Origin: Algoriphagus ratkowskyi
GTDB taxonomy: Bacteria; Bacteroidota; Bacteroidia; Cytophagales; Cyclobacteriaceae
Assembly (NCBI RefSeq): GCF_002150505.1
Contig: NZ_MSSV01000004.1
Location: 248,001 to 312,000 of the forward strand
Length of the DNA stretch: 64,000 nucleotides
Direction: 5' to 3'
Shown: positions 1-64,000 of the stretch, one piece after another
How the letters are laid out: every line of letters starts with the position of its first letter
Position numbering within the stretch: the stretch's first letter is position 1
Translations under genes and position numbers: made by a program
Notes under the pieces: model-generated
Databases searched by the model: none
Told to the model about the DNA's origin: nothing
The model's input: only the letters and a program-made list of their open reading frames with translations

Positions 1-1083
1 GGCAAGAAAGAGGATATCAATATCTCTGGCGATCCTGCCGTTATTTTGATTTCCGGTCTTCAGGGTTCTGGTAAAACTACCTTTACAGGAAAGCTTGGAG
101 CTCACTTGAAGAAGCAAGGAAGACAGGTATTGTTGGTGGCTTGTGATATCTACCGACCAGCTGCGATAGATCAGCTGAAAGTATTGGGTCAGCAAATCGG
201 AGTAGAGGTTTACGCTGAACCTGAGAATAAGAATGCACTGGAGATTGCTACTAATGCGATCGCTTATGCAAAGAAGACAGGTAAGAAAACTGTCGTAGTG
301 GATACTGCAGGTCGTCTGGCTGTGGATGACGTGATGATGAAGGAAATTGAGGCCTTGAAAAAAGCCTTGAATCCATCTGAGACACTTTTTGTAGTCGATT
401 CCATGACTGGTCAGGATGCGGTGAATACTGCGAAGACCTTTGACGAGCGATTGAATTTCGACGGAGTCGTACTGACGAAACTAGATGGCGATACCCGAGG
501 TGGTGCAGCGATTTCTATTCGTCACGTAGTGAATAAGCCGATCAAGTTTATCTCTACAGGTGAGAAAATGGAAGATCTGGATGTGTTCCACCCAGATCGT
601 ATGGCTCAGAGAATCCTAGGCATGGGTGATGTGATTTCCTTGGTGGAAAGAGCACAGCAGTCCTTTGACGAAGATGAAGCCAAGCGAATCAACTCGAAGA
701 TCCGTACCAATAATTTCAACTTTGATGATTTCCTTTCTCAACTAGAGCAGGTGAAGAAAATGGGTAACATCAAGGACTTGTTAGGAATGATTCCTGGTAT
801 GGGCAAAGCCATGAAAGGAATGGATATCGACGATGATTCTTTCAAACCTATCGAAGCTATCATTAGATCTATGACTCCAGCCGAGCGTGAGCAACCAGAT
901 ATTATCGATGGAAATAGAAGAAAGAGACTTGCTGCGGGATCTGGTAGAACGATCGTGGAGGTGAATAATCTCATGAAGCAATTTTCAGATATGCGCAAGA
1001 TGATGAAGCAAATGAATAAAATGGGCGGTGCTAAAGCTGCTATGAGCAAGATGCTTCCACAGGGAAAAGGAGGAAGAAGATAG
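1..1083 (+). CDS. ffh: Signal recognition particle GTPase Ffh (5' end outside window)
   Basis: The reading frame is open from base 1, so the gene starts before the window; about 360 residues are visible of the usual 440 or so. Only the end of the N domain is missing. The G domain shows the P-loop GLQGSGKTT, the DTAGR motif and TKLDGDTRGG. A methionine-rich C-terminal M domain follows (KMGNIKDLLGMIPGMG and the MRKMMKQMNKMGG stretch), which binds 4.5S RNA and signal peptides. Ffh delivers nascent membrane proteins to FtsY and SecYEG at the inner membrane. The M domain ends in a normal basic tail (GKGGRR). A strong terminator follows directly, so this is the last gene of its transcript. Confidence 0.97.
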   Translation, partial: GKKEDINISGDPAVILISGLQGSGKTTFTGKLGAHLKKQGRQVLLVACDIYRPAAIDQLKVLGQQIGVEVYAEPENKNALEIATNAIAYAKKTGKKTVVVDTAGRLAVDDVMMKEIEALKKALNPSETLFVVDSMTGQDAVNTAKTFDERLNFDGVVLTKLDGDTRGGAAISIRHVVNKPIKFISTGEKMEDLDVFHPDRMAQRILGMGDVISLVERAQQSFDEDEAKRINSKIRTNNFNFDDFLSQLEQVKKMGNIKDLLGMIPGMGKAMKGMDIDDDSFKPIEAIIRSMTPAEREQPDIIDGNRRKRLAAGSGRTIVEVNNLMKQFSDMRKMMKQMNKMGGAKAAMSKMLPQGKGGRR

Positions 1084-1088
1084 AAATT

Positions 1089-1123
1089 GAAACCCGGTCG
1101 AGAGATCGGGTTTTTTGTTTTTT
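1089..1123 (+). terminator. Intrinsic terminator after ffh
   Basis: An inverted repeat, AACCCGGTC-gaga-GATCGGGTT, is followed by a run of T residues. It lies six bases after the ffh stop codon. Confidence 0.9.
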
Positions 1124-1130
1124 AACTTTT

Positions 1131-1195
1131 TTAACCGCAGTGGACACAGAGTTTTCGCAGAGAACGCAGTTGTCCTGCTTCTCCAGAAGCTAGAC
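1131..1195 (+). repeat. Dispersed GCAGAG-type repeat, copy 1
   Basis: The segment starts with TTAACCGCAG and continues with ACACAGAGTTTTCGCAGAG, AACGCAGT and TGTCCTGCTTC. Related segments occur at 6739, 9529 (minus strand), 29083, 36128 and 62194. This copy lies just past the ffh terminator and has the same orientation as ffh. Its final part, TCCTGCTTCTCCAGAAGCT, matches the reverse complement of bases near 62262-62283. It seems non-coding; short frames through it are not credible genes. Confidence 0.6.
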
Positions 1196-1331
1196 TTAAT
1201 TAGTTGTTTTCAACTAATTCTTAAAATATTGGACCAAAATAGTAGCGTTTGGAAGATCGTTGACGTAAAGTTTAAGATTTTGATTTTATTCTTTTCAGCA
1301 AAAACTTTAATTTCACAAAACCAATTTTCAG

Positions 1332-1811
1332 ATGAAAACAAAACTGTTTCCGTTGTTCGCCTTGTTCTTCATCTTGTTTAGCTGTAAAGATGACGATGAA
1401 ATTTCTCCTAATGCAAAAATAGAAGGGAAGTATAGGTATAGTTCTGAGGGGAATATGTCATGGATAGATAAAACTTTCAATTTTGTGGACGTGATGGAGT
1501 TTAAGTCTGATGGTACTGTGACTGGAGAGAGCTACACCACTGACTTAGGATCGGATAAAATTTTAGGTTATAGAGGTTATTTTTCAGGTACTTATTCTAT
1601 CGTTAATGGAAAAGTCACTATCACTTATCAAGAATCATATCACATGAATATTGAAGATGTTAATTACCTACCGAAAGCGGATCTAACACTTTCATCAGTA
1701 GATGACTATTATTCTGATTTTAGTATTGCGGAGGATTATTCTGCACTTTCATTTATTTGCCCATCAAATGCATTTTGCACTACTTTACCTATTTTCAATA
1801 AAATTAATTGA
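1332..1811 (+). CDS. Small exported lipoprotein, unknown function
   Basis: The predicted protein has 159 residues. It starts with a short signal peptide ending in the lipobox LFSC (Cys18), followed by KDDDE, an acidic stretch typical of Bacteroidota surface-lipoprotein export signals. The rest is rich in beta-forming residues: GKYRYSSEGN, VMEFKSDGTVTG and GTYSIVNGKVTITYQ resemble the strand pattern of lipocalin-like or DUF5004-type lipoproteins. That resemblance is a guess from pattern and not an identification. The gene stands alone between the ffh terminator and a shared bidirectional terminator, and faces the convergent LytTR regulator. Base composition resembles its neighbours. Confidence 0.75.
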   Translation: MKTKLFPLFALFFILFSCKDDDEISPNAKIEGKYRYSSEGNMSWIDKTFNFVDVMEFKSDGTVTGESYTTDLGSDKILGYRGYFSGTYSIVNGKVTITYQESYHMNIEDVNYLPKADLTLSSVDDYYSDFSIAEDYSALSFICPSNAFCTTLPIFNKIN

Positions 1812-1828
1812 AATGATAACTTTATTGA

Positions 1829-1864
1829 AAAAGCCTGTTTTCATATTCGAAAACAGGCTTTTTT
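1829..1864. terminator. Bidirectional terminator between the lipoprotein and LytTR genes
   Basis: A perfect inverted repeat, AAAAAGCCTGTTTTC-atattc-GAAAACAGGCTTTTT, has A and T runs on both sides. It can end transcripts from both the plus-strand lipoprotein gene and the minus-strand regulator gene. Confidence 0.9.
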
Positions 1865-1882
1865 ATGGCTTCAAGAATCCAA

Positions 1883-2626
1883 TCAATTCATCCACCGGCT
1901 CATAAACTCTAAGAAAGCTTCCTTGTAGTTGTCACTAACACTGATGTGGTTTTTCCCGATTTGTATGACGTTTTTAGAAACAGAATCTATGTGATCCAAG
2001 GCCACGATATACGAACGATGAACTCTCATAAACTTATCTGAAGGAAGTAATTCTTCCATGCTTTTCAAGCTAGTCAAAGATAGAAGCGGATTTGGCCTGG
2101 AAAGTAAATGTACTTTTACATAATCTTTGTATGCTTCCACATAAGCAATGTCCTTCAGATTTACCTTGACGAGTTGATATTCTACCTTGAGGAAAATATA
2201 TTCAGGTGTACCGCTTTCGATCTTAACGACTTCCGTTTTGTTTAGTGCTTGTCTTTCGAAGTAGGAAAAAGCCTTAGTAGCCGCCTTTAAAAAATCTTCG
2301 TAACTATACGGTTTAAGAAGATAATCTAAGGCTTCCACTTTGTACCCTTCGATGGCAAATTGATGATAGGCTGTCGCAAAAATAATTCGAGTTTTATCTG
2401 AATTTTTTTTTCCTTCTAACACCCGCGCTAGTTCCATGCCTGATAGATCTGGCATCTGTATATCCATAAAAGCGAGTTGAACCTCGTTTTGGTTGATAAA
2501 ACCCAGCGCTTCAATAGCATTGGAGAACTTACCAATCAAGTTCAAAAATGAGGTTTGCTCGATGAACTTGCCCAATAACTCCAGGGCTAGAGGTTCGTCG
2601 TCAATGGCTACGCAGTTAAGTTTCAT
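1883..2626 (-). CDS. LytTR-family response regulator
   Basis: This 247-residue protein has an N-terminal receiver domain with the acidic pocket Asp9-Asp10, phospho-acceptor Asp55 (MDIQMPDLSG), Thr85 and Lys105. A C-terminal LytTR DNA-binding domain covers roughly residues 140-245 (EAYKDYVKVHL and the conserved FMRVHRSYIV). Proteins of this type bind direct repeats in promoters after phosphorylation. It lies 108 bases downstream of a LytS-type kinase on the same strand, which is its obvious partner. A TonB-dependent receptor is transcribed divergently from that kinase and may be a target; this is inferred from position only. Confidence 0.95.
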   Translation of the reverse strand: MKLNCVAIDDEPLALELLGKFIEQTSFLNLIGKFSNAIEALGFINQNEVQLAFMDIQMPDLSGMELARVLEGKKNSDKTRIIFATAYHQFAIEGYKVEALDYLLKPYSYEDFLKAATKAFSYFERQALNKTEVVKIESGTPEYIFLKVEYQLVKVNLKDIAYVEAYKDYVKVHLLSRPNPLLSLTSLKSMEELLPSDKFMRVHRSYIVALDHIDSVSKNVIQIGKNHISVSDNYKEAFLEFMSRWMN

Positions 2627-2659
2627 CTGTTTATTATTTTTCGATTGTCAGATAGCCTG

Positions 2660-2678
2660 TCCCGATTTTTCTTCGGGA
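2660..2678 (-). other. Intercistronic hairpin between kinase and regulator
   Basis: On the minus strand TCCCGA-agaaaaa-TCGGGA forms a perfect six-pair stem in the 108-base gap between the two genes. A second weak inverted repeat (TGGGA...TCCCA, 2689-2706) lies just before it. Neither is followed by a T run, so they are more likely mRNA-stability or processing hairpins than terminators. Confidence 0.35.
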
Positions 2679-2734
2679 GAATCTTGCTTGGGAAATTGCA
2701 ATCCCAGTTTGTGACCTAGTTGTCATGCTCGATT

Positions 2735-3808
2735 TCATTCTAAATTGATCGTAAGATTTACCCAATACTCCTGTTTGTCTTCATCTTTTCCAAATTTCAA
2801 TCGGTACTTGTCTGGATAGAGCAGGCTCAATCTTCTTTGCGTATTCACGAGTCCGATACCATTTTCATTGGCTTCAGGACTATCTGAGTACGCTGGGAAA
2901 ATATGGTTTTTTGTTTCAAAAAACACGGTACTTCCCATTACTTCCAATTTGATCATTATCTCACTTGGGTGCTGACTACTTACGCCATGTTTGAATGAAT
3001 TCTCTAAAAAAGGAAGTAAAAGCATGGGAGCAATAACCAGATCATCTTTTGGCTCTTCCACAGAAATATTGAGTGTCACTTTTTCAGTTAATCTCATTTT
3101 CATCAATTCTATATAATCATTAATGAAGCCTACCTCACGGCTAAGCAGCGTTTCATTTTTTTGATTCTCATAGAGGACATAACGCATCATTCGGGACAGT
3201 TTCAAAAGTGCTTCCTGAGCCTTTTTAACATCCAAATTTGTCAGTGCATAGATGTTGTTAAGGGTGTTAAAAAAGAAATGGGGATTGATCTGAGCCTTTA
3301 AATATGAGAGTTCTGTGTTTATTCTCTGCTCATCAAGTTCTCTACGCAATAGCTCGTCCTTCTGCCACTTCTGAACTGAAGCTACCGATGTACTTATACC
3401 AATAGTCAACAGGTAGATCATAATATTAAATACATCTCCAGAAATTCTTCTCCCTTTATTTACATATGGTTTATCTGGATTGAATGCTTTATGCATTAGC
3501 TCAGGCAAATTCAGGAAGTTTTCAGCGTATATGAGTAAGCCTACGAATAGCACTCCCCCCAGAATAATTGTGAGCAGATATATAGCATGCTTTCCCTTTA
3601 ACAGCACATTCGGCACAAACCAAAGCATATTCACATAGAATAGGCTAATCAGAAATATTGCCATTAGTACCTGTCTAAACCAAAATTCTAATGGGATATC
3701 TACTCGCCAAGAAAGCGGTGAAAGGAGAAGGAGCACGGTACTAAGCATAGCCCAACCTAGTATATGCACTAGAATAGAAACTCTACTTTTGGGATTGAGG
3801 TTGATCAT
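2735..3808 (-). CDS. LytS/YehU-type sensor histidine kinase
   Basis: The 357-residue membrane protein has four hydrophobic segments near residues 11-30, 45-68, 76-95 and 127-145. A short coiled linker then leads to the His_kinase domain with QINPHFFFNTLNN (phospho-acceptor His177). The C-terminal ATPase domain contains LLPFLENSFKHG (N box) and NGIGLVNTQRRL (G box). No extracellular sensor domain is visible; the loops are short, so the signal is probably sensed within or near the membrane. It is the first gene of a two-gene unit with the LytTR regulator at 1883-2626. Confidence 0.94.
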   Translation of the reverse strand: MINLNPKSRVSILVHILGWAMLSTVLLLLSPLSWRVDIPLEFWFRQVLMAIFLISLFYVNMLWFVPNVLLKGKHAIYLLTIILGGVLFVGLLIYAENFLNLPELMHKAFNPDKPYVNKGRRISGDVFNIMIYLLTIGISTSVASVQKWQKDELLRRELDEQRINTELSYLKAQINPHFFFNTLNNIYALTNLDVKKAQEALLKLSRMMRYVLYENQKNETLLSREVGFINDYIELMKMRLTEKVTLNISVEEPKDDLVIAPMLLLPFLENSFKHGVSSQHPSEIMIKLEVMGSTVFFETKNHIFPAYSDSPEANENGIGLVNTQRRLSLLYPDKYRLKFGKDEDKQEYWVNLTINLE

Positions 3809-4144
3809 AAATATGATTTTCAGTAACCAAACTAAAGCAATCCACTTCTCTATATAAAATGTAATCTACGAATTGGGTAATTCTGACTACCAATAGCCTA
3901 TATAAACGGATAAATCGATTCACAGATAAATTACCTTGTTTGGTCTGGCCAAATGAGGGGTCTGTCGATAAAATTACCCCAACCGTCTATTTACTGAAAA
4001 ACTGCGAAACAAACCCCGTTGTTTTGGGGTATCAAATAGCACGAGGCCCTTAATCGAGATTATCTGGTGATCAATTACAGGACTTCCCAAAGATTAAAAG
4101 TAACCCATGTATCATCAGCCCAACAGAGTAACTATCTACTACAA
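3809..4144. promoter_or_regulatory. Divergent control region between kinase and TonB receptor genes
   Basis: This 336-base AT-rich gap separates two divergent genes and must hold both promoters. It contains an inverted repeat, ACCCC...GGGGT (4013-4030), and another ACCCC copy near 3976. I could not assign a -7 element or a LytTR direct repeat with confidence. A frame open from 4067 adds 26 residues to the receptor but lacks signal-peptide character, so I treat it as untranslated. Confidence 0.45.
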
Positions 4145-6658
4145 ATGAAAAAATTATTTAACATTATCGCAGTTTTTCTTCTAATCAGCTCCAGCGCCGT
4201 AGTGGCCCAGCAGACTTCAGGGAAAGAAGCTACTCCTTCTAGAATTGTTGGTGTGGCCATGGATTCAAAAACAGGAGATCCTGTAGCTTATGCTACTGCC
4301 GCACTATATGTAGCGGGTAGTGAGACAAATATTGCTGGTGCTGTTGCAGATGGCGATGGTAAATTTTTTATAACTGGTATGGACCTAGGAACCTATGATT
4401 TGAAAGTTAGCTTTCTTGGTTTTGAAACCAAAACTGTCAACAGTATCCAAGTTGTCTCAAAGACTGGAGAGGTAAATATCGGAGAGATCCAAATGACTGA
4501 CGAAGGACTGGCGCTTGAAGAGGTGACGGTACAAGGTCAGCGAGATTTGATTGAGGAGCGTGTGGATCGCACAATATATAAAGCGGAAAATGACAAAACC
4601 ACAGCAGGAGGTGACGGTACAGACGTGCTTAGAAGAGTGCCTATGCTTTCTGTAGATTTGGACGGTAACGTTTCCATGAGAGGATCTAGCAATATAACAG
4701 TATTGATTGATGGAAGACCTTCAGCTATCGCTGCAAGTAGTATCACGGATGCATTGAAGCAGATTCCTGCTGACGAAATCAAGGAGGTAGAAGTAATCAC
4801 TTCTCCATCGGCCAAATACGATGCTGAAGGAACTTCAGGAGTAATCAACATCATTACCAAAAAGAATAATTTACAGGGAATGTCCGCAAATATTCGTACA
4901 GGAGTTGGTTTAAGAGGCTCTGATTTGGGTTTAAACGCCAGTGCGAGAAAAGGTAAGTTTGGTTTTACTCTTGGTGGACATGGAAGAGCGGGCTATAATA
5001 CTCTTGGTAGCTTTGAAAATACACAAATGACTTTGAATGAAGATGGTACTACCTCTACAGTAATTCAGTCTGCTGACACTAAAAGTAACATGCTTTTCGG
5101 TAGATATAACTTTGGAGTGGATTATGAGATCGACAAATACAACTTTTTGACTGGTGCAGTTAATTTCGGAATAAGAAATAGAAGCAGTGACCAGGATAAC
5201 TTCATTACTCAGAATTTTATCGATGGTAGTCTAATCAGAAATGCACTTAGAGAAACAGACACGAAAGACAATTCAAATTCTGTGGACATCAGTCTGAATT
5301 ACACCAAAACCTTTGAGAAAAAAGGGAAAGATATATCCTTGTTGACTTTGTATAGTAGAAACAACGGTGAAAATTCATTTGTGAATACGCTCTTTGAAGA
5401 GGATTTATCCACTATTAATTCAAGATTGAAGAATGATAATCCAAGCAAAAATGAAGAGTTTACTGTTCAGCTTGATTTTGTAGAACCACTAGGAAAAGAT
5501 GGGAAATCGATTTTAGAATACGGTGCTAAAAATATCTTAAGAAAGGCATATTCAGATTTCGCTTACTTCGCAGCAGATGGGGCAGATGGAGCGTATGTTG
5601 AAAGTGAAAACCCAAATTTATCCAATGCCTTTAGTTATGACCAAAATGTAACTGCGGGTTACGTTTCGTACACTGCAACTTTGTTAAAAAACTATACGAT
5701 CAAGCCAGGGATTCGATACGAGTACACAACGATCGCAGCGGATTTCAAAACAGAATCTTCTGTAGCTGATATTCCTTCTTATGGTACGTTTGTCCCAAGT
5801 TTGAACTTGAGCAGAAAGCTTTCTAATGGCAACTTGATCAAAGCTTCTTACAACAGAAGGATTTCTCGTCCATCACTTAGATATTTAAATCCAAATATTA
5901 ACGCATCTAATCCTCTTCAGATATCTCAAGGTAATCCAGAGTTGGATCCAGAATTTACAGACAATTATGAGTTAGGTTACAGCACTTTCTTTAAAAGCAC
6001 GATGGTGAGTTTCAGTGGATTCTTCAGAAACACTACTGGATCTATTCAATCTGTGAGAACTGTGGAGGAGGATGGTGTGATCTACACTGGATATGACAAT
6101 ATAGGGAATGAGAGAGCCTATGGCACTAACGTTTTCACTAATATCAGCATAGGAAATAAATTTTCATTGAACGGAAGTGTAGATGCTTATTACGCATTCC
6201 TTGATAATGGACTTACAAACCCTCTTTATGCTGCTTCTAATGAAGGCTTTGTGATCAGTGGTCGACTATTCGGTAACTACACGCTACCTAAAGATTGGCA
6301 GGTACAAGCATTCACTTTTGCTAGAGGACGTCAAGTTCAATTGCAAGGTTCTTCTGGAGGATTTGCTGCATATGGATTAGGACTTAACAAGCAATTTGAC
6401 GAGAAAAGAGGTAGCATTGGCTTCGGAGCAGATAACTTCCTTACTAAAGAATTTAAAATCAAAAACGAAATCATTACACCAACAATTGTTCAGAATAGCA
6501 CCAATATCATGCGTAACATGAACTTCAAGATCAACTTTAGCTATAGAATCGGTAAGCTAAGCGTAGATCAGAAGACTAGAAAAAAGAAATCTGTTACTAA
6601 TGATGACTTGAAGAGTGGAAGCGAAGGTGGAGCAAGTGAGATGACTCAGAACAAGTAA
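4145..6658 (+). CDS. TonB-dependent outer-membrane receptor, OMP_b-brl_3 type
   Basis: I chose the ATG at 4145 because it begins a clear signal peptide (MKKLFNIIAVFLL, cleavage after VVAQ), giving 837 residues. A carboxypeptidase-regulatory-like domain (about 30-120, DSKTGDPVAYATAALYV) precedes a plug domain (RRVPMLSVDLDGNVSMRGSS, EVITSPSAKYDAEGTSGVINI). A long C-terminal beta-barrel follows, with the NRRISRPSLRYLNP motif typical of this subfamily. The family imports ligands across the outer membrane using TonB energy; the substrate is not evident. Unlike SusC it has no SusD partner. It is divergent from a LytS/LytTR pair, which may control it. The C-terminus carries an unusual polar tail (DQKTRKKKS... 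and ...EGGASEMTQNK) beyond the last strand. Confidence 0.92.
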   Translation: MKKLFNIIAVFLLISSSAVVAQQTSGKEATPSRIVGVAMDSKTGDPVAYATAALYVAGSETNIAGAVADGDGKFFITGMDLGTYDLKVSFLGFETKTVNSIQVVSKTGEVNIGEIQMTDEGLALEEVTVQGQRDLIEERVDRTIYKAENDKTTAGGDGTDVLRRVPMLSVDLDGNVSMRGSSNITVLIDGRPSAIAASSITDALKQIPADEIKEVEVITSPSAKYDAEGTSGVINIITKKNNLQGMSANIRTGVGLRGSDLGLNASARKGKFGFTLGGHGRAGYNTLGSFENTQMTLNEDGTTSTVIQSADTKSNMLFGRYNFGVDYEIDKYNFLTGAVNFGIRNRSSDQDNFITQNFIDGSLIRNALRETDTKDNSNSVDISLNYTKTFEKKGKDISLLTLYSRNNGENSFVNTLFEEDLSTINSRLKNDNPSKNEEFTVQLDFVEPLGKDGKSILEYGAKNILRKAYSDFAYFAADGADGAYVESENPNLSNAFSYDQNVTAGYVSYTATLLKNYTIKPGIRYEYTTIAADFKTESSVADIPSYGTFVPSLNLSRKLSNGNLIKASYNRRISRPSLRYLNPNINASNPLQISQGNPELDPEFTDNYELGYSTFFKSTMVSFSGFFRNTTGSIQSVRTVEEDGVIYTGYDNIGNERAYGTNVFTNISIGNKFSLNGSVDAYYAFLDNGLTNPLYAASNEGFVISGRLFGNYTLPKDWQVQAFTFARGRQVQLQGSSGGFAAYGLGLNKQFDEKRGSIGFGADNFLTKEFKIKNEIITPTIVQNSTNIMRNMNFKINFSYRIGKLSVDQKTRKKKSVTNDDLKSGSEGGASEMTQNK

Positions 6659-6695
6659 TTATAGAAAAAAATAAAGTAGATTGGGTTACAAGAGA

Positions 6696-6728
6696 AAATC
6701 CCACCTTCGTATGAGGGTGGGTTTTTTT
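6696..6728 (+). terminator. Intrinsic terminator after TonB receptor
   Basis: The stem AATCCCACCTTC-gtat-GAGGGTGGGTT is followed by eight T residues, 38 bases past the stop codon. Confidence 0.88.
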
Positions 6729-6738
6729 TGCATGATGA

Positions 6739-6790
6739 TTTTAACCACAAAGAGCGAGGACGTTGAGCAAAGTACGGAAGTGCTTCAATT
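6739..6790 (+). repeat. Dispersed GCAGAG-type repeat, copy 2 (diverged)
   Basis: The segment starts TTTTAACCACAAAGAGCGAGGACGTTG and is a decayed relative of the segments at 1131 and 62194. It lies ten bases past the receptor's terminator and in the same orientation. The rest of this gap, to about 6994, holds no gene: short frames there have no codon structure, and the stretch GAAGTCGAAGCC near 6850 partly recurs near 44818. Confidence 0.4.
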
Positions 6791-6994
6791 TAATTTTTTT
6801 AATGTCTGTTATTACTAATGTTGATTTTTTATTTTGTTAGACTTTGAGAAGTCGAAGCCACGCTACGCCTCTCGTGTCCAATGATAAACAGATGCTTAGG
6901 TGTTTGAAGTCTTCAGACTTGGAGATAATCAATGAAGTCTCCTAATGGTTTTCGATCCTCCATTTGTGTAGAAGAACGACTACAATTGAAAAAG

Positions 6995-7033
6995 AAAAAG
7001 CCCGACTTCAAATCAATGAAATCGGGCTTTTCT
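6995..7033 (-). terminator. Intrinsic terminator after pyruvate dehydrogenase beta gene
   Basis: On the minus strand AAAAGCCCGATTTC-attgattt-GAAGTCGGGCTTTTTC forms a long stem and ends in a T run. It begins 15 bases after the stop codon. Confidence 0.9.
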
Positions 7034-7048
7034 ATAAATGAGAAAGGA

Positions 7049-8026
7049 CTACTTGTAGCAGACTTTCTTAATTGCTTCAATAGTTCGCTTCACATTTGGC
7101 AGAGTTGCTTCAATGTAAGCAGGAGAGTAACTAAGTGGGATATCCATGGAGTTTACACGGATCACAGGTGAGTCTAGGTAGTCAAAGGCATAACGTTGGA
7201 AGTGGTATGTCAATTCAGACGAAATACCTGCGATTGGGTTAGCTTCTTCCACGATTACTACGCGATTGGTTTTCTTTAAAGACTCCATGCAAGTAGCATA
7301 ATCTATAGGTCTCACTGTACGAAGGTCAATAACTTCAGCTTCGATGCCTTCTTTGGCCATTTCTTCGGCTGCTTCTAAGGCTACTTTCATCATTTTCCCA
7401 AAGGATATTACTGTTACGTCTTTCCCTTTTCTCTTCACGTCAGCTACGCCGATTGGAAGCAGATATTCACCTTCAGGGACTTCGCCTTTATCGGAATACA
7501 TTACTTCAGATTCCATGAAGATCACTGGGTCTGGATCACGAATTGCAGCTTTCATCAAGCCTTTAGCATCGTAAGGATTGGAAGGTACGATTACTTTTAG
7601 ACCTGGCGTATTTGCAAACCAGTTCTCAAAGTTGGAAGAGTGAGTTGCACCCAACTGTCCAGCATTTCCCGTAGGGCCTCTGAAAACAACTGGAACGCTG
7701 TAAGCTCCACCAGACATCGCTAGCATTTTGGCAGCAGAGTTAATTATCTGATCTATTGCTACTAGAGAGAAGTTGAAAGTCATGAATTCAACGATTGGTT
7801 TCAAGCCATTCATTGCTGCACCTACTGCCAAACCGGAAAATCCAAGTTCGGCGATCGGAGTGTCATAGACACGTTCAGGGCCGAATTCTTCCAGCATTCC
7901 TTGTGATACTTTGTATGCTCCGTTATATTCAGCAACTTCTTCGCCCATCAGAAAAACGTCTTTATCACGTCTCATTTCTTCAGACATCGCCTCTCTTAAG
8001 GCCTCTCGAAACTGTATTTCTCTCAT
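7049..8026 (-). CDS. pdhB: Pyruvate dehydrogenase E1 component, beta subunit
   Basis: The 325 residues match the usual length of a separate E1-beta. The pyrimidine-binding domain starts MREIQFREALREAMSEEM and contains the thiamine-diphosphate region MGEEVAEYNGAYKVSQG. Further landmarks are FRGPTGNAGQLGATHS and PYDAKGLMKAAIRDPDPV. The C-terminal transketolase domain has VIVEEANPIAGISSELTYHF. Together with E1-alpha and the E2/E3 subunits it oxidatively decarboxylates pyruvate to acetyl-CoA in the cytoplasm. The alpha gene is not adjacent, so the gene appears monocistronic with its own terminator. A branched-chain 2-oxoacid E1-beta is the main alternative. Confidence 0.93.
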   Translation of the reverse strand: MREIQFREALREAMSEEMRRDKDVFLMGEEVAEYNGAYKVSQGMLEEFGPERVYDTPIAELGFSGLAVGAAMNGLKPIVEFMTFNFSLVAIDQIINSAAKMLAMSGGAYSVPVVFRGPTGNAGQLGATHSSNFENWFANTPGLKVIVPSNPYDAKGLMKAAIRDPDPVIFMESEVMYSDKGEVPEGEYLLPIGVADVKRKGKDVTVISFGKMMKVALEAAEEMAKEGIEAEVIDLRTVRPIDYATCMESLKKTNRVVIVEEANPIAGISSELTYHFQRYAFDYLDSPVIRVNSMDIPLSYSPAYIEATLPNVKRTIEAIKKVCYK

Positions 8027-8413
8027 TAGTTTATGACAAAATTTAGGATCGTAAAAATAGAAAGGAATTGCCCAAAACCAAAAATTAAGACTGCTTTATG
8101 CCTAATTGATTAGCTTAAATACACGGTTTTTGAATTAACTAAGCCTAAAATCCTTTTTTCTCCCAATTGTATTTTGAAACAAGCTTTTCTCATCTCGTCC
8201 CAAGGGAGTTGGAAAGGAGGGCTGACTGCGGATTCAAGGCTACTCATTTGCACTTGATTTAACAGGTGTATTCCATGCATTCTCTCATACATGTTTCTTT
8301 TTTAGCCTAGTCAAGCCCATATTTCAATTCCGGTCTATTTCTCTAGTTCTACTTAGAGTACTTATCTAAATGATTAATACTCCACTTGGGCAAATTGTTA
8401 TGACTAACGATAG
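8027..8413. other. Intergenic stretch with no credible gene
   Basis: This 387-base region is AT-rich. A 60-codon minus-strand frame at 8110-8292 has no recognisable features, and I consider it chance. The promoter of the E1-beta gene should lie close to 8030-8100 but I cannot point to its elements. Confidence 0.5.
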
Positions 8414-8812
8414 TTATTTTTCTATCGGCTTGTCAGCTTCTTTCCAAGCGTCAATGCCGCCTTCGAGTGCATAGACATGTGTAAAGCCAGCTTTTTTCAT
8501 AAGTTTAGCTGCTTGATCAGATCTTGTGCCTGCTTTGCAATAAACTAGGTACGTTCTTTTTTTGTCAAGCTTTGCAATCTCCGTTTTAAAATTCTCATTT
8601 TGAAAATCCATGTTAATGGCTCCGATCAGATGACCTTCTGACACTTCTCCGGGAGAACGGACGTCAAGTACTCTCACTGCCCCTTTGTTTTTCATCAAAC
8701 CTTCAAATTCTGCTACGCTAATGTTTTTGACTGGAGAGGTTTGTGCATAATTAAAATCGATTTTGACCATGATGAGAGTCAGTACAAGAATTAAAATATT
8801 TAGAATTTTCAT
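8414..8812 (-). CDS. Exported rhodanese-like sulfurtransferase
   Basis: The protein has 132 residues: a signal peptide (MKILNILILVLTLIMVKIDFNYAQ) followed by a single rhodanese domain. Domain landmarks are VRVLDVRSPGEVSEGHLIGAI and the active-site loop YCKAGTRSDQAA, with the catalytic Cys first in that loop. Single-domain rhodaneses carry sulfur as a persulfide; the exported location suggests a role in periplasmic sulfur or redox handling. No partner gene is adjacent. A divergent phosphoesterase begins 70 bases away and probably has a separate promoter. Confidence 0.92.
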   Translation of the reverse strand: MKILNILILVLTLIMVKIDFNYAQTSPVKNISVAEFEGLMKNKGAVRVLDVRSPGEVSEGHLIGAINMDFQNENFKTEIAKLDKKRTYLVYCKAGTRSDQAAKLMKKAGFTHVYALEGGIDAWKEADKPIEK

Positions 8813-8881
8813 GAACTATGAGTTTGATGTGAAAGTTTGCTATTCCATATTGAAATGAAAATTAAACAAGATTAAATTCAA

Positions 8882-9391
8882 ATGCCTAGTAAAATCGCAC
8901 TCATATCTGATTCTCATAGTTACATAGATCAAAAAACCATCAAATACTTAGATGATGTGGATGAGGTATGGCATGCCGGTGATATCGGGAGTTTTGATGT
9001 CATGGATGCCTTACCAAAAGGAAAACTTGTGCGGGCTGTTTTTGGCAATATTGATGATAAGGCTATGCAACAAGAATATCCTGAGTGGCAGGAGTTCTCG
9101 CTAGAGGGAGTGAAGGTGCTTATGACGCACATCGGAGGCAAACCTCCCCGCTACGCTATTGGAGTAAAAACTAAAATCAAGTCTGCAGCACCCGATCTAT
9201 TTATTTGCGGGCACTCACATATTTGCAAGGTGGAATTTGATAAAACGGTAAACTGTCTCTATATGAATCCAGGGGCGATTGGTCAGCATGGATTTCATGT
9301 GATGCGAACGATGCTACTTTTTGACTTAGATGGGGGAAAGGTGCAGAATCTGCGTGTGGTGGAATTGGGTAAAAGGGGGAAGGTGTTATAA
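8882..9391 (+). CDS. YfcE/MJ0936-family metallophosphoesterase
   Basis: This 169-residue cytoplasmic enzyme carries all metal-binding motifs of the calcineurin-like fold: DSHSY (near residue 10), HAGDIG (near 32), GNIDD (near 57), THIGG (near 82) and CGHSHI (near 111). Members hydrolyse phosphodiesters such as the model substrate bis-pNPP with Mn2+ or Ni2+; the natural substrate is unknown. Its length is typical for the family. It stands alone and ends before a repeat-rich stretch that also contains the terminator of the next, convergent gene. Confidence 0.93.
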   Translation: MPSKIALISDSHSYIDQKTIKYLDDVDEVWHAGDIGSFDVMDALPKGKLVRAVFGNIDDKAMQQEYPEWQEFSLEGVKVLMTHIGGKPPRYAIGVKTKIKSAAPDLFICGHSHICKVEFDKTVNCLYMNPGAIGQHGFHVMRTMLLFDLDGGKVQNLRVVELGKRGKVL

Positions 9392-9528
9392 GTCTTGTAA
9401 GAGGTAAGAAGCGGAAGGTTTACTCAGTTTCGACGAAGAGTTTAATCTAAGTCGTAAATGGTGAGATGTGAAAAGTGGCCTTTGACTGGTGTAAATTAAA
9501 TTATACTTTAACCAAGTGGCTGAAAAAA

Positions 9529-9570
9529 ACTGCGTTCTCTGCGTGAAACTCTGCGTTCCCCGCGTTAAAA
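9529..9570 (-). repeat. Dispersed GCAGAG-type repeat, copy 3 (minus orientation)
   Basis: On the minus strand it reads TTTTAACGCGGGGAACGCAG followed by AGTTTCACGCAGAGAACGCA. It lies 17 bases beyond the T run of the terminator at 9590-9617, in the same orientation as the small gene that terminator serves. The purine-rich stretch 9392-9480 before it (GTAAGAGGTAAGAAGCGG) resembles bases near 44845 but has no gene. Confidence 0.6.
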
Positions 9571-9589
9571 AAATAACAAGCATACACAA

Positions 9590-9617
9590 AAAAAAGGCGA
9601 TCAAATGATCGCCTTAA
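9590..9617 (-). terminator. Intrinsic terminator after small basic protein gene
   Basis: On the minus strand AAGGCGATCA-TTTGATCGCCTT is followed by a run of T residues. It begins about 20 bases after the stop codon at 9638. Confidence 0.88.
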
Positions 9618-9637
9618 TGTTTTTGCAGAAATAAATA

Positions 9638-9781
9638 TTATTTCGCGAAAGACTTCTTAAGCTCTTCAACGTCCACGTTTCTGATTACAGGCTGAGCAGT
9701 CAATTGCTTGATCTTAATCACACGTGTGGTCTGAGATTGTCTTTTTCTTTTAAGTTTTCTCTTCAGTGTAGTAACTGCCAT
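9638..9781 (-). CDS. 47-residue highly basic protein, possibly ribosomal
   Basis: Reading the minus strand from the ATG at 9781 gives MAVTTLKRKLKRKRQSQ, then TTRVIKIKQLTAQPVIR and NVDVEELKKSFAK before a TAA stop. The N-terminal half is strongly basic and the C-terminal half is amphipathic. The gene has its own -7 promoter element (9821-9828) of the kind seen here before rpsF and the tRNA genes, and its own terminator, so it is very likely real. I do not recognise the family with certainty. A ribosome-associated protein is plausible, for instance the Bacteroidota-specific bL38 found in the Flavobacterium ribosome, but that equation is only a suggestion. Confidence 0.8.
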   Translation of the reverse strand: MAVTTLKRKLKRKRQSQTTRVIKIKQLTAQPVIRNVDVEELKKSFAK

Positions 9782-9820
9782 GGTCGTATATTTTTAATAG
9801 TATTGTTTCGAAACGAGTCG

Positions 9821-9828
9821 CAAAAGTA
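9821..9828 (-). promoter_or_regulatory. Bacteroidota -7 promoter element of the small basic gene
   Basis: On the minus strand TACTTTTG matches the -7 consensus TAnnTTTG and is followed by CGACTCG. No clean TTG is found 19-20 bases upstream, so the -33 element is weak or absent. Confidence 0.55.
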
Positions 9829-9947
9829 AATAAACATTTCTTTTCAGCCTAAAATAATTTGAGATTTAATTATTGGACTTTTCCATATGGAGGGAGCATT
9901 TCCTTTTTTTTGAATAAATTTGGCAGCTAATCACCAAAGAACTACCG

Positions 9948-11312
9948 ATGCAAAAGCCAAGTCTGCCAAAAGGAACCCGGGATTTCGGGACGATTCAGAT
10001 GGCCAGAAGAAATTATATCCTAGATACCATCAAAGGTACTTTTCAGCTTTTTGGCTACAATCAGATTGAAACTCCTGCGATGGAGAATCTCAATACGTTG
10101 ACAGGTAAGTATGGCGATGAAGGAGATCAGCTGCTATTTAAGATATTGAATAGTGGGGATTATCTTAAGAGTGTCACTGCTGAAGATTTTCAAGGTGGTT
10201 CAAAACAGACTTTGACTAAGGTTTCTGAGAAGGGACTACGTTACGATTTGACGGTGCCTTTTGCTCGCTTTGTGGTAATGAATAAGAATGATTTGACTTT
10301 TCCTTTCAAGCGCTTCCAGATTCAGCCAGTTTGGCGAGCAGATCGACCTCAAAAGGGTAGGTACCGCGAATTTTATCAGTGTGATGCAGATGTGGTAGGG
10401 ACGGATAGCTTACTTTGCGAAGCAGAAATAATCTTGATGATCCGCTCTGTATTTGAGAAATTGAAATTGACAGATTATAGCATCAAACTGAATAATCGAA
10501 AAGTTCTTACTGGAATCTCCGAAGCTATCGGGGAAGCTGGAAAAGAAGGTCCGCTTTGCGTGGCGATAGATAAGCTCGACAAGATTGGTTGGGAGAAAGT
10601 AAAAGAAGAATTGAGCGAGCGTGGTTTTGCCGACAGTTCTATAGAAAAATTAGCTCCATTAGTGAAATTAGAAACTGATCAAGCCGGTAAGCTGGAATAC
10701 CTAAAAGAGTTCTTGGCGGCGAGTGAGATTGGACTTCAGGGTGTGAGTGAATTGGAAGAGGTTTTCCAGCTACTTACTAGCATGGGTGAAAACTTAGATT
10801 TTGTTGATCTGGACATCATGTTAGCTCGTGGACTCTCGTATTATACCGGAGCTATTTTCGAAGTGAAAGTAAACCATGTGTCGATAGGATCCGTCAGTGG
10901 AGGTGGTCGCTATGATAACTTGACTGAGAATTTCGGGCTCAAGGAGAGAATGTCGGGCGTCGGATTTTCATTTGGCGTAGATAGACTTTATGATGTTTTA
11001 GAGGAATTGGATTTATTTCCAGAGGATAGTGTTCAGAGCACAAAGGTTCTCTTAACTCACTTTGATCAGAAAGCATTTATATATGCCTTAGGTTTGTTGA
11101 AGAAATTTAGAGCTGCGGGAATTAAAGCAGAACTCTATCCTGATGTGACTAAGATGAAAAAGCAACTTGATTTTGCTTCTAAAAAAGCAATACCATTTGT
11201 GGGAATATGTGGCGACTCAGAGATAGATGCAAATGTTATTGCATTAAAAAATTTGGAGACCGGTGCCCAAGAGTCTGTAACCTTAGAAGAGGCAATCGAG
11301 CGATTGAAATAA
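9948..11312 (+). CDS. hisS: Histidyl-tRNA synthetase
   Basis: This 454-residue class II synthetase shows KPSLPKGTRDFG at the start, RYDLTVPFARFV, motif 2 with RADRPQKGRYREFYQCDADVVG, the histidine-binding ARGLSYYTGAIFEV and motif 3 with GGGRYDNL and GVGFSFGVDRL. The C-terminal anticodon-binding domain runs from about residue 360. It charges tRNA-His in the cytoplasm. A possible -7 element, TAAATTTG, lies at 9915-9922, just upstream of the ATG. It is followed after 38 bases by ybaB, and the two may be cotranscribed. Confidence 0.97.
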   Translation: MQKPSLPKGTRDFGTIQMARRNYILDTIKGTFQLFGYNQIETPAMENLNTLTGKYGDEGDQLLFKILNSGDYLKSVTAEDFQGGSKQTLTKVSEKGLRYDLTVPFARFVVMNKNDLTFPFKRFQIQPVWRADRPQKGRYREFYQCDADVVGTDSLLCEAEIILMIRSVFEKLKLTDYSIKLNNRKVLTGISEAIGEAGKEGPLCVAIDKLDKIGWEKVKEELSERGFADSSIEKLAPLVKLETDQAGKLEYLKEFLAASEIGLQGVSELEEVFQLLTSMGENLDFVDLDIMLARGLSYYTGAIFEVKVNHVSIGSVSGGGRYDNLTENFGLKERMSGVGFSFGVDRLYDVLEELDLFPEDSVQSTKVLLTHFDQKAFIYALGLLKKFRAAGIKAELYPDVTKMKKQLDFASKKAIPFVGICGDSEIDANVIALKNLETGAQESVTLEEAIERLK

Positions 11313-11350
11313 AGTAAACTCACGATCAATAAGATCTTAATACTGAAAAT

Positions 11351-11686
11351 ATGTTTGATATAATGGGGATGATGGGTAAAGTGAAAGAAGCCCAGGCAAA
11401 AATTAAAGAGGCACAGTCAAAAATGGTCTATCTCACTGAAACTGGTGAGGCGGGAGCTGGGCTGGTGAAAGTGACTGTAAATGGAGATAGGAAAGTAGTG
11501 AAAATAGATTTTGATGAATCGCTACTTTCTCCTAAAGACAAAGAAATGCTGAGCGATCTAATTGTGGCGGCTACAAACATTGCCATGACAGAAATGGAAA
11601 TAAAGATCAAAGCAGAAATGAAATCAGCTACAGAAGGCATGATGCCAAATATCCCTGGAATGGATCTAGGAAGTATGTTTGGGTGA
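11351..11686 (+). CDS. YbaB/EbfC nucleoid-associated protein
   Basis: The 111-residue protein has the family's layout: a methionine- and lysine-rich N-terminal helix (MFDIMGMMGKVKEAQAKIKEAQ), a central beta sheet (GAGLVKVTVNGDRKVVKIDFD) and a long C-terminal helix (NIAMTEMEIKIKAEMKSATEG). It ends in a Gly/Met-rich tail. YbaB dimers bind DNA and are associated with the nucleoid. In many genomes ybaB sits in the dnaX-recR region; here it follows hisS instead. Confidence 0.93.
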   Translation: MFDIMGMMGKVKEAQAKIKEAQSKMVYLTETGEAGAGLVKVTVNGDRKVVKIDFDESLLSPKDKEMLSDLIVAATNIAMTEMEIKIKAEMKSATEGMMPNIPGMDLGSMFG

Positions 11687-11771
11687 AAATGAGCAGAGTA
11701 GTTCCGTTACACATAGGTGACAATAATTCATGCGATATTTTAAATAACCGCTGAAATACGATTATAATCAA

Positions 11772-12779
11772 ATGAAATCCTGCGCCATCGTCATATTGAA
11801 TTACAATGGGGAAGAAATGTTAAAGACATTTCTTCCTTCTGTTTGTATGCATAGCATCCATGATATATGGGTGGTGGACAACTTGAGCACAGACAATTCT
11901 CTAAATTTTTTAAAGGGTAATTATCCTCAGATTCAACAAATCAAACTCAATGAGAATTTTGGTTATGCTGGTGGATATAATGAAGGGCTAGCTAAGCTCA
12001 GGGGTCAATATGACTATTATATCCTTTTGAATTCTGACGTGGAGGTGACTGCAAGATGGGACTCGGTTCTGATCAATTGGATGCAAGCTCATCCAGCTTA
12101 TGTTGCTCTCCAACCTAAGATTCTCTCATGGAAGGAGAAAGACAGCTTTGACTATGCAGGAGCAGGTGGTGGGTTTTTAGATGGCTATGGGTATCCCTAT
12201 TGTCGGGGGAGGATTTGGGATAGCATTGAAAAGGATATAGGTAGCTATAACGATATTATTGATGTGGATTGGGCCTCTGGAGCCTGTATGGTGGTGAAGT
12301 CATCAGTTTTCCATCAATTACAGGGCTTTGATTCAGATTTTTTCGCACACATGGAGGAGATAGATCTCTGTTGGCGGATGAGAAAGTCTGGTTGGAAAAT
12401 AGGCTACAATGGTAGCTCCGTCGTTTATCATCTAGGAGGAGCTACGCTGGATAGAGCAAGTTCTAAGAAAATGTATCTTAATATCCGGAATAGTCTCAGC
12501 ATGATTTTCAAGAATGAGACTAGGCACAGATTCTACAGGATTTATGCGGTCAAATATTTATTAGAGCATTTGGCGGCATTGAGCTTTGCAAGTAAAGGAG
12601 AGAAGGAGTTTTCGAAGGCAGTTTTAGATGCCTATCGAGACTTTAGAATGAAAAAGAATTCAATTGAAAAATTCGAACCGTCATTAGAAGGCCGAGAAGA
12701 AGTGAGTAGGAAGGGTAAAGTGGATCTTGTGTTTTGGAATTGGAAGATTTTAGGTAAAAAAAGCTTCAATCAGCTTTAA
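11772..12779 (+). CDS. Family 2 glycosyltransferase
   Basis: This 335-residue protein has a GT-A fold. It begins CAIVILNYNGEEML, has the nucleotide-sugar region VVDNLSTDNS and the DxD-like LLNSDVEV near residue 90. ASGACMVVKSSVF and FFAHMEEIDLCWRMRKSGWKIGY form the acceptor and catalytic region (ED-type). Such rhamnosyltransferase-like enzymes add sugars to surface polysaccharides at the inner membrane. No other polysaccharide genes are nearby, so the pathway is unclear. Its last four bases overlap the end of the convergent PspC gene. Confidence 0.9.
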   Translation: MKSCAIVILNYNGEEMLKTFLPSVCMHSIHDIWVVDNLSTDNSLNFLKGNYPQIQQIKLNENFGYAGGYNEGLAKLRGQYDYYILLNSDVEVTARWDSVLINWMQAHPAYVALQPKILSWKEKDSFDYAGAGGGFLDGYGYPYCRGRIWDSIEKDIGSYNDIIDVDWASGACMVVKSSVFHQLQGFDSDFFAHMEEIDLCWRMRKSGWKIGYNGSSVVYHLGGATLDRASSKKMYLNIRNSLSMIFKNETRHRFYRIYAVKYLLEHLAALSFASKGEKEFSKAVLDAYRDFRMKKNSIEKFEPSLEGREEVSRKGKVDLVFWNWKILGKKSFNQL

Positions 12780-12994
12780 TCAAAAAGAACTGGATTATTC
12801 TTTTTCCTAAAAAACTTTCTAATCTTCATGGTCATTGCCATACTTACATACAAAATGACTGGAGAACCCATTGTGACGAATGAAGCATATATAAAGAATA
12901 AGCGAATGCTGTCGATAGGGAAATTGAGCCTTTCTCCCAATTTTGAGCATACTCCAAAAGCCCTTTCTTCAAAAAATATTTTCAGCTTTTCCAT
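12776..12994 (-). CDS. PspC-domain membrane protein
   Basis: A single 72-residue PspC-type domain: the basic, folded start MEKLKIFFEERAFGVCSKLGERLNFPIDSIRLFFIYASF leads into one or two membrane-spanning helices (FVTMGSPVILYVSMAMTM) and a basic tail. PspC proteins act in envelope-stress responses, but in Bacteroidota such short versions are often alone and uncharacterised. It overlaps the 3' end of the glycosyltransferase gene by four bases and shares no operon. Confidence 0.88.
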   Translation of the reverse strand: MEKLKIFFEERAFGVCSKLGERLNFPIDSIRLFFIYASFVTMGSPVILYVSMAMTMKIRKFFRKKNNPVLFD

Positions 12995-13055
12995 AATAGT
13001 AGATGAGTACGTTGCGGTAAATTTAGGTAAAAGTCTCGTGAATTAACAAATAAGA

Positions 13056-14873
13056 ATGATAGACCAATTGTTTAAGAATATACCAGTTTTATTTCTATTC
13101 CTATTATTGCCTCTTTTTGGGAGTTCAATAATGGTGCCCGAAACAGATTTTTTGCACGATTCCAAAGTTGACCCAGGCAAACTAGTATTCTTTAGAGATT
13201 CGGTTCGCTTTGAGGTAAAAGGGACAATTCCTATTGAATCGGCCCTAAGCCCAAGAAATCCTACGATCAAATTGCTTTTGAAGTCTTCAGAGAATTCAAT
13301 TCTATTTGATGATTTTGAACTGATCAAGAGTGTTGCTGAATATTCTTATAAAAAATCTTTTGTAGTAGCCTATGAGCCATGGATGGAAGGCTCGTATTTA
13401 GAAGTTCAGTTCTTTCAGGGGAAAAAAGAGCTTGTACAACCGACTCAGAAGAAAGTTTTAGCTAGAGGAGTTATCACTACCCCCTTATTGGCCAAAATAG
13501 GAAATGTAAATCCTGATGAGCCAATTCCTCAAATTGGACTTTTTATTTCTACAGGAGTGATAGACGCAGATCTTTCAAGGTCAAAAGAGTTTCTGATCAG
13601 ATTTGATGCAGGATCGTCCTCGGTCAAAATGAACACTTCAAATAAGCAAACCATAGCTGATTTAAAAACATTTTTGACCGAGAACTCCTCATTGATATCA
13701 TTTAAAATCATAGGGACACAATCTCCAGAAACTGCAGAAGGGAAAAGCAGTAAACTGGGAATGGACAGATCAGAGGCAGTTATGCAGCTTTTGCACCAAT
13801 CCAATATTTCACTTAGAGATGACTTGGTGGAAGTAAAGTCAAGGTGGAACGATTGGTTTGATTTTCGATTGCAACTTCGAGGCTATGAAAAAATCTCCAC
13901 TCAGCGAAAGGATCAATACTATGCAGTTCTGCTTGATGGATCAGACTACCAAAGCCAAACGCAAGCCTTAAAAAAGATACCGGGTTTCAACCAAGTAGCT
14001 GTTGATTTGTTTTCAAGTCTGAGAGCTGCCAAAATTGAAGTAGTAGCAAAGCCACTTCCAGGGCTTAACCAGTCGCAGTCTGCCTTACTTCAAAAGGCAT
14101 TGCAGGAAAGCACCTCAAATTCTGGTCTGGATTTGGCAGATTGGGCCATTGCAGGGGAAGTCACTCCTAGACTAGAAGACAAAGCTAAAATCTACAGTAA
14201 AATGACGGAGTTTTTCAGATCTGTCATTCCTTATAATAATTTGGCTGTAGTAAAAATGCGGCTTGCCCAGCGAACGCTTGATCAAGCGTCAAAGGAGGCT
14301 CTATGGGAGGAAGCCAATGCTTTACTTTTACAGGCAGCCAAAATTGATTCAGATTCCTACGTGTTACACAATCAAGGACAGATTTTGGTTTTGCAAGGGG
14401 ATACTTGGGGAGCGTATAAGAAACTCTCAGACGCATCAGTGCTCACTCGGAATCAGGATTTCCTGAAATACAACGAAAGTTTGCGTGGTGCGTTGGATAT
14501 CATGAGAGGAGATTACAAGCTTGCAACTTTACGATTTGATTATCCTTATACCGAACCTAAAGACTTTTTCAACAAGGGTTTGGCGTATTTTCTATCAGGA
14601 GATTATGCCAATGCAAGCTTGTCTTTTGAGGAGTCGGTGATGGCAGGTAGAAATTATGGATATGGATTTTATGGACTGGCAATGGTCGCTGCAGAAAGTG
14701 CTCAAATTGAGGTTGCATTATTACAGTTAGACAAAGCAATACATGCTAGTGAATTAATTTATCAGAAGGCCTTAGTAGATCCTATTTTTGAAGAAATCAG
14801 AGACTCTGAAGAATTCTTTCAGATTTTCAGAACTTCTGTAACCATAGAAGAGAAGCAATCTCTTAATAAGTAG
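13056..14873 (+). CDS. TPR protein with OmpA-like segment, envelope-associated
   Basis: The protein has 605 residues. A hydrophobic N-terminus (IPVLFLFLLLPLFG) acts as signal or anchor. The middle part, near residues 185-260 (EFLIRFDAGSSSVK, TIADLKTFLTE, KLGMDRSEAVMQLLHQ), resembles the core of an OmpA-like peptidoglycan-binding domain. The C-terminal third (about 395-590) consists of tetratricopeptide-like helical pairs such as NQGQILVLQGDTWGAYKKLSDA and FNKGLAYFLSGDYANASLSFEESV. It probably scaffolds envelope proteins. I do not recognise a named family and infer location only from the N-terminus. No terminator is evident downstream. Confidence 0.75.
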   Translation: MIDQLFKNIPVLFLFLLLPLFGSSIMVPETDFLHDSKVDPGKLVFFRDSVRFEVKGTIPIESALSPRNPTIKLLLKSSENSILFDDFELIKSVAEYSYKKSFVVAYEPWMEGSYLEVQFFQGKKELVQPTQKKVLARGVITTPLLAKIGNVNPDEPIPQIGLFISTGVIDADLSRSKEFLIRFDAGSSSVKMNTSNKQTIADLKTFLTENSSLISFKIIGTQSPETAEGKSSKLGMDRSEAVMQLLHQSNISLRDDLVEVKSRWNDWFDFRLQLRGYEKISTQRKDQYYAVLLDGSDYQSQTQALKKIPGFNQVAVDLFSSLRAAKIEVVAKPLPGLNQSQSALLQKALQESTSNSGLDLADWAIAGEVTPRLEDKAKIYSKMTEFFRSVIPYNNLAVVKMRLAQRTLDQASKEALWEEANALLLQAAKIDSDSYVLHNQGQILVLQGDTWGAYKKLSDASVLTRNQDFLKYNESLRGALDIMRGDYKLATLRFDYPYTEPKDFFNKGLAYFLSGDYANASLSFEESVMAGRNYGYGFYGLAMVAAESAQIEVALLQLDKAIHASELIYQKALVDPIFEEIRDSEEFFQIFRTSVTIEEKQSLNK

Positions 14874-15256
14874 TCAATTACCGATAGTAAAATCACTTAA
14901 TTGGACTTTAGCAAGATTTGGGTTAAGTTATAGACATTATATTATTAGGAGGAATTATTCGAAAAAGATCAATATTAGTGCGTATAGCCTAAAATATTCC
15001 AAATAAAATTTTAGTATTTAAATTTGAATTCTGTTTTAGAATCTTTAACATTGAAGCTTAAATACAATTATTGTAACCCAAAATACACGCCTATGACCTA
15101 CTCCTTTTAGAAGAAGTGTGCCTACCTCTCACAGCGTCACTTACAGATGCTCTCAAACCTAAAGGTTTTTAATTAGTTGGTTTATACAGAACCGCGGTAT
15201 AGTCGCAAAAGTATCCTGTAATTCAGGGAATATGCTTTTGCTATTATTTTGAGTAA

Positions 15257-15279
15257 TGTCGCAAACGATTGCGATGACA
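15257..15279. promoter_or_regulatory. LacI/PurR-type operator upstream of susC
   Basis: The palindrome TCGCAA-acga-TTGCGA (15259-15274) has the AAnCGnTT core recognised by LacI-family repressors, and further flanking symmetry TGTC/GACA. It lies about 55 bases before the susC start. The remaining 14874-15331 gap (458 bases) contains no gene; a short AACCTAAAGGTTTTT hairpin near 15160 is the only other structure. No LacI-family gene is present in the window. Confidence 0.6.
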
Positions 15280-15331
15280 TAATAAAAGACAAGCTTTGAA
15301 ATTAATCTTGTTACCCAATCTATCTATGTTT

Positions 15332-18300
15332 ATGAAAAATATTTACAAAAATCTAAGCGCAATTTTACTGCTCTTAGTCCTAACCAGTGCTGCTGCCTTT
15401 GCGCAACGAACAGTCACTGGTAAAGTACTAGATGAATTTGATACCGGTCTTCCGGGTGTATCAATCCTAGTGAAAGGTACTACTACAGGAGTAGCTACCG
15501 ATATTGATGGGAATTATTCTTTAAATGTTCCCAATGATCAAGCTGTCCTAGTTTTCTCTTTTATTGGTTACACCAAAAATGAGCAGGCTGTAGGAAACAG
15601 AAGCATCATTAATGTGAAACTTTCTCCAGATGAGACATCTCTTACTGAAATGATTGTCACTGGTTATACCATTGATAGCAGAAGAGAAACAACTGGAGCT
15701 ATTGCAACTGTTGATCCTAAAGATTTGACAGTGATCCCTACTGGTAACGTAGAGCAGGCTCTTCAAGGTCGTGTTTCTGGTGTTACGGTAATCACAAACG
15801 GACAGCCAGGTACAACATCGATTATTCGTGTGCGTGGTTTTGGTTCCTTTGGAGGAAATCAGCCATTGTATATTGTTGATGGACTTCCTGTAGGATCTAC
15901 AGATTTCTTGAATCCAGATGATATCGAATCAACTACAGTATTGAAAGATGCTGCAGCTGCTTCTATCTATGGTGCTAGAGCATCAAATGGTGTAATTATT
16001 TACACCACAAAGAGAGGCCGTAAAGGAGATCAGAAATTAAGAGTCGATTACAGTGGTATGTTCGGTGTAACTACTCCCGGTGATGGTCTTGATATGATGA
16101 ATCCTCAGGATTTTGCTGAATACACTTGGCTTGCAGAGACTAATCAAGCTATGCAGGACGGCAGAGCGCCTAAGTATGAGCATGCACAATTTGGCAAGGG
16201 AACTTCTCCTGTTTTACCGTACTATATAAATGTAGGTGGTGCATCCGGTGTTTCTGGGCCATTTACGGAGGCCCAATTGGCTGCCGAGAGAGAGAAATAC
16301 AACGTAGATAGAACCAAAGGTGGTGTATATCAGGTAGTAAGAGCTGCAACTGGCGAAGGAACTGACTGGTATAAAGCACTCACCAGAAATGCCCCATTGA
16401 ATAGACATTCACTCGGTTTAAATGGTGGATCTGAAACTAGCAGATTTTTCATAGGATTAGGCTATCAGGATCAGGCGGGTATTATGTTGAATAACAGTTT
16501 CAAAAGGATGACCTTCCGTGCAAACTCTGAGTTTGATGTTGCAAAGAAATTCAGAATTGGTGAAAACTTCCAAGCGACTTACCGTCAGGTATTAGGTCAA
16601 ACAGGTGGTACTGGCGGACAAGGTGTAGCTCAGGATGAAAATGATATCTTGCAAGCTTTCCGTATGCCATCTATAATTCCTGTTTATGATGAATTCGGTG
16701 GTTATGCTGGTACTGCTGCAAAAGGGTTTAACAACCCTAGAAATCCTGTTGCAAACAGAGATGGATTAGTTAACAATAGAAACTTTAATGCCAATATTTT
16801 CGGGAATGTGTATGCGGAATATGACATTATTGACAACCTAAAATTCAGAACTTCTATTGGTGGTCAGTACAATAACTATTACTATTGGGACTACAGCAGA
16901 TTGCAGTATGAGAACTCTGAAAACAACTCGTCATTTGGATATGGTGAAGGATCAGGATTTAATTTCGGTTGGACGTTTACAAATACGCTTAGCTGGAAGA
17001 AGCAATTCGAAAAACATGCGTTTGATGTGCTCGTAGGTCAGGAAGCATTGAATAATGGATCAGGTAGAAATATTAGTGCGGGTGGTCAAAATCCGTTTTC
17101 TACGGATCCAAACTACGTGACGATCACTAACTTACCAGTGTCCACTAGACAAGTGAATTCTTCTCAATATAAAGGAGTAAATTTCTCTTCTTACTTTGGT
17201 AGATTGAACTATACGTACAATGACAAATATCTGTTTAGTGCTGTAGTTAGACGTGATGGAGCATCTGTATTTGGTACAAACTCTAGGTTTGGTACGTTCC
17301 CAGCTTTCTCTGCAGCATGGAGAGTTTCATCTGAGAGCTTCCTTGCAGGAGCTACGTGGATAGATGAATTGAAAATTCGTGGTGGATGGGGACAAATGGG
17401 TAACTCTAACCCAGTACCTCCTACCAATCAATACTCTCTTTTTGCAGGAAATGTTGGTGCATCATCTTATGATGTAACCGGATCTAACTCTTCCGCATTA
17501 ATAGGATTTAGAAGAACTAGTATTGGTAACCCAAATACACAGTGGGAAACTGCTGAAACCAAAAACATTGGTTTTGATGGTACTTTCTTTAACGGTAGGT
17601 TAGACGTTATTTTTGATGTTTGGCAGAAAGATACTAAGGATTTGTTGTTCCGACTTCCAATCCCACAGACGGCTGGTAGCAATGCTACTCCTCCATTCGT
17701 AAATATTGGTCAAATGAAAAACGCAGGTTTGGATCTTTTGGTAGCTGTAAAAGGTAATCTTTCTAGTGACTTTACTTACGATTTGACGGTTACTGCTTCT
17801 ACTTTGCATAATGAGATAGTAGCTTTAGCTCCAGGTTTGGATATCATCACTGATATTAATCCAAGTTATAGAGGTATTCAGCCAATCAGAAATCAAGTAG
17901 GTCAGTCACTTTCTTCTTTTTATGGATACCAGGTCGAAGGTTTATTTAGTTCTGCTCAAGATGTAGACAATCATGCAACTCAATCAGGAGCAGCTCCAGG
18001 TCGATTCAAGTATGCTGATATTCAAGGTAGGGATGCAGATGGTGAGCTAACTGGTATGCCAGATGGACAAATAACTCCAGATGACAGAACTTTCATAGGT
18101 AGCCCAGTACCTGATTTCACAGGTGGTGTAAACTTTACAGTAGGTTATAAAGGATTAGACTTATCTGTTTATCTATATACTTCTCTTGGTAATGAGATTT
18201 TCAACCAGTCAAGATGGTTTACTGATTTCTATCAGACATTTGAAGGTGCTGCAATCTCTGAGCGTTTGAAAGATGCGTGGACTCCACAGAATCTTGGAGC

Positions 18301-18613
18301 TGAGATTCCAATTGTAGAAAAGACAGCTAACTTCTCAACTTCTGATGTGGCGAATTCATTCTATGTAGAAAATGGTTCTTACTTGAGGTTACAGAACGTT
18401 ACACTAGGTTACACTCTTCCTGCTAGCTTGCTAGAGAAGTGGAGATTAGAAAGACTTAGAGTATTTGCTTCTGCAAACAACTTGTTCACTATCACAGGCT
18501 ATAGCGGACTAGATCCAGCAGTAGGTGGAAATGCTGATACAACTTTCGGTATTGATGTAGGTAACTACCCAGTTACTCAGGGTTATACTTTTGGAGTTAA
18601 TCTTAGCTTCTAA
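15332..18613 (+). CDS. SusC/RagA-family TonB-linked outer-membrane transporter
   Basis: I place the start at the ATG at 15332 because it opens the signal peptide MKNIYKNLSAILLLLVLT...AFAQ; an ATG two codons earlier is also possible. The 1093 residues contain the carboxypeptidase-like domain (GKVLDEFDTGLPGVSILVKG), the plug (VEQALQGRVSGVTV, RVRGFGSFGGNQPLYIVDGLPVG) and a 22-strand-type barrel. The barrel ends with the expected aromatic residue (VNLSF). SusC forms the channel under a SusD lid and imports oligomers in a TonB-dependent way. The adjacent SusD homologue, 55 bases on, confirms the pair. The substrate is unknown; neighbours suggest a nitrogen-containing glycan derivative. Confidence 0.96.
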   Translation: MKNIYKNLSAILLLLVLTSAAAFAQRTVTGKVLDEFDTGLPGVSILVKGTTTGVATDIDGNYSLNVPNDQAVLVFSFIGYTKNEQAVGNRSIINVKLSPDETSLTEMIVTGYTIDSRRETTGAIATVDPKDLTVIPTGNVEQALQGRVSGVTVITNGQPGTTSIIRVRGFGSFGGNQPLYIVDGLPVGSTDFLNPDDIESTTVLKDAAAASIYGARASNGVIIYTTKRGRKGDQKLRVDYSGMFGVTTPGDGLDMMNPQDFAEYTWLAETNQAMQDGRAPKYEHAQFGKGTSPVLPYYINVGGASGVSGPFTEAQLAAEREKYNVDRTKGGVYQVVRAATGEGTDWYKALTRNAPLNRHSLGLNGGSETSRFFIGLGYQDQAGIMLNNSFKRMTFRANSEFDVAKKFRIGENFQATYRQVLGQTGGTGGQGVAQDENDILQAFRMPSIIPVYDEFGGYAGTAAKGFNNPRNPVANRDGLVNNRNFNANIFGNVYAEYDIIDNLKFRTSIGGQYNNYYYWDYSRLQYENSENNSSFGYGEGSGFNFGWTFTNTLSWKKQFEKHAFDVLVGQEALNNGSGRNISAGGQNPFSTDPNYVTITNLPVSTRQVNSSQYKGVNFSSYFGRLNYTYNDKYLFSAVVRRDGASVFGTNSRFGTFPAFSAAWRVSSESFLAGATWIDELKIRGGWGQMGNSNPVPPTNQYSLFAGNVGASSYDVTGSNSSALIGFRRTSIGNPNTQWETAETKNIGFDGTFFNGRLDVIFDVWQKDTKDLLFRLPIPQTAGSNATPPFVNIGQMKNAGLDLLVAVKGNLSSDFTYDLTVTASTLHNEIVALAPGLDIITDINPSYRGIQPIRNQVGQSLSSFYGYQVEGLFSSAQDVDNHATQSGAAPGRFKYADIQGRDADGELTGMPDGQITPDDRTFIGSPVPDFTGGVNFTVGYKGLDLSVYLYTSLGNEIFNQSRWFTDFYQTFEGAAISERLKDAWTPQNLGAEIPIVEKTANFSTSDVANSFYVENGSYLRLQNVTLGYTLPASLLEKWRLERLRVFASANNLFTITGYSGLDPAVGGNADTTFGIDVGNYPVTQGYTFGVNLSF

Positions 18614-18667
18614 GTATTGATAAATAGATAAATCGAGTTATAGAAACTATAATTGATTATAAAAAAT

Positions 18668-20410
18668 ATGAAGAATTATAAATTAAAAGTCGGAGTTCTT
18701 TTGTCATCAGCCTTAATGATGGTGGCAGTGAGCTGTAGCGATGAGTTTCTAGATGTGCCAGCCACTGGTGCTCTTGCGGAAGCTCAGTTAACAACCCTAG
18801 CGGGACTTGAGGCATCTTTGATAGCTGCTTACTCTCAAGTGAACGGTAGAGGTAATAGATTAGCCTCTCCATCCAATTGGGTATGGGGAAGTATCAGAGG
18901 TGGTGATGCCAATAAAGGGACAGATCCAGGAGATTTCAGCACAATTAACCCTATTCAGCGCTTTGAAATTAATGCTGCATCAGGTGAAGTTGGCTCGAAA
19001 TGGAATGCCGACTATGAGGGTATAGCAAGAGCAAATAACGTCCTTAGATTGATGGCTAATAAAGCTGCTGATGTGACGGTTGCCGACGAGGCAAGAATCT
19101 CCGCACAGGCTAAATTCCTAAGAGCTCATTATTACTTTGAATTGAAAAGAGACTATGGAAATACTCCTTATGTAGATGAGACGGTAGATTATGGCTCCGG
19201 TTTAGAAGAGGTCAGTAATACACAGGATTTATATCCTTTCATTGAAGCTGATCTGAAGTTCGCTATAGCTAATCTTCCAGCTGTTCCTTCTCAGGTAGGT
19301 AGAATTAATTCATGGGGTGCCAAAGCATTATTGGCCAAAGTTTATCTATACCAAAAGAAGTATGCTGAGGCTAAAACATTATTTGATGATGTAATCGCAA
19401 ATGGTGTGACAAGTAAAGGTGATAAATACGGCTTAGTAGCTAATTATGGTGATATGTATAGAGGTGCCAATGATAACCACAAGGAGTCAGTGTGGGTCTA
19501 CCAGGCAGCTGCAAATACAGGTTCAACAGCGAATGCAAATCCTGAGTTTGATTTGAACTATCCATACAATGGTGGTCCTGCAGGATGCTGCGGATTCTTC
19601 CAGCCAAGCTTTACGTTTGCAAATTCGTTCAGAACTGATGCGAATGGTCTTCCATTACTTGATGGATCTTACAATGCTCCGGCTAATCGAGTGAAGAATG
19701 ATATGGGTATCCTATCATTTGATCCATTAAAGCCATCAGAGAATGTATTTACTCCTGACGCAGGTCCACTTGATCCACGTATAGATCATACTATAGGTAG
19801 AAGAGACCTTCCTTACCTAGATTGGGGTAATCATCCAGGAGCTGCATGGATCAGAAATCAGCCGAACGGTGGACCATATACTCCTAAAAAGTATATCTAT
19901 CAAAGAGCAGAAATCGGTAAGTTTCAAGATGGATCTAGCTGGACTGCTGGTTACACTGGAATGAACTTCATGATGATACGTTTTGCGGATGTTCTTTTGA
20001 TGGCTGCTGAGGTAGAAGTAGAAGTTGGAAGCTTAGAAAAAGCGCGTGATTATGTCAATATGATCAGAACACGTGCTATGAATTCTAACCTGAAAACAGG
20101 TGGTGTTGATGCGGCAAACTATAAAATCGGTCTTTACACAACACCTTTTGCTAGTGCTGCGGCAGCTAGAAGTGCAGTGCGTTTCGAAAGAAAATTAGAA
20201 CTTGGAATGGAAGGTCATAGATTTTATGACTTGGTTAGATGGGATATTATTCAGTCAGAAATGGATGCATATTTTGCTTTGGATGGATCTATTCTTACCG
20301 CAGCACTTGGTGGAGCTAAATATACTGACAAGTATAAATTCGTTCCAATCCCACAAGATCAAATAGATCTAGTTGGCCCTGAAATTCTAATCCAGAATCC
20401 TGGATTTTAA
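18668..20410 (+). CDS. SusD/RagB-family nutrient-binding lipoprotein
   Basis: The ATG at 18668 begins MKNYKLKVGVLLSS and a lipobox ending at SCSDEFLD, giving 580 residues. A TTG-initiated extension of five residues is less likely. SusD landmarks include the N-terminal EFLDVPATGAL, the helical TPR-like part (NVLRLMANKAADV, AKFLRAHYYFELKRDYG, WGAKALLAKVYLYQKKYAEA) and the C-terminal FERKLELGMEGHRFYDLVRW with KYKFVPIPQDQIDL. It sits on the cell surface as a lid on SusC and binds the substrate. A strong terminator follows, so the susCD transcript may end here. Confidence 0.96.
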   Translation: MKNYKLKVGVLLSSALMMVAVSCSDEFLDVPATGALAEAQLTTLAGLEASLIAAYSQVNGRGNRLASPSNWVWGSIRGGDANKGTDPGDFSTINPIQRFEINAASGEVGSKWNADYEGIARANNVLRLMANKAADVTVADEARISAQAKFLRAHYYFELKRDYGNTPYVDETVDYGSGLEEVSNTQDLYPFIEADLKFAIANLPAVPSQVGRINSWGAKALLAKVYLYQKKYAEAKTLFDDVIANGVTSKGDKYGLVANYGDMYRGANDNHKESVWVYQAAANTGSTANANPEFDLNYPYNGGPAGCCGFFQPSFTFANSFRTDANGLPLLDGSYNAPANRVKNDMGILSFDPLKPSENVFTPDAGPLDPRIDHTIGRRDLPYLDWGNHPGAAWIRNQPNGGPYTPKKYIYQRAEIGKFQDGSSWTAGYTGMNFMMIRFADVLLMAAEVEVEVGSLEKARDYVNMIRTRAMNSNLKTGGVDAANYKIGLYTTPFASAAAARSAVRFERKLELGMEGHRFYDLVRWDIIQSEMDAYFALDGSILTAALGGAKYTDKYKFVPIPQDQIDLVGPEILIQNPGF

Positions 20411-20432
20411 TTTCTTGAGTTATTTAATTTAA

Positions 20433-20461
20433 AAGGGAGGCTTTTGCCTCCCTTTTTTTTT
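20433..20461 (+). terminator. Intrinsic terminator after susD
   Basis: The stem AAAGGGAGGC-tttt-GCCTCCCTTT with a run of T lies 23 bases after the susD stop codon. Confidence 0.9.
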
Positions 20462-20548
20462 GAAAAAATTTATTACAGCGCCTTATTTTTTCCCATATGA
20501 CCTAAATGTGGTAATTTCAAACCAATTCAAGCACCCAAACAATACATT

Positions 20549-23500
20549 ATGAAATTCTCCTATTTTGGCCTTTTACTTATTTTACTTTTTATTTTTTCCG
20601 CTTGCCACAAAGAGACTACTTTATTTGAATTATTACCTGCCAGTGAGACAGGGATAGATTTTAACAATACAATTGTTGAATCTGACTCATTCAATATTCT
20701 TACCGATGAATATATCTTCAATGGTGCTGGATTGGCAGTAGCTGATTTCGATAATAACGGATTTCCTGATCTGTATTTTACAGGAAACCAAGTGTCTAAT
20801 AAACTGTATCTAAATTCTGGAGGATTCAATTTTACAGATGTGACTGAATCTGCTGGTGTATCTGCTGCAAATCAATGGTGCACAGGAGCAGTAGTAGTGG
20901 ATATCAATGGTGATGGTTGGATGGACTTATATGTTGCTTCAGCGATGAAGCTAGGGGAGGGAGAACGGAATAATCTGCTTTTTGTCAATCAAGGGAAGGA
21001 TGCTTCAGGAAATATCTCATTCAAAGAAATGGCTTCAGAATATGGAATTGCAGATTCTGGAAACTCTATGTGGGCAGCTTTTGTGGATTATGACCTAGAT
21101 GGAGATTTGGATTTGTATGTACTTAATAATGAACAAAAAGCAAGTGTTCCAAGTAATTATCGGGAGAAAATCACTGATGGATCTGCGATCAATAACGATA
21201 GATTCTATCGGAATAATGGCGATGGAACATTTACAGATGTGACAATTGAAGCAGGTATTACCACAGAAGGCTACGGATTAGGAGTGCTGGTTGCTGATTT
21301 GAATAATGACGGCTGGCCAGATATCCATATCAGTAATGACTATGTGACTAATGATATACTATACATCAATAATCAGGATGGTACATATTCCAACCAATCC
21401 AAAGTAATCTTGCGACACCAAAGTCAGTTCTCAATGGGAGCGGATATTTCTGATTTCAATAATGACGCAAAACCGGATATCATCACCTTGGATATGCTAG
21501 GGGAGGCTAATTACCGTAAGAAAACAACGATAGGAAATAATTCATACCAAACCTATATCAGCAACGAGCAGTGGGGATATGAGTATCAGTATGTGCGAAA
21601 TATGCTTCACATGAATAATGGATCCGGTATCCCCTTTAGTGAAATAGGGATGATGGCTGGGATTTACCAAACAGACTGGAGCTGGGCGCCGTTATTTGGT
21701 GATGTGGATAATGATGGGTACCGGGATTTACTGATAACCAACGGATTTCCTCGAGACATTACTGATAAGGATTTTGCTAACTATAGAGCAGATGTTGGAA
21801 GCTTAGCATCTATTAGACAGCTCTTAGATTCTATCCCAATTGTCAAAATTCCAAATTATGCATTCAAGAATAAGGGTGATCTGACTTTTTCTGATCAGGG
21901 AAAATCTTGGGGGTTAGATAAACCATCGTTTTCAAATGGCGCTGCATTCGTGGATTTGGATGGGGATGGGGATCTAGATTACGTAGTAAACAATATAAAT
22001 GATCCAGCATTCGTCTTTGAAAATACCCTTACAGATTTAGAAGCTAAGAATAATTTCATCCGACTTAAACTGATAGGAAGCCAGCTAAATTCTCAGGGCT
22101 TAGGTACAAAAGTGTTGCTAACACTTCCAGATGGTAGCCAATTATATCAGGAGCAGCAGGTAGTAAGGGGCTATATGTCCTCAATCGATGAAGTGATGCA
22201 TTTCGGTATAGGTGACATTTCTGAAATCACTTCTATCCAGGTGATTTGGCCAGATGGTAAAGAAAGCATACTGTCTAATGTGAAGCCAAATCAGCTATTG
22301 GAATTTGCTTATATGGAGGCTAAGCAAGGAAAGAACAGCCGAGCTATACTTAACAAAGAATCGATCAACTCTATGTTCGCAGAAGTTTCCACTGCCAAAG
22401 GTTTGGATTACTTTCATGAAGAAAATGATAAAGTTGATTTCAATATTCAGCGTACAATTCCACACAAGCTGAGCCAGTATGGACCAAGTCTAGCGGTTGG
22501 TGATGTGAATAAAGATGGGCTGGAAGATTTGGTGGTAGGATCTGCCGCTGGCTTTGCACCTCAACTGTTTATTCAGGATGGGGATGGAATGTTTACTTCT
22601 CGGAGATTTATTGATGAAGAATATAACTCCTTTGAGGAAATGGGGATTCTCCTTTTTGATGTTGACAATGATAAAGATCTAGATATGTATCTGGTCGGAG
22701 GGAGTAACGAATTTCTAGCGAATGCTAAAGAATATTCAGATCGGTTGTATTTAAATGATGGGCAAGGGAATTTCACCTTGGACAAGAATTTTTCAGCCGT
22801 AAAAGCAAGTGGATCAACTGTACGTGGGGCAGATTTCGATGGAGATGGATTTGTCGATTTGTTCGTGGGAGGTAGGACGCCAGTAGCACAATACCCACTT
22901 CCTGAAAATAGCTTTCTTTTGAAAAACGTCGATGGTCAACTTCAGGATGTGACGGATGAAATTGCTCCTGGTCTTCGCAATGTAGGAATGGTGACGGATG
23001 CTATCTGGTCTGATATTGACACAGATGGTTTGGTTGACCTGGTTATAGTCGGGGAGATGATGGAGATCTCAATTTTCAAAAACATGGGTGCTAAACTGAC
23101 CAAGCTAGAAAATACAGGTCTTGAAAATCATTTTGGTTGGTGGAACTCCATCACTGCTGGCGACTATGATCAAGATGGAGATACTGATTTTATTGTGGGG
23201 AATCTTGGTGAGAATAACTCACATCATCCGACTGCTGAAAGACCTGTGAAGGTTTATGCAAAGGATTTTGATTCTAATGGGAGCATTGATCCGATCACTT
23301 TTGCTTACTATAAGGATAGTGAAGGTAATTACAACTCTTTTCCAAGTCATTTTTGGGGAGACCTCTATGGACAGAGCACGATGTTCAGGAGGAAATTTGA
23401 ACGGTATAAGCTTTATGCATTAAGTACCGAAACGAGTATTTTTTCAGACGAAGAGAAAAAAGATGCGCTGATTCTAACTGGCAATTATGATAAGACAGCT

Positions 23501-24073
23501 TACATAGAAAATCTCGGAGGCGGGAAATTCAAGGTTAAAAGATTGCCAACATTAGCTCAGGTTGCGCCAGTGAATGGTCTCGTAGCAGAAGATGTAAATG
23601 GCGATGGTAATCTTGATGTCGTGATGGTAGGGAATGACTACGGAAATGAGATTTTCATCGGTCGCCTTGATGCTCATGTTGGTTTAGTCTTATTGGGAGA
23701 TGGAAAGGGAGGGTTTGCGCCAATGAGTCCTCAAGAGAGCGGATTTATGGTTCCTGGAGACGGAAAAGCTTTGGTGAAAATAGCTTCTGCTCAAGGAGAG
23801 CCTTTAATCATTGCCTCCCAAAACCGTGGAAAACTTCTGATGTTTCAGCTTCAAACTAGCCAAGGAAGCAAAACAATTACTCCGGGTCAGGAAGTGATGG
23901 CTGTGATCTTAGAGCTTGAAAATGGCAAGAAACAGCGAATTGAAGCCAGCCTTGGTTCAGGGTTCTTATCTCAATCTGGAAGACAAATCGTACTTCCAAA
24001 AGGAGTTAAAGGGATTCAATTGCAAGATTACAAAGGGAATGTGAAGGCTGTGGATATGAATACGCTGGATTGA
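20549..24073 (+). CDS. FG-GAP/VCBS repeat lipoprotein with ASPIC/UnbV domain
   Basis: This 1174-residue exported lipoprotein starts with a signal peptide and lipobox IFSAC (Cys19). Many calcium-binding FG-GAP blades follow (DFDNNGFPDLYF, DINGDGWMDLYV, DYDLDGDLDLYV, DLNNDGWPDIHI, DVDNDGYRDLLI), then an ASPIC/UnbV domain near residues 509-580 (GSQLNSQGLGTKVLL, QVIWPDGKESIL). A second propeller covers about 640-900. The architecture is that of CRTAC1-like proteins, which often accompany SusCD genes in Bacteroidota. A surface binding or scaffolding role is inferred; no catalytic residues are evident. It follows susD by 138 bases beyond a terminator. Confidence 0.92.
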   Translation: MKFSYFGLLLILLFIFSACHKETTLFELLPASETGIDFNNTIVESDSFNILTDEYIFNGAGLAVADFDNNGFPDLYFTGNQVSNKLYLNSGGFNFTDVTESAGVSAANQWCTGAVVVDINGDGWMDLYVASAMKLGEGERNNLLFVNQGKDASGNISFKEMASEYGIADSGNSMWAAFVDYDLDGDLDLYVLNNEQKASVPSNYREKITDGSAINNDRFYRNNGDGTFTDVTIEAGITTEGYGLGVLVADLNNDGWPDIHISNDYVTNDILYINNQDGTYSNQSKVILRHQSQFSMGADISDFNNDAKPDIITLDMLGEANYRKKTTIGNNSYQTYISNEQWGYEYQYVRNMLHMNNGSGIPFSEIGMMAGIYQTDWSWAPLFGDVDNDGYRDLLITNGFPRDITDKDFANYRADVGSLASIRQLLDSIPIVKIPNYAFKNKGDLTFSDQGKSWGLDKPSFSNGAAFVDLDGDGDLDYVVNNINDPAFVFENTLTDLEAKNNFIRLKLIGSQLNSQGLGTKVLLTLPDGSQLYQEQQVVRGYMSSIDEVMHFGIGDISEITSIQVIWPDGKESILSNVKPNQLLEFAYMEAKQGKNSRAILNKESINSMFAEVSTAKGLDYFHEENDKVDFNIQRTIPHKLSQYGPSLAVGDVNKDGLEDLVVGSAAGFAPQLFIQDGDGMFTSRRFIDEEYNSFEEMGILLFDVDNDKDLDMYLVGGSNEFLANAKEYSDRLYLNDGQGNFTLDKNFSAVKASGSTVRGADFDGDGFVDLFVGGRTPVAQYPLPENSFLLKNVDGQLQDVTDEIAPGLRNVGMVTDAIWSDIDTDGLVDLVIVGEMMEISIFKNMGAKLTKLENTGLENHFGWWNSITAGDYDQDGDTDFIVGNLGENNSHHPTAERPVKVYAKDFDSNGSIDPITFAYYKDSEGNYNSFPSHFWGDLYGQSTMFRRKFERYKLYALSTETSIFSDEEKKDALILTGNYDKTAYIENLGGGKFKVKRLPTLAQVAPVNGLVAEDVNGDGNLDVVMVGNDYGNEIFIGRLDAHVGLVLLGDGKGGFAPMSPQESGFMVPGDGKALVKIASAQGEPLIIASQNRGKLLMFQLQTSQGSKTITPGQEVMAVILELENGKKQRIEASLGSGFLSQSGRQIVLPKGVKGIQLQDYKGNVKAVDMNTLD

Positions 24074-24090
24074 TATATTTTGAAAATTAG

Positions 24091-24199
24091 TCCCGCAGAT
24101 TTACGATGAAGAAAGTTTGAGATGCTAGCTGCGTGAGTCCAACTATATCCGTTGGAAACTGTGTGAATCGGTGCCTTTGATCTCCGAAAATCTGCGGGA
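24091..24199. repeat. Dispersed GCAGATTT element bounded by inverted repeats
   Basis: The arms TCCCGCAGATTT (24091-24102) and AAATCTGCGGGA (24188-24199) are perfect 12-base inverted repeats around 85 bases of spacer. The spacer contains degenerate related words (GCTGCGTGAG, ACTGTGTGAATCGGTG). It fills the gap between two convergent genes and has no coding potential. It resembles the CCGCAGATTT intergenic repeats common in Bacteroidota; this is recalled and has not been checked. Confidence 0.6.
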
Positions 24200-24217
24200 A
24201 ATTGAAATGTTTTTAAC

Positions 24218-24979
24218 TTACTTATACATTTCCCTTGGCTTTGCATTACAAATGTCCACCATTAGATCAGCAAGTTTATCTGTAACATCTTCAAAAAACC
24301 TCTTTCCTTTTTCAGCAGAGGATTTTTTTGGATTGCCTATTCCTGTGTCTTCGGATACTTCCGACCATTTGCGCTCAGCCCAAGCCCATTTTTCTTGCAC
24401 ACCTTTTATCACGGATTTTTTCTCAGCACCATCTCCAGCCTGATCCAGTGGCAAAATTAATTCGGGATGCAGGTACATCATGATCGATGTTTCCATTTCG
24501 TCAGCATGATCGCCCGCTTCTTCAAAGTATTTCGTTTTGTCCAAGGCTTGAAACCAGTTACATGTGAACAGCATCATCTCTGGAAACTTCAAGCCTAGCT
24601 CTCTCAGCATAGTTTTGAAGTCATTTCCTCCATGACTGTTTACGATCAAAAGCTTTTTAGTTCCTTGTCGATCAAGTACTGTGATGATGTCCTGAAGGAT
24701 AAGCATCTGGGTGCTTGGATTTAAATTGATGTCCAAGTAAATATCTGATTGCCCAGTATTCACTCCAAAAGGTATAGTAGGCATGATGGTGATATTAGCA
24801 CCTTTTCCCCATGCTTTCCTTCCTGATTCGCTAGCTGCTGCATCAGCTTCATACACATCAGTGCCGTATGGCATATGATAATTATGAGCTTCTGTGGCGC
24901 CCCAAGGCAATACGGCAAGCTCAAAGCGGTGATTTTCGAGTTTTTTCCAGTTGGATTCTGCTAATAGGTAGGGTTTCAT
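24218..24979 (-). CDS. Creatininase-family amidohydrolase
   Basis: I start at the ATG at 24979 (MKPYLLAESNWKKLE), 253 residues; a longer frame from 25039 adds 20 residues lacking family features. Metal-binding motifs are present: LPWGATEAHNYHMPYGTDVY near the N-terminus, VNSHGGNDF in the middle and GDHADEMETS after it. The family hydrolyses small cyclic or linear amides (creatinine, or riboflavin and mycofactocin intermediates in other branches). The true substrate is unknown. It lies between the FG-GAP lipoprotein and a divergent glycosylasparaginase, another amide-cleaving enzyme, which suggests related work on nitrogenous substrates. Confidence 0.9.
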   Translation of the reverse strand: MKPYLLAESNWKKLENHRFELAVLPWGATEAHNYHMPYGTDVYEADAAASESGRKAWGKGANITIMPTIPFGVNTGQSDIYLDINLNPSTQMLILQDIITVLDRQGTKKLLIVNSHGGNDFKTMLRELGLKFPEMMLFTCNWFQALDKTKYFEEAGDHADEMETSIMMYLHPELILPLDQAGDGAEKKSVIKGVQEKWAWAERKWSEVSEDTGIGNPKKSSAEKGKRFFEDVTDKLADLMVDICNAKPREMYK

Positions 24980-25151
24980 TTTGTTAGATGATTTTGTTTG
25001 CGCTTTAATGATATTACGATACATGGCTTTAAATCTCAATTAGGCCGTCATTCATTCGCATTTAAATAATAGATTTTGAAGGAAACGAAGGAAAATAGGT
25101 CAAAATAGCCCCGTTTTTAATAATTTGAGACTTGATTCTAAATTAGCTCGA

Positions 25152-26138
25152 ATGTCACAAAGAAGAAAATTTATTAAGCAATCCCTTATGGGCTCTGCCT
25201 TATTTATTCCAGGAGTTTCTAGCATTGCTTCACCAAAAGCAGAGTTATTGTACAAAGGAGAGAAACCTCTATTTCTTTCCACTTGGAATCACGGCTTGCC
25301 AGCAAATACTGCTGCTGTGGAGAAACTAAAATCAGGAGGAAGCATTATTGATGCGGTAGAAGCTGGTGTGAAAGACACAGAGCTGGATTTGAGTAATTTA
25401 TCTGTAGGCTTGCAAGGCTTACCAGACCGAGAAGGGATTACCACGCTTGATGCATCTATTATGTCAGGTGATGGTTCCTGTGGAGCTGTAGCTTTCGTAA
25501 GACAGGTGAAGCATCCGATTTCTTTGGCACGCGTAGTTATGGAAAAAACACCACACGTACTGATCGTGGGGGAAGGTGCCAAGCAATTGGCAATCGCCGA
25601 AGGTTTTCCTATAGAAAAAGAAGAGCTCAGTCCCGAAGCCAAAAAGGCCTATTTAAAATGGAAAGAAACCAGTCAGTATAAACCTATCATCAACATCGAG
25701 AATCACGACACCATCGGAATGATCGGGATGGATGCGAAAGGGAATATGGCAGGAAGCTGCACTACAAGTGGCCTTTCTTATAAAATGCACGGTAGAGTGG
25801 GAGATAGCCCAATTATCGGAGCTGGCTTATTTGTAGATAATGAAGTTGGAGCCGCTACGGCAACTGGTTTGGGAGAGTCTATCATTCGTATCTGTGGAAG
25901 CTTTTTGATAGTCGAATTGATGCGTCAGGGACGCACACCGCAAGAAGCGTGTGAAGAAGCAGTGAAGCGTTTGATAGCAAAAAACAATACTAATATAAAG
26001 GATATCCAGGCGGGATTTCTTGCCATGAATAAAGATGGAGAAGTTGGGGCTTTTGCGGTTCATCCAGGCTTTAACTTCGCGCAGGCGACGTCACAAAATA
26101 ATCAGATGATTGATTCTGGTTCACATTTCAAAAAATGA
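25152..26138 (+). CDS. N4-(beta-N-acetylglucosaminyl)-L-asparaginase, Tat-exported
   Basis: The start at 25152 gives a 328-residue protein that opens with a twin-arginine signal, SQRRKFIKQSLMG, followed by a hydrophobic stretch. This is a family T2 Ntn-hydrolase. The precursor is cut before the Thr of NIENHDTIGMIG (Thr187), which becomes the catalytic nucleophile. Alpha-chain landmarks are STWNHGLPAN and DASIMSGDGSCGAV; beta-chain ones are GSCTTSGLSYKMHGRVGDSPIIGAGLFVD and GLGESI. It cleaves GlcNAc-asparagine left after degradation of N-glycoproteins. Its stop overlaps the cutC start by four bases (ATGA), so these genes are translationally coupled. Confidence 0.92.
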   Translation: MSQRRKFIKQSLMGSALFIPGVSSIASPKAELLYKGEKPLFLSTWNHGLPANTAAVEKLKSGGSIIDAVEAGVKDTELDLSNLSVGLQGLPDREGITTLDASIMSGDGSCGAVAFVRQVKHPISLARVVMEKTPHVLIVGEGAKQLAIAEGFPIEKEELSPEAKKAYLKWKETSQYKPIINIENHDTIGMIGMDAKGNMAGSCTTSGLSYKMHGRVGDSPIIGAGLFVDNEVGAATATGLGESIIRICGSFLIVELMRQGRTPQEACEEAVKRLIAKNNTNIKDIQAGFLAMNKDGEVGAFAVHPGFNFAQATSQNNQMIDSGSHFKK

Positions 26139-26878
26139 GCAAAATAACCTTAGAATCTCCTGTATTCAATGTGGCAGCAGCGATTGATGCGGCTGAGTAT
26201 GGAGTTCATCGATTGGAACTATGTGCCAATTTTCCAGAGGGCGGAGAGACACCAAGTGCTGGGATGCTTAAATTTTTGAAAGCTGAAATTGATATTCCAA
26301 TATTCGTAATGATTCGGCCAAGAGGCGGTGACTTCTTTTATTCTCAGAAGGAATTGATGGTGATGAAGCGAGATATAGAATTGCTGGGAGAGCAGGGTGC
26401 AGATGGGTTTGTGTTTGGGGCATTGGACCGTCAAGGATTTGTGGATATAGATTCTTGTAAATCTCTAGTGCGAACAGCCTCTGGAAAGCCCTGTACTTTT
26501 CACCGCGCCTTTGATGTCTCCGCTGATTATTTTGATTCTTTGGAGAAAATTATTTCCTGTGGCTTTGCTCGTGTTTTGACTTCTGGAGGCAAGAACTCAG
26601 TGACTGAAGGAATAGACACTTTGAAAGAACTATTATTGAAAGGTGAAAATAGAATTAGCATAATGCCAGGTGGCGGGACTAAGCCAGAGCATATATTGGA
26701 ATTGAAAAAGACGAAATTTTTGAAAGAAATTCATGCTTCCTGCAAAACTTGGAAAGCTACTAGTAATGAATATGTCAACCCGGATGTATCATTTTCAGAT
26801 GACCCGAAATCCTTTACGCATCACCTTAGAATAGATCGGGAGATTGTTAATCAGTTTTTAGAGGCGTTGGGGGAATGA
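26135..26878 (+). CDS. cutC: CutC-family TIM-barrel protein
   Basis: The 247-residue protein has CutC landmarks: AAEYGVHRLELCANFPEGGETPS, the IFVMIRPRGGDFFYSQ motif, GADGFVFGAL, CTFHRAFDV and RVLTSGGKNSVTEG, then ISIMPGGG. CutC was linked to copper homeostasis in E. coli, but its actual function is disputed. It lies in the middle of an overlapping trio (four-base overlaps on both sides), so in this organism it is produced along with the glycosylasparaginase and an exported haem/FG-GAP protein. The name is therefore only a family label. Confidence 0.93.
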   Translation: MSKITLESPVFNVAAAIDAAEYGVHRLELCANFPEGGETPSAGMLKFLKAEIDIPIFVMIRPRGGDFFYSQKELMVMKRDIELLGEQGADGFVFGALDRQGFVDIDSCKSLVRTASGKPCTFHRAFDVSADYFDSLEKIISCGFARVLTSGGKNSVTEGIDTLKELLLKGENRISIMPGGGTKPEHILELKKTKFLKEIHASCKTWKATSNEYVNPDVSFSDDPKSFTHHLRIDREIVNQFLEALGE

Positions 26879-28419
26879 AGTTTAGATCCCTAATTTTTAT
26901 GTTGACAGTAGTACTGTTGCATTCCTGTAACCCAATTTCAGAGCGAAAGCAGCCGCCTCCATCATTAGAGCGGCTGGCCAGTATGAATTTAAAGTTAGAT
27001 GGTGAAAAATTGGCTGATGTTTATTGTGGCTCATGTCATTTGAAACCTGAGCCTGAACTGTTGGATAAAAAGACTTGGAAAAATAAAGTGCTTCCTGACA
27101 TGAGAAAAAGGATGGGACTTCTATTGCCAGAAGATTTTGGGCAGCCGCTTCCGGAGGATATGGGCTTTCCTAAGGGAGTTTATTCGGCAACACCCTTGAT
27201 TAAAGTAGCGGATTGGGAGAAAATATTGACCTATTACATCGTGAATTCGCCAGATAGTCCCTTGCCTCAATCGAGTAAAGAATTGCCTAGCATAGGAATT
27301 CCAGGCTTTGTGGTGTCAAGACCTGAATTCCCCAACATTAAAAGCACTTTGACAACCATGATACGGGTAGAGTCAGAGTCTGGTAACTTGTGGATCGGGG
27401 ATCGCCTGAATCGGGTGTATGTTTTAGATTCTAAAAATGGTTTCAAAATTAAAGATTCTATTCTCACAGACGTAGCTCCAGTGGATATCTTTTGGCATGC
27501 TGACAGAAGCTTTGATTTGCTTACGATGGGGGTAATGGATCCTTCTAATGATAGTTTAGGTGTGATTTCAAGATTTTGGAAGGAAGGTCAAATTTGGCAT
27601 AATGAAGAACTTTTGTCGCGCTTAATTAGGCCAGTTCACTTTGCTATTGCTGATTGGAATGGAGATGGATTGCAAGATAAAGCAGTGTCGCAGTTTGGAG
27701 ATCATGTCGGGAAAATGAGTGTTTTTTTAACCAGCTCTTCTGATCCTAAAGAAGTGATCTTGAGCGCAGAACCTGGAGCTAGAAGAGCTATGGCTGTGGA
27801 TTTCGATGGAGATGGAGATTTGGATGTGCTCGGGTTAATGGCTCAAGCAAGAGAAGGAGTTTATGTTTGGTTGAATCAAGGGGAAAATCAGTTTAAAAAG
27901 GTGACTTTATTAACCTTTAGTCCCGTATTTGGTGTAAGTGATTTTAAATATGAAGACATAAATGGAGATGGACACAAGGATATCATAATAGTAAATGGAG
28001 ATAATGCTGATCTGTCTATCATACCTAAAAATTACCATGGTGTACGTGTTTATCTCAACAATGGAAGTAATGAATTTAAAGAATCTTGGTTCTATCCTCT
28101 ACACGGAGCTAGCAGTATAGAGATTGCAGACTTTGATGGAGATGAAGATCTAGATTTATTTGTATTGGCGTTTTACCCAGAGGGTTCTCAAGAGTCAACA
28201 CAGGATTTGGTTTATTTCAGACAGAAAAGTACAGGGGGATTTGATCCATTTATATTGAACCAAAACTTTGACACAGGGATGATGACCTTAACTTCTGGAG
28301 ATATTGATGGGGATGGGGATTTGGATGTGTTCATAGGATCTTTTGAATTTGAAGATTTATTCAATGGGGCAACCAAGCATTGGAAACCATTTATTTTTTT
28401 AGAAAACAGAACGAATTAA
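26875..28419 (+). CDS. Lipoprotein with c-type haem motif and FG-GAP propeller
   Basis: The protein has 514 residues. It begins with a signal peptide and lipobox LLHSC (Cys18). A short cytochrome-like part carries one haem-attachment motif, CGSCH (residues 51-55), in YCGSCHLKPEPELLDKKTW, and a possible distal Met region (KRMGLLLPEDF). From about residue 135 a beta propeller follows, with FG-GAP calcium loops such as DWNGDGLQDKAV, DFDGDGDLDVLG, DINGDGHKDIII, DFDGDEDLDLFV and DIDGDGDLDVFI. Its start overlaps cutC by four bases. The combination of a haem and a propeller suggests an electron-transfer or substrate-sensing partner at the cell surface; no function is established. Confidence 0.88.
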   Translation: MKFRSLIFMLTVVLLHSCNPISERKQPPPSLERLASMNLKLDGEKLADVYCGSCHLKPEPELLDKKTWKNKVLPDMRKRMGLLLPEDFGQPLPEDMGFPKGVYSATPLIKVADWEKILTYYIVNSPDSPLPQSSKELPSIGIPGFVVSRPEFPNIKSTLTTMIRVESESGNLWIGDRLNRVYVLDSKNGFKIKDSILTDVAPVDIFWHADRSFDLLTMGVMDPSNDSLGVISRFWKEGQIWHNEELLSRLIRPVHFAIADWNGDGLQDKAVSQFGDHVGKMSVFLTSSSDPKEVILSAEPGARRAMAVDFDGDGDLDVLGLMAQAREGVYVWLNQGENQFKKVTLLTFSPVFGVSDFKYEDINGDGHKDIIIVNGDNADLSIIPKNYHGVRVYLNNGSNEFKESWFYPLHGASSIEIADFDGDEDLDLFVLAFYPEGSQESTQDLVYFRQKSTGGFDPFILNQNFDTGMMTLTSGDIDGDGDLDVFIGSFEFEDLFNGATKHWKPFIFLENRTN

Positions 28420-28537
28420 ATTCTGAAATCAAAGTTTTATTAAAATTATAGTGTATTATAAGGTTATTTAGTAGTTTATAATTTTTTATATTGAAGTAAA
28501 TTCAGTAAATTATTCGTTCACCTTTTATTTTTAATCT

Positions 28538-28999
28538 ATGGTAAAAAGTTTTCAAGGGGTAAAAATGGCAGAGCCAAAAAAAGCCCCAATTCCTCAAATT
28601 CTCGTCAAAGAGTACATGAGTAAAAGCCTTACCACCTTTAAACCTGACGATACTATCGATCAGGTGATGGAGGTGCTTACGAAGAAAAAAATATCTGGTG
28701 GTCCTGTGATTGATGCTTCAGGTGCCTTGATTGGGATTATTTCAGAAGTGGACTGCCTCAAAGAGATTATCAAAGGGAAATATACTAACACCCCGAAATT
28801 CCCTGCTAAAGTGAGTGAGCACATGTCTTCCGATGTGCTGACACTTTCTCCGGACTTATCAATATTCGATGCTGCGTCTCAATTTTTAGAACATAAAATC
28901 CGAAGATTCCCTGTAATGAAAGACGGGAAATTGCTGGGGCAAATCAGCTTGAGTGATGTAATTCGGGCATTTCCTACGATGAAACATACCACTTGGTAA
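28538..28999 (+). CDS. CBS-domain protein
   Basis: A 153-residue soluble protein made of two CBS motifs: ILVKEYMSKSLTTFKPDDTIDQVMEVL with GGPVIDASGALIGIISEVDCL, and VSEHMSSDVLTLSPDLSIFDAASQFLEH with FPVMKDGKLLGQISLSDVI. Paired CBS motifs bind adenine nucleotides and usually sense energy status. A start at the internal Met at 28565 (MAEPKKAPIP) is possible; I keep the ATG at 28538. The gene is alone with its own terminator. Confidence 0.9.
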   Translation: MVKSFQGVKMAEPKKAPIPQILVKEYMSKSLTTFKPDDTIDQVMEVLTKKKISGGPVIDASGALIGIISEVDCLKEIIKGKYTNTPKFPAKVSEHMSSDVLTLSPDLSIFDAASQFLEHKIRRFPVMKDGKLLGQISLSDVIRAFPTMKHTTW

Positions 29000-29017
29000 T
29001 ATTTCTTTAAAAGTGTG

Positions 29018-29055
29018 AATGCCCCTAGAAGATGAGAATCTTAAAGGGGCATTTT
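29018..29055 (+). terminator. Intrinsic terminator after CBS gene
   Basis: The stem AATGCCCCT...AGGGGCATT is followed by TTATTGG with only a short T run, so termination may be moderate. It lies 19 bases past the stop codon. Confidence 0.7.
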
Positions 29056-29082
29056 ATTGGTTTATTAGCTTAAGAGTATACT

Positions 29083-29112
29083 TTTTTTTCGCAGAGAGGG
29101 CAGTTGTCAGAG
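29083..29112 (+). repeat. Dispersed GCAGAG-type repeat, copy 4 (partial)
   Basis: TTTTTTCGCAGAGAGGGCAG followed by TTGTCAGAGG matches the second half of copy 1 (TTTTCGCAGAGAACGCAGTT). It lies 28 bases past the CBS terminator in the same orientation. Downstream bases up to 29199 contain TGATCAATGCGGCTGATCA but no gene. Confidence 0.55.
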
Positions 29113-29199
29113 GTTTGATAGTGGTATGACTTAGGGAAACCGAAGTCCTATTGTCATTGATCAATGCGGCTGATCAACTGACCACTTTTTATTTCATCT

Positions 29200-30372
29200 T
29201 CATTTCGACCCTTCAATCGCTCTTTCTACATCGAGAATAATGTCGTCATAATGCTCTAAGCCAACAGATAACCTTACTAGTCCATCAGTAATCCCGACCT
29301 GGGTTCTTTCATCAACAGAGAGCTTGCTATGCGTAGTAGAAGCTGGGTGGGTAATGATACTGCGACTATCGCCTAGATTAGCAGTGATGGAGATCATCTG
29401 AAGTTGATCGATAAAACGCTGAGCGCGTTGTCCTCCTCCTTTCAGATCTAGGGTGATTACCCCACCGCCCTGACTCATTTGCTTTTTAGCGATTTCATAT
29501 TGTGGATGAGATGTTAGAAAAGGATATTTTACTCCAAGTAATTCTGCATTCCCTTCGAAATATTCGGCAACTTTCAATGCATTACTACAGTGTCTATCCA
29601 TTCTTACTCCCAGCGTTTCCATACTTTTGGCTAGGATCCAAGCATTAAAGGGAGATATGGCTGGGCCTGTGTGTCTTGCGAAAAAATGAACTTCTTTCAT
29701 CAAATCAGCTTTTCCTAAAATCAATCCACCTAGAACTCTTCCTTGTCCGTCAATGTATTTGGTCGCGCTATGAGTCACGATATGAGCGCCCCATTTGGCG
29801 GGTTGTTGAAGGTAAGGTGACGCAAAGCAATTATCGACAACCAAGATTAAATTATGTGCAGCTGCAAATTTTCCCGCCCATTCTAAATCTATGATCTCCA
29901 ACCCTGGATTGGATGGCGTCTCGATGAAAAGCATTTTAGTGTTAGGTTTTACCAGCTTCTCCCAGTTCATATAATCCGAAATATCACCGTAGGTTGAAGT
30001 GATGCCCCACTTTGGTAGTACTCGTGTCAACAGCTGATGTGTAGATCCAAAAAGTGCACGTGCAGCAAGCACATGATCTCCTTGCTGAAGTAGCGCGGCA
30101 ATACTTCCAAACATGGCAGCCATTCCTGAAGCAGTTGCAAAACCATCTTCCGTTCCCTCAGCAGCGCAGACTTTTTCGATTAGGTCGCTTGAATTTGGGT
30201 TGGCATATCGGGAATAGATATTTCCCTGAATTTCATCTGCAAAAGTAGCTCTAGCTTCTTCTGCCGAATCAAAGGTAAAACTGGAAGTAAGGTAGATTGC
30301 AGCGGAATGCTCACGCTGACTGGATTTGGAAGAGGCGATCCGTACAGAATCTGTTTCGAAGTGCTTGTTCAT
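29200..30372 (-). CDS. metZ: O-succinylhomoserine sulfhydrylase (MetZ-type PLP enzyme)
   Basis: The 390-residue enzyme belongs to the Cys/Met-metabolism PLP family. The PLP-binding lysine is Lys205 in THSATKYIDGQGRVLGG; other landmarks are YSRYANPN, ASGMAAMFGSIAALL and LVVDNCFASPYLQQP. MetZ converts O-succinyl- or O-acetylhomoserine plus sulfide to homocysteine, for methionine synthesis. Specificity between MetZ, MetB and MetY cannot be fixed by reading, but SATKYIDGQG and the length favour MetZ. A SAM-I riboswitch lies in the 5' leader, which supports a methionine-pathway role and SAM-repressed expression. Confidence 0.9.
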   Translation of the reverse strand: MNKHFETDSVRIASSKSSQREHSAAIYLTSSFTFDSAEEARATFADEIQGNIYSRYANPNSSDLIEKVCAAEGTEDGFATASGMAAMFGSIAALLQQGDHVLAARALFGSTHQLLTRVLPKWGITSTYGDISDYMNWEKLVKPNTKMLFIETPSNPGLEIIDLEWAGKFAAAHNLILVVDNCFASPYLQQPAKWGAHIVTHSATKYIDGQGRVLGGLILGKADLMKEVHFFARHTGPAISPFNAWILAKSMETLGVRMDRHCSNALKVAEYFEGNAELLGVKYPFLTSHPQYEIAKKQMSQGGGVITLDLKGGGQRAQRFIDQLQMISITANLGDSRSIITHPASTTHSKLSVDERTQVGITDGLVRLSVGLEHYDDIILDVERAIEGSK

Positions 30373-30487
30373 TTATAGATCAGTTTAGATTTAGAAAATA
30401 CTAATCAAGCAGATTTGAGAAAATCAAACCCAAAGTCGTTAAATGAACTAAAAAGGGATTATTTGTGAGGTAAACCTATTTATCGTT

Positions 30488-30575
30488 CCACAAAGGGTAG
30501 GAATTGGCACCGTTCTCCGTTTCGGGATGGTTGCCAGAGGTTCATAGAGCCTAATCTCTCGCCTCTTCTTTATAA
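30488..30575 (-). ncRNA. SAM-I (S-box) riboswitch in the metZ leader
   Basis: Read on the minus strand, the core matches the SAM-I consensus: AGAGGCGAGAGATTAGGCTC, then TATGAACCTCTGGCAACC, a short P3 (CCG-aaa-CGG) and GGTGCCAATTCC. Closing stem P1 pairs TTATAAAG (30568-30575) with CTTTGTGG (30488-30495) over eight bases including wobbles. P2 pairs AGAGG with CCTCT around a kink-turn. It ends 115 bases before the metZ ATG. A possible switch: P1's 3' strand TTTGTG can instead pair with CACAAA at 30462-30467, just before CCCTTTTT; no conventional terminator was found. Confidence 0.88.
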
Positions 30576-30637
30576 ATCAGTCGCCTGAATTGATGCAAAT
30601 AAAGAACGGGATTTGTGTAATTCCAAATCTTATTCGA

Positions 30638-31198
30638 TCAATCGTTGTATTGATTCATGGTTCGTTCTATTCCTATGGAGCAAAAACTTAGACTCATTTC
30701 TATAGCTTTGTCCATAAGTGTGGGCAGGTCAATGAATTCATCTTGGGTGAATTTGCCCAGCACGTAATCGATCAGCCTTCCCTGTGGAAAATCATCTCCA
30801 ATTCCCATTCTGAGTCTGGCATAATTTTGACCTCCAGTGAGTTCCTCTATGTTTTTCAGGCCATTGTGACCAGCAGCGCTTCCTTTAGGTTTCATTCGTA
30901 GTTTCCCGAAGGGTATAGCAACATCATCTACAATCACTAAGGTATTTTCTTTAGTTACCTGTAGCTCTTTCATCCAATAATTCATTGCCTTGCCACTTAG
31001 ATTCATGTAGGTGGTAGGTTTGATCAAATGAATGGTTCTGCCTTTGTGTTTGAATTCTGTTTTAAAGGCAAGTCTATCGCTTTTCCAGGAGCAGCCATTC
31101 GCATCAGCTAGTCTATCCACGGTCAAAAACCCGATATTATGTCTAGTGAGTTCGTACTCAGGCCCAATATTTCCGAGGCCTATGATTAAGTATTTCAT
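30638..31198 (-). CDS. pth: Peptidyl-tRNA hydrolase
   Basis: The 186-residue enzyme begins MKYLIIGLGNIGPEYELTRHNIGF, containing the conserved Asn and the catalytic His20. Further motifs are KPTTYMNLSGKAMNYW, VIVDDVAIPFGKLRMKPKGSAAGHNGLKNI and RLRMGIGDDF. It releases peptides from tRNA that has dropped off the ribosome. It lies downstream of rplY on the same strand, in the conserved prs-rplY-pth order. A strong terminator stands between rplY and pth, so pth is probably read partly by readthrough or from its own promoter. Confidence 0.97.
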   Translation of the reverse strand: MKYLIIGLGNIGPEYELTRHNIGFLTVDRLADANGCSWKSDRLAFKTEFKHKGRTIHLIKPTTYMNLSGKAMNYWMKELQVTKENTLVIVDDVAIPFGKLRMKPKGSAAGHNGLKNIEELTGGQNYARLRMGIGDDFPQGRLIDYVLGKFTQDEFIDLPTLMDKAIEMSLSFCSIGIERTMNQYND

Positions 31199-31225
31199 AT
31201 TAGGGTAGCGGTATAAGACTGAAAA

Positions 31226-31260
31226 TAAAAAAATCCTGCCCGATTAAGGGCAGGATTTTG
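31226..31260 (-). terminator. Intrinsic terminator after rplY
   Basis: On the minus strand CAAAATCCTGCCC-ttaat-CGGGCAGGATTTTTTT is a long stem ending in a T run, 20 bases after the rplY stop codon. Confidence 0.9.
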
Positions 31261-31279
31261 AATGAATAGAAGAGTAAAT

Positions 31280-31858
31280 TTATTCTTCTCCGCCTTTTTT
31301 GCCTCTAAGTGCTCTTGGTACACCAACAGTCACGATAGAAACGTTTGGACTAGTAAGGATCTCAAATCCTTCAACAGAAAGATCTTCAACTTTGAATGAT
31401 TTGCCAAGCTCAAGTTTAGAGATGTCAACAGTAATGAAATCAGGGAAGTCATTTGCAAGACCTTTAACTTTCAAGACTCTTGTTTTCATTTCTAATTTAC
31501 CACCTACAGCGATACCAGGAGAGTTTCCTACTATTTTCACCGGGATTTCAAACTTGATAGGCTTATCTTCAGAATAAGCTACAAAGTCAGCGTGAAGAAT
31601 TGCTTCACTTACTGGGTGAAATTGAGCTTCTTTTAATACTGCTTTGATGATTGTTCCTTCTATGTTCAACTCTACTAAGTGAACTTCAGGAGTGTAAATC
31701 AATGCTCTGAAAAGGATGATTGGTGAGTAGAAGTGAATCTGCTCTTTGATACCAGGTCCGTAAACCACGCAGGGAACATTACCTGATTCTCTCACTTCTG
31801 AAAGACTGGCACTGTCGAGATTTGCTCTTTTAAACCCTATAACCTCTAGTGTTTTCAT
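31280..31858 (-). CDS. rplY: 50S ribosomal protein bL25, long (CTC) form
   Basis: This 192-residue protein is the two-domain CTC type. The N-terminal 5S-rRNA-binding domain spans about residues 1-92 (SLSEVRESGNVPCVVYGPG, EAQFHPVSEAILHADFV). A beta-rich C-terminal domain follows (KFEIPVKIVGNSPGIAVGGKLEM, VDISKLELGKSF), with an acidic GKKGGEE tail. It binds 5S rRNA in the large subunit; the long form is common in Bacteroidota. It lies downstream of prs, separated by 113 bases. Confidence 0.96.
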   Translation of the reverse strand: MKTLEVIGFKRANLDSASLSEVRESGNVPCVVYGPGIKEQIHFYSPIILFRALIYTPEVHLVELNIEGTIIKAVLKEAQFHPVSEAILHADFVAYSEDKPIKFEIPVKIVGNSPGIAVGGKLEMKTRVLKVKGLANDFPDFITVDISKLELGKSFKVEDLSVEGFEILTSPNVSIVTVGVPRALRGKKGGEE

Positions 31859-31971
31859 ATGCTTAATTGTGTTTGAATTGTCATATGCAATCTTGCGTAT
31901 TGGTTAGTATTCCCATTATGAGATAATTTCACCAGGCTCGATTTCATATTGTATTTTTATAAAATTGATTC

Positions 31972-32898
31972 TTAAATAAATAAAGAACTGATAGAAGTGT
32001 TTCCTGTCACGGCATGAATTGCCTTTGCAAATAGGTCAGCGACTGTCAATACTTTGATTTTTGAAGATTGTTGTTTTAGCGTAATGGTATCAGTGATTAC
32101 CAACTCTTCTAAAGCTGAGTTTTCGATGTTTTCGTATGCTTTTCCAGAAAGTACACCATGTGTTGCAATGGCTCTTACTGAATTAGCTCCTTTTTCCATG
32201 ACGATCTGAGCAGCTTTATAAAGCGTACCAGCGGTATCCACCAAATCATCCACAAGAATAACGTCTTTTCCCTCTACATCCCCGATTACTTGCATAGAAG
32301 CAATCTCGTTGGCTCTTTTTCTGTGCTTGTCACAGACGACCATTTCTACTTCAAAATGCTTGGCATAAGACCTGGCTCTAGCTACTCCTCCCACATCTGG
32401 TGCTGCGAAAATCATATTTGGAAGCCTGAGCGAATTCAAATAGGGCACAAAAATAGCTGATCCATTCAAATGATCCAAAGGTATATCAAAAAAACCTTGA
32501 ATTTGTCCGGCATGAAGGTCGCATGTCATGATTCTATCCGCTCCTGCGGAAGTGATCATATTGGCAATAGCCTTGGCTGCTATTGATACTCTTGGTTTGT
32601 CTTTTCTGTCCTGACGAGCATAACCAAAATAGGGGATGACTGCACATACTTTGTAAGCACTGGCTCTTTTGGCCGCATCTATCATCAGACAAAGCTCCAG
32701 AAGATTGTCACCCGGAGGCGTAGTACTCTGTACCAAAAAGACAGTACATCCTCTGATAGATTCATCGAAACTTGGCGATAATTCACCGTCACTAAATTTG
32801 GATAATGTAAGATCGCCTAGCTTTTTACCATAATTTTTGGCGACTTTCTCTGCAAGTGATTGGCTATTAGTGCCTGAAAATATTTTAACCTCGGACAT
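31972..32898 (-). CDS. prs: Ribose-phosphate pyrophosphokinase
   Basis: The 308-residue enzyme has the PRPP synthetase landmarks: KLGDLTLSKFSDGELSPSF, FLVQSTTPPGDNLLELCLMIDAAKRASA, the flexible loop YFGYARQDRKDKPRVSIAAK, CDLHAGQIQGFFDIPLDHL and the PRPP-binding DVILVDDLVDTAGTL. It makes PRPP from ribose 5-phosphate and ATP for nucleotide, His and Trp synthesis. A TACTTTTG (-7-like) string lies at 32943-32950 on the minus strand, but no good -33 partner was found. Confidence 0.97.
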   Translation of the reverse strand: MSEVKIFSGTNSQSLAEKVAKNYGKKLGDLTLSKFSDGELSPSFDESIRGCTVFLVQSTTPPGDNLLELCLMIDAAKRASAYKVCAVIPYFGYARQDRKDKPRVSIAAKAIANMITSAGADRIMTCDLHAGQIQGFFDIPLDHLNGSAIFVPYLNSLRLPNMIFAAPDVGGVARARSYAKHFEVEMVVCDKHRKRANEIASMQVIGDVEGKDVILVDDLVDTAGTLYKAAQIVMEKGANSVRAIATHGVLSGKAYENIENSALEELVITDTITLKQQSSKIKVLTVADLFAKAIHAVTGNTSISSLFI

Positions 32899-33383
32899 GG
32901 TTAGTGGTTTTTTTCGGGAAAGATGAGGAATGGATTTAAGTCCAAAAGTAATGATTTTTGAATGGATGGCTACGGTGAATTGTATTGAATCAGTAGATAA
33001 AATTTATTTCTAAAAGCATTTAACCAATTCAGAAAATAGTAATGGGTATTAAAAAAATAGTAGAAATTCATCTTTTCAGGCAGAATAGAAGGAGAAGCCC
33101 TAAAAGGATTATTGATCCCGGTACCTAATTCATGACTAATGTCAAGACAAATTTGATATGTCTATATGAGGTACTTGTGTGGGTAATGTCACACATTGTC
33201 ACATGCTTCCTAAATGCCTCGGGCAATAATTTCTGTAGCCTTACATTAATCCCCCTCTAGGTTATAGGTAGTTTATTTATCTAATTTCCCAGTCCTGTAA
33301 AATTTTAATAAAAGAAACTTTCTATCAAAGGAACCCTCTTATTTCGTGCTATTTTAGACCACGAAAAACCAACCCGGATACTC
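32899..33383. other. Long intergenic region between divergent prs and peptidase genes
   Basis: This 485-base gap is AT-rich and has no coding frame worth reporting. It includes a TACTTTTG string near the prs side and the tandem-like words ATGTCACACATTGTCACATG near 33187-33206. The latter could be a regulator site for the peptidase gene, but I see no known consensus. Confidence 0.4.
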
Positions 33384-36071
33384 ATGAGATTAAAAATTAC
33401 ACTAGTTGTTCTGCTTATATCCTTTTCCATAGGAGTATTTGCCCAGAATGTGCCCACCCCAAAAGCTCACTTTGGCTTTGATATAGGGGATGATTATCAG
33501 CTTGCCAATTTCTCACAGACTGAAGCTTATTTCAAGAAAGTAGCTGAAGCGAGTGATCGTGTGCAAATGGTCGAAATAGGTAAAACAGAATATGGTAGGT
33601 CTCAGCCTATGATGATCGTTACTGCTCCTGCTAATTTTGCGAAGCTAGAACAATACAAAGAAATATCTCAGAAGCTGGCTCATGCTGAGATCACCAAAGA
33701 AGAAGCTCAAAAGCTCTCAATCGAAGGTAAGCCAGTAATTTGGATCGATGGAGGCTTGCATGCAAACGAAGTAGTAGGGCCGCATCAGCTCATCGAAACC
33801 TTGTATCAATTAGCATCCAGAGATGATGCGGAGACACTGAAAATCTTGGACAACGTGATCATTTTGCTTGTTCATGCCAATCCTGATGGGATGGAAATCA
33901 TGTCTGATTGGTACATGAGCAATGAAGATCCGAAAAAACGTAATCAAAACATTCCGATTCTTTATCAGAAATATGTAGGCCATGATAATAACCGTGATTT
34001 CTACATGAACAACATGAGTGAGGCGGCTAATATGTCTCTTCAGCAGTACGTGGAGTGGATTCCTCAGGTTATTTACAACCATCATCAGACCGCACCTGCG
34101 GGTGCTGTAGTAGCTGGGCCTCCTTATCGTGACCCTTTTAACCACGTGTTTGATCCGTTGATTATTACCAGCCTTGATGCGGTAGGTGCTGCGATGATTA
34201 ACAGAATGAATCAGGAAGATAAGCCCGGCTATACAAGACTTGATGGTTCTGTGTTCTCTACTTGGTGGAACGGTGGCTTAAGAACCACCCCTTACTACCA
34301 CAATATTATTGGGATTTTGACAGAGATCGTTGGGAATCCAACTCCTTACAGCGTGCCTTTGGTGCCGAGTCGATTGATTCCAAATAACGGTACGCCGTAT
34401 CCTGTAACTCCTCAAGCTTGGCCTTTCCGTAGGTCTATTGATTATTCTGTTTCTCTCAACTATGCAGTCTTCAACCATGCGCTCCGACATGGTGATGAAT
34501 TGTTATATAACATCTACCTGATGGGTAGAAAATCCATCGAAAAAGGAAGCCAGGATAATGTGACGATGTATCCAAAATATGCTCAGGCTGTAGAAGATGC
34601 ATTCAGAGCATCTAACAAAGGAGGAGGAGGTTCCAGAGGTGGGATGCCTACTGAGTTATATGATTCTATCTATAATGCACCTGCAAATAGAGACCCTCGT
34701 GGTTATATTCTTTCTGCAGATCAGCCTGATTTCTCTTCTGCTGTCAAATTCATGAATGCTTTGATCAAATCAGGAATTTTAGTGGAAAAAGCTACTGCGG
34801 AATTTACTGTGAACGGGAAGACGTACCCAGCTAACTCATTTGTAGTGAAAACAGCTCAGGCATTCCGTCCTCACGTGATAGATATGTTTGAGCCACAAGA
34901 TCATCCAAATGATTTTCTTTATCCTGGAGGACCTCCTATTCGTCCATATGATGCAGCAGGCTGGACATTAGCATTGCAGATGGGAGTAGAAGTTGATAAG
35001 TTGTACGAAGGCTTTGAAGGTCCTTTTGAGCGGATTCCATATGGCGAGATCCAGACTCCACCTTCAAAAAACCTTGCCAACGGTTCTGGTTATTTGCTTG
35101 ATGTGAGAAATAATAACAGCTTCATGGCTGTGAATGATTTGCTCAAGGCAAAAGTTAAGGTTTATAGAACGAGTACTTCTGTAGATGGCCTGCCAGTTGG
35201 TTCATTCTACGTAAGTGGGGGCAAAAAAGAACTGGAAATTGCGGCAAATGAATATGGAGTCTATGCAGTGCCAGCATCCATGCCTAAAGGAGCTACACAG
35301 ATTCAACCAGCTCGAATTGCTTTGTATGATTACTATGGCGGATCTATGCCTTCTGGTTGGGTTCGCTGGATGCTGGAGCAGTTCCATTTTGAGTATCAAC
35401 TTATTTTCCCTGAAGAGATTGATGCAGGTAATCTGAAGGATAAATATGATGTAATGTTGTTTATCAGTTCCGGTATCCCATCAGTTGGTTCAAATGGGTT
35501 TTCTCGCTCCCAGCCCAAGGCTGAAGAAATCGATGATAAGTATCATGCTATGTTAGGCAATTTCTCAGCAAAGGAGTCTGTGCCTCAGATTAGAAGCTTT
35601 ATTGAAGCTGGAGGCGAAGTTATTTCGGTAGGATCAGCTACAGATCTTGCCTTCCATCTTGAACTTCCTGTTGAAGATGCGTTAGTAGAAATAGGAGCTG
35701 ATGGAAAAGCTACTTCACTAAGTGGTGAGAAATACTATGTACCAGGCTCTGTGCTAGAAATGCATGTGGACAATTCTGTGCCTATTAACTACGGTATGGG
35801 AGACAATGCTTACATCATGTTCAATAGAAGTCCAGTATTTAAACTGGCTCCAAGTGCAGCGAATAAAGGAGTGAAACCAATCGCATGGTTTGGTGAGGAA
35901 GAGCCCTTGAAAAGTGGCTGGGCTTTTGGTCAGTCTTATTTGAAAAATGGAGTGACTGCTTTTGAAGCTCAAATTGGGAAAGGTAAATTCTATGCTTTTG
36001 GGCCAGAGATTACTTTCAGAGGGCAATCACATGGAACATTTAAAATGTTGTTCAATGGATTGTATAAATAA
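33384..36071 (+). CDS. Exported M14-family zinc carboxypeptidase
   Basis: The protein has 895 residues and begins with a signal peptide (MRLKITLVVLLISFSIGVFAQ). The peptidase domain has metal ligands His126 and Glu129 in DGGLHANEVVG, a third His in YNHHQTAP (233 or 234) and the catalytic Glu314 in ILTEIVGNP; NNRDFYMNN supplies the substrate-binding Arg. A large C-terminal part (about 430-895) contains a type-1 glutamine-amidotransferase-like fold (MLFISSGIPSVG, IRSFIEAGGEVISVGSA). M14 peptidases of this form clip C-terminal residues from peptides in the periplasm. The gene stands alone and ends at a strong terminator. Confidence 0.92.
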   Translation: MRLKITLVVLLISFSIGVFAQNVPTPKAHFGFDIGDDYQLANFSQTEAYFKKVAEASDRVQMVEIGKTEYGRSQPMMIVTAPANFAKLEQYKEISQKLAHAEITKEEAQKLSIEGKPVIWIDGGLHANEVVGPHQLIETLYQLASRDDAETLKILDNVIILLVHANPDGMEIMSDWYMSNEDPKKRNQNIPILYQKYVGHDNNRDFYMNNMSEAANMSLQQYVEWIPQVIYNHHQTAPAGAVVAGPPYRDPFNHVFDPLIITSLDAVGAAMINRMNQEDKPGYTRLDGSVFSTWWNGGLRTTPYYHNIIGILTEIVGNPTPYSVPLVPSRLIPNNGTPYPVTPQAWPFRRSIDYSVSLNYAVFNHALRHGDELLYNIYLMGRKSIEKGSQDNVTMYPKYAQAVEDAFRASNKGGGGSRGGMPTELYDSIYNAPANRDPRGYILSADQPDFSSAVKFMNALIKSGILVEKATAEFTVNGKTYPANSFVVKTAQAFRPHVIDMFEPQDHPNDFLYPGGPPIRPYDAAGWTLALQMGVEVDKLYEGFEGPFERIPYGEIQTPPSKNLANGSGYLLDVRNNNSFMAVNDLLKAKVKVYRTSTSVDGLPVGSFYVSGGKKELEIAANEYGVYAVPASMPKGATQIQPARIALYDYYGGSMPSGWVRWMLEQFHFEYQLIFPEEIDAGNLKDKYDVMLFISSGIPSVGSNGFSRSQPKAEEIDDKYHAMLGNFSAKESVPQIRSFIEAGGEVISVGSATDLAFHLELPVEDALVEIGADGKATSLSGEKYYVPGSVLEMHVDNSVPINYGMGDNAYIMFNRSPVFKLAPSAANKGVKPIAWFGEEEPLKSGWAFGQSYLKNGVTAFEAQIGKGKFYAFGPEITFRGQSHGTFKMLFNGLYK

Positions 36072-36092
36072 ATTTGTTGTGTTCGAGTAATT

Positions 36093-36124
36093 AAAAACCG
36101 CCTTGAGAGAGGCGGTTTTTTTGT
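36093..36124 (+). terminator. Intrinsic terminator after M14 peptidase
   Basis: The stem AAAAACCGCCT-tgagag-AGGCGGTTTTT ends in a T run, 22 bases after the stop codon. Confidence 0.92.
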
Positions 36125-36127
36125 TTT

Positions 36128-36182
36128 CACCTAATTGGACAGAGAATTTTTCGCAGAGGACACTATAGGATTTATGTTGTCC
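36128..36182 (+). repeat. Dispersed GCAGAG-type repeat, copy 5
   Basis: CACCTAATTGGACAGAGAAT is followed by TTTTCGCAGAGGACAC and a TTATGTTGTCC end, matching copy 1 with insertions. It lies immediately after the peptidase terminator, in the same orientation. Confidence 0.5.
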
Positions 36183-36294
36183 GTCTTTTTAGTTTCATGG
36201 TTCTTGTCCTCATTACCCAAATCGAACAATCCATATTTCACAAATCTTTTTTAACTTAAACCTATTCCTATTTTTCACCCTTTTTCATAGAACC

Positions 36295-37041
36295 ATGGAT
36301 AACGAAGAGTCTACTTTTATTTCAGGAATACACAATTGGTGTGATCGATGGTGCGAGCGTTGTTCTTTCACGGCGCGGTGTCGAGTTTTTGAACGAGAGC
36401 AGGAAAGAGATATTAATTCTCCGGATGATTTTTGGAATTCCTTGTCGGAGAACTTCAAGGAGACGTTGGAGATGCTACATGCTATGGCTGAGGAGCAAGG
36501 GATTGATATGGATCAGATTTTAGCTGACACTAAGAAGGAGACTTCTTTGGAAGAAGAGGATAAATTGCTGGATGAGCATCCACTCAGTGTGATTACTGAT
36601 CAGTATTTATTTGAGGGGAAGGATTGGTTGGAGTCCCTCAGGATCAAAAATTATTTTGAAGGATTAGTTCACCAATTAAATCTAGGTTTGATGGAGGTTT
36701 CTAAAGTTGAGATTCAAAAAGCAAAAATTGAGGAAGCACTTGAAGTGATTCACTGGTATTTGTTCTTTGTTCATGTGAAATCCAAAAGAGTTCTAAATGA
36801 TCTTTTGGGTGACTTCTGGGATGAATTTCCTGAAGAAGAGAAAAGCTATAACGGTTCAGCCAAGATCGCTATGATCTCGATGGAGCGAAGTATGCAAGCG
36901 TGGAAATTACTCTTCGATTTACTAGAAGATGAGCAGGATTCAATTTTGAATTTGTTGGTGCTTTTGGATAAATCTAGAAAAATGCTGGCTGCATTAGTTC
37001 CTAATTATGCCTTGTTCATTCGGCCTGGCTTTGATGAATAA
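36295..37041 (+). CDS. Unknown protein with N-terminal four-cysteine cluster
   Basis: A 248-residue soluble protein of a family I cannot name. Near the N-terminus a Cys cluster, WCDRWCERCSFTARC (Cys16, 20, 23, 29), has spacing C-x3-C-x2-C-x5-C suited to binding zinc or an Fe-S cluster. The remainder is helical and acidic, with EEQGIDMDQIL, EEALEVIHWYLFFVHVKSKRVLNDLL and LLDKSRKMLAALVP; it has no membrane segments. It precedes an EcsC-family gene by 73 bases on the same strand and may share its transcript. Confidence 0.8.
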   Translation: MDNEESTFISGIHNWCDRWCERCSFTARCRVFEREQERDINSPDDFWNSLSENFKETLEMLHAMAEEQGIDMDQILADTKKETSLEEEDKLLDEHPLSVITDQYLFEGKDWLESLRIKNYFEGLVHQLNLGLMEVSKVEIQKAKIEEALEVIHWYLFFVHVKSKRVLNDLLGDFWDEFPEEEKSYNGSAKIAMISMERSMQAWKLLFDLLEDEQDSILNLLVLLDKSRKMLAALVPNYALFIRPGFDE

Positions 37042-37114
37042 GCAGAGGTTAAGATGAGCTCAAGAACTATTACGCCGAAATTCGTTTGACAGTATGGTAA
37101 ACTAAATTTAATAG

Positions 37115-37831
37115 ATGGAATCTTATTTACATTATGCTCATGCAGAGCTTGCGCTTTGGCAATATCAACTTAAGAAAAAGCCAAGTTTAGGCGGACGAAT
37201 TACGAATGGAGTGCAGAGTAAAATTAATAGCTGGATTCCCGATAAAGTTCACAAAGCCATCACGATGGCCGTAGAGAATATGGTAAAAGCAGTGATTACG
37301 GGTTCCAGTTGGATAGTGCCAAAGCCAGATGTAAGCCTATCATTCAAGGAGCGGGAGATCAAAGTAAGAAGTAGGATTAAGTGGTATAGGAATACGGCTT
37401 CTGCGGAAGGCGCAGTCACGGGTGCTGGTGGGATTTTGTTAGGCTTTGCCGATTTCCCCGCTTTTCTGACGATCAAGATGAAAATGCTTTTTGATATAGC
37501 TGCGCTTTATGGTTTTGATACAAAGGATTACCATGAGCGTCTTTTTCTAATGTATGTTTTCCAGCTTAGTTTTTCTTCTCAGCAAAGAAGGAATGATTTG
37601 ATTGGCCTAATAGAAAACTGGGAGGAGTATAAGGAGACTCTCCCCAAAGATCTGAACGAGTTTGATTGGAAGACTTTTCAGCTGGATTACAGAGACTATA
37701 TAGACCTCGCGAAACTAGCACAGCTGATCCCAGTCATAGGGGCAGGGGTAGGGGCAATTGCAAACTACCGCTTAACGGCCCATTTGGGGAAATACGCGAT
37801 GAATGCGTATAGATTACGTGTGATAGAGTGA
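37115..37831 (+). CDS. EcsC-family protein
   Basis: The 238 residues match the EcsC family: IDs include SLGGRITNGVQSKINSWIPDKVHKAI, the Gly-rich AEGAVTGAGGILLGFADFPAFL and LFLMYVFQLSF, ending in LIPVIGAGVGAIANYRLTAHLG. The hydrophobic glycine-rich stretches may associate with membranes. EcsC is encoded with an ABC transporter in Bacillus, but here no transporter is near, so the function is open. Confidence 0.9.
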   Translation: MESYLHYAHAELALWQYQLKKKPSLGGRITNGVQSKINSWIPDKVHKAITMAVENMVKAVITGSSWIVPKPDVSLSFKEREIKVRSRIKWYRNTASAEGAVTGAGGILLGFADFPAFLTIKMKMLFDIAALYGFDTKDYHERLFLMYVFQLSFSSQQRRNDLIGLIENWEEYKETLPKDLNEFDWKTFQLDYRDYIDLAKLAQLIPVIGAGVGAIANYRLTAHLGKYAMNAYRLRVIE

Positions 37832-37981
37832 TGTTGGTATGATCCTGACAGGCAGGCCATAGAATTTACCTTTATGGCAAAGAAATGGAGGTGCAATAAT
37901 TAACACTGTGAACTTTGCGATACCTTTGTGCCCTTTCTGATTATAGAAAGTCTTTAAATAAATCGTATAAAATCAAACGCT

Positions 37982-39133
37982 ATGGATTCTCAGAAACACC
38001 TTTTCAGCCTTGATCCAGATATTCATTACCTCAATTGCGGCTACAAAGGACCTCTTTTGAAATCAGCAGAGCAAGCTGGTATGGATGCGCTGATACGGGA
38101 AAGAAACCCTACTAATATCAAACCTGAAGATTTTTTCAATTTACCAAAAGAGGTTAAAGCACGATTTGCTGAGTTGGTGAATTGTGATCCGCTTCAAGTT
38201 GCTTTGATCCCTTCTAGTTCATACGGATTTGCTACCGCCCTAGGAAATATCACTTGCGAACCAGGTCAGCATGCGATTGTGCTAGAAGATGAATTTCCCA
38301 GTGGGTACTTTTCTCTGAAAACATGGTGTGATGCGAATACTGCAATTTTAAAAGTGGTCGGGCCGGATAAAGATGCAGTGACGCCAGGTGAGAGCTGGAA
38401 TAAGAAGTTGCTTGAAAGTATAACCGCTGAGACCGCTGTGGTACTGATGTCTTCTGTACATTGGATGAATGGATTAAAGTTTGATCTGGAAAGTATAGGT
38501 CAAAAATGTAAAACCGTCGGGGCAATATTCGTAGTGGACGGAACTCAATCCACAGGAGCCGCTGAGATGGATGTTAAGCGCTTTAAGATTGATGCTTTGA
38601 TCTGTGCGAGTTATAAATGGCTTTTGGGGCCCTACGGAGTTGGGATCGCCTATTACGGGCCTGCCTTTGACGGGGGTTATCCTTTGGAGGAATCGTGGAT
38701 GAATCGAACTAACTCACAGGATTTCTCGAATTTGACCAACTACGATCATGAATATACTGAAGAGTCAGGCCGGTACAATGTAGGGGAGATGAGCAATTTT
38801 ATCCTTTTGCCTATGCTGAATGAATCCTTGAAGCAAATCAACGAATGGACTGTACCAGAAATAGAGAGCTACTGTCGTGCCTTAACGGTTCCCCTTTATA
38901 GCTATTTGAAAAGTCGGGATTTTGTTATTGAGGAAGAACAACAAACCTCCTACCATCTCATAGGGTTGAAGCTACCTGAGAATATTGATGCAGATCTGTT
39001 AAAAAGTAATTTGGAGAATGATAAGATTTCTGTTTCTATTCGTGGAGGTAATTTAAGAGTGTCTGTGAACGTGTTTAATACTTCTGCGGATATTGAGAAG
39101 TTGATAAAGACATTAGAGGCAAGTAGGCGATAG
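37982..39133 (+). CDS. Class V aminotransferase-family PLP enzyme
   Basis: This 383-residue enzyme resembles cysteine desulfurase/isopenicillin-N-epimerase-type aminotransferases. The PLP lysine is Lys212 in ICASYKWLLGPYGVG; upstream VVDGTQSTGA holds the PLP-pyridine Asp. The N-terminus HYLNCGYKGPLLKSAEQAG contacts substrate. It lacks the active-site Cys loop of real cysteine desulfurases, so a general transaminase or lyase role is more likely. No pathway neighbours are visible. A bidirectional terminator follows. Confidence 0.88.
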   Translation: MDSQKHLFSLDPDIHYLNCGYKGPLLKSAEQAGMDALIRERNPTNIKPEDFFNLPKEVKARFAELVNCDPLQVALIPSSSYGFATALGNITCEPGQHAIVLEDEFPSGYFSLKTWCDANTAILKVVGPDKDAVTPGESWNKKLLESITAETAVVLMSSVHWMNGLKFDLESIGQKCKTVGAIFVVDGTQSTGAAEMDVKRFKIDALICASYKWLLGPYGVGIAYYGPAFDGGYPLEESWMNRTNSQDFSNLTNYDHEYTEESGRYNVGEMSNFILLPMLNESLKQINEWTVPEIESYCRALTVPLYSYLKSRDFVIEEEQQTSYHLIGLKLPENIDADLLKSNLENDKISVSIRGGNLRVSVNVFNTSADIEKLIKTLEASRR

Positions 39134-39165
39134 AATTGATTTTTGAAGCTTTGAAAAATAGGCAT

Positions 39166-39199
39166 AAAAAAAACCGCTGATTGCTCAGCGGTTTTTTTA
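39166..39199. terminator. Bidirectional terminator between aminotransferase and tRNA-Gln
   Basis: AAAAAAACCGCTGA-ttgc-TCAGCGGTTTTTTT is a perfect stem with A and T runs on both sides. It can stop the plus-strand aminotransferase transcript and the minus-strand tRNA transcript. Confidence 0.92.
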
Positions 39200-39206
39200 C
39201 GAGTTG

Positions 39207-39279
39207 TTGGCTTACCAGGGCTCGAACCTGGACTCTTCTGAACCAAAATCAGACGTGTTGCCAGTTACACCATAAGCCA
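39207..39279 (-). tRNA. tRNA-Gln (anticodon TTG)
   Basis: On the minus strand, a seven-pair acceptor TGGCTTA/TAAGCCA with discriminator A encloses a D arm, an anticodon stem TCTGA/TCAGA with loop TTTTGGT (anticodon TTG) and the T arm CCAGG-TTCGAGC-CCTGG. It has 73 bases, and the 3' CCA is not encoded (CAA follows). Its promoter is at 39321-39351. Confidence 0.95.
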
Positions 39280-39320
39280 GTTTAGTTTAAGATTGCCCGG
39301 GGGTCTCTCTTAAAGTGTCA

Positions 39321-39351
39321 CAAAGGTAAAGTCTTGCTTTATTTTTTCCAA
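39321..39351 (-). promoter_or_regulatory. Promoter of tRNA-Gln
   Basis: On the minus strand TTG (39349-39351), 20 bases of spacer and TACCTTTG (39321-39328) match the Bacteroidota -33/-7 consensus exactly. The tRNA starts about 41 bases downstream. The rest of the 39280-39596 gap has no gene. Confidence 0.75.
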
Positions 39352-39596
39352 ACTAGCCTGTAAACATTTTTGTCATTTTGTGCTAATTGCCTTTGAATCA
39401 GCTGAAAATAGTAGAAAATAAACCAAGTCTAGTTGTTGATTTCTTTAATTTGTATCAAAGGTCATATTTATAATTTGTGTATTCAGAGGGTTTGAAATTG
39501 TGATATTGTTAACAGTGAGGCTTTTAAGTTGATATATTAGAAATATTTAATCATTTTTGTCAAATTATTGAAAAAACTACCAAACCGTTAATTGTT

Positions 39597-39842
39597 ATGC
39601 AAGTTGAGAAATTAGAAAAGATTGTACCTGAGGTGATACAGAAGTTATCAAAGTTAAAGTCGGGGGAGAAATTAGCAGAAGAACTTTCTTGGTGCTGGGT
39701 GAGCTTCCAGAATGATAAGAATCCAGTGGGACTGATAGAAAAAAGTCAGCAAGCTTTAGTTCTTTTCAAAGAGGCTAGAGAAAAGAATCCAAAAGCAGTA
39801 GCTAAGAAATTGGTAGAAAGCTTCGAAAATGCATTGAATTAA
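39597..39842 (+). CDS. Small unknown protein
   Basis: The 81-residue protein (MQVEKLEKIVPEVIQKLSKLKS...) is predicted to be helical and soluble, with WCWVSFQNDKNPVGLIEKSQQAL in the centre and a basic end. I do not recognise a family. Its independent position with a strong terminator right after the stop supports it being a real gene, as does the codon use similar to its neighbours. Confidence 0.65.
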   Translation: MQVEKLEKIVPEVIQKLSKLKSGEKLAEELSWCWVSFQNDKNPVGLIEKSQQALVLFKEAREKNPKAVAKKLVESFENALN

Positions 39843-39845
39843 GCA

Positions 39846-39880
39846 TAAAAAAACCCCGATTAATCGGGGTTTTTATTTTT
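39846..39880. terminator. Bidirectional terminator between small gene and rplI
   Basis: AAAAAAACCCCGAT-ta-ATCGGGGTTTTTA forms a perfect stem with A and T runs. It serves the plus-strand small gene and the minus-strand rpsF-rpsR-rplI operon. Confidence 0.92.
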
Positions 39881-39895
39881 ATCAGTTTGTTAGGA

Positions 39896-40339
39896 TTATT
39901 CTCCTGACACGTTGAATTTCACGTTAGTTTTCACTTCTCTATGAAGGTCAACTTCAGCAAGGAATTCTCCAGCGCCATCAACTGGCGTATTGATAGAGAT
40001 TTTCTTTCTGTCTATGTCGATACCTTGAACTGCCAATGCGTCGGCAATCTGAAGAGTAGTTACTTTACCGAAGATTTTACCTGACTCACCAATTTTCGCT
40101 TTGATCTCTAATGTTAGAGCTTCAAGTTTTTCAGCGATATTCTGAGCTTCAGTTTTAATCTTTTCTGCTTTGTGAGCAGCTTGCTTGATATTCTCAGCAA
40201 GAATTTTCTTGTTAGAGCCAGTTGCAAGAACTGCAAAACCCTGAGGGATTAAGTAGTTTCTTCCGTAGCCTGACTTTACAGCTACCAAGTCATTCTTATA
40301 GCCAAGACCTTTGATGTCTGTTTTTAGTATGATTTCCAT
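39896..40339 (-). CDS. rplI: 50S ribosomal protein bL9
   Basis: The 147-residue protein shows the bL9 N-terminal domain (MEIILKTDIKGLGYKNDLVAVKSGYGRNYLIPQGFAV), a long connecting helix (about 45-75) and the C-terminal domain (KIFGKVTTLQIADALAVQGIDIDRKKI). It sits at the L1-stalk side of the large subunit. It is the last gene of the rpsF-rpsR-rplI operon; the 39 bases upstream show no Shine-Dalgarno sequence. Confidence 0.97.
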   Translation of the reverse strand: MEIILKTDIKGLGYKNDLVAVKSGYGRNYLIPQGFAVLATGSNKKILAENIKQAAHKAEKIKTEAQNIAEKLEALTLEIKAKIGESGKIFGKVTTLQIADALAVQGIDIDRKKISINTPVDGAGEFLAEVDLHREVKTNVKFNVSGE

Positions 40340-40378
40340 TTGTAATGATCTTTTGTGATTGGACGATACAAGACCGAA

Positions 40379-40630
40379 TTATTTCAACCCATCGGTTACG
40401 AATGGCAACAAAGCCAAATGTCTTGCTTTTTTGATAGCCTGAGCTACTTTTCTCTGGAATTTCGCTGAGTTACCAGTAAGTCTTCTTGGAAGAATTTTAC
40501 CTTGCTCATTGACGAACTTCAACAAGAAATTAGGATCCTTGTAGTCGATGTACTTAATGCCGTGCTTTTTGAATCGGCAATACTTTTTTCTGATTTCGCC
40601 TCTATTGATTGGCTCGTTAACTAATGTCAT
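40379..40630 (-). CDS. rpsR: 30S ribosomal protein bS18
   Basis: The 83 residues include the bS18 signature [51 protein letters not shown]. It forms part of the small-subunit platform with bS6. The start codon overlaps the rpsF stop (ATGA), and unlike its neighbours the gene has a near-perfect Shine-Dalgarno sequence 10 bases upstream, inside rpsF. Bacteroidota ribosomes sequester the anti-SD using bS21, bS18 and bS6, so this SD may sense bS18-deficient ribosomes. Confidence 0.97.
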
Positions 40631-40998
40631 TTGGTGGCTTCCTCCTTAGCTTCAACTTTTTTGTTAAACTCTCCTTTTCTTCTTCTTTCGGCATAAACAA
40701 TTGAATGTTTATCCAAAACAGTGGTCAAGAATCGCATTACTTTCTCTTCTCTTCTCAATTCTACTTCGAATTTGCGGATGAGCGTTGGATCGGCCTTGAA
40801 TTCAACCATAACATAGAAACCTGTAGTCTTCTTCTCGATAGCGTAAGCCATCTTCTTAAGACCCCAATTTTCCACATTAATAACGTCTGCCCCCAGTTCT
40901 TTTAACAAGTTCACAAACTTGTCGACAGTATCCTTTATCTGAACATCAGATAAAACGGGAGTTAAAATGAATACCGTCTCGTAATTTCTTTGGAACAT
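40627..40998 (-). CDS. rpsF: 30S ribosomal protein bS6
   Basis: The 123-residue protein has the ferredoxin-like bS6 fold ([69 protein letters not shown]). A charged C-terminal tail ([20 protein letters not shown]) follows; its last codons embed the Shine-Dalgarno sequence of rpsR. It is the first gene of the three-gene ribosomal operon. Its own start lacks a Shine-Dalgarno sequence; the leader there is A-rich (ATTAAAAAA). Confidence 0.97.
40641..40648 (-). promoter_or_regulatory. Strong Shine-Dalgarno sequence of rpsR
   Basis: On the minus strand TAAGGAGG lies within the rpsF codons for A-K-E-E, ending 10 bases before the rpsR ATG. It complements the 16S rRNA 3' end over eight bases. Neither rpsF nor rplI has such a site, so this one is exceptional in its operon. 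Confidence 0.9.
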
Positions 40999-41035
40999 TT
41001 TTTTAATGTGTTTAAGGAATTTAATAAACAGGTTG

Positions 41036-41066
41036 CAAAAGTAGAAGAAATCTCACTGTATTCCAA
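41036..41066 (-). promoter_or_regulatory. Promoter of rpsF-rpsR-rplI
   Basis: On the minus strand TTG (41064-41066), 20 bases, then TACTTTTG (41036-41043) match the Bacteroidota promoter; the -7 element lies about 38 bases before the rpsF ATG. The remaining bases up to 41314 have no gene. Confidence 0.7.
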
Positions 41067-41314
41067 ACAAATAGCTAAAGCAAAAGTGGTAGTGAATGAA
41101 AAATTACTTAGCTCCTAGCTTAAATGGAAACAAAATCCGAGTAGTAACTTCGTGTAAGTTAAAATGTGGTAAGAAATAAGTGTTGTCTATCTGTAGAATG
41201 TATTTGTTAGATCCAGTTTGATGACTAGAGAAGGTAAGCTAATTTTCTCTGAAGTAACTAGGAATTGTGCCAGTGCTTCATCTGCTTAAATACCCGTTTC
41301 TATTCGATTATTAT

Positions 41315-41341
41315 CAAAAAAAAACCTCCCGAAGGAGGCTT
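41315..41341 (-). terminator. Intrinsic terminator after coiled-coil protein gene
   Basis: On the minus strand AAGCCTCC-ttc-GGGAGGTTTTTTTTT begins almost at the stop codon and ends in a T run. Confidence 0.88.
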
Positions 41342-41344
41342 TAA

Positions 41345-42274
41345 TTATTTCACTGTGAATGTCTTGGACCCGACTTCATAATTATCCACGTAGATCTTCA
41401 CTTGATGCTCACCAGACACATAATCCGAGCCTTTTTCGTAAAAGAAGGTTAACACCTGCTCTGTGTTGTCAAAAATCACATCTTGCTTTACGGTATAGAA
41501 TTGCTCCGCTCCCTGCATCATAAATGTGCCAGATCCTTTTGCTACATCAAAAATTGGTTGAGCATTTGGAGCTAAAACCTGCACATATATATTTCGTGGA
41601 CCTTTCTCGGCAACTTTATTGTCCGCAATGTTAAAGCTTACTTTAATACGTTCGATTTGACGATTCCTGAAGTCTTTCGTGGTTTCTACGCGTTCCTTCC
41701 CTTTAGAATTCACAGCTGATACTTCTATATTTTCAACTTTCAGCATAGAAGCAACAGTGACTTTCGCTTGGAGATCTTCCTTCTGAATATTCAGTTGAGC
41801 CACTTCTTCTTCTATTTCTGCTTGGGTGGTTTTCAGATCTTGATTTTCTGTAAAAAGCTGCTGGTTCATAGCCCGCAATTCAAGGATTTCCTGATCTTTT
41901 TCTACGATCATGCCATTGTAGCTTTTGATTTTTTCGTTCAATGCTACTATTTCCGAAGAACTTCTCTGCCTCGAGGTATTTCTTTCGGCTATTAATTGAT
42001 CACGAACCTCCTCTAAAGACTTCACATCACCACCAAGCTTTTCAATTTCTTGAATTCTCAGGTCGAGTTGGTAGGTTACAGAGTCTATTCTTTTGTTCAA
42101 ATCATTATTTTCTGTGGACAGAAGCAGGATTTCTTCAGACTTCTTGGTGCGATCTACGTAATCTGTGTAAAGTTTAATTCCACTGATTATCACTAACAGT
42201 ACCAAGACTATAATAATTATATTTTTACCTTGGTCTTTCTTTTCAGGCGTGTGTTTTTCAAATTCAGTATTCAT
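41345..42274 (-). CDS. Membrane-anchored coiled-coil protein
   Basis: The protein has 309 residues: a short charged N-terminus, one transmembrane helix (residues about 18-36, NIIIIVLVLLVIISGIKLY), then a long coiled coil from about 45 to 170 rich in Glu, Lys and Leu heptads (LNKRIDSVTYQLDLRIQEIEKLG, IEEEVAQLNIQKEDLQAKV). A C-terminal beta domain (about 180-309: RQIERIKVSFNIADNKVAEKGPRNIYVQVLAPN, GEHQVKIYVDNYEVGSKTFTVK) may bind peptidoglycan or protein. The function is unknown to me. It is divergent from the methyltransferase gene at 42292, with only 17 bases between starts. Confidence 0.82.
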   Translation of the reverse strand: MNTEFEKHTPEKKDQGKNIIIIVLVLLVIISGIKLYTDYVDRTKKSEEILLLSTENNDLNKRIDSVTYQLDLRIQEIEKLGGDVKSLEEVRDQLIAERNTSRQRSSSEIVALNEKIKSYNGMIVEKDQEILELRAMNQQLFTENQDLKTTQAEIEEEVAQLNIQKEDLQAKVTVASMLKVENIEVSAVNSKGKERVETTKDFRNRQIERIKVSFNIADNKVAEKGPRNIYVQVLAPNAQPIFDVAKGSGTFMMQGAEQFYTVKQDVIFDNTEQVLTFFYEKGSDYVSGEHQVKIYVDNYEVGSKTFTVK

Positions 42275-42291
42275 TCAATTATGGAGTTAAA

Positions 42292-42882
42292 ATGGCTTTT
42301 TTAGGCGAAAATTATTGGACTGAAAGGTATTCTAATGGCAAAACTGGATGGGATATAGGTTTTGCTTCTCCACCACTTGTGCAATATTTAGACCAAATTG
42401 CAAATAGAGATCTTGAAGGGTTAATTCCTGGCGCAGGCTCGGGTTATGAAGCAGGTTACGCTAAGCATTCTGGTTTGTGTAATTTCCATTTACTTGACTT
42501 TTCAGAAGAGCCATTGAATAGGTTCAAAGCCTCCAATCCAGATTTTCCGGCTGATAATATTCACCAGGAAGATTTTTTCCTCCATCAAGGAAAATATGAT
42601 CTGATTTTGGAGCAGACTTTCTTTTGCGCCCTTGATCCTATTCTTAGAGCTGATTATGCTAGTAAAATGCAATCGCTCTTAAAGCCAGGTGGTAAACTGG
42701 TGGGCGTTTGGTTTGATAGAGAGTTTGAATTCCAAGGCCCACCATTCGGTGGAGATGCTGAAGAATACAGGAGCTTGTTTGAAAAGTATTTTGTGATCAA
42801 AACATTTGCGCCCTGTTACAATTCGATTCCTGAGCGATTAGGGGCTGAAGTTTTTATGATTTTAGAGAATTCAAAAATCTAG
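42292..42882 (+). CDS. Thiopurine-methyltransferase-like SAM-dependent enzyme
   Basis: The 196 residues carry the TPMT-family pattern: the N-terminal YWTERYSNGKTGWDIGFASPPL, SAM-binding LIPGAGSGYEAGYAKH, DLILEQTFFCALDP and GKLVGVWFDREFEFQGPPFGGDAEEY. Bacterial relatives methylate sulfur, selenium or tellurium compounds. The substrate cannot be read from the sequence. Its last 12 bases overlap the end of the convergent methyltransferase gene. Confidence 0.9.
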   Translation: MAFLGENYWTERYSNGKTGWDIGFASPPLVQYLDQIANRDLEGLIPGAGSGYEAGYAKHSGLCNFHLLDFSEEPLNRFKASNPDFPADNIHQEDFFLHQGKYDLILEQTFFCALDPILRADYASKMQSLLKPGGKLVGVWFDREFEFQGPPFGGDAEEYRSLFEKYFVIKTFAPCYNSIPERLGAEVFMILENSKI

Positions 42883-43650
42883 TATGTATTCAGCTTTTTC
42901 CCCTGGGTAATCAAAGAACACAATTCCGCATTCGTAGAAATCTAAACTGAGCTTGACTTCGGATTTGTTTTTAATATCATCCCAAGCCTTTTCCATTTCT
43001 CTTGACCAATGAATGTCGCCTATCGCAATAATGGAGTTGGCGTGAGTTTTAGGTAGAAGTTGCTCAAAATAGGTTGTAGTTCCTTCATAAGTATGAGTCG
43101 CATCAATTAAAGCAAAATCTATTTTGTCTAATTTGGTGAGCATGGGAACAAGTGTCTGGCTGAGTTCTCCTACTATTAGATTGAGGTTTTCAAACCCCTC
43201 TAATGGTTTAGCGATCCGGGCGATTTCTTTTGATCCTTCGAAGGAATAAACTTTTCCTTTGGTTACTTTGGAAAGGTATCTGCTGCTGATCCCCATACAT
43301 GTGCCCAACTCTAGGACATTTTGCGAAGGTGTTAAAGAACAGAAAAACTGATAGAGTTGAGTGTATTTACGATTACTAGTGCTGAATTTGGTGATATCTG
43401 AAACTTTCCTTTTCGCAGTGTTCACGCTTTTTGATCCAGCGCCAAAATCTTCCACTTCAATCACTTCATCGGAAGAAAGTAGTACTTTTCTAAAAGTTTC
43501 TATTTCCAAATCTTCTTCATTTCTTGCCTTTATGTAGCTGAAAAGCTCTCGATAAGTTCGGAAGAGTGAAGGTGACTGAAGTGAATATTTATCCTCTTGC
43601 CTTAGCCAGTATCTTAGGTAGGAGAGAAGGGGAAAAACTTTGTTTAGCAA
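42871..43650 (-). CDS. Class I SAM-dependent methyltransferase
   Basis: The protein has 259 residues. The C-terminal two thirds form an O-methyltransferase-like Rossmann domain with NVLELGTCMGISSRYLS (motif I), VYSFEGSKEIARIAKPL, KIDFALIDATHTYEGTTTYFEQLLP and a DIHWSREMEKAWDDI segment. The first 90 residues are helical (YLRYWLRQEDKYSLQSPSLFRTY...). The substrate is unknown. It follows apaG after one base and forms an operon with it. Confidence 0.85.
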   Translation of the reverse strand: MLNKVFPLLSYLRYWLRQEDKYSLQSPSLFRTYRELFSYIKARNEEDLEIETFRKVLLSSDEVIEVEDFGAGSKSVNTAKRKVSDITKFSTSNRKYTQLYQFFCSLTPSQNVLELGTCMGISSRYLSKVTKGKVYSFEGSKEIARIAKPLEGFENLNLIVGELSQTLVPMLTKLDKIDFALIDATHTYEGTTTYFEQLLPKTHANSIIAIGDIHWSREMEKAWDDIKNKSEVKLSLDFYECGIVFFDYPGEKAEYILDF

Positions 43651-43651
43651 A

Positions 43652-44038
43652 TCAATTTTGGAAGTAGCTAGCTATCAATTGGAATTCCGGTATAACTACG
43701 TCGAATTTATTACCATCAAATAATTTCTCCATGTAATAAATACCTTTCATCTTTCCCAATCCAGATTTCAAATTGCACCCAGATACATAGCTATGAGATT
43801 CTCCTGGCTCCAAAATTGGTTGTTGGCCTACTACACCATCACCTTCTACAATTTTCCTTACCTCTGCGGCATCAGATATTTCCCACCTTCTCCGCAATAG
43901 CTGCACAGTTTGGTTGCTTTTGTTTTCAATAGTTACCTTGTAAGTAAATACGAAATGATGCTGATGTGGGCTGGAAAATTCAGATTGGTAGGTGACTTCT
44001 ACACTCACTTGAATCCCTGATGTTACTGCAATTACCAT
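43652..44038 (-). CDS. apaG: ApaG-domain protein
   Basis: The 128-residue protein is a single DUF525/ApaG domain: IQVSVEVTYQSEFSS, FTYKVTIENKSNQTVQLLRRRWEISDA, VVGQQPILEPGESHSYVSGCNL and GKMKGIYYMEKLFDGNKFDVVIPEF. The fold is fibronectin III-like. In enteric bacteria apaG mutants affect Co2+/Mg2+ sensitivity, but the biochemical role is uncertain. It is followed after one base by a methyltransferase gene and is divergent from ung. Confidence 0.95.
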   Translation of the reverse strand: MVIAVTSGIQVSVEVTYQSEFSSPHQHHFVFTYKVTIENKSNQTVQLLRRRWEISDAAEVRKIVEGDGVVGQQPILEPGESHSYVSGCNLKSGLGKMKGIYYMEKLFDGNKFDVVIPEFQLIASYFQN

Positions 44039-44100
44039 GTATTAAACATTTTAAAAGTCTGTAAATATACAATCTATAGTTTGAATATCAATAAATCTAT

Positions 44101-44763
44101 ATGGAAGTCAAAATAGAACCAAGCTGGAAAAGTGCTTTAAATCAATTGTTTAACCAGAAATGCTTTGAAGACCTAGTTGCCTTTGTCAAAAACGAGTATG
44201 CCACTACAATTGTTTACCCACCTGCCAAAGAGATTTTTAATGCATTCAATCACTGTCCTATAAATTCAGTGAAGGTTGTGATCCTCGGGCAAGATCCATA
44301 TCACGGTCCAGAGCAGGCTCATGGCTTATCATTTTCAGTGAAGCCAGGAGTTCCATTTCCGCCTAGTCTTGCAAATATTTTCAAAGAATTAGAAACTGAT
44401 CTGGGGAAGTCTAAGCCGCGGTCTGGTGATCTGACAGGCTGGGCTGACCAAGGAGTTTTCCTATTAAATGCTACTTTGACCGTACGAGCTCATGAGGCTG
44501 GTTCGCATCAGAAAAGAGGTTGGGAAGAATTTACTGATGAAGTAATCCGCATGATCAGTGAAAAACGTGAAAATGTGGTCTTTTTGCTATGGGGAGCTTA
44601 TGCCCAAAAAAAATCAATGCTGATTGATTCACATAAACATTTAGTCTTGATGGCACCTCATCCCAGCCCACTTTCTTCCTACCGTGGTTTTTTTGGTTGC
44701 AAACATTTTTCCAAGGCAAATGAATACTTAGAGGCTAATGGGGAGAAACCGATCGAATGGTGA
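44101..44763 (+). CDS. ung: Uracil-DNA glycosylase
   Basis: This family-1 glycosylase has 220 residues, a normal length. The water-activating Asp is in [21 protein letters not shown]; the uracil-binding and DNA-intercalating loop [20 protein letters not shown] contains the catalytic His. [18 protein letters not shown] contacts the base. It removes uracil from DNA after cytosine deamination. It is divergent from apaG and followed by a repeat-containing gap. Confidence 0.97.
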
Positions 44764-44775
44764 AAAAGCGTACTT

Positions 44776-44905
44776 AGTGATCAGTCGCAGAGATTAGTTT
44801 GCAGACGAGTGTGTAAAGAAGTCGAAGCTTTTGTGAGGAGTAAGTGGTAAAAAGTAAGAAGTGGGAATTTAGGAGGGACTGAGGAGTGGTCAGTGATCAG
44901 TCGCA
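44776..44905 (+). repeat. Direct repeats of AGTGATCAGTCGCA after ung
   Basis: The 14-base word AGTGATCAGTCGCA occurs at 44776-44789 and at 44892-44905, 116 bases apart. Between them lies a purine-rich stretch (GAGGAGTAAGTGGTAAAAAG). No coding frame is present in 44764-45005. This resembles other non-coding debris in the window (near 9400 and 29150). Confidence 0.5.
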
Positions 44906-45005
44906 ATTCCTTACACTTTATTTCTTGTCGCAAGAGCAACTCCAATAATATGTTTCTTCCAAATAAATTTCATCTCTAAGCAAAACTTCTTGGGGTTTCT
45001 AAGAG

Positions 45006-45041
45006 AAAAAAAGCCCTGAAATTAAATCTCAGGGCTTTTTC
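45006..45041 (-). terminator. Intrinsic terminator after lepB
   Basis: On the minus strand AAAAAGCCCTGAGA-tttaat-TTCAGGGCTTTTTTTC begins two bases after the lepB stop codon, with a T run. Confidence 0.92.
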
Positions 45042-45042
45042 C

Positions 45043-46116
45043 TTAATCAATTCCGTTAAATATTCTGCTCCAGCGAATCTTGCTGAACATAGATTCATGC
45101 TTATCCAGTGAAAGCCACAGAAACCAAGCTTTACCTACAATATGGTCTTCAGGGACAAAGCCCCAATAGCGAGAATCCAAAGAATCGTGTCGATTGTCAC
45201 CCATCATAAAGTAATAATTCTGTTGAAATGTATAGTTATCTACTTTTTGACCATCAATAAATAACTGTCCATCTTTTACTTCAACGTTCTCAAGACCTTC
45301 ATATTTCTCAATGGTAAAGCTGTATTTCATTACATTTTCACTAGTCATTTCGATTGTCAAGCCTTCCGCGGGAATTTGAAGTGGTCCGTAGTTATCTCTA
45401 TTCCAACTTTTTGACATTCCAGCTGGAAAAATATCTAGATTTCCAACGCTTTTTTCAATTCGCTTCGTGACAGAAGTGACTACTGAAGTTGATTCTAATC
45501 TCTTGATTACTTCATCAGTAGCGAACACCATGTAGCCTGAGCCATCACTAAATGACACATAACTGTCTACATTAACATCGTAATCTTTAAAGAAATCTGC
45601 AGTAAGCGGGCGATTTGAAATCACGTCGTATGAATACTGCATTCCTTCTGGCTTATCAGCAAGTTCATTATTAATATAGGCGTCACCTTCTCGCACTTCT
45701 ATCACATCTCCAGCTATTCCTATTGCTCGCTTAATATAATTTGTCTTCAGATCCGTTGGATATTGGAATTCAACTGGATAATTAAATACGACCACATCAT
45801 TGTTTTTGACATCTGAAAAGCCCGGTAATCTGAAATATGGGATTTCAATAGCGTCGGAATAGGAAGGGATATCTGTTCCCCAAACTTTTTGATGCGTGAG
45901 AGGAACCTGCAAAGGTGTAATTGGGAAACGTGTCCCATAGTGCATCTTACTAACGAAAAGGAAATCCCCCACCAAAAGTGACTTTTCCATAGACGCTGTG
46001 GGGATGGTGAATGGTTCAAGAAGTAACCAACGGATCAAACTCGCTGCTACTACTGCAAAAATCAAGGCATCGCCCCATTCGCGGGCTGCTGATTTTTTTG
46101 TTGTTGACTTACTCAT
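45043..46116 (-). CDS. lepB: Signal peptidase I
   Basis: The 357-residue membrane protease has one N-terminal helix (EWGDALIFAVVAASLIRWLLL), catalytic Ser42 in PTASMEKSLLVGDFLFV and catalytic Lys129 in NYIKRAIGIAGDVIEV. The C-terminal box MMGDNRHDSLDSRYWGFV completes the S26 signature. A long insertion between these blocks (about 140-290) is typical of Bacteroidota enzymes. It cleaves signal peptides from exported proteins in the periplasm. It is the last gene of the parA-parB-DUF5683-dapB-lepB cluster, 15 bases after dapB. Confidence 0.96.
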   Translation of the reverse strand: MSKSTTKKSAAREWGDALIFAVVAASLIRWLLLEPFTIPTASMEKSLLVGDFLFVSKMHYGTRFPITPLQVPLTHQKVWGTDIPSYSDAIEIPYFRLPGFSDVKNNDVVVFNYPVEFQYPTDLKTNYIKRAIGIAGDVIEVREGDAYINNELADKPEGMQYSYDVISNRPLTADFFKDYDVNVDSYVSFSDGSGYMVFATDEVIKRLESTSVVTSVTKRIEKSVGNLDIFPAGMSKSWNRDNYGPLQIPAEGLTIEMTSENVMKYSFTIEKYEGLENVEVKDGQLFIDGQKVDNYTFQQNYYFMMGDNRHDSLDSRYWGFVPEDHIVGKAWFLWLSLDKHESMFSKIRWSRIFNGID

Positions 46117-46131
46117 GATTGGTTTTTAAGT

Positions 46132-46854
46132 TCAGAAAGATAGAAAATCATCCATAGAAAGCACGCCCTTCTTGCCTTGAATCCACTCCGCTACCAAAAT
46201 TGCGCCAAGGGCGAAGCCCTGTCTGCTATGTGCGGTGTGTGTGATTTCAATGTCGTCTATTTCAGACGAATAGCGTATTATATGCGTTCCTGGAGCCGGA
46301 TCTATACGTTTGGAAGTAATAGGAAGTGAATGTTCGATTTCGTTCGCTTCCTCGGACAGATTCCAGTTGCTCAACCCGGTTATGTTTTTGATGATGCCTT
46401 CGGCCAAAGTAATTGCTGTTCCAGAAGGGGCGTCTTTTTTGGCGGTATGATGAATCTCTTCTACCGAGCTTTTATAACCAGTAGTTTCATTCATCTGCTT
46501 AGCTAGAAATTCATTGACTTTAAAAAAGATATTTACACCAATACTATAGTTGGATGCATAGAAAAATGCACCGTTATTCATAAGTGTTAGCTGCTCGATC
46601 TCTGGCTTTTGATTAAGCCACCCAGTTGTGCCAGAGAGGATAGGGATTCCACGCTCAATAGCCCACTTGATATTTTCTACTGCAGCTTCAGGTTGACTGA
46701 ATTCAATAGCCACATCAATAGTAGCAGGGTCCAGTACATCCAAATCCTTACGATTTTCTATATTGATTTTACCAGCAATGCTATGACCACGGCTTTCAGA
46801 CAACTGACCGATCAGTTGTCCCATTTTCCCATAGCCTAGAAGTAATATATTCAT
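46132..46854 (-). CDS. dapB: 4-hydroxy-tetrahydrodipicolinate reductase
   Basis: The 240 residues contain the nucleotide-binding GYGKMGQLIGQL, SGTTGWLNQ, the active-site EIHHTAKKDAPSGTAITLAEGI and the C-terminal IEITHTAHSRQGFALGAI. The enzyme reduces 4-hydroxy-tetrahydrodipicolinate with NAD(P)H in the lysine/diaminopimelate pathway. It begins two bases after the DUF5683 gene stop, as part of the par-lep cluster. Confidence 0.97.
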   Translation of the reverse strand: MNILLLGYGKMGQLIGQLSESRGHSIAGKINIENRKDLDVLDPATIDVAIEFSQPEAAVENIKWAIERGIPILSGTTGWLNQKPEIEQLTLMNNGAFFYASNYSIGVNIFFKVNEFLAKQMNETTGYKSSVEEIHHTAKKDAPSGTAITLAEGIIKNITGLSNWNLSEEANEIEHSLPITSKRIDPAPGTHIIRYSSEIDDIEITHTAHSRQGFALGAILVAEWIQGKKGVLSMDDFLSF

Positions 46855-46856
46855 AT

Positions 46857-47471
46857 TTAAAAATTGAGTTTTAATGAGAGTCCAACTGATTTGTTGTTTG
46901 AAGAGAAACTTTCATAATGAGGTTCTATTTTCAATGCAATATCATCTGATACATCAAAGCCTGAAAGATGTGCATCCACGTTTGCATCGATTAGATTCAA
47001 AGCATAGATCCCGACTAAAACGAGATAGGTAAGATCTCGGCTTTTTCGCCAATAATTCACATTTCGGACTAATCCATCCCGGTTCAAACTTGGGAAATCA
47101 TTTGGCAGTTCATCGTCGAAATCAGCTAAAGCTTGTTTGAAAATTTGGTAGCGGCGATTGTTAAAATTAATAAAGTAAACGTCTGTGATCAAACCACCAT
47201 ATATCAATGGAACCTTCCATGATTTACCATTATAAATCTGTCCTGCACCTGGCAAAATAGCTGAAAGGATGGTGGCTTTTTTCGGGTTCTTAGGAAGTAA
47301 GGAATAATCAGGTTTTGATTTTGGAATCTTAGGTTTCTCTACTGGAGGTGGGGGAGGTTTCGATTCTTGAGCAAATGACACACTACTCATGTTCAAATAT
47401 AAAAGTAAAAGACCCACAAGAATCAGTGGGGCTTTACGGTAGCATGTGTTATGAGAATGGAGCCGCATCAC
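46857..47471 (-). CDS. DUF5683 membrane protein
   Basis: The 204-residue protein has a signal or anchor segment (LILVGLLLLYLNMSSVSFA), a proline-rich linker (SKPPPPPVEKPKIPKSKPDYS) and the DUF5683 core PKKATILSAILPGAGQIYNGKSWKVPLIYGG. Two further hydrophobic stretches are seen near residues 85-100 and 148-165. The function of the family is unknown. It lies between parB (two bases away) and dapB (two bases away), a conserved position in Bacteroidota. Confidence 0.9.
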   Translation of the reverse strand: MMRLHSHNTCYRKAPLILVGLLLLYLNMSSVSFAQESKPPPPPVEKPKIPKSKPDYSLLPKNPKKATILSAILPGAGQIYNGKSWKVPLIYGGLITDVYFINFNNRRYQIFKQALADFDDELPNDFPSLNRDGLVRNVNYWRKSRDLTYLVLVGIYALNLIDANVDAHLSGFDVSDDIALKIEPHYESFSSNNKSVGLSLKLNF

Positions 47472-47473
47472 GG

Positions 47474-48385
47474 TTAGATGATTTCCAGAATTTCTAGAAT
47501 CCGATTAAGATCAGATGTGGAGTTAAATGGGATTTTAATTTCTCCTTTATTCTTGGGGTTTGACTTTAAAGCTACCTTGGTCCCAAAATGAGAGGCTAAT
47601 TTCTGTTGAAGTTTATTGATCTCATATTTCTTTACTGGATCAAGTTGATCTTTAATTGGCTTCTCTGGCTGGCCTTCACTCAAGGCTTTTACCAGGGCTT
47701 CCACTTTTCTTACGCTTAATTCTTCCTCTACTGCTTTTTTGAAAATAGCCAGTTGTACATCTACATCTTCTACATTTATCAATGCCCGAGCATGTCCCAT
47801 TGAGAGCTGTTGATCACGGATAGCACCTTGTATTGTAGGAGGGAGCTTGAGTAGTCGCAAGTAATTGTTTACAGTAGTTCTGTTTTTCCCAACGCGATCC
47901 CCTAATTCTTCTTGTTTTAAATCACATTCTGCCAGCAATCGCTGATAAGAGTGAGCAATTTCCAGGGCATTCAGATTTTCACGTTGAATGTTTTCAATCA
48001 GCGCCATCTCCAGCATTTGCTGGTCATTAGCAGTACGGACGTAGGCAGGGATTTCTGTTAATCCAGCGATTTTTGACGCTTGAAACCTTCGCTCACCCGA
48101 GATTAATTGATATTCATTTGTGTCGAGCTTGCGCACAGTGATAGGCTGAATTATCCCTTGAACTCGGATGGATTCTGCCAATTCTGCCAGTGCGTCCTTG
48201 TCAAAATGAACTCTAGGCTGAAAGGGATTAACTTGAATTTGCTCAAGTGGAATTCCGAAAATCCCTGTTTTAACTACCTCAGGCAAAATATCCTCAGATT
48301 TGTGTTTGGCAGGGCTATCTTCTAGCAAGGCACCAAGACCTCTTCCTAAGACACTTTTTTTACGATTCGGTTTTTGGTCTGACAT
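47474..48385 (-). CDS. parB: Chromosome-partitioning protein ParB
   Basis: The 303-residue protein has the N-terminal GRGLGALLED motif, the ParB/Srx CTPase domain (IPLEQIQVNPFQPRVHFD, YQLISGERRFQASKIAGL), a helix-turn-helix (NLNALEIAHSYQRLL, GKNRTTVNNYLRLLKLP) and a C-terminal dimerisation segment. It binds parS, spreads and recruits SMC and ParA to segregate the origin. It begins two bases after the parA stop. No clear parS sequence was found in the window. Confidence 0.97.
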   Translation of the reverse strand: MSDQKPNRKKSVLGRGLGALLEDSPAKHKSEDILPEVVKTGIFGIPLEQIQVNPFQPRVHFDKDALAELAESIRVQGIIQPITVRKLDTNEYQLISGERRFQASKIAGLTEIPAYVRTANDQQMLEMALIENIQRENLNALEIAHSYQRLLAECDLKQEELGDRVGKNRTTVNNYLRLLKLPPTIQGAIRDQQLSMGHARALINVEDVDVQLAIFKKAVEEELSVRKVEALVKALSEGQPEKPIKDQLDPVKKYEINKLQQKLASHFGTKVALKSNPKNKGEIKIPFNSTSDLNRILEILEII

Positions 48386-48387
48386 AG

Positions 48388-49170
48388 TTATGTGGTCACT
48401 TTTTGAGGGTCATTTTTCTGAGCTATTTCACTTGCCAGGTTCATATAGGCAACTGCACCTTTTCCATCAGCATCGAAAGAAATAGCTGGTAGACCAAAGC
48501 TTGGTGCTTCACTTAGTCTCACATTTCGAGGAATGATCGTTTGAAAAACCATATTTTTGAAATGTAACCTAACTTCTTCTACCACCTGATTAGAAAGGCG
48601 AAGCCTCATATCATACATGGTAAGCAGAATGCCTTCGATTTCTAAATCAGGGTTTAGCCTGGTTTGTATGATTTTTATCGTATTCAATAATTTACCCAAG
48701 CCTTCTAAAGCAAAATACTCGCATTGTACAGGGATAATTACTGAATTGGCTGCAGTGAGAGCATTGATCGTAATCAATCCCAAGGAAGGCGAGCAATCAA
48801 TAATGATGAAATCATACATGTCTTTCAATTCATGAATGACCTCTTTCATCTTCTCTTCCCGATTGTCTAAATTAATCATCTCCACCTCCGCACCGACTAG
48901 ATCGATGTGAGATGGTACCAAATCCAAGAATTCAAGGTCGGTTTTATGAATGATCTCTTTGACATCCACTCCGTCCACCATGCATTCGTAAATGCTGGTG
49001 TTGATAGATTTGGGATCATGACCCAGCCCGGAGGTTGTATTGGCCTGCGGATCAGCGTCAATCACCAGGGTCTTATGTTCCAAGACAGCCAAACTAGCTG
49101 CCAAGTTCATCGCTGTAGTAGTTTTGCCTACTCCGCCTTTTTGATTGGCTATGGCAATGATTTTTCCCAT
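48388..49170 (-). CDS. parA: Chromosome-partitioning ATPase ParA (Soj)
   Basis: I start at the ATG at 49170 ([19 protein letters not shown]), 260 residues; a 10-residue upstream extension is not family-like. The deviant Walker A motif [24 protein letters not shown] and [12 protein letters not shown] are all present. ParA moves ParB-parS complexes over the nucleoid. It heads the cluster that continues with parB, DUF5683, dapB and lepB with gaps of 2-15 bases. Confidence 0.97.
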
Positions 49171-49517
49171 GGTGTTAATAGAAGAGTAATTTAACCTCAA
49201 TATTAAGCAAAATGAATTCTTTTATGGCTGATCTTCTTGCTTTTTTTAGCTTGCGCAAAAGCTGACATAAATAGGGTTTTGGTGAATGAATATTCAAGAA
49301 CTGTGAGTTAATCTACTGATAAATAGCATTTTGGTTTAGCTTGTTTTCAAATAGTCAGCTAATTAGCCTTGCGATTATTCTAAGTGAATGAATTGTTAAT
49401 ATTGATAAAGGCAAACGTGCGTTTTTGAGGTAAATTGCAGTTTGCAATAAAAGAACCACTAGAACACACGTGGTTAATGAGACATTTTATTTAAGCTATG
49501 CTTGTAGACATTTTATT
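49171..49517. other. Divergent control region between parA and a methyltransferase gene
   Basis: The 347-base gap should hold promoters for both genes. I see no strong -7 element. A CACGTG hexamer at 49467-49472 has poor flanking symmetry and is not a convincing parS. Confidence 0.4.
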
Positions 49518-50096
49518 ATGGAATTAAAGGGTCTGACAGATGAGGAGTTTGATTCTCTCTATCCTATCAAAATGAAAAAGCTCTCGGGTACGCATTGGAC
49601 CCCAGTAGATGTAGCGAGAAAAGCTATACAGTTTTTAGATACGGATGGAGTTGAAGCAGTATTAGATCTAGGTTCTGGAGCTGGGAAATTTTGTCTAATT
49701 GCCGGCTCAATTTCTAAGTCAAAAATCACAGGCGTGGAACAACGAGAGAATCTCGTACAGCTATCAAGGAAACTAGCCGCAAATCACCAACTTCAAAATG
49801 TGAATTTCATTCATGATGATCTTCAAAATCTAGACTTTGGGTGCTATGATGCCTTTTATTTCTTTAATGCATTTGAGGAAAATATAAATCTCACAGATAA
49901 GCTGGATAAAGACACGAGCATTAATTTAGAGCTCTATCATACTTATATCAAATTGATCCGAGAGAAATTTGAAAGTTTGCCAGCTGGCACCAGGATCGTA
50001 ACCTACTGTGGGGACGCAAGAGAAATACCTGACTGTTACCGATTGGTAAAGTCAGGTAATAAGGGAAAGTTGAGATATTGGGAGAAGGAAGTCTAA
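49518..50096 (+). CDS. SAM-dependent methyltransferase
   Basis: I use the ATG at 49518 (MELKGLTDEEFDSLYP), 192 residues; a GTG 48 bases earlier is possible. The protein has a SAM-binding VEAVLDLGSGAGKFCLIAG motif and DAFYFFNAFEENINL. KLSGTHWTPVDVARKAIQFL precedes it and resembles small-molecule or rRNA-type methyltransferases. The substrate is unknown. It is divergent from parA and followed by a long gene-free stretch. Confidence 0.82.
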   Translation: MELKGLTDEEFDSLYPIKMKKLSGTHWTPVDVARKAIQFLDTDGVEAVLDLGSGAGKFCLIAGSISKSKITGVEQRENLVQLSRKLAANHQLQNVNFIHDDLQNLDFGCYDAFYFFNAFEENINLTDKLDKDTSINLELYHTYIKLIREKFESLPAGTRIVTYCGDAREIPDCYRLVKSGNKGKLRYWEKEV

Positions 50097-50772
50097 CTCG
50101 TTAAATTTTTTTTAAGGAAGCGCCTTTCGCTCTTGCTGCATAGACTGTATGCCTAAAATTAAAGGATAGGAAATCATCGCACTAATGACGCTTAATGTTC
50201 TTCTAACTTTGTTTTAATAGAATCAGCGTTAAAATAAAGTTATATCTCCATTTTGCTATACTCGCGAATTTTCGTGGTCAACAGATTTGGACCCTCCTTT
50301 GAGTCGTCAAGAACCATGATTGCACGTTTTATATTTTTGATTTTTCCATGGTTCCTGAATCCAATACTAGAGAGTTTGTACATGCTTCAGTAGTGCTTTG
50401 CTCATAAACTACGGAGTTTTTTCAGATCCTGCAATTACAGATGAACTGCTAGACTCTGTTTCTCCTGATAACTTTTCAGCTAAAACTGATTCTGAAATTC
50501 GCGGAATTTTGATTTAAAAAAGGATGCTGCTATTTATGAAACGTGTTTCAGTAGGCGCACTATTTGAGATTTTTGTCCTTAGCAGTATATTTGGACCTGC
50601 ATCCCAGATTGGAAGTTCAGTTTCATGATTTTTTTAGGATTCTCTACCTTCTTCAAATGGATATTAGTTGACATTTTGTATGAGAACAATAGCTTACTCG
50701 TCTACAGAGAATAGTGTTTTCGACAATAAACTCTAGCTACCAGATCTTTAGGCTTCAACTCATTGAGTGTGA
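50097..50772. other. 676-base gene-free region, perhaps decayed sequence
   Basis: All six frames are interrupted by stops at short intervals. GAACCATG (near 50312) and CATGGTTC (near 50347) form an inverted repeat. On the minus strand a run of about 30 codons reads IKRAIMVLDDSKEGPNLLTT, but I recognise no family. It could be a degraded mobile element or pseudogene; nothing supports a definite call. Confidence 0.4.
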
Positions 50773-51474
50773 TCAAACGAGGTTTAATTTTTTCATTAAT
50801 TCCGGGCGCCTCGATCTACTTATAGGAATAACAAATTTTTGAATTAAAATCGTATTGTCTTGGATGTCTATGATTTTGCTAAGGTTGATAATGTATGATC
50901 GATGAACTTGGAAAAAAGATTTGTGAGGAAGCTTGGATTTGATTTTGGACAGGGTCGTGTGTACTCTATATTCTGTGTTGTCAAGGTGGATTAAAATGTA
51001 ATCTCCTTTAGCCTCAATCATATTAACCTCCTCAGAATTAAGTTTAATTAATCTTTTATCAATATTAATGTAAAATTGACTACTTACATTTGGAATATTA
51101 GGCGATAAATTATGAGAATGTGGGAGATTTTTTCTTGCTTTTTGAACAGCTTTTTTAAATCTTTCAGGGTCGATTGGTTTAATAAGAAAGGCAACAATAT
51201 TGTCGTATTCAAAGGCTTTTAGGGCGGATTCTTTATCAGATGTAGTTAGGATAATTTGTGAAGAACTTTTTAGGGTCTGTATGAAATCAAATCCAGAAAA
51301 GCCTGGCATGTGAATGTCTAGAAAAATTAAATCCACTTGTTCCTTGTTAAGAAAAATAAATGCATCCATTGCATTGTTAAAAGCGCCCACCACCTCAAGA
51401 TTAGGTTCTTGGTTGCATAAAAAAGTTAAAATTTCTCTTGACACACTCTCGTCGTCAACTACTATGCAGTTCAT
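50773..51474 (-). CDS. LytTR-family response regulator (end of phosphorelay cluster)
   Basis: The 233-residue protein has a receiver domain with Asp7-Asp8, phospho-acceptor Asp53 (LIFLDIHMPGFSG) and Lys99 (FLIKPIDPERF). A C-terminal LytTR domain follows (EAKGDYILIHLDNTEYRVHTTLSKI, SFFQVHRSYIINLSKI). It is the last gene of a four-gene minus-strand cluster and overlaps the preceding Hpt gene by 20 bases. It presumably receives phosphate through that Hpt protein and controls transcription. Confidence 0.93.
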   Translation of the reverse strand: MNCIVVDDESVSREILTFLCNQEPNLEVVGAFNNAMDAFIFLNKEQVDLIFLDIHMPGFSGFDFIQTLKSSSQIILTTSDKESALKAFEYDNIVAFLIKPIDPERFKKAVQKARKNLPHSHNLSPNIPNVSSQFYINIDKRLIKLNSEEVNMIEAKGDYILIHLDNTEYRVHTTLSKIKSKLPHKSFFQVHRSYIINLSKIIDIQDNTILIQKFVIPISRSRRPELMKKLNLV

Positions 51475-51802
51475 GTGGTTCCTCCGGATATTCTGGGAGA
51501 AAATTAAGAATTTTTGTGACGATTTCCAGAAATTCTTCTTGATTATTTAGTTTTCCATCTCTTAAATCTAATTCATGCTGGTTTGCTAGTATAAAACCTT
51601 GCTCCATTTGAAAAAAGGCAATTTTGTGATTGATTTTATGGACTATTTCTGCTGCCCAAAAATAATTTTCTGCTTTCAGTGCATTCTTGTAATTGTCTAA
51701 TTCCTCCGGTAGTTCGGTGATTAAGATCCGAAGTATCTTTACTTCAAATTTTTCATTGCCGTTAGATAGGGTCTTAAGATACTTGAGTGAAGGACGTTCC
51801 AT
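51455..51802 (-). CDS. Hpt-type phosphotransfer protein
   Basis: The start is placed at the ATG at 51802 (MERPSLKYLKTLSNGNEKF), 115 residues; a longer frame from 51889 would overlap the upstream gene heavily. The protein is all-helical with an Hpt-like pattern: FEVKILRILITELPEELDNYKNALKAENYFWAAEIVHKINHKIAFFQME. The likely phospho-His is His55 (VHKIN); His59 is an alternative. The usual Lys three residues after the His is Asn here. It lies between a HATPase-like gene and the LytTR regulator, so it would pass phosphate between them. Confidence 0.75.
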   Translation of the reverse strand: MERPSLKYLKTLSNGNEKFEVKILRILITELPEELDNYKNALKAENYFWAAEIVHKINHKIAFFQMEQGFILANQHELDLRDGKLNNQEEFLEIVTKILNFLPEYPEEPHELHSS

Positions 51803-51818
51803 TTGTTTACAGTAGATT

Positions 51819-52253
51819 TTATTCTGGTAGAAAGGTTTCGATTTGCGTGTTTGCTTTCTTAGAAATGATAAGTTTGAATTTTGATACAATGTGTTTTTTA
51901 TTTATTTCTTCACTCATCTGACCAGCGGTTATATTCTGAATTAATAAGCCGAAGATCCATGAGTTGCGATCTCTTATATGTATGATCTCAATAGTTCCAG
52001 TTTCCTCTTGTAGCTTATTAGATACTTGAGCAAGGAACTGCTTGAAAGTCTTTTTTATATAGTTTGGGTTGCCTTTAATGAATGGCAAAGTGGTGTTTAG
52101 CTTAAAACGAATAGTGCCTTGCCCCTCCAAATCAATTATCAAGCTTTTCAAAAATTCGTAGCTATCTATAATTCGCTCTTCGTTATCTAGAAGTGCAAAA
52201 GATGTATATATGTCATTTGTATTGATCATACTAGTGATTGGTTTTAAAGTCAT
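51819..52253 (-). CDS. Degenerate histidine-kinase ATPase-like protein
   Basis: The 144-residue protein resembles part of a histidine-kinase ATPase domain: IDSYEFLKSLIIDLEGQGTIRFKLNTTLPFIKGNPNYIKKTFKQFLAQVSNKL corresponds to the region leading into the N box. The expected Asn residues of the N box and the DxGxG of the G1 box are not present (it reads LLIQNITAGQMSEE). No dimerisation His is visible. It may thus be a pseudokinase or regulatory fragment. It lies second in a four-gene signalling cluster. The kinase-like assignment is a reading of pattern and not certain. Confidence 0.6.
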   Translation of the reverse strand: MTLKPITSMINTNDIYTSFALLDNEERIIDSYEFLKSLIIDLEGQGTIRFKLNTTLPFIKGNPNYIKKTFKQFLAQVSNKLQEETGTIEIIHIRDRNSWIFGLLIQNITAGQMSEEINKKHIVSKFKLIISKKANTQIETFLPE

Positions 52254-52293
52254 TATAATGGGGCAAGGCTTGGGTGTTAAACAACTTACTCTT

Positions 52294-52704
52294 CTACTTA
52301 GGTGTTATTGTGTGAAGTGTTCTAATACTCCAATAATTAATCAAAGATTTTATAGTTTCTTTATATTGTACATGATTGAATGGCTTTTGAATCAAACTAG
52401 CTATTCCTAATTCATAGCAGGAATTAATGTCTGATAGATTAGTAGAGGTACTGAATACTACCACTGGTATTAATTTTAAGTTTGGCATTGTTTTTATTTT
52501 TTTAAGGAATTTAATTCCATTAAGCCTCGGCATATTGAGGTCCAGCAAAATCAAATTAGGGAGGGTTTTAGCTGTTATTAGGATGTCTAATGCTACCTGT
52601 CCATCCTCCGCGTGAATTATTATGATCTTAAAATCCAGGAGTGCTAGTGTTTGACTAAATCTGGCTTGTTCGAGTAAATCATCTTCTATTAGTAAAATCT
52701 GCAA
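52294..52704 (-). CDS. Single-domain response regulator (Rcp1-like)
   Basis: The 136-residue CheY-like protein consists of one receiver domain with Glu7-Asp8-Asp9, phospho-acceptor Asp55 (LILLDLNMPRLNG), Thr86 and Lys107 (IQKPFNH). It lacks an output domain. It resembles Rcp1-type regulators that pair with hybrid or phytochrome-like kinases. It heads the minus-strand cluster of four genes (gaps 40, 16 and a 20-base overlap). Confidence 0.92.
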   Translation of the reverse strand: MQILLIEDDLLEQARFSQTLALLDFKIIIIHAEDGQVALDILITAKTLPNLILLDLNMPRLNGIKFLKKIKTMPNLKLIPVVVFSTSTNLSDINSCYELGIASLIQKPFNHVQYKETIKSLINYWSIRTLHTITPK

Positions 52705-52896
52705 CTTGTTTTTTTATAAATGTCGGGGCTTTTCGATACAAAAAATTAAAAAAGCAGTTGAGGGCTGATTACCTATCGTTGAATTGCAGGAATCTGTCGA
52801 GGAACTAATCTTTGTTGAGTGCGAAAATCTACTATGGGCCTGTAAATAGTGATAAGTAATCTAGCCTTTTAGTAGATTGAACTTATAATAACTGCA

Positions 52897-53097
52897 TTGG
52901 AAACATCAGTATTAGAGTGTTTGAAGTCGGTCTTACGTTCAATGATTCAGTTGAAGGATGACTTACTTGCATCAATGGGAGATGTTAATGATTTAAAAAG
53001 TAGAGAGCTACAAACTGATTCAATGCTAGAGTCCGAGGAAGGAGATTTTTTTCAGTTAAGAGTTAGAGCGGGGTGTCCATCAAAAAAACAGGCATAA
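52897..53097 (+). CDS. Possible small protein, weak support
   Basis: A TTG-initiated frame of 66 codons reads METSVLECLKSVLRSMIQLKD and ends SKKQA. It is helical-looking but shows no family and has only the alternative start. It is separated from the signalling cluster by 192 bases and ends at the tRNA-Ser terminator. It may be a chance frame or a remnant; I keep it with low confidence. Confidence 0.25.
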   Translation: METSVLECLKSVLRSMIQLKDDLLASMGDVNDLKSRELQTDSMLESEEGDFFQLRVRAGCPSKKQA

Positions 53098-53129
53098 AAA
53101 AAGCGCTAAAGTCGTTAAACTTTAGCGCT
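53093..53129 (-). terminator. Intrinsic terminator after tRNA-Ser
   Basis: On the minus strand AGCGCTAAAG-tttaacga-CTTTAGCGCTTTTTTT is a ten-pair stem with a T run, four bases past the tRNA. Confidence 0.9.
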
Positions 53130-53132
53130 ATG

Positions 53133-53217
53133 CAGAGGAAGAGGGATTCGAACCCCCGGTACCTCACAGTACAACGGTTTTCAAGACCGCCGCATTCGAC
53201 CGCTCTGCCATTCCTCT
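53133..53217 (-). tRNA. tRNA-Ser (anticodon TGA)
   Basis: On the minus strand the acceptor AGAGGAA/TTCCTCT with discriminator G encloses the D arm, an anticodon stem around CTTGAAA (anticodon TGA), a long variable arm (GTACTGTGAGGTAC) typical of serine tRNAs, and the T arm GGGGG-TTCGAAT-CCCTC. The length is 85 bases; CCA is not encoded. Confidence 0.96.
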
Positions 53218-53253
53218 AGGTCCTCACCAGATTTTAATCTCTGATTAGGATTG

Positions 53254-53283
53254 CAAAAGTAAGATAAAAGTAAACTTTTGCAA
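53254..53283 (-). promoter_or_regulatory. Promoter of tRNA-Ser
   Basis: On the minus strand TTG (53281-53283), 19 bases and TACTTTTG (53254-53261) match the Bacteroidota promoter. The tRNA begins about 36 bases downstream. Confidence 0.72.
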
Positions 53284-53339
53284 AGCACTTCTGCTCTTTT
53301 TCTGCTAACCTTCTGATTGTATTGTAATTAATTTTTTGA

Positions 53340-55187
53340 TTATTTTGAATTCTTATTCTCTTTACCTGATTTTTCAGCAATCCAAAGATTAACTTCCTCC
53401 TCTAAGATATTCAAAGGAAGCGCACCTTGTCCAAGAACTAAATCATGGAAAGCTTTTAGATCAAACTTTTCTCCAAGTTCCTTCTCAGACTTCGCTCTCA
53501 ATTCTTGAATTTTGAGCATCCCAATCTTGTATCCTGTAGCCTGTCCAGGCATTACCATGTACCGTCTTACTTCGGACTGTATTGCACCAGCCGAGATGGA
53601 TGAGTTCTCTTCGAAATAAGCAATGGCATCTGCCTCGGTCCATCCTTTCGAGTGAAGTCCTGTATCAGTCACGAGACGTATTGCTCTCCAAACCTCATTT
53701 ACCAACCTGCCAAAATCATAGTAAGGATTCTTATACCCACCCATTTCCTTTGCCAAAGCCTCAGAGTACAAGGCCCATCCTTCCACGTATGCGTTGAAGA
53801 ATAGTTGAGTTCTGAATTTGGGAATGTCCTGAAGTTCCTGTTGAATAGAAATCTGCATATGGTGACCTGGAGTGCCTTCATGATAAGCTACGCCTTCCAA
53901 TGTGGATTTGGGCATGGCTGTCATGTCCGAAAGATGCACATAATAAGTGCCTGGTCGGCTGCCATCTGGAGTGCCCTGAGCATAATGCTGCGGTGCGCCA
54001 TCTTGCTCACGGAAGGCCTCAACACGCCTTACTTCAAGTTTTGCTTTTGGAAGTATGCCAAAGAATTCGGGAGCTCGCTTAGTCAAAGTATCCAGATATG
54101 CTGTGGATTCATCCAAGTAAGCTTTTCTACCTTCGTCTGTATTCGGGAAATAAAATTGAGGATCGCTGTTGATGAATTTAAAAAATGCCTTTAAGTCACC
54201 TTCAAATCCCACTTGCTCTTTTATAGCAAGCATCTCCTTTTGTATTCTTTCAACTTCTTTGAGGCCTATTTCATGAATTTCGTCTGCTGATAGTTCAGTT
54301 GTAGTAGCACTTTTTAGCTTGAAAGCATAGTACTTATTTCCATTTTCATGTCGACTGAGGCCTGTTGGTGTAGCTTCTAGGGCGGGTAATTCTTCTTTTA
54401 GCCAAGCCACCAATGCGGCATAGGCTGGTTTGACTGAGTTGCTAAGAGATTCTTTGGCTTCTGATCTCAGAGTTCCTGCCTCTTCACTCGTGATTTTACC
54501 TTCATCTTCGAGTTTCTGAATTTTGGAAAGAGCATCGCTCCAAAGCGGTGATTTTTTACCAGTATCGCTAAAAGGCTGACCTTTAATCAGTGCTTCTGCT
54601 TGCTGGATCACATATTCATAAGCAAACTTTGGAGGCTTATTTCCTTCGATAGCCTGTGCTTTAGCTCTATCCATAAGTTGACCAATTGCCCTGCCTAGCT
54701 CGGAATAGCGAGAAATAAGCGCTTCCATATCTCCTAATGAATCCACCTTATGATAGTTGATCAGCATATTCGGTAGGGAAGTATGTGAACCACTCATCTG
54801 GTTGAACTCATAGCCAGAATTCCTGAATGCATACTCTGATTTGGCTTGCTCATACTGGTATTCCCAAAGTCTCCATGACAATTGAGCTTGATGATCACTA
54901 GTTTTCTCATCAAATTTTTCCTTCATCTCCGCGACACTAGCTTCCATCCAGTCAAGGCGCTTCTTTTCTCCCGCCTCGCTGAGGTCATCTATTTCTGAGT
55001 AATGATCTTTTCTGCCTTGTGTAGTAAGTTGAAGAGGACTCATCTGAAGCAATTCCTCATACTGCTGGTCAAACCAACTGTTTATTTCTGCTGTGGAATC
55101 TTTAGCCTCTTCAGGTTTTGTGCAGCTAATGAGAAAAATACAGCATAGAAAGAGAACAAAAGAATTCTTTAATAGACCTGTTTTCAT
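53340..55187 (-). CDS. DUF885-family lipoprotein, putative metallopeptidase
   Basis: The 615-residue exported lipoprotein has a signal peptide with lipobox LISC (Cys22) and TKPEE after it. The DUF885 domain carries the zinc motif GVAYHEGTPGHHMQISIQ near residue 436 (HEGTPGHH). ARRTYY-like stretches include HYAQGTPDGSRPGTYYVHLSDMTAMPKSTLEGVAYHE and AYVEGWALYSEALAKEMGGY. Members are thought to be carboxypeptidase-like enzymes. It is in the envelope, facing the periplasm or surface. It precedes yihY on the same strand only at a distance and seems separate. Confidence 0.92.
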   Translation of the reverse strand: MKTGLLKNSFVLFLCCIFLISCTKPEEAKDSTAEINSWFDQQYEELLQMSPLQLTTQGRKDHYSEIDDLSEAGEKKRLDWMEASVAEMKEKFDEKTSDHQAQLSWRLWEYQYEQAKSEYAFRNSGYEFNQMSGSHTSLPNMLINYHKVDSLGDMEALISRYSELGRAIGQLMDRAKAQAIEGNKPPKFAYEYVIQQAEALIKGQPFSDTGKKSPLWSDALSKIQKLEDEGKITSEEAGTLRSEAKESLSNSVKPAYAALVAWLKEELPALEATPTGLSRHENGNKYYAFKLKSATTTELSADEIHEIGLKEVERIQKEMLAIKEQVGFEGDLKAFFKFINSDPQFYFPNTDEGRKAYLDESTAYLDTLTKRAPEFFGILPKAKLEVRRVEAFREQDGAPQHYAQGTPDGSRPGTYYVHLSDMTAMPKSTLEGVAYHEGTPGHHMQISIQQELQDIPKFRTQLFFNAYVEGWALYSEALAKEMGGYKNPYYDFGRLVNEVWRAIRLVTDTGLHSKGWTEADAIAYFEENSSISAGAIQSEVRRYMVMPGQATGYKIGMLKIQELRAKSEKELGEKFDLKAFHDLVLGQGALPLNILEEEVNLWIAEKSGKENKNSK

Positions 55188-55291
55188 ATGGAGGGAAAGT
55201 TTATATCGTGGAAATATAAGGAATTAAATTCAACGTCTTGATCAGTCAATTGAAGTGTTATTGATGCGAAAAATAGCTACAAAAAGTAAGT

Positions 55292-56278
55292 TCAGCTGGC
55301 TATACTTTTTTTCTCCTCTTGTATCAAATCTTCAATTCTTTTATTGTTCTTCCGTTTTTTATTCTCCTCTACCAAGTCCAAACTTACATTTACTTCAAAG
55401 CACACGATCACTATAATTGACGTGATTAGCAGCCACAGCATCAGGGCGATCAACGTTCCGATGGAACCATAAAGTTTATTATAGCTGGCAAAATTATTTA
55501 GGTAAAATGAGAAGCCATAAAACCCTAAAGTGATTAAGAGGCCAGCTAATTTGGCTCCTGTAGAGAAGAAATTCCACTTGTCATGGACAGCTGGCGCAAA
55601 TCGGAAAATAAAAGCAGTGGTGATATAAAACATCAGCAATAGAATCAGAAACTTAAGGCTAGAGAATAAAAAAATCATAAAGCCAGAATTAAAAACCTGC
55701 ATCTCATCTAACCTGCGAATCACAACACCCCCGACAATCATAACTATGCTCGCGGTGATTACTGTCAATGCGAGCACCATCACGATGCTTACGGCTATTC
55801 CCCGGCTCATCATAAAACCTCTATTATCCTTAGTCTGATAGACAGAATTGAAGGAATTCATCATGGACATTACTCCCTGTGTCGAAGCAAACAAAGCGAA
55901 GAAAAAACCCAAAGAAAGCATGCTTTGCCGTGGTTTTGAAACAATGTCCATAATGGTGTTCTCGGATTGACTATATACTTCTAGAGGCAGTATTTCCTGG
56001 ATAAAGCTCAAGATGTTTTGTGTAGTGATATAGGGAAAAATATCCTGTAAATAAGGGATAAGATTTAAAAGGAAGAGTATTAACGGAAAAAGTGCAATTG
56101 TGAAATTAAAGGCCATGGATCCAGCACGCTCAATGATATCATCTTTTTTGAGCTGAATCAAAAAAATCCTACCTAAATCAAAGAGGTTCTTGTCAGGGTC
56201 ACCAAAGTGAATTTTCTTCAGCTTCCGAGCTTGCCAAAGTAGTTTTACTTCTAACCTGAGAATTTTTGTTTTGATCAC
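55292..56278 (-). CDS. YihY/BrkB-family inner-membrane protein
   Basis: The protein has 328 residues. The family core starts ERAGSMAFNFTIALFPLILFLLNLIPYL and has six membrane helices. GSIGTLIALMLWLLITSIIVIVCFEVNVSLD is the C-terminal signature, followed by a charged tail (ENKKRKNNKRIEDL). The function of the family is unproven despite old links to ribonuclease BN. It is followed upstream by a thioesterase gene ten bases away and mltG, suggesting an operon mltG-thioesterase-yihY on the minus strand. Confidence 0.93.
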   Translation of the reverse strand: MIKTKILRLEVKLLWQARKLKKIHFGDPDKNLFDLGRIFLIQLKKDDIIERAGSMAFNFTIALFPLILFLLNLIPYLQDIFPYITTQNILSFIQEILPLEVYSQSENTIMDIVSKPRQSMLSLGFFFALFASTQGVMSMMNSFNSVYQTKDNRGFMMSRGIAVSIVMVLALTVITASIVMIVGGVVIRRLDEMQVFNSGFMIFLFSSLKFLILLLMFYITTAFIFRFAPAVHDKWNFFSTGAKLAGLLITLGFYGFSFYLNNFASYNKLYGSIGTLIALMLWLLITSIIVIVCFEVNVSLDLVEENKKRKNNKRIEDLIQEEKKSIAS

Positions 56279-56288
56279 TTTATCCTTC

Positions 56289-56696
56289 TTAGTGAAAATA
56301 CTGGTTTAATAAAGCTAACAAATTCTGTGGAGGTCTAGTCGGACGATGACTGTCTTTTTTAAGGAAGGTAAGTGTGGTCCATCCTTCGGTGATCAGTTCT
56401 TGCTGCTCATTAAAGACTTCATACTCAAATCGAATTCGTGCACTGGGAAGAGTAGGTATAGTCGTTTTGATCGTGAGTAATTCATCGTACTTGCCTGGTT
56501 TTAAGTATCTGAAATAACTTTCCAGTACAGGCATCATCACTCCTTCGTCTTCCATTTCCTTATAAGAAAAACCAATGCTCCGCATCGCTTCGACCCTAGC
56601 TACTTCAAAATACATCGCGTAATTGCCATAGTAGACGTAACTCATCTGGTCAGTCTCTGCGTAGCGAACTCGTATTTGTGTTTCGGTCGTATACAT
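56289..56696 (-). CDS. YbgC-type acyl-CoA thioesterase
   Basis: The 135-residue hotdog-fold enzyme begins TETQIRVRYAETDQMSYVYYGNYAMYFEVARVEAMRSIGFSYKEME, with the Asp-containing active-site motif AETDQMSYVYYGNY. It hydrolyses short acyl-CoAs or acyl-ACPs; the real substrate is unclear. It lies one base after mltG and ten bases before yihY. Confidence 0.93.
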   Translation of the reverse strand: MYTTETQIRVRYAETDQMSYVYYGNYAMYFEVARVEAMRSIGFSYKEMEDEGVMMPVLESYFRYLKPGKYDELLTIKTTIPTLPSARIRFEYEVFNEQQELITEGWTTLTFLKKDSHRPTRPPQNLLALLNQYFH

Positions 56697-56697
56697 G

Positions 56698-57744
56698 TTA
56701 GAATATTTTTGCTTTGTTCAAAGCAGCCTGATAGCGTCTAGCATTTGCATTATGCTCTGCCAAAGAGCTGGCAAAAGAATGATACCCTGAAAAATCTTCT
56801 TTGGCGCACATGTACAAATAGGAATTATTGTCCGCGTCTAGAACTGCATCAAGAGATTTGATGTCTGGGAGATTGATAGGTCCTGGAGGCAAACCAGTGT
56901 ATTTATACGTATTGTAGGGACTTTCAATTTCTTTGTGGACATTCAATACACGTTTTAATTCAAAATCTCCCGAAGCAAAAACCAAGGTAGGATCCGCCTG
57001 AAGAGGCATTCCTATGTTGAGACGGTTTAAGTAGAGACCGGCGATTACTGGTCGTTCGTCGGCTTTTTGCTGACTTTCCGCTTGCACTATACTTGCGAGA
57101 GTGCTCACTTGTTTTTGGTTTAAGCCAAGAGCTGCTGCCTTCTGCTTTCGCTCGTCAGTCCAGAATGCATTGTATTCTTTATACATTCTGTCGAAAAGTG
57201 CTTCTGAGCTAGTATTCCACCAAAGTTCATAAGTGTTTGGTATAAACATGCTCATGATGGTCTCCTCGTCAAAATCAAACTTTCGGATATAAACAGAGTC
57301 TTTCACAAGTGTTAAAAACTGATCTTCTGAAATTTCCATATTGGCCGTAATTTTTTCAGCCAAATCCTCCTTGGTTCTCACATTATTAAAAGTAACCCGA
57401 ATAGGAGTCTGTTTTCCTGATCGAAGTAATTTAACCAATTGGAGATTGGTCATTTTTGGGGTTATGGTATAGAGTCCTGGCTTTACAGATTCCTGATAAC
57501 CTGTAATTCTAGAAACGAAGCCAAAGCTAACCAGATCATTTACTACAAAATCATCATATAACTTGTTCGAAACTGATTTGTATGTGTCATTACTGCTTAT
57601 TTTGAGCATGTAGTTTTGATCGGAATCTACCAGTGTATTTGGGCTGAAAAACACCTGATAGAAGTAAAAGCTGAAGGAAATTGCTAGTACCGAAAAGCTG
57701 ATGACCAGTGTGAGTGCTATTTTTCTTTTTTTATCCGTTTCCAT
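56698..57744 (-). CDS. mltG: Endolytic murein transglycosylase MltG
   Basis: The 348-residue protein has one N-terminal membrane helix (IALTLVISFSVLAISFSFYFY), a LysM-like region (NYMLKISSNDTYKSVSNKLYDDFVVND) and the YceG/MltG catalytic domain. Its Glu lies in TLASIVQAESQQKADERPVIAGLYLNRLNIGMPLQADPT. SPYNTYKYTGLPPGPINLPDIKSLDAVL completes the signature. It cuts nascent glycan strands to release them from synthesis. It is the first gene of the mltG-thioesterase-yihY unit. Confidence 0.96.
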   Translation of the reverse strand: METDKKRKIALTLVISFSVLAISFSFYFYQVFFSPNTLVDSDQNYMLKISSNDTYKSVSNKLYDDFVVNDLVSFGFVSRITGYQESVKPGLYTITPKMTNLQLVKLLRSGKQTPIRVTFNNVRTKEDLAEKITANMEISEDQFLTLVKDSVYIRKFDFDEETIMSMFIPNTYELWWNTSSEALFDRMYKEYNAFWTDERKQKAAALGLNQKQVSTLASIVQAESQQKADERPVIAGLYLNRLNIGMPLQADPTLVFASGDFELKRVLNVHKEIESPYNTYKYTGLPPGPINLPDIKSLDAVLDADNNSYLYMCAKEDFSGYHSFASSLAEHNANARRYQAALNKAKIF

Positions 57745-57830
57745 ATTTAGGCCAAAAATAAGGAAAAATCTAAGGAGGAGTTTGTGCTTCAGACAAGGTA
57801 ATTATACCTTTCTGTCTAAACTTGGTATTA

Positions 57831-58265
57831 ATGGAGGTCATTTCCGTCACCTGTGCCCTTATTTTTGCTAATGAAAAAGTACTTTGTGCTCAGCGATCTG
57901 AGACTATGACGCTTCCCGAATTATGGGAATTTCCAGGTGGAAAAATTGAAGAAGGAGAAAGTCCAGAAGCCTGTTTAATTCGTGAAATCAAAGAAGAATT
58001 GGCTATTTCGATCAGTTTGGTTAGTACTTTGCTTCCAAATGAACATTCCTATATTCAGGGTAAAGTGATTCGATTGATTCCTTTTGTCTGTATATGGAGG
58101 TCTGGGGAGATTTCATTGCTTGAACATAAAGAAGTGAAATGGCTGAATAAGGATGAGTTGGAAACATTAAACTGGGCTCCTGCTGATATCCCAATAGTTA
58201 ATGAGCTGTTGGAGAATTGGAACAATATTCAGAGACAACTAGTTGGATACACGAGAAAAGAATAA
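57831..58265 (+). CDS. Nudix hydrolase, MutT-like
   Basis: I start at the ATG at 57831 (MEVISVTCALIFANEK); a TTG three codons earlier is unlikely. The 144-residue protein has a Nudix box GGKIEEGESPEACLIREIKEELAI, with the last Gly replaced by Ala. Its layout, with WEFPGGK and a C-terminal WAPADIPIV end, is that of MutT/8-oxo-dGTP diphosphatases, which clean oxidised nucleotides. It is followed after three bases by a TsaC-like gene and WbqC. Confidence 0.92.
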   Translation: MEVISVTCALIFANEKVLCAQRSETMTLPELWEFPGGKIEEGESPEACLIREIKEELAISISLVSTLLPNEHSYIQGKVIRLIPFVCIWRSGEISLLEHKEVKWLNKDELETLNWAPADIPIVNELLENWNNIQRQLVGYTRKE

Positions 58266-58268
58266 GAT

Positions 58269-58898
58269 ATGGCAGCTGAATTAATTCGATTATACGAGGA
58301 AAATCCTGATCCAGATAAAATCAGGCAAATCGCTCATACACTACGTGATGGAGGTGTGGTGATCTATCCTACGGATACAGTTTATGGGATGGGTTGCGAT
58401 ATCATGAACTTACGAGCGGTAGAGCGGATTTGCAAAATCAAAGGGATCAATCCTAAAAAACACAATTTTTCGATCATATGCGCGGATTTGAGCAACATTT
58501 CGCAGTTCACCAAGATGATAAGTAAGCCGGTTTTTAAAATGATGAAAAAAGGTTTGCCAGGGCCATTTACTTTCATTTTAGACGCAAGTCATCAGGTTCC
58601 AAAAATCTTGCACAGCAAAAAGAAAACAGTGGGAATCAGAGTTCCTGACCATAATGTGCCCCGAATGCTGGTGGAGGAATTGGGGCATCCCATCCTCACT
58701 ACTTCAATAAATGATGAAGATGAAGTGATAGAATATAGTACTGATCCCGAATTAATATTTGAAAAATATCAGCATCTCGTCGATATTGTGATTGATGGTG
58801 GATACGGTCAGAATGTTGGTTCTACTATTTTGGACTGTACCAGAGATGAAATAGAAGTTTTAAGAGAAGGTTTGGGTAAACTGGAGGACTTAGAGTAG
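58269..58898 (+). CDS. YciO/TsaC-family threonylcarbamoyl-AMP synthase
   Basis: The 209-residue protein has the Sua5/YciO/YrdC core: GGVVIYPTDTVYGMGCDIMNLRAVERICKIKGI, FSIICADLSNISQFTKMI, LPGPFTFILDAS, KKTVGIRVPDHNVPR and HPILTTSINDEDE. It lacks the Sua5 C-terminal domain. The family produces threonylcarbamoyl-AMP for t6A37 in tRNAs; whether this YciO-type member does so is uncertain. It is the middle gene of a tight Nudix-TsaC-WbqC unit (gaps 3 and 1 bases). Confidence 0.92.
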   Translation: MAAELIRLYEENPDPDKIRQIAHTLRDGGVVIYPTDTVYGMGCDIMNLRAVERICKIKGINPKKHNFSIICADLSNISQFTKMISKPVFKMMKKGLPGPFTFILDASHQVPKILHSKKKTVGIRVPDHNVPRMLVEELGHPILTTSINDEDEVIEYSTDPELIFEKYQHLVDIVIDGGYGQNVGSTILDCTRDEIEVLREGLGKLEDLE

Positions 58899-58899
58899 A

Positions 58900-59526
58900 A
58901 TGACAAAGAGCATTGCGGTTGATCTACATTATTTCCCGAATCTGGAGTTTTTTGCGGCTATCCTAGGAGCTGATGAATTAGTTTTTTTTCCTGAACTCAG
59001 GTACCAAAGACAGTCTTTCTTCAACCGAACTCAAATTCGACTTGCTAATAAAGTAGGCACGCTAAGTGTGCCTATTCAAGGTCGGAGACCTAGAATTTCG
59101 CAGGAAAAGATTAAGGTCGACTATGATCAAAGTTGGGTAAATATTCACTTGCGTGGCATTCAAAGCGCCTATGGAAAAGCACCTTTCTACGAATATTACT
59201 TCCCATATTTTGAAAAGGTCTTCGAGAAAAATATTGAAAGTTTATGGGAGTTGAATTGGGAAATGCTGACAATTTGTCTCAAGCTACTTGGTGTGCCTGT
59301 CAAGATGCGGGTACAGAGTTCATCGCAAGATCAGTCCTATACTGATGACATAAGAGGGCAACTAATGCCCTCAGTCCCATTTTCGGAACGAAACTTCTAT
59401 ACCCCAGAGTCTTATTTTCAACTTTTTGGCTTAGACTTTGATCCTAACCTCAGCATTCTGGATTTGTTGTTTTGCGAAGGCCCTGCATCTAAAGGTATCC
59501 TCTTAAAGTCTGTAAAAAAACAATGA
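58900..59526 (+). CDS. WbqC-family protein
   Basis: The 208 residues show the WbqC pattern: VDLHYFPNLEFFAAILGADELVF, RQSFFNRTQIRLANKVGTLSVPIQGRR, KAPFYEYYFPYFEKVFEK and a C-terminal ILDLLFCEGP. The family is found in O-antigen loci and elsewhere without a proven reaction. Here it follows the TsaC-like gene by one base, away from sugar genes. Confidence 0.92.
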   Translation: MTKSIAVDLHYFPNLEFFAAILGADELVFFPELRYQRQSFFNRTQIRLANKVGTLSVPIQGRRPRISQEKIKVDYDQSWVNIHLRGIQSAYGKAPFYEYYFPYFEKVFEKNIESLWELNWEMLTICLKLLGVPVKMRVQSSSQDQSYTDDIRGQLMPSVPFSERNFYTPESYFQLFGLDFDPNLSILDLLFCEGPASKGILLKSVKKQ

Positions 59527-59607
59527 ACAATCCACTAAAGGATTGTGTTTTCAAAACAAATTCGGTAACATACGTACAGGTTTATTTAACAATCAGATAA
59601 GAATTTA

Positions 59608-62133
59608 ATGGAAGCAAAATTTTCGAACAGAGTCAAAGAGGTGATCTCTCTTAGCCGCGAAGAAGCACTTCGCCTGGGACATGATTACATTGGCACAGAG
59701 CACCTCTTGCTAGGGATGATTCGCGAGGGAGAAGGTGTTGCTGTATCTATTCTTAAGAAATTGGGAGTGCCAATGGATGAGTTGCGGAACGCGATAGAAC
59801 GTGCTGTAAAAGGAACCGCAAATCACAATGTGAAAAATATGGCAAATATACCTCTGACTAGACAGTCAGAGAAAGTGTTGAAAATCACATATTTGGAGGC
59901 TAAAATATTCAAGAGTCAATTGATAGGTACAGAGCATTTACTTCTGTCCGTCTTGAGAGATGAGGATAATATAGCTACTCAAATACTAAACAAATTTGAA
60001 ATCAATTATGATTCGGTAAAAGAGATGCTGGAAATGTCTTCCGATACTCCTCCTCGCTCAAAAGCAGAGGCAGAAGATGGTGATGACGACGGATCCAAAC
60101 TTTTCGGTTCTTCAGGAAGTGGATCTGGAGCAGCTAAGCCGGGTGCAGAAAAGTCTAGAACTCCAGTTTTAGATAATTTCGGTCGAGATTTGACTAAAAT
60201 GGCTGAAGATGACAAACTTGATCCAATCATAGGCCGAGAGAAAGAAATCGAACGTGTAGCACAGATCCTTTCCAGAAGAAAGAAAAATAATCCGATTTTG
60301 ATCGGTGAGCCAGGTGTAGGTAAGACTGCAATAGCGGAAGGACTTGCACTTAGAATTATTCAGAAGAAAGTTTCCCGTGTGCTTTTCAATAAGCGAGTAG
60401 TGACGCTTGATCTTGCTTCTCTAGTGGCAGGCACCAAGTATAGAGGACAGTTTGAGGAGAGAATGAAAGCCGTGATGAACGAGCTGGAGAAATCTCCAAG
60501 TGTCATTCTGTTTATCGATGAGCTACATACTATAGTTGGCGCAGGTGGTGCTTCAGGATCTTTGGATGCATCCAATATGTTCAAGCCAGCTTTGGCGCGT
60601 GGAGAAATCCAATGTATCGGAGCTACTACACTCGATGAGTATCGTCAATACATAGAAAAGGATGGCGCATTGGCCCGTAGATTTCAAATGGTGATGGTAG
60701 ATGCCACCACACCTGAGGAGACAGTTCAAATATTGAACAATATCAAGGATAAATACGAGGATCACCACAATGTAAATTATACCGATGAGGCCATAATCGC
60801 ATGTGTTAAACTTTCCGACAGATACATTTCCGATAGATTTCTTCCAGATAAGGCGATAGATATATTGGATGAGGCAGGAGCCAGAGTCCATATCAACAAT
60901 ATTCATGTGCCTGAGGATATTCTTAGGCTAGAAGCTGAAGTAGAAGATATTAAAATTGAGAAAAACCGGGTGGTGAAATCTCAGAAATATGAAGAAGCTG
61001 CCCAGCTTAGAGATAAGGAAAAGAAACTACTTGAGCAGCTGGAAACAGCAAAAACCAAGTGGGAGGAAGAAAGTAAGTCTAAGAGATTTACTGTAGAAGA
61101 AGATAATGTAGCTGAAGTGATCGCGATGATGACTGGTATTCCTGCTAAGAGAATCGCTCAGAAAGAAGGTGCTAAGCTTTTGAGTATGAATGGAGACTTA
61201 TCCGGTAAAGTAATCGGTCAGGATGAAGCGATTAAGAAATTAACTAAAGCTATTCAGAGAACTAGAGTTGGTTTAAAAGATCCTAAAAAGCCTATTGGTT
61301 CATTTATTTTCCTGGGTCCTACGGGAGTTGGTAAAACTGAATTAGCCAAGATGCTGGCAAACTATCTTTTCGACAAAGACGATGCGTTGATCAGAATAGA
61401 TATGTCTGAATACATGGAAAAATTTTCTGTGTCCAGATTGGTAGGAGCACCTCCTGGCTATGTGGGCTATGAAGAAGGTGGACAGTTGACAGAAAAAGTC
61501 AGAAGAAAACCTTACTCTGTGGTATTACTGGATGAGATCGAGAAAGCTCACCCGGACGTGTTCAACATTCTTTTGCAGGTGTTGGATGATGGTATCTTGA
61601 CAGATGGTTTGGGTAGAAAAGTGGATTTCAGAAATACTATCATTATAATGACTTCGAATATTGGAGTTCGTGATTTGAAGGATTTCGGAGCTGGGATTGG
61701 TTTTGCCAGTCAGGCTAAGTCAGACAACATGGATGAGGTGATGAAGTCAACGATTCAATCTGCTTTGAAGAAGGCATTTAGCCCAGAATTCCTAAATAGA
61801 TTGGATGATGTAGTTGTTTTCAACTCACTTACCAGAGAGCATATCTATAAGATTATCGATATCAGTTTAGGTAAGTTATTTGCTAGAATCACTGACTTAG
61901 GTTACAAGATCGAGTTGACCGAAAAAGCGAAGGAATTCTTGGCTGAGAAAGGTTATGATCAGCAATATGGAGCTAGACCACTGAACAGAGCGATCCAGAA
62001 ATATCTGGAAGATGCGATAGCCGAAGAGATCCTGAAAGGTGATCTATCGGAAGGAGATGTCATCACTGCAGATTATCACGGTGAAGGCACAGAACTTACC
62101 ATTGCTGTGAAAAAGAAAGAAAAAGCTGATTAG
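59608..62133 (+). CDS. clpC: ATP-dependent Clp protease ATPase subunit ClpC
   Basis: The 841-residue protein has two Clp-N repeats (residues about 5-140), a first AAA+ domain with Walker [10 protein letters not shown] near 233, a UVR-type coiled linker near 450-485 ([26 protein letters not shown]) and a second AAA+ domain with GPTGVGKTE near 570. The C-terminal Clp-D2-small part is intact ([22 protein letters not shown]). It unfolds substrates and feeds them to ClpP in the cytoplasm. No CtsR operator was recognised upstream. A strong terminator follows. Confidence 0.97.
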
Positions 62134-62157
62134 AAGTTAGCTATTGTGAATAGATTG

Positions 62158-62193
62158 GAGGCCCCGAGCGATGAGTTCGGGGCTTTTTTTTTA
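62158..62193 (+). terminator. Intrinsic terminator after clpC
   Basis: The stem GCCCCGA-gcgatgagt-TCGGGGC ends in a run of nine T residues. It starts about 25 bases after the stop codon. Confidence 0.9.
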
Positions 62194-62240
62194 AACCGCA
62201 GGGTACGCTGAGTTTTTCGCAGAGAAAGCGCAAAGAATTA
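62194..62240 (+). repeat. Dispersed GCAGAG-type repeat, copy 6
   Basis: AACCGCAGGGTACGCTGAGT is followed by TTTTCGCAGAGAAAGCGC. It begins directly at the end of the clpC terminator in the same orientation. It matches copy 1 well (ACCGCAG...GAGTTTTCGCAGAG). Confidence 0.6.
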
Positions 62241-62430
62241 ATTTGAATTATAACAATTTTCCAGCTTCTGCAGAAGCAGGACCATTCATTATTTTTCCAC
62301 CATAGTCTATGTCCACATAGACCAATTCGATACTTTGATTGTTTAGGCTCTTCAATAGTTGTGAGTAGATTTTGTCAGTTGATTATTATGGGACCATGCA
62401 AATGAAGACGTTATATTTGATCACATGGAA

Positions 62431-62514
62431 GGACTGAAAGTCCGACTTATCATAACCCAGTTCGCTAAGGTTGGGTCTAATAGTGAACATGCCGAAATCT
62501 GAGCTCCGAAGGAG
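62431..62514 (+). repeat. Three-hairpin intergenic element
   Basis: Three short inverted repeats follow each other: GGACT-gaa-AGTCC (62431-62443), ACCCA...TGGGT (62455/62476) and CTCC-gaa-GGAG (62504-62514). Two of them have GAA triloops. Elements of this kind (GGACTGAAAGTCC, CTCCGAAGGAGT) are scattered in many Bacteroidota genomes, to my memory. The remaining gap 62241-62649 has no gene. Confidence 0.5.
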
Positions 62515-62649
62515 TAAAATAGGTTTTATTCTATTTCCGTATAATGCCGATTCCTCAATGTTTTACATTTAATTTTCATAGTCTGTGATTTTTTTAGCAA
62601 GCTATGCGATTAATAGCTTGAAAGAGTTTTATAATATACCAGCGAATCC

Positions 62650-63141
62650 TTGTCTAAAGAAAATGAATCATTTCTTTCCAGTATTGAGTCCAATAAAGGG
62701 ATCATCTACAAGGTGGCAAATTCCTACTGCAAGGATGCTGATGATCGAGCCGATTTAGTTCAAGAAATTATTCTCCAGCTTTGGAAAGCTTTTCCGAGTT
62801 TCCAACCAGACTACAAACTGAGCACTTGGATGTATAGGATTGCTCTGAATGTGGCTATTTCTGCTTACCGCAAAGCAAGTAATCGCTGCCAAATTTATCA
62901 GCCACTATCTGAAACAGCAATATATCTAGCAGAAGATAAAAGCTTGGCAAATGACAATCGGGACCTTCTCCAAAGTCTCATCAGAGAGCTTAAGGAAGTG
63001 GACAAAGCGTTAATACTTCTTTACCTCGATGGCTATTTATATTCCGAGATAGGCGAAATTCTTGGGATTTCAGAAAGCAACGTGGCAACAAAACTCTCTC
63101 GCATCAAACAACAATTGAAACAGAAAATCACATCTTATTAA
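62650..63141 (+). CDS. RNA polymerase sigma factor, ECF-type
   Basis: The 163-residue sigma-70-family protein has region 2 (ANSYCKDADDRADLVQEIILQLWKAFPSFQPDYKLSTWMYRIALNVAISAYRK) and region 4 (LLQSLIRELKEVDKALILLYLDGYLYSEIGEILGISESNVATKLSRIKQQLKQKI). The only in-frame start after the stop at 62632 is a TTG at 62650, an unusual initiation codon for this strand. The next gene, eight bases on, encodes a membrane protein that may act as its anti-sigma factor. It probably responds to an envelope signal. Confidence 0.9.
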   Translation: MSKENESFLSSIESNKGIIYKVANSYCKDADDRADLVQEIILQLWKAFPSFQPDYKLSTWMYRIALNVAISAYRKASNRCQIYQPLSETAIYLAEDKSLANDNRDLLQSLIRELKEVDKALILLYLDGYLYSEIGEILGISESNVATKLSRIKQQLKQKITSY

Positions 63142-63149
63142 CAGAAATC

Positions 63150-63815
63150 ATGCAAGACATACAACTTCAAGAAATATGGAAATCCTACGATCGAAAGCTG
63201 GAAGAACAATTAGTCTTCAATCGAAAAAATGCTTCAGACATTACTAAAATGAAGGTGAAAAGTGAGTTGACATCTATGCGTCCGATCAAAATTTTTACGG
63301 TCTTATTAGGGATACTTTGGATTATTTTTCTGGACGTTTTAGTAATTAACCTATTACCTATAGGCAATCTTTTCTTTCTGATTTCTGCTGGTTTTATTTC
63401 CCTAGTAAACAAAATAGCGGTTGGAATCTACCTTTATCAGTTAATCCTTATTTATGTAGTCAACATAAATCGACCTGTGATGAGTACTCAGAAGAAAATT
63501 GCTGGATTAACAACTTCTACCCTTTGGGTCACACGTATTCTTATGTTGCAACTGCCATTTTGGACTACCTTTTTCCTGAATTCCTCATGGATTGGATCAG
63601 CAAATCCTTTCTTCTGGGGAATCCAAGCCCTGATTACACTTGCTTTTGCAGCAGTATCCATCTGGCTCTTTATAAATATCCGATACGAAAATAGAGACAA
63701 GCCTTGGTTCAAATTCTTATTTGGGAGCTATGAGTGGACTCCGATTATGAAAGCGCAAGAGATGCTAGTTCAGATTAAAGACTATGAAAAGTTAGAACCT
63801 ATAATTACCAATTAA
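63150..63815 (+). CDS. Membrane protein, possible anti-sigma factor
   Basis: The 221-residue protein has a cytoplasmic N-terminus of about 45 residues (MQDIQLQEIWKSYDRKLEEQLVFNRKN...) followed by four membrane helices (near 46-65, 68-105, 125-145 and 150-175) and a charged C-terminus. It starts eight bases after the sigma gene, the usual arrangement for a sigma/anti-sigma pair. No zinc-finger (ZAS) motif HxxxCxxC is visible, so the anti-sigma role rests on position. Confidence 0.7.
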   Translation: MQDIQLQEIWKSYDRKLEEQLVFNRKNASDITKMKVKSELTSMRPIKIFTVLLGILWIIFLDVLVINLLPIGNLFFLISAGFISLVNKIAVGIYLYQLILIYVVNINRPVMSTQKKIAGLTTSTLWVTRILMLQLPFWTTFFLNSSWIGSANPFFWGIQALITLAFAAVSIWLFINIRYENRDKPWFKFLFGSYEWTPIMKAQEMLVQIKDYEKLEPIITN

Positions 63816-63886
63816 CCTTCGCCCATCTCTATTTTTATTGATATTTCAATTAGTATATTTAAAGAGTTCTTTCTCGAATGAAAGTT

Positions 63887-64000
63887 TTACTTAGAGAAAA
63901 ATAAACGAGTTATAACTATACCGTTATAATCATCATTGCCGGCATCTGACTCGATAGCGGTGGTGACAAAAGTTAAGCTCCATCCTTCTTTTAGCATGCT
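63887..64000 (-). CDS. 3' end of a minus-strand gene (partial)
   Basis: The minus strand from the window edge is open for 37 codons to a TAA at 63887-63889: SMLKEGWSLTFVTTAIESDA then GNDDYNGIVITRLFFSK. The composition (beta-like, acidic loop, final aromatic residues) is gene-like and similar to the last strands of an outer-membrane protein. The start lies beyond the window and I cannot name the family. Confidence 0.5.
   Translation of the reverse strand, partial: SMLKEGWSLTFVTTAIESDAGNDDYNGIVITRLFFSK

Follow-up and report, generated by a model that had tools for sequence, protein, structure and literature searches.

Why should the gene for ribosomal protein bS18 be preceded by a strong Shine-Dalgarno sequence (SD), spelled out in the last codons of the gene for bS6, in a genome where such sequences are scarce? 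The question is raised by the rpsF-rpsR-rplI operon of Algoriphagus ratkowskyi, which lies in the 64,000-nt stretch of DNA analysed here (the window). In Flavobacterium johnsoniae, bS21, bS18 and bS6 form a pocket that sequesters the anti-SD, and ribosomes without bS21 gain SD use, which raises rpsU expression (PMC9976891; this and the other papers are cited from their accessible text). Strong SDs before rpsR are known in Bacteroidales, Cytophagales and Sphingobacteriales, and autoregulation by bS18 has been proposed for them (Jha 2021, as summarised in PMC9976891 and PMC8710568), while the experiments in the accessible literature cover the bS21/rpsU version only (PMC9976891; PMC8710568). The operon here has the following parts.

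41037 to 41044, minus strand: TACTTTTG, a promoter-like element of predicted activity, leaving an rpsF leader of about 35 nt.
40627 to 40998, minus strand: rpsF, ribosomal protein bS6, 123 aa (PDB chains annotated bS6, best E 8.8e-39).
40641 to 40647, minus strand: SD of rpsR, 5'-AAGGAGG-3', in rpsF codons AAG GAG G; its duplex with CACCUCCUUUC has -11.1 kcal/mol, unchanged with a longer tail.
40631 to 40640, minus strand: 10-nt spacer between the last G of the SD and the rpsR ATG.
40379 to 40630, minus strand: rpsR, ribosomal protein bS18, 83 aa (PDB chains annotated bS18, best E 2.2e-35).
39896 to 40339, minus strand: rplI, ribosomal protein bL9, third gene of the operon, without an SD (-1.5 kcal/mol).
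39849 to 39874, minus strand: intrinsic-terminator-like hairpin 3' of rplI, 11 pairs with a T tail.

We take TACTTTTG to resemble the Bacteroidota -7 promoter element TAnnTTTG, and we take the third gene to be rplI from its sequence and from the gene order. That order, rpsF-rpsR-rplI, is a published one (PMC10931766). The bS18 protein is 100% identical to that of Algoriphagus aquimarinus, with which the junction is also identical (locus L002), and bS18, bS6 and bS21 all have the F. johnsoniae chains (7jil) as best or second-best match. The genome's own bS21 carries a Tyr at position 54, the residue described as redirecting the 16S tail (PMC9976891). In these respects the pocket proteins resemble those of Bacteroidia.

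The rpsF gene ends in ...GTT GAA GCT AAG GAG GAA GCC ACC AAA TGA, the SD lying in GCT AAG GAG GAA, and its TGA overlaps the rpsR ATG (40628-40630) as ATGA. The first-pass annotation had placed the site 10 nt before the rpsR ATG and within the last rpsF codons, and the coordinates (40641-40647, minus strand; codons AAG GAG GAA) bear this out. The best PDB match of bS6 ends at residue 110 of 123, leaving the SD codons in a C-terminal tail beyond the matched domain, the region expected to be under the weakest amino-acid constraint. Duplex energies within the operon, computed with ViennaRNA against CACCUCCUUUC or CACCUCCUUUCU (with GAUCACCUCCUUUCU for the longer-tail check) and not equivalent to free_scan values, are -11.1 kcal/mol for rpsR, +2.1 for rpsF and -1.5 for rplI, in agreement with the earlier statement that rpsF and rplI have no SD. 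Predicted mRNA folding gave no clear sign that the rpsR SD is occluded, and the site is not especially open (mean unpaired 0.53).

How many bases pair depends on the 16S tail, which we deduced from rpsU SDs, the 16S genes themselves seeming to be masked (three patterns gave no match, either in the genome itself or in a set of 40 from the genus that includes it). Before the genome's own rpsU (G000 C22:273856, L001) stands GAAAGGGGGTG (-18.6 to -18.8 kcal/mol), and the rpsU SDs of several relatives are GAAAGGAGGTG, which together imply a tail of ...CACCUCCUUUC. Among the 30 other family members listed, 11 have an rpsU SD at or below -13 kcal/mol, and GAAAGG occurs in six of these 11 as well as in the genome studied; this motif fits a tail of ...CCUCCUUUC-3', which is probably the correct one and agrees with A1534-U1544 of F. 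johnsoniae (PMC9976891). The 8-nt TAAGGAGG (minus strand 40641-40648), that is AAGGAGG with the T before it (40648), had been described as an eight-base match to 16S on the assumption of an E. coli-type ...CCUCCUUA tail. AAGGAGG would pair with the deduced tail; the T, which most likely faces a U there, is probably unpaired, so that the helix is most likely one of 7 bp (-11.1 kcal/mol), not 8. We accordingly dropped the idea that this T matters: it is common in the Algoriphagus-like clade, replaced elsewhere in the order and opposite the U of the tail. Fibrella and Cardinium are listed as lacking a CCUCC anti-SD (PMC10783764).

Against the background of the genome, the site by itself would not stand out. 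We scored the starts of 709 genes predicted in 803 kb of the 4.98-Mb genome with a home-made ORF scorer, which makes the counts approximate: 17 starts lay at or below -8 kcal/mol, whereas mock windows placed 60 nt upstream and downstream gave 24 and 44. At or below -11 kcal/mol there were nine starts, against four (upstream) and six (downstream) in the mock windows. SDs are depleted overall in this genome, with a few strong exceptions, in line with the first-pass annotation, which had called them rare in the phylum; its description of the rpsR SD as exceptional is overstated, the site (-11.1 kcal/mol) being ninth among the 709. Stronger SDs precede eight genes: rpsU (-18.7 kcal/mol), rplE (-12.8), a uroporphyrinogen-methyltransferase-like gene (-16.3) and five others that have no ribosomal role. 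The ribosomal genes other than rpsU and rpsR with an SD are the following, under names that, like that of the uroporphyrinogen-III methyltransferase, are putative.

G000 C33:187743: rplE-like gene, -12.8 kcal/mol.
G000 C33:189984: rpsE-like gene, -9.3 kcal/mol, its SD far upstream.
G000 C33:190690: rplO-like gene, -9.3 kcal/mol.
G000 C33:187035: rplN-like gene, -8.4 kcal/mol.

SDs at rplE, rpsE and rplI have been listed for certain Bacteroidia (PMC9976891). As four of 709 genes reach -11 kcal/mol in the upstream mock window, a single site of this strength could be due to chance, and conservation is decisive. Likewise, TAAGGAGG occurs three times in the window against 2.08 expected, so that the single site alone proves nothing.

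We examined conservation in two sets of genomes. The first comprised one genome for each GTDB genus of Cyclobacteriaceae (60 genomes), in which rpsR was found in 57, rpsU in 59, and rpsF by BLAST in 52 of the 57. An rpsR SD of -8 kcal/mol or stronger is present in 56 of 57 genera, compared with 0 of 52 for rpsF and 0 of 57 for rplI, so that in this family it is confined to rpsR among the genes of the operon; in six of the 57 genera the pairing at rpsR is stronger than -13 kcal/mol. The rpsU SD, the focus of work so far, is less widely kept, reaching -10 kcal/mol in 25 of 56 genera. It is also two-valued: these 25 genera have values of -13.5 to -20.1 kcal/mol and the other 31 of -8.3 or weaker (loci L001, L212-L241, L292-L319).

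The second, wider set was drawn from Cytophagales, Sphingobacteriales and some Bacteroidales, and comprised 240 loci that gave 228 distinct junctions after removal of two loci without an rpsR ATG, one without rpsF, and then duplicates. Its order-level search found rpsR in 189 of 192 genomes, of which 110 were read (30 loci plus 80 chosen for genus spread among the places listed). The named loci, the 80 best out of at least 581, are therefore tilted towards close relatives. An rpsR SD is present in 151 of the 228 junctions and absent from 77, the SD-less named junctions including all nine Hymenobacter, three Dyadobacter and two Emticicia loci; even among same-genus genomes, one of seven has lost the site (L103, -6.3 kcal/mol). 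Mapped on a tree built from the three proteins, the state of the SD changes at least 29 times (206 rows with all three genes). The absences and the number of changes together indicate that the rpsR SD is dispensable in many lineages. The junction comparison across relatives that had been suggested at the outset did not give the refuting outcome named with it, a site not kept in relatives: the site is retained in the family while the encoded residues vary, although a third of the wider junctions lack it.

Where the SD is present, its placement in rpsF is highly regular. A GGAGG core lies near rpsR in 146 of the 151 SD junctions (the copy closest to rpsR being taken where there were several), 142 of them in rpsF codons and four past the rpsF stop. 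All 142 share the phase NNG|GAG|GNN, with AAG (62), GAG (60), CAG (11), GTG (5), GCG (2), ACG (1) or AGG (1) as the first codon. The residues at the core therefore vary, the first being K, E, Q, V, A, T or R and the third E, A, V, G or D, while the five bases are constant. Spacers of 10 nt (78) and 7 nt (48) dominate among the 146 junctions. The four cores beyond the stop (L022, L123, L127, L144) are still near the rpsR start, which argues that the core tracks the start of rpsR and not the bS6 protein.

The first-pass annotation had suggested that the end of rpsF is under two constraints at once, and synonymous resampling supports this: when the bS6 tail of each family member was redrawn according to the codon frequencies in that member's operon, genera being treated as independent, strong SDs arose in a mean of 19.3 of 57 genera and in at most 30 in 1000 draws, against 56 observed. 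Elsewhere in rpsF, rpsR and rplI, tripeptides of the form [KEQ]E[AEVGD] are spelled NNG-GAG-G in 0 of 75 cases, these 75 being a few positions repeated across genomes. AAGGAGG is a real SD of rpsR that selection maintains through the choice among synonymous codons in the bS6 tail. What is added here to the published class is this two-layer coding, by which one ribosomal gene is constrained at the codon level by its partner's start signal, and the near-universal conservation in Cyclobacteriaceae. We found no mention of the rpsF codons holding the site, of a synonymous-codon test or of a genus-by-genus rpsR count in the accessible literature text, which excludes Jha 2021 and all supplements; the word rpsF is absent from the main text of PMC9976891.

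The pairing before rpsR is stronger than -7 kcal/mol and Algoriphagus is, as we take it, a member of the Cytophagales, and the site is an instance of the published Bacteroidia class. Gene, gene order and proposed autoregulation are those of the strong-SD rpsR genes described by Jha 2021 (via PMC9976891), and the -11.1 kcal/mol found here with ViennaRNA, in place of that paper's free_scan, falls at the mode of the class (range -7 to -14, mode -11 kcal/mol; PMC9976891). The likeness to bS21/rpsU autoregulation in F. johnsoniae (PMC9976891) consists in an SD before the gene of a pocket protein in an SD-poor organism, and the genome's own rpsU has the extended form (-18.7 kcal/mol). Unlike rpsU SDs, which span 9-13 bp at -14 to -21 kcal/mol (PMC9976891), the rpsR SD has 7 bp at about -11 kcal/mol and lies inside a coding sequence, at the overlap with rpsF. 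It thus has neither the extended pairing nor the energy below -13 kcal/mol of the rpsU type, nor is it the strongest SD of a ribosomal protein gene, rpsU (-18.7 kcal/mol) and rplE (-12.8) being stronger.

In E. coli the same proteins exert feedback on the same operon, the S6:S18 complex repressing through the rpsF leader (PMC4647458). The E. coli system relies on a structured leader that is bound by the protein dimer (PMC4647458), whereas the leader here is about 35 nt long and has no Rfam match. No structured leader with a bulged CCG is apparent before rpsF, none of 39 Rfam matches (E <= 5) falling in these roughly 35 nt.

The best explanation as a whole, to which we assign a probability of about 0.5, combines a selected rpsR SD with a supply of bS18 based on coupling and an SD entry that responds to bS18. 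Translational coupling from rpsF to rpsR, through an ATGA or TAATG overlap, would give a basal and roughly 1:1 supply of rpsR product. The SD would add, less certainly than the coupling, a second entry mainly for 30S subunits with an unsequestered anti-SD, which under the proposal would be free for want of bS18, whose absence also takes away the bS6:bS18 dimer and bS21. Too little bS18 would then lead to more bS18 synthesis, in a feedback loop like that of bS21 and rpsU. Counting against such feedback is the energy of -11.1 kcal/mol, weaker than the values below -13 kcal/mol that are characteristic of rpsU autoregulation (PMC9976891); the weaker SD (about -11 versus -19 kcal/mol) might nonetheless be enough, since most of the pocket would be gone from a subunit that has no bS18. 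A logic based on the pocket alone is further weakened by the SDs at rplE, rpsE, rplO, rplN and, in some rows, rplI, whose products do not belong to the published pocket, and by six non-ribosomal genes with SDs stronger than that of rpsR.

The most serious competitor is plain efficiency, in which the SD boosts rpsR translation, or reinitiation after rpsF, by ordinary ribosomes and without feedback, being needed because the overlap leaves no A-rich leader. The wider set lends this some weight: in raw counts the SD is present in 127 of 140 overlapping junctions and 24 of 88 others, and among 17 tree-independent pairs SD and overlap change in the same direction in 4.3 and in opposite directions in 0.3. 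Removal of the SD in E. coli, moreover, clearly cut reinitiation in four of five overlapping pairs (PMC6728339). Corrected for the tree, however, the association is not significant (median p 0.125), and the 24 non-overlapping junctions retain an SD with no overlap to explain it. Nor is an SD common at overlapping pairs in the genome itself, where three of 34 overlapping starts have one and 31 do not. As reported in the accessible texts, SDs play hardly any part in reinitiation at overlapping pairs across the Bacteroidetes (PMC6728339), and Bacteroidia ribosomes fail at SD recognition (PMC9976891). We regard plain efficiency as rather unlikely to be the full account.

A further alternative keeps the specialised reader and changes its identity: the SD would be read mainly by ribosomes without bS21, and rpsR, instead of sensing bS18, would belong to the bS21 circuit as its second target. 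Loss of bS21 does raise expression of strong-SD reporters in F. johnsoniae (PMC9976891), and SDs of rpsU and rpsR occur together in 25 of 56 genera, that of the window included. Yet of the 55 genera in which rpsR has an SD and rpsU was located, 30 lack an rpsU SD at or below -10 kcal/mol, and -11.1 kcal/mol is weaker than the values below -13 typical of rpsU. Nor are the rpsR SDs significantly stronger where that of rpsU is absent (median -12.2 versus -11.1 kcal/mol, p 0.10). The family counts add to the known picture that the rpsR SD appears to be independent of the rpsU SD, although a direct comparison of the two across the family is uninformative, a single genus being without an rpsR SD. 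We consider it improbable that the bS21 circuit is the main reader. Finally, that the Lys/Glu-rich codons of the bS6 tail form GGAGG by chance is hardly credible, for resampling alone accounts for strong SDs in roughly one genus in three and never gave more than 30 against the 56 observed, like tripeptides elsewhere are not so spelled, and four cores are intergenic.

Returning to a bS18-responsive SD on top of coupling, we tentatively propose, at rather less than even odds, that 30S subunits lacking bS18 (with bS6 and bS21) add a second type to the specialised ribosomes of Bacteroidota, one that reads a 7-bp SD ignored by full ribosomes. Output at the rpsF-rpsR junction would then have two components: the 1:1 supply that comes from coupling, and an extra amount, admitted through the SD, that restores the stoichiometry of bS18. 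The gate for this second component would be encoded in the codons for bS6. If this is true, the bS18 gate would be a near-universal control in Cyclobacteriaceae and the rpsU loop studied to date an optional one. Recoding AAG GAG to AAA GAA leaves bS6 unchanged, and offers a clean experimental handle on the proposed bS18 half of the sequestration model.

Several further observations concern SDs at other genes and similar sequences in the window. Although absent before rplI in the Cyclobacteriaceae, an SD does precede this gene in part of the wider set (27 of 206 rows), and is strong in Sphingobacteriales, some Bacteroidales, and Pontibacter and Runella loci (L022, L034, L041, L046, L052, L060 and others); its product bL9 lies outside the published anti-SD pocket (PMC9976891). 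On the tree, the SDs of rpsR and rplI are not significantly correlated (median p 0.25, 206 rows). The second strongest SD of the genome (-16.3 kcal/mol) is AGAGAGGAGGAAGTG, upstream of the uroporphyrinogen-III methyltransferase-like gene at G000 C22:288678 (minus strand, outside the window), whose start overlaps the upstream gene as ATGA. The other two copies of TAAGGAGG in the window, at 34119-34126 (minus strand) and 57771-57778 (plus strand), have no ATG within about 15 nt downstream. A terminator-like hairpin, CCTCC-TTCG-GGAGG with a T tail, lies at 41321-41342 on the minus strand, just below the minus-strand gene at 41345-42274.
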